A stretch of DNA of 35,535 nt from an uncultured Clostridia bacterium (GTDB taxonomy: Bacteria; Bacillota; Clostridia; TANB77; CAG-508): the NCBI GenBank assembly GCA_944389655.1, contig CALXND010000010.1:1-35535 (forward strand), given 5' to 3'. Shown piece by piece: positions 1 to 35,535 of the stretch. A program made the position numbers and the translations under genes. A model generated the notes under the pieces. It was not told where the DNA came from. It was given only the letters and a program-made list of their open reading frames with translations, and made no database searches. How positions within the stretch are numbered: the first letter of the stretch is position 1; each line of letters begins with the position of its first letter.

Positions 1-31
1 TATCATTGTTAAATAATATTATCTTCGCCAC
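1..31 (-). CDS. 5' end of a gene running off the left edge
   Basis: A GTG codon at 31-29 follows a full AGGAGG at 44-39 (minus strand) with a 7-nt gap, an ideal ribosome binding site. The readable peptide is MAKIILFNND, after which the window ends. Ten residues are too few to name a family. It is the gene downstream of the esterase on the same strand, separated by a probable terminator, so it is likely a separate transcription unit. Confidence 0.5.
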   Translation of the reverse strand, partial: MAKIILFNND

Positions 32-207
32 TTTCTCTCCTCCTAATACATAATTAATATATTATATGTTTTTTAGAAGGATCTGTTACGTTTACGCGAA
101 ATTAATGATCATTCATTAATTGCAGAAATCATAAAATATCTTACATTCTCAAGTTCTCTCCATTTTTGAATTTTATAATCTTTTACATCTACATTTTGGC
201 CATAATA

Positions 208-258
208 AAATAATCCTTTCATGTATGCTATTGTTTATGTACTATGAAAGAATTATTT
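208..258 (-). terminator. Probable terminator of the sortase/esterase unit
   Basis: Positions 208-222 pair with 244-258 (15 positions, one G-T wobble), with a 21-nt loop that can itself pair partly. The stem is very AT-rich and is followed by T-rich sequence on both strands, so it could work in either direction. It lies 22 nt past the stop codon of the esterase gene. Confidence 0.5.
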
Positions 259-279
259 TTTGTTACTATTTATTCAAAC

Positions 280-2634
280 TTAGTAATTCCATTTCTTGTA
301 TTTTATAAAACAGATAATAGATATTATGCAAGTAAGACAAATTGCTGGAAGTAATATTAAGTTTTTATTCATGCCTGTTTGTGGGATTTTTCCATTTGCA
401 CTAGTATTATCTTCTTTATTTTCTGTTGGTTTAATATTTAACTGTGTTTCTTCTTTGTCTAGTTCAATATTTATATCTGAATTATTATTATCACTTTGAT
501 TATTGTCTATGTTTGGAGCTTCGTCATCATTTGGATTGTCATCTATGTCTGGAGCTTCGTCATCATTTGGATTGTCATCTATGTCTGGATCTTCATCATC
601 ATTTGGATTGTCATCTATGTCTGGATCTTCATCGTCATTTGGATTATCATCTATGTCCGGATCTTCTGTGTCTTCTTTTATTTCAAATTGTTTTGTTAGA
701 TTTCCTTCATAGTTTCCTATTCCTTCTATTGTAACTATTGCTGTCCCTATATTTACATTGTCAGAATACCTTAGTATATAGTCCCTATTTTCGGTCAAGA
801 TTGTTTCTCCATCTTTTAGTTCTACTTTCGGTCTTTTTTCTTTCCCATCATATATATAGTTTGTTGTTTGTAAACTAGCTACCATACCAGATATATTTTT
901 AGGAGCTATTTTTACGTGTGCGCTTCCTCTTTTAGTTGTATAGCCTTCTGCCGTAACTTCATAATAAACTGTATAATCACCGCTATTTATAAATTCTGGA
1001 GATATTGCTTCATTATAAATTCCCTCATTCTCACCATATTTTACTATAGCCTTGCCCATTGGCTTTTTTACATCTATACTTATTCCATGACTTTTTCCGT
1101 CATATATTCCATTATATTCTTTTACATTAATTTCGATTTGAGCTTCTTTTATATTATATGGTATATTTATACTTCCTGTATAAATACCTTGTCCTGTTAT
1201 TTTTACTATGGCTGTTCCAACATTAACATTATTTTGATATTCTACTGTATAGTCTACTCCATTTGTTAAAATGTTATTTTCATCTTTTACTATTACTTTT
1301 GGTATCTTTCCTGTTCCATCATATATATAGTCATTTTGTTCAAGTAAAATTTCTAGTTCAGATACATCTTTTCTTATTGCATTATACATGTTATTTGCTG
1401 TTTCTCTACCAATTTGAGCAAGAGTCGCTGAAGTATAATGAAATAAATTATTGCCATTTCCATCCCCTACAATTAACTTTGAATGTTCAAGAGCAGTATT
1501 ATAATCTAGTCCCTTCATGTTTTCTTTGTAACTATACTCTGTTGTGTTATTATAATCTTCTTCTCCTGGAACATAATGTTTAAATGGATAATCTGTTCCT
1601 AAAAAAACATCTGGATCTTCATTTATTAATTCTGTTTGTGCTTGATTAACAGATTTTACTCCTAAAGCAAATGATTCTCCATTATATATTCCAGATTGGA
1701 ATCCTGTCAATACTATAGCACCTTTATTTATTCCTAAATCTTGTTTTAATTGTTCCTTTATTTTTTTAAAATCTTCTTTATATTTAGGTATAATACTTTG
1801 ACTATTAGCTCCTGCTTCATTTTCACCTTGGAACATTACAAAAAATCTATTGCCTATTTTTAGATTGTTACTTTCCAAATATCTAATTGCCGCCAAGTAT
1901 TTATTTGACATTCCTGCATATAAATTAATATTTGTACCATATGAGTCTTGATATATAACTCCTGGCACAAAATGTTCTAGTGGTTGTCCTCCATAAGCAG
2001 CACTCACACAAACTACTTTATGCCCTGTTTTTTCATAATATTGTTTTGCAAATTCATTTATCATATTAGTTCCGTATGCATTACTAAACGAATAACTTTT
2101 ATCATTTATCCAACTAGGTCTGTCATTACTCCAGACTCCATAAAATTTATATTTTGTATAATCATAATATAATAGTTCACCATTAAATTTTTTTGTATCA
2201 ACATCTGCTCCATTTACAGTATAACCATCTGATTCTAAGTCTGATAAATCTTATAATGAATTATCCAAAACATGATATTCGTACACTGTATTGGGTTGAA
2301 CATCTGTTACAGTATAGTTAGTAAGCCAACTTAAGTTGATAATATCTTCGTCAATATCTGTGTTTTTTGAATAAGTTCTAACAGTTTCACTATTGTCTAA
2401 TTGATATCTAGTTTCTATTCCTTCACTCATGCTCCCAGACATATTTGATTGTCCAAAAAATAGTATAACATCGTAAACATCTTCTGAGCTTTCTGACTGT
2501 TTAGCTGAAAATGTCGATGCTTCTGCTTTTGTTTTTACTTCATTGGTCTTAACCCTATTAGCATTATATAATATAAAAATTGTTATAAGTAATAATACAG
2601 TAAAAATGACTTTTAACACCTTTTTAGTTTTCAT
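280..2634 (-). pseudogene. Sortase-anchored SGNH/sialate-esterase-like surface protein with in-frame stop
   Basis: This is one reading frame of 785 codons broken by a single TAA at 2253-2251. The frame stays open and homologous on both sides, so it is one gene, not two. Before the stop come a signal peptide (about residues 1-27) and the esterase block I motif FFGQSNMSG with the nucleophile Ser. After it come further esterase blocks (AAYGG, QGENEAG) and a C-terminal catalytic region with LFHYTSA (candidate His). Then follow three YDG/Ig-like domains (each with a YIYDG- or GIYDG-like motif), an acidic repeat (DPDIDDNPNDDE), and an IPQTG sorting motif, hydrophobic segment and basic tail. Family knowledge suggests a wall-anchored carbohydrate O-acetylesterase; the substrate cannot be told. 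It starts 35 nt after the sortase, so the two form one operon. The stop may be real decay or a sequencing error. Confidence 0.8.
521..664. repeat. Four 36-bp tandem repeats (acidic spacer)
   Basis: Units lie at 521-556, 557-592, 593-628 and 629-664. A degenerate copy lies at 485-520. On the minus strand each unit encodes 12 residues of the type DPDIDDNPNDDE. The copies differ by a few third-position and conservative changes (E/A before the P). This is the wall-spanning spacer between the Ig-like domains and the IPQTG anchor. Tandem repeats of this kind vary in copy number between strains. Confidence 0.9.
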
Positions 2635-2668
2635 TTGTTAAGCCCCCTTTATTTTGTAAGTAATATTT

Positions 2669-3391
2669 TTATACTTCTCTACATTTTACAACTAGTCTTT
2701 GTGTTCCATAATTTGTACATGTAATTAAAGTTACTTCTCTAAAAGGTAAATCTCTACCATCTTTAGTTCTTTGGCTAGTACAGCTTGTATCTGTTGGCTC
2801 TACTACATATTTGTCATAAACTGCATACTCTATTGTTCTTCCGCTTAAATCTTCTATTTCTATTTTATCTCCATATTCTAGTTCATTTAATCTACCAAAC
2901 ATTTTACCATTTCTATAATTATGACCTACTATACAGTAATTGCCTATTTCGTTTGGTTTTAAATAATCTGGCCAGTATTTATTTACTGATATTTCTAATA
3001 ATTCATCCGATGTTTCTGATAAAATTGGGTAACTTATATCTATTTTAGGAATAGTCACAAAACCATCTATTGAGTAATCTACATCTCCAATTTGTGTACT
3101 TCCTGTAATTTCATTTGTATTAACTTCTGCTTGATTTGCCTCTTCTTCACTTAAAACTATTATTATTGCATCATTATCTGATTTTTTAGTAGTATTATCA
3201 CTTTTTACTTGTGATAATATTTCTTGGGATACTTGTTCACTTTTATTTCTGTCATATTCTGCATATATATAATAAGAAGATAGTAAAAACACTAAAAGAA
3301 TTGATATAAAAAACATAATTTTATATGCTCTTCTTTTTCGTTTTAATCCTGGTGTTACATATAACTTTTCTGTTACTAAAATTTGATTCAT
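2669..3391 (-). CDS. Sortase (transpeptidase, TLITC signature)
   Basis: A 240-residue membrane-anchored transpeptidase that attaches surface proteins to peptidoglycan. It has a basic N-terminus, one membrane segment (about residues 24-44 from the chosen start), a charged linker, and a C-terminal sortase fold. The catalytic His is in IVGHNYRNG, the catalytic Cys in TLITCTN, and the Arg in QRLVVKCR. The ATG at 3391 is preferred over an upstream TTG (3433) because AGGAGG sits 8 nt before it. The next gene encodes an IPQTG-tailed protein and is probably its substrate. The short catalytic domain and GHNY..G..FG motif suggest a class D-like sortase, but I cannot fix the class without alignment. Confidence 0.88.
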   Translation of the reverse strand: MNQILVTEKLYVTPGLKRKRRAYKIMFFISILLVFLLSSYYIYAEYDRNKSEQVSQEILSQVKSDNTTKKSDNDAIIIVLSEEEANQAEVNTNEITGSTQIGDVDYSIDGFVTIPKIDISYPILSETSDELLEISVNKYWPDYLKPNEIGNYCIVGHNYRNGKMFGRLNELEYGDKIEIEDLSGRTIEYAVYDKYVVEPTDTSCTSQRTKDGRDLPFREVTLITCTNYGTQRLVVKCREV

Positions 3392-3450
3392 TTTACTATC
3401 CTCCTCTCTGCTAATTTTATTTTTCCTTTCCAAAGCACATTTACATAATA

Positions 3451-3479
3451 ATTATATCACAAATTTTGTTCTATTTCAA
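3451..3479 (-). promoter_or_regulatory. Sigma-A promoter of the sortase operon
   Basis: On the minus strand, TTGAAA (3479-3474), a 17-bp spacer and TATAAT (3456-3451) with an upstream TG extended element. An 8-bp inverted repeat (3473-3480 / 3486-3493, loop 5) covers the -35 box and could be an operator; that role is inferred. Confidence 0.75.
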
Positions 3480-3612
3480 TTTAAAATTGAAATTATTTTA
3501 TTTAAGCGTTACAAGATAATGGTTTGAATGATGTTTTATTCATAAAAGAAGGTATATATTATTATTACATTAAATACCATTATCCTGCAATTTATGTATA
3601 ATGATTTAACAA

Positions 3613-4479
3613 TTAAAAAGCAATGTATTTTTCTATTAAGTCTGTAAGTTCAGCAAACTGCTGTGTTGTTAATTTTTCTCCTCGTATATCCACTGATAAA
3701 TTCATTTCTTCTATAATTTTTTTTGCCATCTCTTTATTTTTTACTATACCTGAATTAGTAAGCCCATTTAATAAAGTTTTTCTTCTCTGCATAAAGCTTG
3801 CCTTTATCACTTTAAAGAATAAGTCTTTGTTTTTTACTTGTATTTGAGGTTTTTCTCTAATTTTTAAATATATTACTTCTGAATCTACTTCTGGTGAAGG
3901 TAAAAAGCATTCTTTGCTTACAAACATTAAATTTTTAGCTTGAGCATAATAATCCACACTGTATGTTATTGCTCCTGATAATTTATCTCCAGGTCTTGCT
4001 GTTATTCTATCCGCTACTTCCTTTTGCACCATTACTGTTATGGATACTATATCAAGATTATCTTCCAATAGCTTCATAATAATTGGTGTTGTAATATAAT
4101 ATGGCAGGTTAGCAACAATTTTTACATTTGAAAGCTCCTCTTTACTTTTAGAAATTAGTTCTTTTAAATTTACTTTTAGTATATCTTCGTGAAGAAGGCT
4201 AAAATTATCATATAGTTTAAATCTATAATTTAAAATTTTTATCATTCTGTCATCTAATTCTATAGCAATAACTTTTCCTGCATGTTCTAGAAGTTTTGCT
4301 GTAAGGGTTCCTAATCCAGGACCTATTTCTATAACTAAATCATCTTTTTGTATGTTGCTTTTATCTATGATTTGATTTATAACATTATAATCTATTAAGA
4401 AATTTTGACCCAATTTTTTATTGGCAGAAATTTTATATTTGCTTAGTATATATTTTGTTTCTTCTAAAACACTATTCAT
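3613..4479 (-). CDS. rsmA: 16S rRNA (adenine-1518/1519-N6)-dimethyltransferase RsmA (KsgA)
   Basis: 288 residues, the family's usual length. It dimethylates two adjacent adenines in the 3'-terminal helix of 16S rRNA using SAM, late in 30S assembly. Motifs in order: KKLGQNFLID near the N-terminus, the SAM-binding VIEIGPGLGTLT, an acidic EL/D motif II (IAIELDD), and the catalytic NLPYYITTPI. The C-terminal helical domain is complete (FMQRRKTL). The ATG is preceded only by a weak AAAAGGA. It stands alone between the sortase operon and the PBP on the same strand; the 308-nt upstream spacer is described separately. Confidence 0.96.
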   Translation of the reverse strand: MNSVLEETKYILSKYKISANKKLGQNFLIDYNVINQIIDKSNIQKDDLVIEIGPGLGTLTAKLLEHAGKVIAIELDDRMIKILNYRFKLYDNFSLLHEDILKVNLKELISKSKEELSNVKIVANLPYYITTPIIMKLLEDNLDIVSITVMVQKEVADRITARPGDKLSGAITYSVDYYAQAKNLMFVSKECFLPSPEVDSEVIYLKIREKPQIQVKNKDLFFKVIKASFMQRRKTLLNGLTNSGIVKNKEMAKKIIEEMNLSVDIRGEKLTTQQFAELTDLIEKYIAF

Positions 4480-4787
4480 TTTAGTTACAATCCTTTTCGT
4501 ATTTTTTATATACTCTAACCTGCTTTTTGTTAGAACAATATCGGTTTTTTTATATTTTTCCTCTGTTTATAACATTTTACCCCCGTGTTTCTTGTTCACG
4601 TAGCAAATTTTACGTATGTAGAATTTTGTGCATTTGGAGTAGCCGTTCTAGCAAATGGAAGATCTTGATTTTTCCCATACAGTAAGAACAATGCATGCTT
4701 TACATTTTACCAATTCTTTATTCTCATATTTTCTATATTAAGTATTTTTCTGTTACTTAATAATATTTCATGTTATCTATAGCAAGT
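4480..4787 (-). other. 308-nt spacer between pbp and rsmA; possible 31-codon ORF
   Basis: No established gene. On the minus strand a TTG at 4691 opens a 31-codon frame ending with TGA at 4596. Its peptide contains PFARTATPNAQNSTYVKFAT and is less biased than the AT-rich surroundings. After the TGA the same frame stays open into rsmA. No good ribosome binding site precedes the TTG, so it may be a gene remnant or a dispersed repeat. The segment can form a small hairpin (4631-4636 / 4652-4657). A 9-bp hairpin just past the PBP stop (4736-4744 / 4754-4762) is a weak terminator candidate. Confidence 0.3.
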
Positions 4788-7073
4788 TTACTCGTCTATT
4801 TCTTCTTGCAGAACTATATTTATAACTGTTCCTTCCTCAACTGATGTTCCAGCAGTAACATCTTGGCTAATTACTTTTCCTTTTCCACTATATTTAATAT
4901 TTAGATTCTTATTTTTTAACGCTACTTTTGCTTCTGATAGGCTCATTCCTTTTAAGTTAGGTACTGTTTGTGATACTCTTGTATCGCTTTCTTCGGAATA
5001 TAATTTTACTATTGCATTTTCCATTAGTTTTGTTCCTGCTACTGGCATTTGGCTACTAACAATGTCATCTTCATTTCCTGATATTTCACAATTGAATCCT
5101 TGTTTTTCTATTATTTTCTTTGCCTCTGCCATAGTCTTATTTTTAACATTAGATAAAGTAATTAAGTCTCCTTCTGTTTCACTATCTGTTGTGTCTGATT
5201 GTATTCCAAGGTATGGTAATACTTCTTTTAAAATGTTTGCAACCACTGGTCCTGCTAATGTGCTACCACTATGAATGTCTCCTTCTGGTCCGTATAGTGT
5301 TACAAGTACTACTACCTCTGGGCTTTCAACAGGTGATATTCCTGCAAATGATGCTACATAATATGAATTTTCGTCTGAATAATCTGGTTCAGATGTTCCT
5401 GTTTTTCCTGCTACACTATACCCTTTTACTTGAGCATATTTACCTGTACCGCTTTCTACTACTGACTCTAGCATATCTAGTAAAGTTTCTGAAGTTTCTT
5501 TAGATATTACTTGTCTTACTTCTTCTGGCTCTATTGTAGTTATTGCACCTGTGTCTGTATTTTTTATTTCTTTTGCAATACGTGGTTTCATAAGTACTCC
5601 ATCGTTTGCTACTGCTGAAATTGCAGTTATCATTTGAAGTGGAGTTACTCTAAATCTTTGTCCAAATGACATTGTTGCAAGTTCTACACTTTTAACATCA
5701 TTTAAGTCCCAAAACATTCCTGTTCTTTCTCCAGAGCTTCCAGAATCTCCAATGTCTGCAAATCCTGTTGTATTGAAGAAACCAAATGCATCATAATATC
5801 TATATAATGTAGCTGCTCCTATTTTTTTGCCTAATTGCATAAATGCTGGATTGCATGAATATTCCAATGCTTCTCTTAAGCTTAATTTGCCATGACCAGA
5901 TTTATCCGAACAACTTATTTTAATTCCTGATACTTTTTCATATCCTTTACATGTAAATACATTTGGTTCATCTGGCTCTACTAAGTCTTCTTCTAATCCT
6001 GCTGCTGCAGTAATTATTTTAAATACCGAACCTGGTTCATATGTAGAGGTTATAGCTCTATTGTTCCATGTTTCTTGTAATTTTGCATACTGCTCTTCGT
6101 CAGACATCTTTTTCCAATCTTTTTCTGAAATGTAGTCTAATGTGTATGGATTATTTAAGTTATAGTCTGGATATGTTGCCATAGCTAGTATATCACCATT
6201 ATTTGGATTCATAATAATTACGTTTCCACCATCTTTATATTCATTTTCCTCGCATGCCTGCTTTAAATACTTTTCTGCAATTGATTGAATGTTTGCATCT
6301 ATTGTAAGTGTAATATCATTTCCATTTTGTGGAGCTATATATGTACCATTTTCATATGGAATATAGTCTTGAACAGCGTCTTGTGCTGATGTTACCTTTC
6401 CAGGTGTTCCTGTTAATATGCTATCCCATTTTAATTCTAGCCCCCATAACCCTTGATTATCTGTTCCACAAAAGCCTATTAAACTAGAGGCTAAATTGTC
6501 GTATGGATAATACCTTTTTGAATCCTCATCTATATTTATACCACTATATACTTCATTGTCTTTCATCCATTTTTTTAGTTCATCTATTTTGTCATTCTCT
6601 ACTTTTTTTGCAATAGTTACATTGCTAGAAGTACTTGATACTTTTTCTAATGTTTCTTCATAATCTAAATCAAATATTTCTGAAAATGCTTTTGCAACCT
6701 TTTCTTTTAATTCTTTAGTCATAACTTCTTCTACATGTTCATCTTCATTTTCTACCACAATTTTTGTAGGATCAATACTTACAGTATCTACTTGAGCACT
6801 AATTGCTAAGGCTTTTCCTGTTGAATCATATATTGTTCCTCTTTTAGGGCTAATGGTTTTACTTGTAGTAAGCTGTCTATACATTTTTTCTGTTAAATCT
6901 GCCCCCTGCACAAATTGTAGCCAACCTATTCTAATTATCAAAAAGAATAAAACTAAAAAGAAAACTAGTAAAACCCTTCTTAATCTATCGTTTACAGTAT
7001 ATATTTTTCTTGTTTTACTTGCATTTGAATATTTTTTAAATTTATATATTTTTCCTTTTGGTTTTTTATCCAA
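4788..7073 (-). CDS. Class B penicillin-binding protein with two PASTA domains (SpoVD/PBP2x-like)
   Basis: 761 residues. A transpeptidase that cross-links peptidoglycan, anchored by one N-terminal membrane helix (about residues 32-52) with the rest outside the cell. After the helix comes the dimerisation domain (ISPKRGTIYD). The transpeptidase domain has the SxxK motif EPGSVFKI, the SxN motif EYSCNPAF and the KTG motif AGKTGTSEPD. Two C-terminal PASTA domains follow, roughly residues 635-697 and 698-757. The PASTA pair and the sporulation-type neighbours fit SpoVD or a division PBP; sequence alone does not separate them. It is not in a dcw cluster. The start is TTG behind AGGTG with a short spacer, and the leader holds two hairpins. 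Confidence 0.92.
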   Translation of the reverse strand: MDKKPKGKIYKFKKYSNASKTRKIYTVNDRLRRVLLVFFLVLFFLIIRIGWLQFVQGADLTEKMYRQLTTSKTISPKRGTIYDSTGKALAISAQVDTVSIDPTKIVVENEDEHVEEVMTKELKEKVAKAFSEIFDLDYEETLEKVSSTSSNVTIAKKVENDKIDELKKWMKDNEVYSGINIDEDSKRYYPYDNLASSLIGFCGTDNQGLWGLELKWDSILTGTPGKVTSAQDAVQDYIPYENGTYIAPQNGNDITLTIDANIQSIAEKYLKQACEENEYKDGGNVIIMNPNNGDILAMATYPDYNLNNPYTLDYISEKDWKKMSDEEQYAKLQETWNNRAITSTYEPGSVFKIITAAAGLEEDLVEPDEPNVFTCKGYEKVSGIKISCSDKSGHGKLSLREALEYSCNPAFMQLGKKIGAATLYRYYDAFGFFNTTGFADIGDSGSSGERTGMFWDLNDVKSVELATMSFGQRFRVTPLQMITAISAVANDGVLMKPRIAKEIKNTDTGAITTIEPEEVRQVISKETSETLLDMLESVVESGTGKYAQVKGYSVAGKTGTSEPDYSDENSYYVASFAGISPVESPEVVVLVTLYGPEGDIHSGSTLAGPVVANILKEVLPYLGIQSDTTDSETEGDLITLSNVKNKTMAEAKKIIEKQGFNCEISGNEDDIVSSQMPVAGTKLMENAIVKLYSEESDTRVSQTVPNLKGMSLSEAKVALKNKNLNIKYSGKGKVISQDVTAGTSVEEGTVINIVLQEEIDE

Positions 7074-7100
7074 TTTTACACCTGCTTTTCATTAGATTTT

Positions 7101-7229
7101 GAACAATAGTGGGCTTTTATCGTTCTCTGCTCCTTCAGATTTAAGTTTCTGCCTGCAAGGATGAAATTTTAAAAGCAATAGCAATTTTAGCTATTTAAGT
7201 TATAGGAAACCATATCCCCTATAACTTAA
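7101..7229 (-). promoter_or_regulatory. Structured leader of the PBP gene
   Basis: Two hairpins lie between the ftsH terminator and the PBP start. The first is a perfect 12-bp stem (7195-7206 / 7218-7229, loop 11). The second is an 8-bp stem with one wobble (7101-7108 / 7118-7125), 28 nt before the TTG. Neither is followed by a clear T-run on the minus strand, so they look more like a structured 5' leader than simple terminators. I see no motif of a known riboswitch or T-box. Function is unknown. Confidence 0.4.
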
Positions 7230-7268
7230 AATCCCCCTATTGTATGGTAATATTTTATATTAGGTTAC

Positions 7269-7305
7269 AAAAAAAATCAAGTAAATTTTGTAATTTACTT
7301 GATTT
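7269..7305 (-). terminator. Rho-independent terminator of ftsH
   Basis: A perfect 14-bp stem (7274-7287 / 7292-7305) with a 4-nt loop, followed on the minus strand by a run of T residues. It starts 29 nt past the ftsH stop. Confidence 0.88.
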
Positions 7306-7333
7306 ATAGGTTACGAATAGTTACAATTCACCT

Positions 7334-9139
7334 CTAGCTATTAAAAATTGCATCAAATTCTTCGCCATCAATTTTTTCTTTTTCAAGTAGAACACCTGCT
7401 ACGCTGTGTAGTTTATCTATGTGCTCTCTTAAAATTGACTCTGCTTTACTGTACGCTGCATCTATAATTGATTTTACTTCTTCATCTATAATTCCTGCTG
7501 TTTCTTCTGAGTATTCTTTTGATTGCGCAAAATCTCTTCCTAAAAATACTTCTTCTTGATTTTGTCCAAGAGTTATAGTTCCTACTCTATCGCTCATTCC
7601 ATATTTTGTTACCATAGCTCTTGCAATTTTTGTTGCTCTTTCTATATCATTACTTGCACCTGTAGATATATCATCTAATATTAATTTTTCTGCTACTCTT
7701 CCGCCTAGTAAAGATACTATATTTTCTACCATTTCTGTTCTAGACATGAATGACTTATCTTCTGTTGGTCTATACATTGTATACCCTCCTGCCATTCCTC
7801 TTGGAACAATTGATATTTGATGTACTGGGTCTTGAGTTGGTAAAAATCTGCTAACTACTGCATGACCTGCTTCATGATAAGCAACTAATTTTTGTTCTTT
7901 ATCGCTTCTTACTCTTGTTCTTTTTTCTGGTCCCATTGTTACTTTTACCATTGCATCTTCTATTTCTGCCATTCCTATTTCTCTTAAGTTTCTTCTTGCT
8001 GCTAAAAGTGCTGCTTCATTTAATACGTTTTCTAAGTCTGCTCCAGAAAATCCTGATGTATTTTTTGCTATTGTTTTTAAGTCTACATCTATAGCAAGCT
8101 TTTTCTTTCTACTATGAACATCAAGTATTTGTTCTCTTGCCTTAACATCTGGACTTGATACAACTATTTGTCTATCAAATCTTCCTGGTCTTAATAATGC
8201 TTTATCTAAAACATCTGGTCTATTTGTTGCTGCTAATACTATAACTCCTTCGTTTGCAGAGAATCCATCCATTTCAACTAGCAATTGGTTTAATGTTTGC
8301 TCTCTTTCATCGTGTCCTCCACCAAGTCCTGCACCTCTTTGGCGTCCTACTGCATCAATTTCATCTATGAATATTATACAAGGTGCTTTTTTCTTTGCCT
8401 CATCAAATAGGTCCCTAACTCTTGATGCACCAACACCAACAAACATTTCTACGAAATCGGAACCACTTATTATAAAGAATGGTACTCCTGCTTCTCCTGC
8501 AACTGCTTTTGCAAGTAATGTTTTACCTGTACCTGGTTGGCCTACAAGTAAAACTCCTTTTGGAATTCTTGCACCCATGTCTGTGAATTTTTTAGGATTT
8601 TTTAAGAATTCTACTATTTCTTCTAATTCTTCTTTTTCTTCGTCAACTCCAGCTACATCATCAAATGTTACTTTGTTTTTATCTGTTGGATTCATCATTC
8701 TGGCTCTGCTTTTTCCAAAGGTCATTGTTTTGCTTCCACCGTTACCTTGGTTTCCTGTCATGAACATAAACCAGAATATTAAGAATATTATTAATATTCC
8801 AAATGGTGTAAGTAAACTTAAAATAAACATAAATACAGATTCAGATTCTTCTGTTACTTTTATATTACCTGCCTTCATGCTCTCCTGTAAGTTTTCCATT
8901 AAATTGTCAATACTTGGTATGTTTACTTGTTTTACAAAGTTCTCATCTTTTAGTTTTACTTCTGCTGTGCTTCCATCTGATGAAATTTGTATTTCAGAAA
9001 CCTCTCCAGCTTCTATTTTCCCTACAAGTTCTGAATATGCAAGTTTGCTATTACTATTGTCTAAAATAGATGTTAACAGTACAATAAAAATTATTCCTAT
9101 TATTAGCCACATTGCTAAGGTTTTTATTCCACTTTTCAA
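7334..9139 (-). CDS. ftsH: ATP-dependent zinc metalloprotease FtsH
   Basis: 601 residues, membrane-bound AAA+ protease that degrades misfolded and regulatory proteins. Two transmembrane helices (about 9-26 and 102-124) flank a small extracytoplasmic domain. The AAA module has Walker A GQPGTGKT, Walker B IIFIDEID and the second region of homology [19 protein letters not shown]. The zinc protease motif is YHEAGHAV. The start is TTG behind a perfect GAGGAGG with a 9-nt gap. It has its own strong promoter upstream and terminator downstream, so it can be expressed independently of tilS. The common hpt gene between tilS and ftsH is absent here. Confidence 0.97.
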
Positions 9140-9253
9140 ATTTATATTTCCTCCTCTTTGTTAAAAATTTATTCACAGTTTTTAGTTATATGAAATTGCT
9201 CTTTAATTCTATAACCTAAAACTGCGGATATATTAACAAAATATTACCTTTGA

Positions 9254-9282
9254 ACTATAACACATATATTTACTTATTTCAA
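9254..9282 (-). promoter_or_regulatory. Sigma-A promoter of ftsH
   Basis: On the minus strand TTGAAA (9282-9277), a 17-bp spacer and TATAGT (9259-9254) with a TG extended element. The initiation site would be about 110 nt upstream of the ftsH TTG, leaving a moderately long leader. Confidence 0.75.
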
Positions 9283-9321
9283 GGCTTTTGTAAAAAGTTT
9301 TTTGAAGGCATAAATTATTTA

Positions 9322-10467
9322 TTACGGAAGGTTAGGTTCTGAGATGAAAAAAATTTTTCCTTTTTTTATTAATACCTTAATTCCTTTTCGTGGTGATAAA
9401 TATTTATTACCAATATTATTTTTACAGAGTTTGATAATATCCTGTATATGTATTTTTTCTATTCCATTATTTTTGTTACTAATCTTATTTATGGTGTATA
9501 ATATAAGTTTTGATTTTATTAATTGGTCTAAATTATTAAATTCTTTTAAATTTAATATAATTGTTTTACCATTGCTGTATTTTTTTTCTGAATCTGCATC
9601 AGTTTCAATTTGTACTTTAACTAGATTTGTGATTGACTTTTTTTGTACCTCTTCTTCTTTAATACTATTTTCATTTTCTAATATTTTATTATTACCATTT
9701 TTTAAGTCTTTTACACATTTATTATCTGCATTTATTTTTAATTTTTCAAACTCTGTTTCCACAATTTTGTTTACAAATTGTTCTTCTTCTGTCGCAAGGC
9801 TAGAAAGTCTATTTATTCCCTCTATTATATTTGGGTTAAACTCTGTTTTTATAAATGGAATAAGCATATTTCTAATTTTGTTTCTGGTATATACATTCTC
9901 ATAATTGGATTTATCTATTTTAGGACTAAGTCCTTCTATTTGGCAATATTCTTCTATTTCACTTCTCTCTATTTCTATTAATGGTCTAATTATTATTCCT
10001 CTTTGCGCATCAATTCCTGTTAGACCAGACACTGATGTTCCTCTTATTATGTTCATTAAAACTGTTTCTGCATTATCATTACTATTATGTGCTGTAGCAA
10101 TTTTACTTGCATCTACTTTTTTGGCCACTTCATAAAAAAATCCATATCTTATATTTCTTCCTGCTTCTTCTGTTCCAATTTTTTGTTTTTTAGCTTCTTT
10201 TTGAACATCTACCTTTTTACAAAAGCATTCTACATTTATTTTTTTGCAAAATTCTTTTACATATTCGGTTTCTTCGTCTGCTTCTTTCCTTATCATATGG
10301 TTTATATGAGCCACATATATTTGGATATTTAATTTTTCTTTTAAATTTTTTAGCACGTTTAATAATGTTATAGAATCTGGACCTCCTGATACTCCTATAA
10401 CAATTTTGTCATTTGGTTTTATTAAATTGTATTTGGTTATTGTGTTTAATACTTTTTCTTCTAACAT
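9322..10467 (-). CDS. tilS: tRNA(Ile) lysidine synthetase TilS
   Basis: 381 residues. It converts C34 of the CAU-anticodon tRNA-Ile to lysidine with ATP and lysine, which changes decoding from Met to Ile; the enzyme is normally essential. The PP-loop SGGPDS is at residues 27-32. AHINHMIR and ATAHNSNDNAET follow, then a C-terminal domain ending in PRKGIKVLI. The region around residues 245-290 is a charged, low-complexity insertion. ATG with AGGAG 7 nt before it. The ribosome binding site overlaps the stop codon area of pglZ (gap 16 nt) and no separate promoter is evident, so tilS is probably transcribed with the BREX remnant. Confidence 0.95.
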   Translation of the reverse strand: MLEEKVLNTITKYNLIKPNDKIVIGVSGGPDSITLLNVLKNLKEKLNIQIYVAHINHMIRKEADEETEYVKEFCKKINVECFCKKVDVQKEAKKQKIGTEEAGRNIRYGFFYEVAKKVDASKIATAHNSNDNAETVLMNIIRGTSVSGLTGIDAQRGIIIRPLIEIERSEIEEYCQIEGLSPKIDKSNYENVYTRNKIRNMLIPFIKTEFNPNIIEGINRLSSLATEEEQFVNKIVETEFEKLKINADNKCVKDLKNGNNKILENENSIKEEEVQKKSITNLVKVQIETDADSEKKYSNGKTIILNLKEFNNLDQLIKSKLILYTINKISNKNNGIEKIHIQDIIKLCKNNIGNKYLSPRKGIKVLIKKGKIFFISEPNLP

Positions 10468-10483
10468 ATTTGTACTCCTGAAG

Positions 10484-13042
10484 TTATGTTATATCTATTT
10501 CAAATTTTAATCTAGAGTTATCAATATTCTGTCCTTTTTCCCTAATAACTAGATAATATGCTTTATTTATTGAGTAATCTAATGTTTTAAATACAAACTT
10601 TTCTTTAAATATTCTATCGTTGTAATCTTTTTCCGTTTTATTTGCGACAATTTTAACTTCATTTGATATTTTATTTTTATTTTCGTCTTCAAAATATGCA
10701 CAATATTCGCAGGCAACATTATTCTCATCAATGCTGTTACTTTGAGTAAAATTCAAGTAGGTTTCTACATTCGTTATTCTATTTAGTAATCCGCTATATA
10801 CTAATCCCACTTTATTTACTACCTTGTTTCCCCTTGCTGATTTGAAATCAATTAATGGTATTATTAATTCTTGTGGTAAAATACCTCCATGGAAATATTT
10901 GCCTGGTACTCTACGTTTTGCAAATATGTTATGTCCTGTTGGAATTTCTACGTAACCATTATAATTGTCAAAAATATAGTCCAACTTTATTTCTATTACA
11001 GCTTTATTATCTGTCTTAACATTTGAATAAACATATCTTGATTTTTGTTTACTTTCACTTTGAAATTTTTTTATTTTATTAATTGGTTCTATTTCTCCTT
11101 TTTTATAAAAGAATCCATGATCTGCAGTTATAAAAACATTTACTCCACTAAATGTTTTATGTAATGACTCTACTAGTTCAAATAATTGTTTTATGGCTCT
11201 TTCAGATGCTTCAAATACGTTATCGTCATCGCTTTCTCCTACTTTATCAACTACATTATGATAAATGTATATTACCTTTTTCCTTGAAAATAATTTTTTC
11301 CATTCTGCTTTTTTATACTTATTTACTAAATCATTATATTGTATAGCTAAAGAACCTGAAATAGATGATTCTAGAATTTTTTCCCTTTCCATTGTAGACG
11401 ATGCCCTTTTTCCGTCAGCTAAGACATTATCTCCTTCTAGTTTAGAAATAGTTTTATGTGGAAGTAATGCAGCTTTAGCTAATTGTGTGTATGATGGAAC
11501 TACTCCTAGCATATCTTTGAGTTCTGTGGTTTTAGCAATCTTGCTTAACTTAAGATTCAATTCTTCTGCTAGTTCATACCTAAAGCCATCCGAGATAATA
11601 ACAATTACTCTACTATTCTTATTTCCAATTATTTCTGGTTTAATATACTTTTCAAAAAATTTATTCTGCATTATAAGTGAATTTGAAGAATAATTGGTTA
11701 GTTTTTCTAAGGCTTCATCCCATTTTACAGATAATTCAAACATAAAATTATTAGTATAGTGTTTTTCTATTAGTTCGAGTAAATCCTTAAAATCATCTTT
11801 TTCCTTTATCTTGTCATAATAAAATAAAATTTTCCTATAATTTGTATCTATTTTATATAATTCTGTTGTATATAGTTTTACTAAATCCTCTATACTTGAA
11901 GTTTCAATTTTACTAATTCCTATTTTTTCATTTTTTAGGTATTCAATAACATTTAAAATTAAATTATATTCGTTTTCAAATTCTTCATACCAAAATTTTG
12001 ACTGTCTATATGATATTATCTTTTTTATATTATTATATTTGAAGATATTATTACTTAGCTGGTTTACAATATACTTTATAATATTATAATCAATAATACT
12101 AAATGCGTCTGATTTTTTATACAATAAAATTTCATTAACATTAAGTAATTCCTCTAATCCAAATTCTTTGAATACTTTTTCAGATAATTTTTCATATATT
12201 TTTGCTGTGGTTTTATCATTCATAAAACTATTAATAAATATTTGGGCATTAGTTCTTTTAGGTACCAAACAGTCACCATACTTGTCTAATTTTTCTTTGT
12301 TGTCTATTTCTGATACGAAATATGTAATAACCAACTTACTAAGTAAACTATCTAGCTGCGAATATGATTTTAATTCAGTTCCAAAATTTTTATTAAATAA
12401 GTTTAGTATGAACTTTTCATTTCCAAAACTTTCTATTTTTTCAAATTTGTTTTTATCTTGTAAATATACTTTTACTACATTTTTTATTATTTCATCTTCA
12501 TTTATACTTTTTATTCCCAATAATATAGATGTAATAATATAATTAATAGTTGAATTGTCTTTAATTGCATCAAATCCCATAAATTTTTTTCTTCTTAATT
12601 GATTTGCAAAAAATTTTTTATTTTCCTTTATTATTGGTGCATTTACGTCTTTTAAACCTAGTTCTACTATTATCTTAGTTGTAGCATCTGGATTAAAAAT
12701 TTGTTCATATCCGCTAGACATTTCTAAATCTAGTAATTCGTTTTGCATATCTTCCTTTCGTTCATGTGGCAAATATATTACAAAATTTTTATTTGGATTT
12801 TCAATTTGTATATGGTATCTTATCCAAAAACTATTATTATCAAATATAACTAGCTCTACATTGTTGTTTGATATTTCTTTTTTTATTTTTTCTATTACAG
12901 AAATATATTCTTGATTTGCATCATACCAAAAAATAATTTTTCTTTTTATATTTTTTCTAGTATTAATCTCTTTGTTATTTATTAAATCTAATAACAAAGT
13001 TTTTGTATCTAGATAGTCAATTTCCTGATTTTCCACTGCCAT
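10484..13042 (-). CDS. pglZ: BREX-1 phosphatase-like protein PglZ (type A)
   Basis: About 852 residues from the ATG at 13042, preceded by a G-rich site (GGGGGG, 4 nt gap); a GTG at 13054 is an alternative. Family length is similar, so it looks intact. The alkaline-phosphatase-superfamily core is visible, with IISDGFRYELAEE (metal-binding Asp) and FITADHGFFY (His). The N-terminal part contains IIFWYDANQEY and the C-terminal part a PglZ-specific beta-rich domain. In BREX, PglZ is a core component needed for host methylation and phage exclusion; the substrate is not known to me. It follows the pglX remnant by 17 nt. It may have lost its partners (see brxC, pglX). Confidence 0.88.
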   Translation of the reverse strand: MAVENQEIDYLDTKTLLLDLINNKEINTRKNIKRKIIFWYDANQEYISVIEKIKKEISNNNVELVIFDNNSFWIRYHIQIENPNKNFVIYLPHERKEDMQNELLDLEMSSGYEQIFNPDATTKIIVELGLKDVNAPIIKENKKFFANQLRRKKFMGFDAIKDNSTINYIITSILLGIKSINEDEIIKNVVKVYLQDKNKFEKIESFGNEKFILNLFNKNFGTELKSYSQLDSLLSKLVITYFVSEIDNKEKLDKYGDCLVPKRTNAQIFINSFMNDKTTAKIYEKLSEKVFKEFGLEELLNVNEILLYKKSDAFSIIDYNIIKYIVNQLSNNIFKYNNIKKIISYRQSKFWYEEFENEYNLILNVIEYLKNEKIGISKIETSSIEDLVKLYTTELYKIDTNYRKILFYYDKIKEKDDFKDLLELIEKHYTNNFMFELSVKWDEALEKLTNYSSNSLIMQNKFFEKYIKPEIIGNKNSRVIVIISDGFRYELAEELNLKLSKIAKTTELKDMLGVVPSYTQLAKAALLPHKTISKLEGDNVLADGKRASSTMEREKILESSISGSLAIQYNDLVNKYKKAEWKKLFSRKKVIYIYHNVVDKVGESDDDNVFEASERAIKQLFELVESLHKTFSGVNVFITADHGFFYKKGEIEPINKIKKFQSESKQKSRYVYSNVKTDNKAVIEIKLDYIFDNYNGYVEIPTGHNIFAKRRVPGKYFHGGILPQELIIPLIDFKSARGNKVVNKVGLVYSGLLNRITNVETYLNFTQSNSIDENNVACEYCAYFEDENKNKISNEVKIVANKTEKDYNDRIFKEKFVFKTLDYSINKAYYLVIREKGQNIDNSRLKFEIDIT

Positions 13043-13059
13043 TTTGCCCCCCACTTTAA

Positions 13060-13980
13060 TTAAATTCCCTTCTTTTTTGGAATTATAGTTTTTTCTTCTC
13101 CTAATATACTTGATTTTTTATTAGTAATAGGATCTATATATATAAATTTTTTATAATTTTCTGTTACACCGTCATCTAAATCAATTTTAATTTTTTTATC
13201 TCCTATTGTAGACAGTTTGTCACTATAAACTCTAATTTCTTCTAATTTGGTTTGTATATTTTCTTGTTCTTTTTCTAATTTTTTAATATTATATATTGAT
13301 AAATCAATAGTATTCAAATCTGCGTTTATTTCGTTCAAAGTAGCTTCATATATCCTTTGAATCTTATACAAATAATCCATTCTAACTCTTGCGACTAGAT
13401 TTTCATCATATCTATGTAAATATATTAAACATTTAAATCCGCTACTTTTACCACTATCAAATAACCAGTAAATTGGTTTCTTCTTATACATTTTTATATG
13501 GTCTTTGTAAAAGTCATTAACAAAATATCTTCTAATAGTCTCTTCGCTTGATTCTGTATTCTTTTTTCCTAAAGTTTCCGCTATGAATTCTAGATTTTCA
13601 TCCAAGTTTTCTTTTCCAAAAACTATTTCAACAAATTCCTTAAATTTGCCTACTATATCATCTTTAAAATATGGCTCATCAGTAATTAAAATAATATTAT
13701 CTTTATTGGGAAAATAAGTTAATTTTATAATTTCTTTATCATCTTTTATATACTTTTCTTCATCATATATATCATGAAAGTTTCCACCTGCAAATATAAG
13801 CCCCTCCTTGTCAATAGAGTACCTTCCAAACATACAACCTACAGCATAACTTATAAATGATTTTACATCTTGTTCTTTTTCTGAGCGATATACTGAAACC
13901 CTTTTATCTTCTATTTTACAAGATAATTCATTCTGTAAATTATATATATTAATAAAAAGTTTATTTAGCCTTAGCGGCAC
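13060..13980 (-). pseudogene. pglX: BREX-1 adenine methyltransferase PglX (BrxX), C-terminal remnant
   Basis: About 306 codons, beginning at a chance GTG, corresponding to the C-terminal quarter of PglX proteins, usually about 1,200 residues long. The recognisable part is SYAVGCMFGRYSIDKEGLIFAGG, here split by my reading as SYAVGCMFGRYS then DKEGLIFAGG. A helical, target-recognition-like segment rich in Lys/Glu follows. The N-terminal SAM-binding and NPPY methyltransferase motifs are gone, so it cannot methylate. The upstream end overlaps the truncated brxC in a different frame, the scar of a large deletion. Confidence 0.82.
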
Positions 13981-14476
13981 ATGTTGGCAATGTACATAAT
14001 CCTATAGATTCATTAAAAGTTTTTTCAAATACGGTTAGTATTTGATCTTTTTTATTGGTTATTGTATCAATGCTAGCTACAGATGCAATATTAAATAAAA
14101 TTATTTTTGAATCTATACTACCTGCTTTTTTTAATTCTTCAAATAATTCTTTGTCTTCTAATTTATCTTCAAAATAATCTACTGCGTTTTTTCCATCTAT
14201 TGTTTGAGCATTTTCTAATATGTATGATAAAATTTTTAATAAGTGCGACTTACCAGACCCATAAAACCCCGAAATCCATACACCTATTTCATCTGTTGGT
14301 TTTTTGATACTCTTATTATAGGCACCAAAAAAAGTATGGAAATGGTTTTTAATTTCTCTGGTAACAACATATTCTTCTAATTCTTGTTTAACAACCTCTT
14401 GATTTTCTCCAACTTTTATAACATTTTGAATTGGTCTATTTATATCATTCTTAAATATTTCTCTTAATTTTTGCAT
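13961..14476 (-). pseudogene. brxC: BREX P-loop ATPase BrxC, N-terminal remnant
   Basis: 171 codons from the ATG at 14476 (AGGAG, 7 nt gap, overlapping the end of brxB). It shows the start of BrxC: LREIFKNDINRPIQNVIKV, then the Walker A GFYGSGKSHLLK in the context GVWISGFYGSGKSH. Homology stops near FEKTFNES (about 14010). The last residues are an unrelated, more GC-rich tail (CTLPTCAAKAK). BrxC proteins are normally over 1,000 residues long, so Walker B and everything after are missing. The deletion joins it to the end of pglX. Confidence 0.85.
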
Positions 14477-14477
14477 T

Positions 14478-15059
14478 CTATATCTCCTGCCTTCCTGCAA
14501 TTATCGTTGCATTATACCCGTTATCATTACCTAACTTATTAAATAATTTAAACGTTTGTCCATCATATGTTCCAGGATAAAACATTATTATTAGTTTTTT
14601 TGAAATATTTGATTCGAGTATTGATAATATTGTGTGCCCTCTAATAATTTGATAGCATCCTTCTAACCCAGTTAGTATTATAATATCTTTATTTGAATTA
14701 TTTATTTTTTCTAATATTGTGTTTTTTAGTAAGTCATCATTTCTAGTTCCTATACCTAGCACACTTTGTATTATTTTGTTTGCATAAGCCAACCCATTAT
14801 TTTTTTCATCTTCTATAACAATATCTATATAATCAATTTCTTGTAATATCTCTATAATTGTATTATATATATCTATAATTAAAATTTTATCTTTAGCATG
14901 AAAACTAATAAAGTTATATAAATAGTCCTGCACTTTGTATCTATCTTCCGGATCGTAGTCAAATATATTGAGATTTGTATCTCCATTTTTTATAACTTCT
15001 TGTGCATTACTTACAATGTAATTATTTAATTTTGAAATTCTATTTTTCAGATCATTCAT
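14478..15059 (-). CDS. brxB: BREX protein BrxB (DUF1788)
   Basis: 193 residues, the usual size of DUF1788/BrxB proteins, which are small core BREX components of unknown biochemical role. Features seen are a P-loop-like NTPase fold with ILTGLEGCYQIIRGH, and a C-terminal IMFYPGTYDGQTFKLF that is typical of the family. Frame and motifs are intact. Its AGGAGG site lies inside the end of the restored brxA frame, and its ATG directly abuts the brxA TAA (15060-15062). It overlaps the start region of brxC at the other end. Position in brxA-brxB-brxC-pglX-pglZ order supports the call. Confidence 0.88.
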   Translation of the reverse strand: MNDLKNRISKLNNYIVSNAQEVIKNGDTNLNIFDYDPEDRYKVQDYLYNFISFHAKDKILIIDIYNTIIEILQEIDYIDIVIEDEKNNGLAYANKIIQSVLGIGTRNDDLLKNTILEKINNSNKDIIILTGLEGCYQIIRGHTILSILESNISKKLIIMFYPGTYDGQTFKLFNKLGNDNGYNATIIAGRQEI

Positions 15060-15655
15060 TTATATAATTCCTCCTAATGCCTTAATAAATTCTTTATCTC
15101 CTACATCATCAATAATTTTTATTAGTTCGTTTGCTAGAAGTGGTCTATTTATGTTATAGGTTATTTTACTTTTTTTACTAAGCCTGAAGCTACCATAATT
15201 TGCATTAACACTTGTTTTAATTTAATCTTTGTTGAATCTGATTTTTGGTTTAAATATTCACTGATTTTATACTTGCTCTGAAACCATTTTTCAACTTCAT
15301 ATTGTTTTATTTCTACGTCATCTATAAGAAGCTTGTTATAATAAACTTCTCTTATAAAGTCATTCACAATTTTGTCTGTTTTCATAATTGCATAAACCAA
15401 TATATATTTGCTCTGTTGCAAATCTTCATTTACAAAAAATGCTAACTGTTTATCATTAAACGTCCCTAATCTTTTAAATATAGCACTATTAACTCTTATT
15501 ATACTTTTCGGCCTTTTATAATGAATAATATTCTCTTTTACATTTCTTTTTTTTAATATGCTTGGTTCTTCTCCTTCTAATAATAATTTACCGATTATCT
15601 TTGTTTCATTATATAAAAAAGGCTCTGCTGTTAGTGTAGTTTTGTAATCTTCCAT
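15060..15655 (-). pseudogene. brxA: BREX protein BrxA (DUF1819), frameshifted
   Basis: The open frame from ATG 15655 (AAAGG upstream) reads EDYKTTLTAEPFLYNETKII and ends early with LVKKVK and TAA at 15161. The missing C-terminus is found in another frame: ITYNINRPLLANELIKII, then DKEFIKALGGII, ending at 15060 against brxB. The switch occurs at a run of seven A (minus strand, plus-strand T at 15170-15176). Eight would restore a 198-residue protein, close to the family's usual length. It may be true inactivation, a phase-variable tract or a homopolymer sequencing error. BrxA is a small DNA-binding BREX component. Confidence 0.82.
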
Positions 15656-15782
15656 TATTCTTCTACCTTTCATTATTATCTAGTATATATTATCATATAT
15701 TTAATATTTTGTATATATTTTTCAGGTTTTTTTTAAAAAAATCCGCATAAAACGAAATCATTTTTTATGTTTTTCCGCAAAT

Positions 15783-15819
15783 AATCGTACGATTGGAATC
15801 AAATTCCAATCGTACGATT
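15783..15819 (-). terminator. Hairpin terminator of smc
   Basis: A perfect 17-bp stem (15783-15799 / 15803-15819) with a 3-nt loop that begins at the smc stop codon. The downstream T-tract on the minus strand is weak (GATTATTTG), so termination may be incomplete. It separates smc from the BREX remnant. Confidence 0.7.
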
Positions 15820-18800
15820 TATACAAGTTTCATTGATAGCAACTTACTTACGCCATTTTCTTCCATGGTTACACCGTATACAGTGTTAGCTGCTTCCATA
15901 GTTCCTTTTCTATGTGTAATTACTAAAAATTGTGTATCTTTGCTAAATTTCTTTAAGTATTCTGCAAAACGATATACATTTACATCGTCCAAAGCCGCTT
16001 CTATTTCGTCTAGCACACAGAATGGTGCTGGATTTATTTTTAATATTGCAAATAATAGTGCTATTGCTGTAAATGCTTTTTCTCCTCCTGATAATAGCAT
16101 CATGTTTTGCAATTTTTTTCCTGTTGGCTGTACTTGTATGTCTATACCACATTCTAGCACGTTTTCTTCGTCTTCTAGTCTTAATTCTGCTTTTCCTCCG
16201 CCAAATAGTTCTACAAATACTTCATTAAAGTTTTGATTTATTAGTTTGAATTTTTCTATGAATTGTTCCTTCATCGTTTGTGTCATTTCTGTTATTATTT
16301 TTCTTAGCTTTGCTCCTGTGTTTTCTAAGTCTAGACGTTGCTCACACATAAAGTCGTATCTTTCTTTTGTTTTTTTATATTCTTCTATACTGTCTACATT
16401 TATGCTTCCTAATTCCTTTATTTGTGTACGCAAAATATTTACATCTCTTGCTGCTTTTTGCACATTTTGCGGTTTACTAAATCCTTCTGCATTATTTGGA
16501 GTTAACTCATACTCTACCCAAAGGTTATTTACTACTTGCTCTATATCTTGTTCTAGTTTGGTTTTCTTTACATCTAGTTTTACAAGTTCTCCTTTTAATT
16601 CCTCTATTGTATTAAATTTTTCGTTTATTTGTTTTTCAGATTTTTTTAGTTCCTCTGTTTTGTTTGTTCTATCTTGTTTTAGATTTTCCACCAGACTTGA
16701 GCTATTTTCTACTTCTGATTTTATGCTAACTATTTGGTTTTCTAGTTCTACTATTTTTTCTTTTAAAATCTCGTTTTCTTTTTCGGCTTCTTCTATATTT
16801 TTCTTTTTGTTTTCTATACTTTGATTATTTAAGTTTATATCTTGCGATATTCTTGCTATCATTTCGTCAATTGAACTTCCGCTTTCGTCAAATGATGATA
16901 CAGATATTTTTAAATTTGTAATGTCAAAATTTAAATCATCAATGTATTTCTGATTATCTTTGTTATTTATTGCAAATTCTTCTACTATTTTGTTTAGGCT
17001 CTCTATTTCATCACTAAGCCCGTTGATTTGAGCTTCTTTTTGTTGTTTTTCATTTCTATTTGCTTCTTTTTGATTTGCTAAATCTTCTTGCTCTTTTTTT
17101 AGTTTTTCTCTTCTTTCTTCTAATTTTGTTATTGCTTCTTCTGCACTTAAAATCTTTTGATTTTCTGCTGCATATACAATTTCTATGTCTTGTAATTCTT
17201 TTTCTAACCTTGTTACTTCTTCGATTACGTCTGTAACTGTTTCTGTATATTCTTTCTTTTCTTTAGTAGCTTTTTCTATTCTTTTATTTATTTCTTTTAT
17301 TTTTTCCTGAAGCTCTTCTATTTCTCCGCTTCTTCCTAAAATATTTACTGTTTTGGTTTGAACCGAACCACCTGTTATTGCACCTGTATTACTTATAATG
17401 TCTCCTTCTAATGTTACAATTCTAAATGAGTACGAATTTAATTTTGCAATTTGTATAGCAGTGTCCATGTTTTCGACAATTAAGGTTCTACCAAGAAGAT
17501 TTAGTACAATTTGTTCATATTTTTTGTTGCATTTTACTAAGTCTGATGCTATTCCTATTACACCTTCTGTGCTATTTTTTATTATTCTATCTAATTTTTT
17601 CCCTTTTACAGATGATACTGGCAAAAATGATGCTCTTCCTAGTTTGTTTTGTCTTAAATGTTCTACTAATTTTTTTGCATCTTGTTCTGTATCTGTAACA
17701 ATATTTTGTAGAGCTGCTCCTAAGCACATTTCTATTGCTGTTTGATATTTTTTATCTACTGAGATTAAATTTGCTAAAACTCCATTCATTCCCTTACTTA
17801 AATTAGGATTTTTTTCGCAGTCTAAAAGCAATGATTTTACACTTCTGGTGTACCCTTCTTTTTCTTTTTCAGTTTCTATTAAAAATTTTAATCTAGAATC
17901 CTTCATTCTCGCTTCGTAGTTAAGGCTATTTATTGCATCATCGAACTCTTTAATTTTTGCCATACTTTCTTCTTTTTTAGAAGATTTTTCTGCTAAAGTT
18001 TTGCTAAGTATGCTTTTCTTATGCTCTATTTCATAAAATGCACTAGATTTTTCCTGCTTATCATTTCTTGCATTGTCTATTTCTAATGTTAAACTTTGTA
18101 TCTCATTCTTTACAAGCCTTTCTCTTTTTTCTATATTCTCGAAATTTGTGTCTAATGCACTTATTTCTGATATTATTTCATATTTGCTGTCTGTGTTTTT
18201 TTCTATTTTTTCCTTTTTTTCTTCTATTTCTAATTCCTTGCTTGATAGCGTTTTTATAAGTTCTTCTAACTCTTTTTGCTTTTCTTCTAATTCTTTTTGG
18301 AACTTTTCTCTATTTGTAAATAGATTTTCTTTTTTATCTGCTTTTTGCTTTTGCTCTTCTTCTAGTTCCTTTATTCTTTGCAATACTTCTTCTATTTCTT
18401 TTTCTAGTCTTTCTCTATTTGCTTCATTATTTTGGATTCTCTCATTTGAAATACCTATTTCTGAATTTATTTTTTCAATTTTATTTGTGCTTTCAAATCC
18501 AATATTCTGCATTTCTTCTATTTTTGATGTTATTTGATTAATTTCTTCGTTTAGTTTCTCTTTTGCGCTTTGCAAGCCAGACATTTTTTCGTTTTCGTCC
18601 TTATTTTGTTCTTCTACTATCTTAATGTCTTCTACTAATTTTGATAGTTTTTCTTTGTATTCTTCTATATTATGTAAAAATAGCCCTACTTCAATGTTTT
18701 TTAGTTCTTCTCGTAAGTCTAAATATCTTCTAGCTTTTTCTGATTGAACTTTTAGCGGTTCTATGTTTCCCTCTATTTCTGTTAGAATATCATTTATTCT

Positions 18801-19367
18801 AAGCAAGTTTAGTTTAGTTTGTTCTAGCTTTTTCTCCGATTCAGCCTTCCTCGTCCTATATTTTACTATACCTGCTGCTTCTTCAAATATTTTTCTTCTA
18901 TCTTCTGATTTATTACTTAAAATCTCATCAATTTTACCTTGTCCAATTATGCTATATCCGTCTTTTCCTATACCTGTGTCCATGAATAGTTCTAGTACAT
19001 CTTTTAGCCTACAAGGCACTTTATTTATAAAGTATCCTGTTTCTCCACTTCTGTATAGCTTTCTTGTTACTGTAACTTCGCTATATTCAATAGGAAGCTT
19101 ACCATCGGTGTTGTCTATAACTATTGATACTTCTGCAAATCCAAGTGATTTTCTTGCTTGCGTTCCTGCAAAGATTACATCTTCTGATTTTGCTCCTCTT
19201 AATGATTTCATGCTTTGCTCACCAAGCACCCATCTAATACTATCTGATATATTACTTTTTCCAGAACCATTTGGTCCTATAACTGATGTTATTCCGTTTT
19301 TTAATTCTAATACTGTTTTATCTGCAAAGGATTTGAATCCTTGTAATTCTAGCCTTTTTAAATACAT
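15819..19367 (-). CDS. smc: Chromosome segregation ATPase SMC
   Basis: 1,182 residues, the standard length for Firmicute SMC. A homodimeric ATPase that, with ScpA and ScpB, compacts and segregates chromosomes by loop extrusion. N-terminal head: GFKSFADKT and Walker A GPNGSGKSN. Two long Glu/Lys-rich coiled coils (about residues 165-510 and 670-1,020) flank the hinge (KGMNGVLANLI, TGAITGGSV). C-terminal head: signature LLSGGEKAFTAIA and Walker B FCVLDEIEAALDD. The ATG is preceded by AGGTG with a 7-nt gap, and a strong promoter lies upstream. It is not linked here to rnc or ftsY, its common neighbours. Confidence 0.97.
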   Translation of the reverse strand: MYLKRLELQGFKSFADKTVLELKNGITSVIGPNGSGKSNISDSIRWVLGEQSMKSLRGAKSEDVIFAGTQARKSLGFAEVSIVIDNTDGKLPIEYSEVTVTRKLYRSGETGYFINKVPCRLKDVLELFMDTGIGKDGYSIIGQGKIDEILSNKSEDRRKIFEEAAGIVKYRTRKAESEKKLEQTKLNLLRINDILTEIEGNIEPLKVQSEKARRYLDLREELKNIEVGLFLHNIEEYKEKLSKLVEDIKIVEEQNKDENEKMSGLQSAKEKLNEEINQITSKIEEMQNIGFESTNKIEKINSEIGISNERIQNNEANRERLEKEIEEVLQRIKELEEEQKQKADKKENLFTNREKFQKELEEKQKELEELIKTLSSKELEIEEKKEKIEKNTDSKYEIISEISALDTNFENIEKRERLVKNEIQSLTLEIDNARNDKQEKSSAFYEIEHKKSILSKTLAEKSSKKEESMAKIKEFDDAINSLNYEARMKDSRLKFLIETEKEKEGYTRSVKSLLLDCEKNPNLSKGMNGVLANLISVDKKYQTAIEMCLGAALQNIVTDTEQDAKKLVEHLRQNKLGRASFLPVSSVKGKKLDRIIKNSTEGVIGIASDLVKCNKKYEQIVLNLLGRTLIVENMDTAIQIAKLNSYSFRIVTLEGDIISNTGAITGGSVQTKTVNILGRSGEIEELQEKIKEINKRIEKATKEKKEYTETVTDVIEEVTRLEKELQDIEIVYAAENQKILSAEEAITKLEERREKLKKEQEDLANQKEANRNEKQQKEAQINGLSDEIESLNKIVEEFAINNKDNQKYIDDLNFDITNLKISVSSFDESGSSIDEMIARISQDINLNNQSIENKKKNIEEAEKENEILKEKIVELENQIVSIKSEVENSSSLVENLKQDRTNKTEELKKSEKQINEKFNTIEELKGELVKLDVKKTKLEQDIEQVVNNLWVEYELTPNNAEGFSKPQNVQKAARDVNILRTQIKELGSINVDSIEEYKKTKERYDFMCEQRLDLENTGAKLRKIITEMTQTMKEQFIEKFKLINQNFNEVFVELFGGGKAELRLEDEENVLECGIDIQVQPTGKKLQNMMLLSGGEKAFTAIALLFAILKINPAPFCVLDEIEAALDDVNVYRFAEYLKKFSKDTQFLVITHRKGTMEAANTVYGVTMEENGVSKLLSMKLV

Positions 19368-19416
19368 TTGTTACACCTACTTTTTGTTTCTTTTGATTAT
19401 TATTTTTACTTACTAA

Positions 19417-19445
19417 ATTATATAGTATTTATTATGGTTTTTCAA
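19417..19445 (-). promoter_or_regulatory. Sigma-A promoter of smc
   Basis: On the minus strand TTGAAA (19445-19440), a 17-bp spacer and TATAAT (19422-19417), about 45 nt upstream of the start codon. Confidence 0.75.
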
Positions 19446-19499
19446 TATTTTTTCTAGAATTAGAATCATGTTGTAGTTCGTTTAGTTTTTCAAGGCACA

Positions 19500-19541
19500 T
19501 TAAAAGAAGGAGTCCTCTTTCATCAGGAGCTCCCCTTTTAA
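19500..19541 (-). terminator. Terminator of the XRE regulator gene
   Basis: An imperfect hairpin with arms TTAAAAG.. / ..CTTTTAA and GGAG/CTCC pairs and a small bulge. T-rich sequence follows on the minus strand. It lies 20 nt after the regulator's stop. Confidence 0.65.
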
Positions 19542-19561
19542 TATAATTTGCTTCTATTTTA

Positions 19562-19897
19562 TTATGAAACATTACTCTTATTAAAGTACTCTATCATATG
19601 AACTATTGTATCTTGATTATTTGGTTTTAATTTGTCAAAACCAAATAGCGCGCTATTTATCTCTTTTTTACCTTTAATGTCCAAATATCTACTAAATATT
19701 TCATCTAGTCCAATGCCAAATGTATTACAAATTTTTACTAAGACCTCATATGATGGTTTTGACCTATCTTGTTCAATGTCTCCAATGTACCTTGGTGAGC
19801 ACTCGACTGCCTCAGCTAACTTCTCTTGTGTAAATCCGTGGCTTTTTCTTATAGCTTGAATATTCTTTCCGATTTTTATTACCTTTGCTTTCTTCAT
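19562..19897 (-). CDS. XRE-family helix-turn-helix regulator
   Basis: 111 residues. The Cro/C1-type HTH spans about residues 8-65 (IGKNIQAIRKSHGFTQEKLA, then the recognition helix ECSPRYIGDIEQDRSKPS, then LVKICNTFGIGLDEIF). The short C-terminus (KPNNQDTIVHMIEYF) may be a dimerisation helix. No enzymatic domain. Own promoter and terminator make it a single-gene unit. An inverted repeat upstream (19957-19971) may be its operator. The target genes are unknown; it could be autoregulatory only or a prophage-type remnant. Confidence 0.88.
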   Translation of the reverse strand: MKKAKVIKIGKNIQAIRKSHGFTQEKLAEAVECSPRYIGDIEQDRSKPSYEVLVKICNTFGIGLDEIFSRYLDIKGKKEINSALFGFDKLKPNNQDTIVHMIEYFNKSNVS

Positions 19898-19909
19898 CTT
19901 CTACCCCTT

Positions 19910-19938
19910 ACTATAAAAATTTACTTATATGATAACAA
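19910..19938 (-). promoter_or_regulatory. Promoter of the XRE regulator gene
   Basis: On the minus strand TTGTTA (19938-19933), a 17-bp spacer and TATAGT (19915-19910). The -10 box is close to the ATG, so the transcript would have a very short leader, with AAGGGG as ribosome binding site. Confidence 0.6.
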
Positions 19939-19956
19939 AGGTATTAGTTATATTAA

Positions 19957-19971
19957 ACGAATTAAGTTCGT
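19957..19971. promoter_or_regulatory. Candidate operator (inverted repeat ACGAA-N5-TTCGT)
   Basis: A 5-bp inverted repeat with a 5-nt spacer, about 20 bp upstream of the XRE promoter's -35 box. It resembles XRE-type dyads but is short. It is not a standard LexA box (spacing and half-sites differ). Confidence 0.3.
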
Positions 19972-20017
19972 ATATTATTGTTATATTTTTCCTGTTTTTT
20001 TTACATTTATAATACTT

Positions 20018-21304
20018 TTATTTTATATGTTTTAGGTTCTTTACATCTTCTATTATTTTTTGTATGTTTAAACTATTAAATTTTCTATTCTCCATTAAAA
20101 TTTTTCCATTTACTATTGTCGTTTCAACACTAGTACCCGAAGTATTATATACCAAATTTGAAATTATATTATTATTTGGAAATATTTTTATATTGTCTAA
20201 TTTTGGTTCAGTATTTACAATAATTATATCTGCCTTTTTTCCGACTTCTATACTTCCAATTTCATTATCTAATCCAACTATTTTGGCTCCACCTATTGTT
20301 GCCATTTTGATTATCTCTTTAGCACCAATTCTTTCTTCATTTTCATGAATGCCCCCTTGTGCAAGAGCTGCTATTTTCATTGTTTCAAACATATCTAAGT
20401 TATTTCCTGAACCTTGTCCATCTGTTCCTAAGCCAATGTTTATTCCTTCTTTAGAATATTTAGTTATGTCTGCAATCTTACATCCTAATCTAAAGTTTGA
20501 TATAGGATTGTGTGAAATTCCACATTTCATTTCTTTTAATTCTTTTAAATCATAACTGTTTAATTTTACTCCATGTGCTAAAATAGTATGAATTCCTGCA
20601 AAATGTTGTTTTAAAACATTTATAGCTAAATCATTGTGCTTTTCACGTATATCATCTATTTCATTTATACTTTCTAAAAAGTGTATATGTATTGGCAAAT
20701 TATATTCTAATGCCAACTTTCTTGAAATTTCTAATAATTCATCTGAGCAAGTATATAAGCTATGTGGTGCAACTGAATATGTTATTAAACTATTGTTGTT
20801 GTCTCTAGTTTCATATAATTTTTTAAATTCTTGTATTCTCTTATTGGATTCTTTTTCTCCATCATTATCCATTAATACTCTAGTTATTGTTGCTCTTATT
20901 TTAGTATCTTCTACTGCTTTTCTTATGCTTTCTGATATAAAATAATGATCATTTACATATGTAGTCCCTGTTGATAGCATTTCTACTATTGAAAGCATGC
21001 TCGCATTATATACTTGTTCTTCTGTTAAATGTTCTTCTATCGGCCAAACCTTATCATTAAGCCATGTATATAAATTACAGCCTTCAAATGTAGCTCTAAA
21101 TAAGCTCATTGCTATGTGGGCATGTGTATTTACTAGGCCTGGCATTATTACTTTATTTGTGGCATTTATAGTTTTTTCGCCTTTTATTGGTTCTATTTTT
21201 TCTGCTATTCTCTCTATATTATCGTTTTTTATTCGTACATCTAGTTTTTTTATTTTCACATCTCCATCTTCAAAAATTAAAACTTTACCGTTTTTTATAA
21301 GCAT
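20018..21304 (-). CDS. mtaD: 5-methylthioadenosine/S-adenosylhomocysteine deaminase-like amidohydrolase
   Basis: 428 residues of the TrzA/AtzA/MtaD amidohydrolase family, cytosolic, metal-dependent. The metal-binding THAH is at residues 60-63, followed by HIHFLES, LAHGV and the Asp-bearing GTDGQGSGN. The substrate-loop SVAPHSLYTC also fits. Family members with this layout deaminate methylthioadenosine or SAH to the inosine forms, but chlorohydrolases and guanine-type deaminases share the fold, so the substrate is inferred. Length is normal. ATG behind AAAGGAG with a 7-nt gap. Own promoter; no operon partners. Confidence 0.85.
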   Translation of the reverse strand: MLIKNGKVLIFEDGDVKIKKLDVRIKNDNIERIAEKIEPIKGEKTINATNKVIMPGLVNTHAHIAMSLFRATFEGCNLYTWLNDKVWPIEEHLTEEQVYNASMLSIVEMLSTGTTYVNDHYFISESIRKAVEDTKIRATITRVLMDNDGEKESNKRIQEFKKLYETRDNNNSLITYSVAPHSLYTCSDELLEISRKLALEYNLPIHIHFLESINEIDDIREKHNDLAINVLKQHFAGIHTILAHGVKLNSYDLKELKEMKCGISHNPISNFRLGCKIADITKYSKEGINIGLGTDGQGSGNNLDMFETMKIAALAQGGIHENEERIGAKEIIKMATIGGAKIVGLDNEIGSIEVGKKADIIIVNTEPKLDNIKIFPNNNIISNLVYNTSGTSVETTIVNGKILMENRKFNSLNIQKIIEDVKNLKHIK

Positions 21305-21338
21305 TAAACCACTCCTTTGTACAAATATTTATGCTATT

Positions 21339-21367
21339 ATTATACATTTTTAGCTAGCTAATTGCAA
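21339..21367 (-). promoter_or_regulatory. Sigma-A promoter of the amidohydrolase gene
   Basis: On the minus strand TTGCAA (21367-21362), a 17-bp spacer and TATAAT (21344-21339). Confidence 0.65.
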
Positions 21368-21380
21368 TCAATATATAATA

Positions 21381-21473
21381 AAAAATCGTCTTGAATTTTA
21401 TATATGAATTTCAGTTTGCAAATTTTTTATTAAATTTGAATATAAATTGAAATTCCTATTTAAGACGATTTTT
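21381..21473 (-). terminator. Long terminator hairpin after the pilin-like genes
   Basis: An outer perfect 12-bp stem (21381-21392 / 21462-21473) ends in a T-run on both strands. Inside it, an AT-rich second stem with an 8-bp arm (GAATTTCA / TGAAATTC) makes the whole a 93-nt structure. It lies 53 nt after the second pilin-like gene's stop. Confidence 0.7.
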
Positions 21474-21526
21474 TACATTTTTTAGACACTGATATGTTAT
21501 TTAATAATTTATTATTCTATCTAATT

Positions 21527-22576
21527 TTATAATTTGTTTTTTTTGAGAATTGTAAATGTACCATCTGGTTGTTTTTCAAGTTTAATTTCAGATTTTAAGC
21601 AAACTATAGGACGAAGTCCCTGAAGGTTGTGGCTATATTCATTTGTACCTAAATCACCATTATAGTCTACATTCATAATAAAATCTTTGCTGTAATCCGA
21701 AGGCGATGCTATCCACATTGAAGTAGTTTTGCTTGTATTGGGCTTAATATAAATTTCATTATAATCGTTTGCCACTCCATTTTGTCCATAGTCCCACGAG
21801 CCCCCATACCATCTTATTTGATATCCATTGGAATTTATATTTCCACATTCTAAGTATTTACTTTGGTGAGTATCTTTATATGATTCACAATACATCTCTA
21901 GTGTTGGCCCTCCTATTGCATATTCTGCATCTTCTCCTGCATATGTACTCCAGATGTTTGTGTCCATCATATATGCAGTTGCTTTTATATTTTCGTTTGT
22001 ATTTTCTTCATATTTTTCTAAATATTGATTTAGCCATTTTATTCCTTTGCTATTTTCTTTTATATATTTCGCACCTCCTGAATAATCATTTATTACATTG
22101 TTAAAGCTTATTTGATAATCGCTATCTCCTTTTGTCACAGGTGTTCCGTTTTTTCCATTGGGTGCTTTATCGTAAGATATATAATCATCTGCAATTAGAT
22201 ATATATTACTATTATCTGCATAGAATATTCTCCATTTTTGCACTCCATTATTTTCACACTCATATCCTTTTACTTCTGCTCCATAATATCTTTTTGCATA
22301 TTTAGCTATATCTTGCGAACTCATTGGTACCGACAATTGCATTTCCCCATCTTCTTTTATAACATTTGTATATTCTTCTAATATAGAATTCATCTTCTTT
22401 TCATCTTCAAATGTAACATTTGCTGTTGTGTCACTCGCTTTTTTTGATTGTGAAGCTATTCCTCCATCCCCTAATACCATATTTATAGTGGCTGTAGATA
22501 TTATTATTATTACCACTATGGCTATACTTAAAGTTAATAGTGTTACACCTTTATTTATTCGTGCCTTTAATTTCAT
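21527..22576 (-). CDS. Pilin-like secreted protein 2
   Basis: 349 residues. A basic N-terminus (KARINKGVTLLTLSIAIV) gives a prepilin-like KG|VTLLTL cleavage motif followed by a hydrophobic helix, but position +5 is Thr rather than the usual Glu. Then a short charged linker and a globular extracellular domain containing MWIASPSDY...GLRPIVCLKSE, which resembles DUF6273/C-type-lectin-like C-termini of surface proteins. It lies 21 nt after its paralogue, and residues from about KGYECENNG to IKPNTSK are identical between them. The C-terminal 50 residues differ strongly. Role in adhesion or pilus assembly is inferred; no pilus ATPase or prepilin peptidase is in the window. Confidence 0.75.
   Translation of the reverse strand: MKLKARINKGVTLLTLSIAIVVIIIISTATINMVLGDGGIASQSKKASDTTANVTFEDEKKMNSILEEYTNVIKEDGEMQLSVPMSSQDIAKYAKRYYGAEVKGYECENNGVQKWRIFYADNSNIYLIADDYISYDKAPNGKNGTPVTKGDSDYQISFNNVINDYSGGAKYIKENSKGIKWLNQYLEKYEENTNENIKATAYMMDTNIWSTYAGEDAEYAIGGPTLEMYCESYKDTHQSKYLECGNINSNGYQIRWYGGSWDYGQNGVANDYNEIYIKPNTSKTTSMWIASPSDYSKDFIMNVDYNGDLGTNEYSHNLQGLRPIVCLKSEIKLEKQPDGTFTILKKNKL
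21732..22276. repeat. Direct repeat copy 1 of 2 (545 bp, inside pilin-like gene 2)
   Basis: By eye 544 of 545 positions match 22791-23335 (offset 1,059); the only difference is C at 21803 versus T at 22862, a synonymous change. Sequence on both sides diverges abruptly, with many synonymous differences. Confidence 0.93.
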
Positions 22577-22597
22577 ATACTCACTTCCTTTGTTATT

Positions 22598-23641
22598 TTA
22601 TTCTATTATTTTTAAGCTCCCATCAGATTGACTCTGAAGTATAGTTTCAGATTTTAAACAAACTATTGGGCGAAAACCATAGCCCTTACCATTATAATAA
22701 TATGATTCTATACTATTACTATAATATCCTCCCATTAAATTGGTATTATTATAGTCCGAAGGCGAAGCAATCCACATTGCAGCAGCTTTACTTGTATTGG
22801 GCTTAATATAAATTTCATTATAATCGTTTGCCACTCCATTTTGTCCATAGTCCCACGAGCCTCCATACCATCTTATTTGATATCCATTGGAATTTATATT
22901 TCCACATTCTAAGTATTTACTTTGGTGAGTATCTTTATATGATTCACAATACATCTCTAGTGTTGGCCCTCCTATTGCATATTCTGCATCTTCTCCTGCA
23001 TATGTACTCCAGATGTTTGTGTCCATCATATATGCAGTTGCTTTTATATTTTCGTTTGTATTTTCTTCATATTTTTCTAAATATTGATTTAGCCATTTTA
23101 TTCCTTTGCTATTTTCTTTTATATATTTCGCACCTCCTGAATAATCATTTATTACATTGTTAAAGCTTATTTGATAATCGCTATCTCCTTTTGTCACAGG
23201 TGTTCCGTTTTTTCCATTGGGTGCTTTATCGTAAGATATATAATCATCTGCAATTAGATATATATTACTATTATCTGCATAGAATATTCTCCATTTTTGC
23301 ACTCCATTATTTTCACACTCATATCCTTTTACTTCCGCTCCATAGTATTTGCCCGCATCTTTAGATATTTCTTTTGAGCTCATTGGCACTGTTATTTTAC
23401 TTATACTATCTTCTGACATTGTTTGAGAGTATTCTTCTGTTAAACTGTTCATAAGCTGGTCTTCTTTGTTAATTTTGTTTATCGCTATGCTATTTTTCTT
23501 TTGTGCTTGTGATACTAAGCCGTTATCACCTAATGTCATATTTATAGTAACACTTGAAAGAATTATTAATATAATTATTGTTATTCCCAATGTAAGTAAT
23601 GTAACACCTTTCTCACTATTTTTTTTCGTTTTTACATTCAT
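22598..23641 (-). CDS. Pilin-like secreted protein 1
   Basis: 347 residues. The prepilin-like motif SEKGVTLLTLGITI with hydrophobic helix is followed by VTINMTLGDNGLVSQAQ, a common start in secreted pilin-like proteins of uncultured Clostridia. As in its paralogue, Glu at +5 is missing. The globular domain is shared with protein 2 and ends with its own variable loop (NNTNLMGGYYSN, then YYYNGKGYGFRPIVCLKSE). First gene of the pair, expressed from a promoter 100 nt upstream, with GGAGG before the ATG. Likely surface exposed; ligand unknown. Confidence 0.75.
   Translation of the reverse strand: MNVKTKKNSEKGVTLLTLGITIIILIILSSVTINMTLGDNGLVSQAQKKNSIAINKINKEDQLMNSLTEEYSQTMSEDSISKITVPMSSKEISKDAGKYYGAEVKGYECENNGVQKWRIFYADNSNIYLIADDYISYDKAPNGKNGTPVTKGDSDYQISFNNVINDYSGGAKYIKENSKGIKWLNQYLEKYEENTNENIKATAYMMDTNIWSTYAGEDAEYAIGGPTLEMYCESYKDTHQSKYLECGNINSNGYQIRWYGGSWDYGQNGVANDYNEIYIKPNTSKAAAMWIASPSDYNNTNLMGGYYSNSIESYYYNGKGYGFRPIVCLKSETILQSQSDGSLKIIE
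22791..23335. repeat. Direct repeat copy 2 of 2 (545 bp, inside pilin-like gene 1)
   Basis: Partner of 21732-22276. The block lies in frame inside both genes and points to recent gene conversion or unequal crossover within the tandem pair. Confidence 0.93.
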
Positions 23642-23737
23642 TTATATTTTTCCTCCGTTCTTCCATAAAATATTATGCTTTTGTCAATTTTATTTATATT
23701 TATGCTTAATTTACATCTTCACCTTTACATTGATTTT

Positions 23738-23766
23738 ATTTTATATTAACTACTGTTATTTTGCAA
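23738..23766 (-). promoter_or_regulatory. Promoter of the pilin-like pair
   Basis: On the minus strand TTGCAA (23766-23761), a 17-bp spacer and TAAAAT (23743-23738). This leaves about a 90-nt leader. Confidence 0.5.
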
Positions 23767-24490
23767 TACCTTTTTATTATTCTTTTCACTTATAATTAAT
23801 TTTAATTTTTTTCACTTTTTAAGAATAATACAAATAAATGTCGTGAGCAAACCAACTAAAGATTATTAAATACTCACGACATTTCATATAAAACTAATAT
23901 TAATCTCCAGCTAAAACTAATATACCTAATTTATAACCTAACACATATTACTATGTGAATAAGCTAATTCACCAAATATATTAATCAGTCGCTCGACTAC
24001 AAATGCACTCATAATAACCATATTCATCCTCGTGGGACTAATAACAACTATTATTAAATACAAGAATAATCTTAACTTTGAATATATTACATATGTTCCA
24101 ACCATACTTATTTAATTATATCTACAAAATAAAATTAAATAAATATAATTTTGTACAGCTTACGCACAAATAATATACTCTCATCGCCGACATATAATAA
24201 TATAAGGTCATTACACTATTATACATCTTTGCTCGAACAATATAAAACATTATATTTAACATCTTATATTACTCTTAGTTCAACTAATATTAATCTTATA
24301 CTAGTATTATGCTCGATTATTTTTTTATTATTCATAAATTTTTAAAATTTTTTTACAGCACAATTGTATTTAATAGAAATTTATAAGCAATTTATATGTA
24401 TATTTTTTGTTACAGGACAATGATTTTATTTTAATATTCTGCTGAAATCCTAATAAAATGTATATTTTTCAAATATAATTTTTTAAAATA
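23767..24490. other. Long AT-rich spacer between divergent genes
   Basis: About 720 nt with no gene I can support. A perfect 12-bp stem (23836-23847 / 23873-23884, loop 25) with the unusual GC-containing arm GTCGTGAG is the clearest structure. Smaller dyads follow (CACATA/TATGTG near 23941, AGTCG/CGACT near 23988), and AATATTA-like words recur. A 64-codon frame at 24151-24345 lacks a ribosome binding site and family features. The stretch could hold a small RNA, regulatory DNA or a decayed gene. Confidence 0.5.
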
Positions 24491-24519
24491 TTGAACTTAT
24501 ATAAATTTTATAGTATTAT
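24491..24519 (+). promoter_or_regulatory. Promoter of the HD-GYP gene
   Basis: TTGAAC (24491-24496), a 17-bp spacer and TATTAT (24514-24519). Confidence 0.6.
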
Positions 24520-24542
24520 AATAATGTAAAACATAAGAAAAC

Positions 24543-24560
24543 TTGCACATACTTGTGCAA
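24543..24560 (+). promoter_or_regulatory. Leader hairpin before the HD-GYP ribosome binding site
   Basis: A perfect 7-bp stem TTGCACA / TGTGCAA with a 4-nt loop, directly upstream of AAGGAAGGA. It could modulate translation or protect the transcript's 5' end; no evidence distinguishes these. Confidence 0.4.
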
Positions 24561-24577
24561 AAAGGAAGGAACATGTT

Positions 24578-25510
24578 ATGTATAAAGAAAAGTTTGATTT
24601 TTATAGTCCAGTAAATTTAAAATCATATAACTTAGATAAAACCATGAGATATCAGCTTGACATATTAGGGAGCTTAGATTTCTTTACAAGAAGGCATAGC
24701 GAAAATGTTGCAAATCTAACTTGTAGAATTTGTGAATATTTTCATTTTAATCAAAAATTTACCATTTATTGTACAATTTGTGCATATCTTCACGATATTG
24801 GTAAATTATTTATTCCTTCTGAAATCTTGAACAAACCAGGAAGATTAACAGATGAAGAGTTTGAAATAATGAAAACACATACTACAAAAGGTTATGAAAT
24901 GTGCATGAAGGATTTAAAATTAAGGCCATATGCAATTGGCGCTTTGAACCATCACGAAGCATTAAATGGCTCTGGCTATCCTAATGGCATAACAAAAATA
25001 CCTATGGAAGCACAAATTATACGTGTTGCAGATGAATATGATGCTATAGTAACCAAAAGGCAATATACAACCCACGTAAATATATCTGAAACACTAAAAG
25101 ATTTAATAAAAGATGCTAGGCCAGATCCTAAATTTGTTGCTCTTGATCAATTAGCTCAAAATTCCAAAGTAGGAAAAATAAATAAGCGCGTTTTAAAAAT
25201 TTTATTTAAAGTTGTTATAGATGATATTTTATATGAAATCGCTTGTTTGTATGAATATTTAGATTACTTAAAAGAAAATATCAAGCGTTTAGAATTAATA
25301 TGTAAATATGCAGAAAAGGCAGAAGAAGCAAAAACCGATAAGAAAAAAGAATACTATAGAGAAGGAATGAAAATGCTTTTTCAAATCGATGAAAATTTTG
25401 AAAATTACAGGCAGGTATTTGAAGAATATAAAGATGCATTAGAAATTCGTACAGATAGAATTGATAAACTACGCAATGAGATTAAAATAATAAAGAAATT
25501 GGAAGTGTAA
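24578..25510 (+). CDS. HD-GYP domain phosphohydrolase (probable c-di-GMP phosphodiesterase)
   Basis: 310 residues, cytosolic, with no membrane segment and no N-terminal sensor or receiver domain. The HD-GYP core covers about residues 25-185: RHSEN (His40), LHDIGK (His72-Asp73), KTHTTKGYE (His101), the paired NHHEALNGSGYP (125-135) and RVADEYDA. The GYP triad is present as GSGYP, with Asn instead of the frequent Asp before it. The last 100 residues are charged and probably coiled coil. Family knowledge gives hydrolysis of c-di-GMP or related dinucleotides. It runs opposite to its neighbours, with its own promoter. Confidence 0.85.
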   Translation: MYKEKFDFYSPVNLKSYNLDKTMRYQLDILGSLDFFTRRHSENVANLTCRICEYFHFNQKFTIYCTICAYLHDIGKLFIPSEILNKPGRLTDEEFEIMKTHTTKGYEMCMKDLKLRPYAIGALNHHEALNGSGYPNGITKIPMEAQIIRVADEYDAIVTKRQYTTHVNISETLKDLIKDARPDPKFVALDQLAQNSKVGKINKRVLKILFKVVIDDILYEIACLYEYLDYLKENIKRLELICKYAEKAEEAKTDKKKEYYREGMKMLFQIDENFENYRQVFEEYKDALEIRTDRIDKLRNEIKIIKKLEV

Positions 25511-25513
25511 ATT

Positions 25514-25544
25514 TGCGCAAATGGGGTCAGACCCCATTTGCGCA
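25514..25544. repeat. GC-rich perfect hairpin between HD-GYP and mazF
   Basis: A 14-bp perfect stem with a 3-nt loop (25514-25527 / 25531-25544) centred on GGGGTCAGACCCC. It starts 4 nt after the HD-GYP stop and ends exactly at the mazF stop. It may serve as a bidirectional terminator for the convergent genes, though T-tracts are weak. It also looks like a REP-type palindrome; only one copy is visible here. Confidence 0.7.
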
Positions 25545-25889
25545 TTATAGCCCGAAACTGACTCCCAGAGCACTATTTAGCTTTGTTATTATTTTTTCGT
25601 CATCTATGTGTCCTATTTTTTCCTTTAATCGACTTTTATCAATTGTTCTAATTTGCTCTGTTAATACAACAGAGTCTTCTTTTAATCCATTCTCTTGTGA
25701 GCCTATTTCTATATGTGTTGGTAATTTATTTTTTCCAGTTTGAGATGTTATTGCTGCTGCAATTACAGTTGGACTGTGTTTATTTCCAATATCATTTTGT
25801 ATTATTAATACAGGTCTAATTCCTCCTTGCTCAGAGCCAACTACTGGACTTAAGTCTGCATAAAACATATCTCCTCTTTTTATTACCAT
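25545..25889 (-). CDS. MazF/PemK-family toxin (endoribonuclease), EndoA-like
   Basis: 114 residues, family length. Members are sequence-specific mRNA interferases. Motifs: IKRGDMFYADLSPVVGSEQG (split here as RGDMFYADL and GSEQGGIRPVLIIQN), PTVIAAAITS, and the C-terminal EQIRTIDKSRL. ATG 25889 is preferred because AGGAG lies 8 nt upstream; the GTG at 25898 overlaps that site. No MazE-like antitoxin precedes it: the next upstream gene is a lipoprotein 76 nt away. In many Firmicutes the antitoxin is directly upstream, so it may be encoded elsewhere or lost. Confidence 0.9.
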   Translation of the reverse strand: MVIKRGDMFYADLSPVVGSEQGGIRPVLIIQNDIGNKHSPTVIAAAITSQTGKNKLPTHIEIGSQENGLKEDSVVLTEQIRTIDKSRLKEKIGHIDDEKIITKLNSALGVSFGL

Positions 25890-25965
25890 ATTCTTCACTC
25901 CTAATGTTTCTATATTTAAGGCTTATTTTTTGATATATTTTAATTTAGTTCGATAAATATAAATA

Positions 25966-26634
25966 TTAGTATAATTTAGCATTTGGCAATTTTGTTTTAA
26001 AGGCCAATACATCTTTTTGTTCTAAGTTATTTATTTTTATCTCGTTATATAATATGTAGACTTGCTGTTTTTCGTTAATGTTATCTATTACCAGTTTTAC
26101 TGGTTTTGCTGTTTCTTTGTTTATATATAGTTTTTTTGTAGCAATGTTATTTTCGTTTATTTTTACGTTTGTTTCCATTATAATTTCTTCTTTTTCTTCG
26201 TATAACTTATTATCTTCTTTATACTCTTTAATAAATGAGTCTAAAAATAAAAAGTTATTTGCTATATAATTATAATTTTCATAAATTTTGCTTAGATTGT
26301 ATTTTGAATTTTTTATGGTAAGATTGTTTCCATCATATATTATTTCTGTTCCTGCAATTGTTTCTGGCTCTTCTACTACTTGTTTTACTATATTGGGACT
26401 TTTGTATTTTTGCTGTATAACATATTTATTTGTATTTTTATTGCTTTGCACTGTTACCGATATTTTTGCTTCATACGAACTCATACTTAAAATATATTTT
26501 TCAATTTCCTCAATGTTTTTATTACTCATATTATTGCCAGTTTCTGAATTTTTATAATAATTTTTTAGTAAAAAAAATAAAATTATTAATATTAAAATGC
26601 TTAAAACTATTAAAACAGCTTTTCTTTTTTTCAT
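25966..26634 (-). CDS. GerS-related lipoprotein-like protein (LolA-like fold)
   Basis: 222 residues. An N-terminal membrane segment (about 6-24) has no clear lipobox Cys, so it is more likely membrane-anchored than lipidated. The exported part matches GerS-type proteins in style: EAKISVTVQSNKNTNKYVIQ, YKSPNIVKQ, EPETIAGTEIIYDG, NLSKIYENYNYIANNFLFL. In sporulating clostridia GerS supports germination through SleC/CspC-linked steps; related proteins have unknown roles. The function here is inferred from resemblance. AGAGGTG precedes the ATG. Confidence 0.65.
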   Translation of the reverse strand: MKKRKAVLIVLSILILIILFFLLKNYYKNSETGNNMSNKNIEEIEKYILSMSSYEAKISVTVQSNKNTNKYVIQQKYKSPNIVKQVVEEPETIAGTEIIYDGNNLTIKNSKYNLSKIYENYNYIANNFLFLDSFIKEYKEDNKLYEEKEEIIMETNVKINENNIATKKLYINKETAKPVKLVIDNINEKQQVYILYNEIKINNLEQKDVLAFKTKLPNAKLY

Positions 26635-26760
26635 AAATTTGGTTCACCTCTTTCTTTTTAATTATATATCCAACTTTAGGTCTATATGTATATTTTGCGT
26701 TTAAAAATCTTGGTGAACTTTTCTGAATAATTTTTTTATTAAATAGAATATAGCCCTGTT

Positions 26761-27021
26761 TGACTTATGCCTGAATAGAGTTATTAATATAAGGCAAGAG
26801 CTAATATATTAAAAATGTGCAAGCGAATATGGAATGGAAAGTGATTTGAAATTACTAATTCTTGAGGAATTTTTGTAGGGAATCTCGCGCTGTGCCGTGA
26901 GGGCGCTACAAAAATTTCTTTAGAATTAGTGTGAAAATCAGCTTGACCGACATATCGTTTGCACATTTTTAATATATTAGCTCTTGCTCTATATTTAGTA
27001 TCTACCATTTGGCATAGGTCA
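26761..27021. repeat. Long rod-like hairpin element, copy A (candidate structured RNA)
   Basis: From outside in: an outer stem of 11 positions with one wobble (26761-26771 / 27011-27021); partly paired stretch; P1, a perfect 29-bp helix (26794-26822 / 26959-26987); conserved asymmetric internal loop with GAATATGGAATGG on one side and CAGCTTGACCGACATAT on the other, including a short TGATTT/AAATCA helix; P3, a 25-position helix with one mismatch and two wobbles (26854-26878 / 26906-26930); conserved 27-nt core (26879-26905) with GGAATCTC, a 6-bp CTCGCG/CGTGAG stem, and GGGCG. Core and loops match copy B; helices do not. Lies downstream of dusB. Confidence 0.85.
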
Positions 27022-27057
27022 TACTGGTCTATAATAAAATAAAAATTTCGCAATATA

Positions 27058-27083
27058 AAAGTTTTGCAAATCTGCAAAACTTT
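27058..27083 (-). terminator. Terminator of dusB
   Basis: An 11-bp perfect stem (27058-27068 / 27073-27083) with a 4-nt loop, 4 nt past the dusB stop, followed by TTTTATATT on the minus strand. Confidence 0.75.
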
Positions 27084-27087
27084 CAAT

Positions 27088-28059
27088 TTAAATATTTTCA
27101 AAATAGGCTTTGAGACACTCAAATAATTCATCTTTACTCTCTATCCTATTTATTTTTTCACGAGTAGCACTTGCATCTTTTAAACCTCTAATATAGTATG
27201 CTAGGTGTTTTCTCATTTCTTTAATTGCAATATTTTCTCCTTTTTCCTTTATTTCTAATTCTATATGCTCTAAAATAATTTGTAGTTTCTCTTCATTTGT
27301 AATTATTCTTTGCTCTTTTCCTTGTAGATAATTTATTATTTCTTCAAAAATAAAAGGATTTCCTATTGCTGCTCTTCCTATCATAATTCCGTCTACATTT
27401 GTTTCTTCAAACATTCTTTTTGCATCTTCTTTGCTCTTTATATCTCCATTTCCTATTACAGGAATTTTTACCGCTTCTTTTACTTTTTTTATAATTTGCC
27501 AGTCAGCTTGTCCAGAATAAAACTCTGCTCTTGTCCTTCCATGTATGGTTATTGCTGAAACTCCTACTTTTTCTAAAATCTTTGCTACTTCTACTGCAAC
27601 TATGCTACTACTATCAAAACCTTTTCTTATTTTTACTGTTACTGGAACTTTAGATTTTTTTACAACTGCTTCTGCCACTTTTTCTAATAGTTCTAAATTT
27701 GTTAGTAATTTGCTTCCATCTCCATTTTTTACTATTTTAGGCGCAGGACAGCCCATATTTACATCTACAATGTCCACAATATTGCTAACATATTCACTCG
27801 CAAATCCCATTGTTTCTATATCACTTCCGAATATTTGAGCTGCTACTGGTCTTTGCTCATCTTCTATGTTAAGAAGCAAATTAGTTTTTGAATCATTATA
27901 AAATAACCCTTTACTACTTACCATTTCAGTACAAGTAAGACCTGCACCATATTTTTCGCATATACGTCTAAATGGCAGGTCTGTTATCCCTGCCATTGGC
28001 GCCAAAAGTATATTGTTTTTTAGTTCTACATTTCCTATTTTTAGTTTCTTTAAATACAT
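27088..28059 (-). CDS. dusB: tRNA-dihydrouridine synthase DusB
   Basis: 323 residues from the ATG at 28059 (GGAG with 7-nt gap; the upstream ATG at 28083 has no such site). FMN-dependent enzyme that reduces uridine in the tRNA D-loop using NADPH. TIM-barrel motifs: LAPMAGITDLPFR, the catalytic-Cys region VDVNMGCPAPKIVKNGDGS, the FMN-binding TIHGRTRAEFYSG and IGNGDI, and MIGRAAIGNP. The C-terminal helical domain is complete. It is framed by structured elements B (5' side) and A (3' side). Confidence 0.95.
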   Translation of the reverse strand: MYLKKLKIGNVELKNNILLAPMAGITDLPFRRICEKYGAGLTCTEMVSSKGLFYNDSKTNLLLNIEDEQRPVAAQIFGSDIETMGFASEYVSNIVDIVDVNMGCPAPKIVKNGDGSKLLTNLELLEKVAEAVVKKSKVPVTVKIRKGFDSSSIVAVEVAKILEKVGVSAITIHGRTRAEFYSGQADWQIIKKVKEAVKIPVIGNGDIKSKEDAKRMFEETNVDGIMIGRAAIGNPFIFEEIINYLQGKEQRIITNEEKLQIILEHIELEIKEKGENIAIKEMRKHLAYYIRGLKDASATREKINRIESKDELFECLKAYFENI

Positions 28060-28381
28060 TTTTATTCTCCATTCATTACCCATCTATCTAGTAGCTCATT
28101 AGTCTTATTATTATAATTCACAGCTTAACGCCCTTTTATATATTCAGATTTAATATATTCAAAATATATGAGAATATGGAATGGAATGTGATTTGAATTA
28201 GAAATTCTATAAAAATTTTGTTAGGGAATCTCACGCCTCGCCGTGAGGGCGCTGACAAAATTTTAGTAGAATTTCTTTGAAAATCAGCTTGACCGACATA
28301 TTAGAAATATATTTTGAATATATTAAATTTGAATGTAGTAGAGACTATTTAAGCTGTGCATTATAAAATTTTATTTACATT
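28060..28381. other. Spacer between dusB and rodA
   Basis: 322 nt with no gene. Nearly all of it is taken up by structured element copy B. No separate rodA terminator is seen outside that element. Confidence 0.7.
28113..28364. repeat. Long rod-like hairpin element, copy B (candidate structured RNA)
   Basis: Same architecture as copy A. Outer stem of 15 positions with one mismatch (28113-28127 / 28350-28364); P1, 28 positions with one wobble (28142-28169 / 28307-28334); conserved internal loop with GAATATGGAATGG and CAGCTTGACCGACATAT; P3, 25 positions with one mismatch and two wobbles (28200-28224 / 28252-28276); conserved 27-nt core (28225-28251), which differs from copy A only in one stem base (CTCACG versus CTCGCG, both pair with CGTGAG) and the 3-nt apex. 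P1 and P3 sequences are unrelated to copy A. It fills the gap between rodA and dusB. Confidence 0.85.
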
Positions 28382-29488
28382 TTAGTCTATAAAAATGGCC
28401 TTTTGTCTTCTTCCAGAAATATTAAGTAATATTCCAATCATTATAAAATTGCTAAGCAATGAACTACCACCATAACTTACAAATGGAAGAGGTATTCCTG
28501 TTATAGGAAGAAGCCCCATTGTCATTCCTATGTTTTCTAGCATGTGGAAGAAAAATACTCCCGCTATTCCCATTGCAATATATGAACCCATATCGTCTTT
28601 TGCAGTTTTTGCCACATATAGTGCTTTTGTGACCAGCACCACATATAGAATTATAACTCCTGCTGCTACAATAAATCCCATTTCTTCACCTATTAAAGCG
28701 AAGATAAAGTCGGTTGTTTTTGGGTATAAAAAGCCTAATTGGGTTTGGTTTCCTTTAAATAATCCCATTCCAAATAGTTCTCCTGCCCCTATTGCAAGTT
28801 TTGATTGTATAATATTGTATCCAGCTCCTCTTGGGTCTAGGTCTGGGTTTAAAAATACATCTATTCTTGTTTTAGCATGCTCTGGAAGTACGAAGAAATA
28901 TAGTAATGGCACCGCTATAATTACTAATAATATTGCAGATATTATATACCTCTTTTTTATTCCTGCTGTAAATAATATGAATACTAGTGCCATAATAAAT
29001 GCTAATGCTGTTCCATAATCTGGTTGTTTAATTATTAGTAATGTTGGAACTGCAAATACTAGTAAAACTAGTAATAGTTTTGGTATTCTACTTATTTCAT
29101 CTCTACCATTTTTTTGGATTTTACATATAACAAATGTAAGCATTAAAATTGTTATGATTTTGGCAAGTTCTGCTGGTTGAATTGAAAATGGCCCTATATT
29201 AAACCAACTTGTTGCACCATTTATTGGTTCTGTAAATAATACTGCTATGAGAAGCATTATTATTATTCCATACAGAATTGGGGATATTTTTACTATAAAA
29301 TCATAATCTATAAATATTATTATTATCATAACAGGAATACTTATTGCAACCCACATAATTTGCTTTTTTAATTCTTCATAGTCTGAGTTTTTGGTTGCCG
29401 ATGTTAATGCAACCAAACCAATTGCTATTAGTATTAGGGTGCATATTAGTATTCCCCATTCAATATTTTTAAGAATTTTTCTCTTCAT
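28382..29488 (-). CDS. rodA: Rod-shape SEDS glycosyltransferase RodA
   Basis: 368 residues from the ATG at 29488 (GAGG, 6-nt gap). A polytopic membrane protein with about ten helices that polymerises lipid II in the elongation machinery together with a class B PBP. SEDS landmarks: GATSWFNIGPFSIQPAELAK, KQPDYGTAL, the extracellular loop LDPRGAGYNIIQSKLAIGAG (residue strings shortened in the family logo to GYQ..QS), and ITGIPLPFVSYGGSSL. RodA is preferred to FtsW because of the min genes upstream. It overlaps the minE end by 20 nt, suggesting translational coupling. Confidence 0.93.
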   Translation of the reverse strand: MKRKILKNIEWGILICTLILIAIGLVALTSATKNSDYEELKKQIMWVAISIPVMIIIIFIDYDFIVKISPILYGIIIMLLIAVLFTEPINGATSWFNIGPFSIQPAELAKIITILMLTFVICKIQKNGRDEISRIPKLLLVLLVFAVPTLLIIKQPDYGTALAFIMALVFILFTAGIKKRYIISAILLVIIAVPLLYFFVLPEHAKTRIDVFLNPDLDPRGAGYNIIQSKLAIGAGELFGMGLFKGNQTQLGFLYPKTTDFIFALIGEEMGFIVAAGVIILYVVLVTKALYVAKTAKDDMGSYIAMGIAGVFFFHMLENIGMTMGLLPITGIPLPFVSYGGSSLLSNFIMIGILLNISGRRQKAIFID

Positions 29489-30044
29489 TATCAACCTCAC
29501 TTGCTATATTGTTTGCTTTGCCATTACTTGAAGCTTGGTCTTCCTCTTCTCTATCCGTTTCTGAGCTACTTTCTATATTTTGCCCTTTATTTTCATAACT
29601 TTTTTCTTGTACTTCATCTGATAATTCTTCGTTTGCTTTTTCTACATTTTCTGTTTCTTCTAGAACTTTTTCTGAATTGCTTTCTAATTTATCGTTATGA
29701 ATTTCTTCTTGCGCTTTTGTATCATTTTTACTTTTTCCTTCTAATTTTCTAGCTTCGTTTTTTATTGTAATTATTGGTATATTAGCATATAAAGCTGGTG
29801 CTCCTACTCCACCATCTTCATTTTCTTTATTTGTTAGTCTAACGTCCATTGCCTTTTCATCTATATCTATATATTTTTTTATTACTTCAATTATTTCCTG
29901 CTTCATCATTTCTAAAAAGTCTGCCGAGATATTTGCTCTATCTTGCGCTAAAACTAAGTGCAATCTTTCTTTAGCAGTACTTTTTGATTCTTCTTTTTCG
30001 CTTTTCTTAAATTTTTTGAAAAACTTTGTAATGTTATTAAACAT
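29469..30044 (-). CDS. minE: Cell division topological specificity factor MinE with long acidic tail
   Basis: 191 residues, about twice the usual MinE length. The first 95 residues are MinE: an amphipathic basic start (FNNITKFFKKFKK), the MinD-contacting segment KERLHLVLAQDRA and the topological domain (MMKQEIIEVIKKYIDID, IPIITIK). The last roughly 96 residues are a low-complexity Glu/Asn/Ser/Lys tail with no recognisable domain. MinE stimulates the MinD ATPase and drives pole-to-pole oscillation, so the Z-ring forms at midcell. GGAGG precedes the ATG. It lies between minD (18-nt gap) and rodA (overlap); minC is not adjacent downstream. Confidence 0.92.
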   Translation of the reverse strand: MFNNITKFFKKFKKSEKEESKSTAKERLHLVLAQDRANISADFLEMMKQEIIEVIKKYIDIDEKAMDVRLTNKENEDGGVGAPALYANIPIITIKNEARKLEGKSKNDTKAQEEIHNDKLESNSEKVLEETENVEKANEELSDEVQEKSYENKGQNIESSSETDREEEDQASSNGKANNIASEVDNEEKNS

Positions 30045-30062
30045 ATTAAACCTCCGCTAGTA

Positions 30063-30863
30063 TTAATGTTTACCTTTTGCGAAAAAACTTTTTACTTTAC
30101 TAAATAAACCATCTTTTCTTCCAGGAATTGTTACATCTATATTTTCTCCTAGTACTCTTCTTGCTATTTCCATATAAGCTTTTCCAGATGGTGCTTTGTC
30201 TTTTACAACAACCGGTTCTCCTTTATTCGTTTGAGTTATTATATATTCGTCATCTGGTACAACACCTATTAAATCAATAGATAAAAGATCTACAATATCT
30301 TCTACATCCATCATCTCGCCTTTTTTTATCATTGCAGGTCTTATTCTATTTATAATTAATTCTGGATTTTTTATTTCAGATGCTTCCAATAATCCTATTA
30401 TTCTGTCTGCATCTCTTATAGCAGATATTTCTGCTGTTGTAACAACAATTGCTCTATTGGCTCCTGCTATCGCATTTTTGAATCCTTGTTCTATTCCTGC
30501 TGGACAATCTATTAGTATATAATCAAATTCCTCTTTTAGTTTATTTATAAGTTCTTTCATTTGTTCTTCATTTATTGCACTTTTATCTCTTGTTTGGGCC
30601 GCTGGTAATAGGAATAATTCATTGAATCTTTTATCTTTTATAAGGGCTTGTCTTAGTTTACATTTTTCTTCTACAACATCTACTATGTCATATACTATTC
30701 TATTTTCTAGTCCCATTACAACATCTAGATTTCTAAGCCCAATATCTGTGTCTACCAAAGCTACTTTTTTACCTTTTAAGGCTAACGCTGAACCAAGATT
30801 AGCTGTTGTAGTTGTTTTTCCTACTCCACCTTTTCCGGATGTTATAACTATAACCTCTCCCAT
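30063..30863 (-). CDS. minD: Septum site-determining ATPase MinD
   Basis: 266 residues from the ATG at 30863, chosen because AGGAGG lies 7 nt upstream; the earlier in-frame start (30911) is unsupported. ParA/MinD-type ATPase that dimerises on the membrane with ATP. Deviant Walker A GKGGVGKTT at residues 10-18, switch I VDTDIGLRNLD, Walker B DYILIDCPAGIEQG, and a C-terminal basic amphipathic membrane helix (GLFSKVKSFFAKGK). First gene of minD-minE-rodA. No minC precedes it here: the upstream gene is a LamG protein with its own terminator. Confidence 0.96.
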   Translation of the reverse strand: MGEVIVITSGKGGVGKTTTTANLGSALALKGKKVALVDTDIGLRNLDVVMGLENRIVYDIVDVVEEKCKLRQALIKDKRFNELFLLPAAQTRDKSAINEEQMKELINKLKEEFDYILIDCPAGIEQGFKNAIAGANRAIVVTTAEISAIRDADRIIGLLEASEIKNPELIINRIRPAMIKKGEMMDVEDIVDLLSIDLIGVVPDDEYIITQTNKGEPVVVKDKAPSGKAYMEIARRVLGENIDVTIPGRKDGLFSKVKSFFAKGKH

Positions 30864-30922
30864 ATATTTTCCTCCTTGTATTTTTGTACTGTTTACAATA
30901 AAAATGCACAATTTTAAACATT

Positions 30923-30951
30923 ATTATATACGCAAAAGCCTAAAAGGTCAA
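30923..30951 (-). promoter_or_regulatory. Sigma-A promoter of minD-minE-rodA
   Basis: On the minus strand TTGACC (30951-30946), a 17-bp spacer and TATAAT (30928-30923), between the LamG gene terminator and minD. Confidence 0.78.
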
Positions 30952-30969
30952 TGTTTTAAAGGAAAATTA

Positions 30970-31000
30970 AGAAAAAAGTTAAGAATCTTTCTTAACTTTT
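30970..31000 (-). terminator. Terminator of the LamG gene
   Basis: A 12-bp perfect stem (30974-30985 / 30989-31000) with a 3-nt loop and a T-run on the minus strand, 2 nt past the stop codon. Confidence 0.85.
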
Positions 31001-31002
31001 AT

Positions 31003-31878
31003 TTAAAAATTATATTCGCTTCTGGCTTTTTGATAAGCATTTCTTATTTCGCTATCACTTAGCACTCTATTATATACTAAAAAATTATACATTTTTAAGT
31101 TCGTTGCATTTTGTCCATTATTTCTTGTTGCTAAGATTCTAATATTATTACTTGTTTTTAGTCCAATAGTATTATTTACGGTTGCTTTTAGTTCGCCATT
31201 CTCATAAAATTTCATTTCTGTATTATTCAATGTAACAGCATAATTATAAATTCCATTTTTATTAAAAGTATAATCGTATTTACACTGGTTTAATGAATTT
31301 GCTCCTCTGTTTGTAATAAAAGACTGATAATTAAAAACTCCATTAAAACTACTTGTATCTGTATCTCCCCATATTGCACCAGATAATTTATTTCCATTTA
31401 TTGTATATATAATAGTTCTTTCTGTATTATTTAAACTTATTGGTGTGTCAACATATGAATCTAAGTTTCCATCATGATTTGATAGTGTAATGCAATTTTT
31501 TTCCCAATAGAATTCTGAGGTATTAGGTGTTTTAGAAAATATGCCATCATTATCATTACCGCTTAAGTCTTTCCAAATATTGGTTATACTACTATGTCCA
31601 TTTCCCGTATTGTTATTTCCATCATAGTATAGTATTAAACCGTCTTTTGTATATTCTCCTTCTGGTTCTACTTTTTTTGTTAGGACACTATATATTTCTG
31701 CGGCTTTTTCATTATCTGCTTCATAAGACTCTTTTACTTTCATTGCTGTTGTTAGTTGCTCTCTTTTTACTACATTGGATGTTAAAAATACTGCCATTAG
31801 TATAATTAGCATTCCTAGTAAAACCACCGAGGTATATACTGCCATAGAGCCTTTATTTTCTTTTATTTTTACTAACAT
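31003..31878 (-). CDS. Secreted LamG/concanavalin-A-like domain protein with pilin-like N-terminus
   Basis: 291 residues. The N-terminus (ENKGSMAVYTSVVLLGML) is a TadE/pilin-like KGS motif followed by one hydrophobic helix, then a charged stalk. From about residue 80 a LamG-type jelly roll begins: DGLILYYDGNNN, WKDLSGNDNDG, then NGIYNYAVTLNN, KFYENGELKATVNNT and the closing NFLVYNRVLSDSEI, all typical of that fold. It is presumably surface-exposed and binds glycans or other ligands; the target is unknown. AGGAGG precedes the ATG by 7 nt. It has its own terminator and is separate from the min operon. Confidence 0.8.
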   Translation of the reverse strand: MLVKIKENKGSMAVYTSVVLLGMLIILMAVFLTSNVVKREQLTTAMKVKESYEADNEKAAEIYSVLTKKVEPEGEYTKDGLILYYDGNNNTGNGHSSITNIWKDLSGNDNDGIFSKTPNTSEFYWEKNCITLSNHDGNLDSYVDTPISLNNTERTIIYTINGNKLSGAIWGDTDTSSFNGVFNYQSFITNRGANSLNQCKYDYTFNKNGIYNYAVTLNNTEMKFYENGELKATVNNTIGLKTSNNIRILATRNNGQNATNLKMYNFLVYNRVLSDSEIRNAYQKARSEYNF

Positions 31879-31994
31879 ATTTATTCCTCCTTGGTTTATT
31901 AATTAATATGATAATTCAACTTAAAAATAATGTCAATTATTTATATTTATTTTTTGATTTTTTTGTAATAATATGCAATATTTTTTGAAAACCA

Positions 31995-32023
31995 TTGATA
32001 AGTTTGCAAAAAAAATATATAAT
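31995..32023 (+). promoter_or_regulatory. Sigma-A promoter of lepB-holB-ricT
   Basis: TTGATA (31995-32000), a 17-bp spacer and TATAAT (32018-32023). Confidence 0.8.
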
Positions 32024-32050
32024 ATATGTTAGATTGCAAACAAGAGAGGA

Positions 32051-32704
32051 ATGAATTTAGAGATGAAAATAAGTGATAGGGCAAAAGATATTATTGAGTG
32101 GATTGTATGTATCTTAATTGCATTTATTCTTGCTTTATTAATAAGATATTATATAGGAACTCCAACCATTGTTAAACAACCTTCAATGTATCCTACTTTA
32201 AAAGAAAATCAACGTTTAATTTTAAATAGATGGACTAGAACTACTAAACAAATGCCTGAACGTGGTGATATTATTACTTTCGAAGCTCCTTCAATGACAT
32301 ATGTTTCTGAAGACCGTTTTAATAACAATGTAATTGCTCGATATGAAAATGAACCTACAAATTGGTTTAGCAAGTTTGTTTATTATGTTTTAGAAATAGG
32401 GAAAGAAAGTTATATAAAAAGAGTAATTGGTTTACCTGGTGATCATATCCAAATTAAAGATGGTAAAGTATTTGTAAATGGTTCTGAATTAGATGAGCCA
32501 TATTTGCAAGAAGGTGTAGCTACAAATGCAGAAAGTCCTGTTTTTACAGATTTAGTTGTTCCAGATAATTGTGTATTTGCTATGGGAGATAACAGGGAAC
32601 ATTCTACTGATTCTAGATCTTTTGGTTGTATTCCTTTAGAAAAAATTGAAGGAAAAGTATGGCTTAGATTTTGGCCTTTAAATTTATTTGGAAAAATAAA
32701 CTAG
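32051..32704 (+). CDS. lepB: Type I signal peptidase
   Basis: 217 residues. Membrane-bound serine protease that removes signal peptides. One N-terminal helix (about 13-36), then the nucleophile Ser45 in KQPSMYPTL and the general-base Lys in SYIKRVIGLPGD, with the signature VFAMGDNREHSTDSRSFG near the C-terminus. An insertion of about 30 residues lies between box B and the Lys (VSEDRFNNNVIARYENEP). The start is uncertain: AGAGG is too close to the ATG at 32051, and the ATG at 32063 is an alternative that shortens it by 4 residues. First gene of a plus-strand operon. Confidence 0.93.
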   Translation: MNLEMKISDRAKDIIEWIVCILIAFILALLIRYYIGTPTIVKQPSMYPTLKENQRLILNRWTRTTKQMPERGDIITFEAPSMTYVSEDRFNNNVIARYENEPTNWFSKFVYYVLEIGKESYIKRVIGLPGDHIQIKDGKVFVNGSELDEPYLQEGVATNAESPVFTDLVVPDNCVFAMGDNREHSTDSRSFGCIPLEKIEGKVWLRFWPLNLFGKIN

Positions 32705-32717
32705 GTGAGGTGAAAAT

Positions 32718-33633
32718 TTGAATTTTATTAATATTATAGGAAATGATAAAGTAAAAGAATTATTAACTAACTCCATAAATTCAAATAATTTAGTCCATAG
32801 CTACATGTTTGTTGGGCCTGATGGTATTGGTAAAAAACTTTTTGCAACTGAACTTTCTAAAATAGTACTATGTACTTCTACTGAAAAAGCTTGCAATAGC
32901 TGTTCTTCTTGCATAAAGTTTAATAGTAACAATCATCCCGACTTTACTATAATTGATTCAGAAGATGGTAAAAACATAAAAATAGGTCAAATCCGATTAT
33001 TGCAAGAACAAATATCCGAAAAGCCTATAGTATCCGATAAGAAAGTATATATTATTAATAACTCTGATTTAATGACTGTTGAGGCTCAAAATTGCTTACT
33101 AAAGACTTTAGAAGAGCCTCCAGAATATGCATTAATTATACTTATTTTATCTAATGAAAACAAATTGCTAAATACTATCAAATCAAGATGTACAAAGATT
33201 TCATTTAATAAATTAACTAGCGAAGATTTACAAACTTATTCTAGAACTAATAATCTTGAAATTAACGATACTTTATTAAATATTTGTGATCGGTAGCATT
33301 GGTAAATTGATAAAATTGCAAAATAATATTGAAATATATAAGTCGTTGGATAATATTGTAGATGATATTGATACAAAAGACATTGCTGATATTTGGCAAG
33401 AATCTGAAATATTATATAAATCTAAAGATAGCATCAATAATTTGCTTGATTATTTAAATATAGTATTTTTTAATAAATTATTAAATTCAAAGAATAAAGA
33501 ATTTATAATTGCTATTAAAATTGTAGAAAATACGAAAAAGAGATTAGCTAGTAATGCAAATTATGATATGTGTATAGATAATCTTTTGCTCAAAATATGG
33601 GAGGATTTTAATGAAAATAATTGTAGGAGTTAG
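32718..33633 (+). CDS. holB: DNA polymerase III delta' subunit HolB, frameshifted in this sequence
   Basis: Two overlapping frames together give a full-length delta' (about 304 residues). Frame one (32718-33296) has the modified P-loop GPDGIGKKLFA, the zinc-binding CNSCSSC, and LLKTLEEPPEYALIIL with SRC. It ends ICDR then TAG. The second frame (33286-33633) continues with GSIGKLIKLQNN and the C-terminal helical domain. Dropping the C at 33291 gives ICDGSIGK and one continuous protein. Delta' is part of the clamp loader and normally essential, so a sequencing error is likely. Start is TTG with AGGTGAGG upstream. Its end overlaps ricT. Confidence 0.85.
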
Positions 33634-34537
33634 GTTTAAAAAAACCGGGAAAATATATTTTTTTGACCCAGGAGATTTACGAGTTAGTGTTAAAAATAAA
33701 GTTATGGTTGAAACTTCTCTTGGAGAAGAATTAGGAGAGGTAGTTGTAAAAAAGAAACTTTATCATGTTGATGATTTAAATACCCCCCTAAAGAAGATAA
33801 TTAGAATTGCTAGTCATAAAGATATAAAACATTTTGAAGATAATAAAAAGAAAGAAAAAGAGGCTTTTAAAGTATGTCAGAATAAAATTAAGAAGTTGAA
33901 TCTTGCTATGAATTTAACAGACGTTGAATATAGCTTTGATAATAGTAAACTTTTATTTTATTTTACGGCAGACGGCAGAATAGATTTTAGAGAATTAGTA
34001 AAGGAATTAGCTGCTATTTTTAAAACCAGAATAGAATTGAGACAAATTGGTGTACGTGATGAGGTAAAAAGAATTGGAGGTAATGGCGTTTGTGGAAGAG
34101 AACTTTGTTGTTGTTCTTTTTTAAACAATTTCGAGACTGTTTCTATAAAAATGGCTAAAGAGCAAAATATGTCTCTTAATCCTTCTAAGATATCTGGCAA
34201 TTGTGGTAGACTTATGTGTTGTTTAAAATACGAACAAGATGTATATGAAGATAAGTTAAGTCACCTACCTAAAATTGGTGCAATAGTTAAAACAGAAGAT
34301 GGCGAAGGAACTGTTGATTCAATTGAAACTTTAAAGGAAATAGTTAAAGTTAAGTTAAAAGATGAAAACAATGAAACATATTATAAAAAATATGAAGCTA
34401 AAGATATAAAAATTATTAAAAATGCATCTTCTGAAATAATTGACGAAGAGGAAAAAGCAAATATGGAAGAGCTTCAAAAATTGGAAGAATTGGAAAAGCA
34501 GGATTCTAAAGAAGATAATGATGATATCTACGATTAA
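33611..34537 (+). CDS. ricT: PSP1-domain protein RicT (YaaT)
   Basis: 308 residues. The PSP1 domain is in the N-terminal two thirds: VGVRFKKTGKIYFFDPG, then ELRQIGVRDEVKRIGG. It carries two Cys clusters, CGRELCCCSF and CGRLMCCLKYE, which in the B. subtilis Ric complex (RicA-RicF-RicT) take part in 4Fe-4S binding; that complex assists RNase Y mRNA processing and affects sporulation and competence. The last 45 residues are acidic. GGGAGG with a 6-nt gap precedes the ATG, and the start lies within holB, a conserved order in Firmicutes. Confidence 0.92.
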   Translation: MKIIVGVRFKKTGKIYFFDPGDLRVSVKNKVMVETSLGEELGEVVVKKKLYHVDDLNTPLKKIIRIASHKDIKHFEDNKKKEKEAFKVCQNKIKKLNLAMNLTDVEYSFDNSKLLFYFTADGRIDFRELVKELAAIFKTRIELRQIGVRDEVKRIGGNGVCGRELCCCSFLNNFETVSIKMAKEQNMSLNPSKISGNCGRLMCCLKYEQDVYEDKLSHLPKIGAIVKTEDGEGTVDSIETLKEIVKVKLKDENNETYYKKYEAKDIKIIKNASSEIIDEEEKANMEELQKLEELEKQDSKEDNDDIYD

Positions 34538-34600
34538 ATTTTAATATAGAATTGATAATTAAAATTTTAAGATGTTATTAATTTTAATTAATATAGAAGA

Positions 34601-34634
34601 TAAATGAAGATATCGAGAGATAATCGTTCATTTA
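34601..34634 (+). promoter_or_regulatory. Leader hairpin of the ferredoxin gene
   Basis: An 8-bp stem TAAATGAA / TTCATTTA (34601-34608 / 34627-34634) that ends 7 nt before the AGGAGGTG ribosome binding site. Role unknown. Confidence 0.35.
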
Positions 34635-34655
34635 TAGCGATAGGAGGTGAATGCA

Positions 34656-34829
34656 ATGGCTTATAAGATTACTGATAAATGCATTAGTTGTGGTGCTTGT
34701 GCAGCAGCATGCCCAATGCAATGTATATCTCAAGGAGATGAAAGATATGTAATTGACGAATCTGTATGTATAGGATGCGGTTCATGTGCTGCAACATGTC
34801 CTGTAGGAGCACCAGAGGACAATGAATAA
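34656..34829 (+). CDS. 2[4Fe-4S] ferredoxin
   Basis: 57 residues, the classic clostridial ferredoxin size. Two CxxCxxCxxxCP clusters: CISCGACAAACP and CIGCGSCAATCP. It is a soluble low-potential electron carrier for oxidoreductases such as hydrogenase and pyruvate:ferredoxin oxidoreductase. The ATG at 34656 lies 8 nt after AGGAGG, so I prefer it to the GTG at 34647. It has its own terminator. Confidence 0.96.
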   Translation: MAYKITDKCISCGACAAACPMQCISQGDERYVIDESVCIGCGSCAATCPVGAPEDNE

Positions 34830-34853
34830 TATCTTACATATTAACATATAATA

Positions 34854-34886
34854 AAAAAGGATGTATTTATTACATTCTTTTTATTT
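34854..34886 (+). terminator. Terminator of the ferredoxin gene
   Basis: A 12-position stem (34854-34865 / 34871-34882) with one G-T wobble and a 5-nt loop, ending in a T-rich tract. Confidence 0.75.
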
Positions 34887-34933
34887 AATTGGATTATAGC
34901 CATATTAACTGAAAAGGATATACTCACATCTTC

Positions 34934-34967
34934 TTTAGGATTTCCTTCTTATAGTCGGAAACCTAAA
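34934..34967. other. Hairpin in the spacer before the DUF4190 gene
   Basis: TTTAGG-A-TTTCC pairs with GGAAA-CCTAAA, 11 pairs with one bulged A and an 11-nt loop. It lies upstream of the DUF4190 promoter, so it is not part of that leader. No T-run follows. The rest of 34887-35054 shows nothing I can name. Confidence 0.35.
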
Positions 34968-35054
34968 TTGCTACGAATAAGGGGCAACATTTGTCGTTTT
35001 GTTCTTATAATTTAATTAAATACAATAATTTATTAATTTTTTCTTAATTTTTTA

Positions 35055-35083
35055 TTGCTATTTTTTAATTTATATTGTATAAT
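35055..35083 (+). promoter_or_regulatory. Sigma-A promoter of the DUF4190 gene
   Basis: TTGCTA (35055-35060), a 17-bp spacer and TATAAT (35078-35083). Confidence 0.7.
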
Positions 35084-35118
35084 TATTACATATTATGTCG
35101 AAATAAGGAGGATGGTTT

Positions 35119-35403
35119 ATGGAAGAAAAGAAATCTAATGGATTAGCTATAGCAGCTTTAGTACTAGGTATTGTATCTATTGTATTTAGCTTTATAGGTC
35201 TTTCTTGGTTAGGTTTAATACTTGGTATAGTTGGTATAATTTTAGCTGTAATGGCTAAAAAGAAAAATCCAACAGGAATGGCAACCGCAGGTTTAGTACT
35301 TTCTATAATAGGTACTGTTCTTTGTGCACTTATATTTGTTGCTTGCGTAGCATGCATCGGTGCAGTAGGAACAGCTGGTGGAATTGCATCATCATTATAT
35401 TAA
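35119..35403 (+). CDS. DUF4190-type small membrane protein
   Basis: 94 residues. A short charged start (MEEKKSNG) is followed by two hydrophobic hairpins (about 9-45 and 53-85) with internal repeats of the type GLAIAALVLGIVSIVFSFIG and TAGLVLSIIGTVLCALIF, separated by a basic KKKNPTG turn. This is the usual DUF4190 pattern; the function of the family is unknown. AGGAGG with a 7-nt gap precedes the ATG. Single-gene unit with own promoter and terminator. Confidence 0.85.
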   Translation: MEEKKSNGLAIAALVLGIVSIVFSFIGLSWLGLILGIVGIILAVMAKKKNPTGMATAGLVLSIIGTVLCALIFVACVACIGAVGTAGGIASSLY

Positions 35404-35427
35404 TAGATTTTAATTAATATATTTTTA

Positions 35428-35457
35428 AGGTAAGCAATTTAATTGTTTACCTAATTT
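35428..35457 (+). terminator. Terminator of the DUF4190 gene
   Basis: Stem AGGTAAGCAA / TTGTTTACCT (one wobble, loop 5) followed by AATTTT, 24 nt after the stop. Confidence 0.65.
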
Positions 35458-35458
35458 T

Positions 35459-35535
35459 GGCTCAATGTCAATAGTTGGGGTAGAATACCTGAAAAGTATT
35501 TCTATCTCAGCTTTTTTTATGGGTCAAAAATTCCA
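35459..35535. other. Right-edge sequence, possible insertion-sequence end
   Basis: Starts GGCTCAATGTCAATAGTTGG and contains a TATCTCAGCTTTTTTTA stretch. It lacks the AT-only character of other spacers. GGCTC-type starts occur at the ends of some insertion sequences, for instance ISL3-like ones, but the window ends before any transposase or second end could be seen. It could equally be an ordinary hairpin terminator. Confidence 0.2.

Follow-up and report, generated by a model that had tools for sequence, protein, structure and literature searches.

A tandem gene pair with a near-identical core and diverged tips, related to DGR targets, in an uncultured gut Clostridia bacterium

The tandem pair and its family

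The window, that is, the whole stretch of 35,535 nucleotides that was analysed, is contig C10 from the assembly of an uncultured Clostridia bacterium (1.43 Mb in 85 contigs, 96% complete); C-numbers below denote contigs of the same assembly. Two tandem open reading frames lie on its reverse strand. The first, g2 (22598-23641), encodes 347 aa with an N-terminal hydrophobic helix and a C-terminal, predicted C-type-lectin-like (CLec-like) domain. Its tandem paralogue g1 (21527-22576), 21 bp downstream, encodes 349 aa, and the two proteins are 74% identical. Each gene has a diverged 5′ end encoding helix and linker (22277-22576 in g1, 23336-23641 in g2), a 545-bp core (21732-22276 and 22791-23335) and a diverged 3′ end (21527-21731 and 22598-22790). 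The tip lies within the latter and aligns to the variable repeat of a diversity-generating retroelement (DGR) in paralogues (21605-21721 in g1, 22664-22780 in g2). The original prediction placed a hydrophobic helix at the N-terminus and a variable stretch ahead of RPIVCLKSE, and both are found there. A promoter and terminator scan of 21300-24000 was not informative (25 promoter-like sites, compared with 19.2 in shuffles; no terminators). Elsewhere in the window, positions 280-2064 encode a protein with tandem acidic repeats (DPDIDDNPNDDE), the C-terminus of which carries PQTGMN and a hydrophobic tail that we take to be a sorting-signal-like end.

Neither g1 nor g2 matched a Pfam or NCBIfam model above cut-off, a PDB sequence search gave a single match at E 0.5, and no Foldseek match to the domain model reached E 0.001. 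The AlphaFold2 model of the C-terminal domain of g2 had a mean pLDDT of 97.7. In VIA-align, the 35 rows shown were mostly C-type lectins or PvdO/CarF/sulfoxide-synthase-type folds at modest Z scores of 2.3-8.5, among which the N-terminal portion of the IgA peptidase from Thomasclavelia ramosa scored best (Z 8.5, rmsd 4.0, 169 residues). A C-type-lectin-like fold is tentatively predicted for the C-terminal domain.

Paralogues in the same genome share 46-60% protein identity. Further members were located on C1, C4, C44 (two), C80 and C11, while other loci share the N-terminal helix only. Some match was obtained in 43 of the 56 genomes searched (own genome included), most among the matches listed being to the helix only, and the strongest C-terminal-domain matches outside the own genome were in genomes G011 and G012. 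Scanning genome_contigs yielded 83 relatives, of which 80 were kept; these belong to uncultured Clostridia, many labelled as gut metagenome bins. A phage origin was considered and rejected, as a scan of viral_contigs gave nine pattern matches and no relatives, and PHROGs matches were weak (best E 0.016).

The description of the genes as pilin-like could be sustained only in part. Type IV pilins have a glycine-cleaved hydrophobic helix with a glutamate at +5, and the KG ahead of the helix is as in prepilins. The helix motif is present in g1 and g2, and the genome encodes a PF01478 prepilin peptidase on C7 and, twice on C50, PF00437 (T2SSE-family ATPase). However, the helix after KG reads VTLLT, with threonine at +5 and no glutamate, and no pilin family of Pfam or NCBIfam was matched by either protein at E up to 1. 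Pilin membership is putative. Since the +5 glutamate is absent and the pilin models are unmatched despite the peptidase and ATPases, we regard surface display of g1 and g2 as plausible and grade it no higher.

DGR templates and targets in the same genome

The template TR2 was first met as a weak match of the whole-protein search in the own genome. It lies at C26:18205-18342 as a version of the tip rich in asparagine (MWLASPSANNNNNLMNANYDGNVNNNNYNNNNPGLRPL), immediately after a gene that resembles Avd by two matches short of the curated cut-offs (PF22296, E 1.3e-9; NF033474, E 5.6e-12). C26 thus provides a template repeat together with Avd in this genome, and TR2 itself does not fit the window pair. 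Four paralogues, on C1, C4, C44 and C80, carry the tip as a DGR variable repeat. Their mismatches to TR2 fell on 19/38 adenines versus 5/77 other bases for C1, 15/38 versus 4/77 for C4a, 17/38 versus 1/77 for C44a and 24/38 versus 6/77 for C80 (Fisher P from 9e-6 to 6e-10). By the same test, the family members C44b, C11 and C4b showed no adenine bias against TR2.

No reverse transcriptase (RT) adjoins TR2 on C26, and this Avd-TR2 cassette (L032 4182-4733) would be invisible to surveys that start at the RT gene. Because TR2 fits variable repeats on four other contigs while RT is absent beside it, the RT would be elsewhere, unassembled or recently lost. The only RVT_1 gene over cut-off in the own genome lies on C35, in a second DGR (L030 6576-8165) with its own Avd and TR1; the RT frame there is open for 271 aa, versus 343 aa in the closest relative, G006. 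A candidate TR1 target on C16 (L236) is 84% identical to TR1, and its mismatches had no significant adenine bias over the whole 161-base alignment (14/55 versus 18/106, P 0.14). C4 and the end of C26 have 182 identical bases in common. Reading frames break within the variable region on C80 (L028 203-339) and in the relatives L154, L170, L177, L179, L184, L187 and L188; insertions and deletions from retrohoming, or errors in a consensus built from mixed variants, may account for these breaks.

A complete homologous locus was found in a relative. L166 (CALXQA010000113.1) has the order target, MutS-like gene, Avd and TR, with RT on the other strand, and its target departs from its own TR at 19/37 adenines and 0/78 other bases. 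The label MutS-like is one that we presume for the small gene beside the target, both here (L166 717-1202) and at L026 5899-6336. Four further loci of relative G056, to which L166 also belongs, ranged from a bias weaker than that of L166 (L161, 18/37 versus 11/78; L156, 19/37 versus 18/78), through one barely there (L163, 21/37 versus 27/78, P 0.02), to none (L180, 18/37 versus 29/77).

These results make the earlier reading of the variable loop as surface-antigen diversification the less likely one: the tip corresponds to a DGR variable region in the paralogues, and the pair itself is without a DGR signature. Since the tip corresponds to the DGR variable region of same-genome paralogues, we propose it as a candidate ligand-binding face, which is more likely than an antigen. 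Antigenic switching should not be concluded just because a uniform core carries a variable tip.

The near-identical core and the diverged tips

The original prediction of a near-identical block between sharply diverged gene ends, synonymous sites included, was confirmed on both counts. At a fixed offset of 1059, positions 21732-22276 match 22791-23335 over 545 bp with one synonymous mismatch (21803/22862), which leaves identical runs of 71 and 473 bases. Over the 181 codons of the core, dN between g1 and g2 is 0 and dS is 0.010, compared with dN 0.46 and dS 1.19 over the 5′ 100 codons and dN 0.39 and dS 1.07 over the 3′ 64 codons. With low dS in one segment beside high dS on both sides, selection at the protein level would be no explanation. 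Between g1 and g2, as many as 157 consecutive codons are identical, a run matched in 0/1000 codon shuffles. It was also the longest among the 97 within-genome family pairs compared, which came from 37 segments hand-picked from ten genomes out of 77 extracted family segments; the runner-up had 58 codons. Apart from the window pair, runs of 12-58 codons occurred in 24/96 pairs (at least 12 codons in 25/97 when it is included), and these may represent conversion or conserved stretches. Alignment A2 holds 44 of the 77 family segments and the two window proteins; segments left out of these sets were excluded manually because their frames were broken, because they were short or distant, or because they were single in their own genome. 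The homogenised core of the pair is unusually clear.

Recent gene conversion of the core, as first proposed, is the best explanation of the dS contrast, the block and the 157-codon run, although it is drawn from one assembly. We consider it likely that g1 and g2 are old tandem paralogues, that their core was recently gene-converted and that their tips were not lately overwritten from TR2.

It is quite unlikely that the block is an assembly artefact, with a single real copy, or two diverged copies, wrongly joined by the short-read assembler. The assembly is in 85 contigs and other family repeats lie at or near contig ends (C1, C2, C44, C80 and C26), but both copies of the block are within one contig, with four distinct flanks and the mismatch at 21803/22862. 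Furthermore, an assembler merges nearly identical copies only, so near-identity would be required even under an artefact.

Another explanation is that the whole gene was recently duplicated and that both ends were then swapped by recombination with other paralogues. Helix-less cassettes and fragments that might have served are present: the C44a frame opens right after the C44b stop without an export helix, partial copies lie downstream of the C1 and C80 genes, and there is a fragment at C4. Ends replaced from lost donors would also be expected to give the same pattern. However, neither g1 nor g2 has an exact match longer than 26 bases to the other family loci compared, and a DNA search with the g2 3′ end gave 83% over 42 bases as its best match outside the pair and nothing long outside the family. 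We judge this course of events very unlikely.

A search for silent cassettes elsewhere had been suggested. Helix-less truncated copies do exist, yet no copy could be recognised as a recent donor to the pair; as donor cassettes for g1 and g2 they were rejected, with no long shared tract and exact matches of at most 26 bases across the family loci compared. Cassettes that donated sequence, as in switching of the pilE/pilS type, were not found within this assembly, and donors could be unassembled. The helix-less CLec cassette at L027 9300-10082 has a variable region that fits TR2 at every non-adenine base except one. A stretch of 138 bases is identical between C1 and C80, running from the 3′ end of the variable region into the beginning of the partial copy that follows, which indicates that recombination or duplication is active elsewhere in the family.

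A two-tier system is also conceivable, in which a DGR writes tips into sister genes and helix-less cassettes while recombination spreads cores and tips, the pair included; we hold it to be highly doubtful. TR2-Avd would then be served by a distant RT, error-prone retrohoming would make the variants and gene conversion would distribute them. If it were true that recombination moves DGR-made tips between paralogues, gut commensals would cheaply combine mutation and shuffling.

The remaining alternative is that g1 and g2 are active DGR targets, with tips recently rewritten from TR2 or an unseen template. The two genes are in the same family as the four TR2-fitting genes, the tip begins where the identical block ends, and g1 and g2 differ at 15/16 of the TR2 asparagine codons versus 7/22 of the others (P 1.3e-4), a contrast that is weaker inside the loop alone (others 5/8, P 0.09). 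It follows from the counts of 15/16 and 7/22 that largely the same face varies in g1 and g2; the contrast would also fit ancient DGR activity in the pair. Against active targeting, neither tip (TR2 peptide match 44% for g1, 46% for g2) behaves as a variable repeat: mismatches to TR2 fell on 15/38 adenines versus 25/77 other bases in g1 (P 0.3) and on 12/37 versus 34/76 in g2 (P 0.93). Counted by codon position, independently of any template, tip differences between g1 and g2 were 15, 12 and 20, versus 12, 13 and 2 between the true targets C1 and C44a, and a template of AAY codons would not yield differences that are most frequent at third positions. The tip flanks WIASPS and RPIVCL differ at synonymous sites too. 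Searches of the own genome with the whole protein and the TR2 peptide list C26 only as template; with these and the g2 3′ end no third template for the pair was found there, although one may lie in an assembly gap. On the absent adenine bias and the codon-position spectrum, we rejected a recent rewriting of these tips by a DGR, and active targeting is thus extremely improbable.

Returning to gene conversion of the core, we propose the following course of events. The genes g1 and g2 would be old tandem paralogues, members of a CLec-like protein family of uncultured gut Clostridia that is probably exported. Homologous recombination would have copied one core onto the other, making the cores recently identical, and the conversion tract would have ended where similarity dropped, in one direction at the linker and in the other where the tip starts. 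In four sister genes this tip segment is rewritten by a DGR (TR2 and Avd on C26), whose homing is mutagenic at adenines of the template. The pair keeps its scaffold, and largely also its varied positions, in common with these genes, but its tips would have diverged over a long time by ordinary substitution and undergone no recent overwriting from TR2. Judged from their sequences, g1 and g2 are best regarded as old relatives of DGR targets and not as recent targets.

Comparison with known systems

Antigenic variation by pilE/pilS in Neisseria involves a pilin export helix, recombination between paralogues and truncated cassettes. The present family is similar in its pilin-like helix, its paralogue recombination and the truncated cassettes elsewhere in the genome. 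In contrast to pilE/pilS, no donor cassette can be recognised in this genome, and it is the core that has been homogenised. In the open-access literature, we found nothing joining gene conversion with pilins, tandem genes and C-type lectins, and nothing joining DGRs with type IV pili, Firmicutes and surface.

Treponema TvpA and Bordetella phage Mtd are DGR variable proteins with CLec domains. Like DGR variable proteins, the family has a predicted C-terminal CLec-like scaffold, variation limited to a C-terminal segment and, in same-genome homologues, pairs of template and variable repeats; unlike them, the window pair is without adenine-linked variation and without a matching template. Conservation of the CLec domain in DGR variable proteins is stated in the available portions of PMC5006420 and PMC6328139.

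Leftover and remote DGR targets have been described in Treponema denticola, as far as the accessible text of PMC4891356 goes. Similar to those leftovers, target-family genes persist here apart from, or without, a core DGR. In that text, adenine mutations relative to a known type of TR gave a leftover target away, whereas the window pair has none; the homogenised core of the pair is a further difference from the leftovers presented there. In Thiohalocapsa PB-PSB1, the part of PMC10907252 at hand reports dispersed targets, incomplete DGR loci and trans activity inferred from matches between variable and template repeats, as well as intragenomic duplication and recombination among DGR loci. The genome studied here is alike in all of these respects, while that part of PMC10907252 describes for Thiohalocapsa PB-PSB1 no pair of tandem genes in which a uniform core goes with old tips of non-DGR character.

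In conclusion, leftover targets and incomplete DGRs are already known, and the family is what is new here. One small genome contains one predicted CLec-like scaffold in three states: rewritten by a DGR, as a helix-less cassette, and with a homogenised core outside the DGR.
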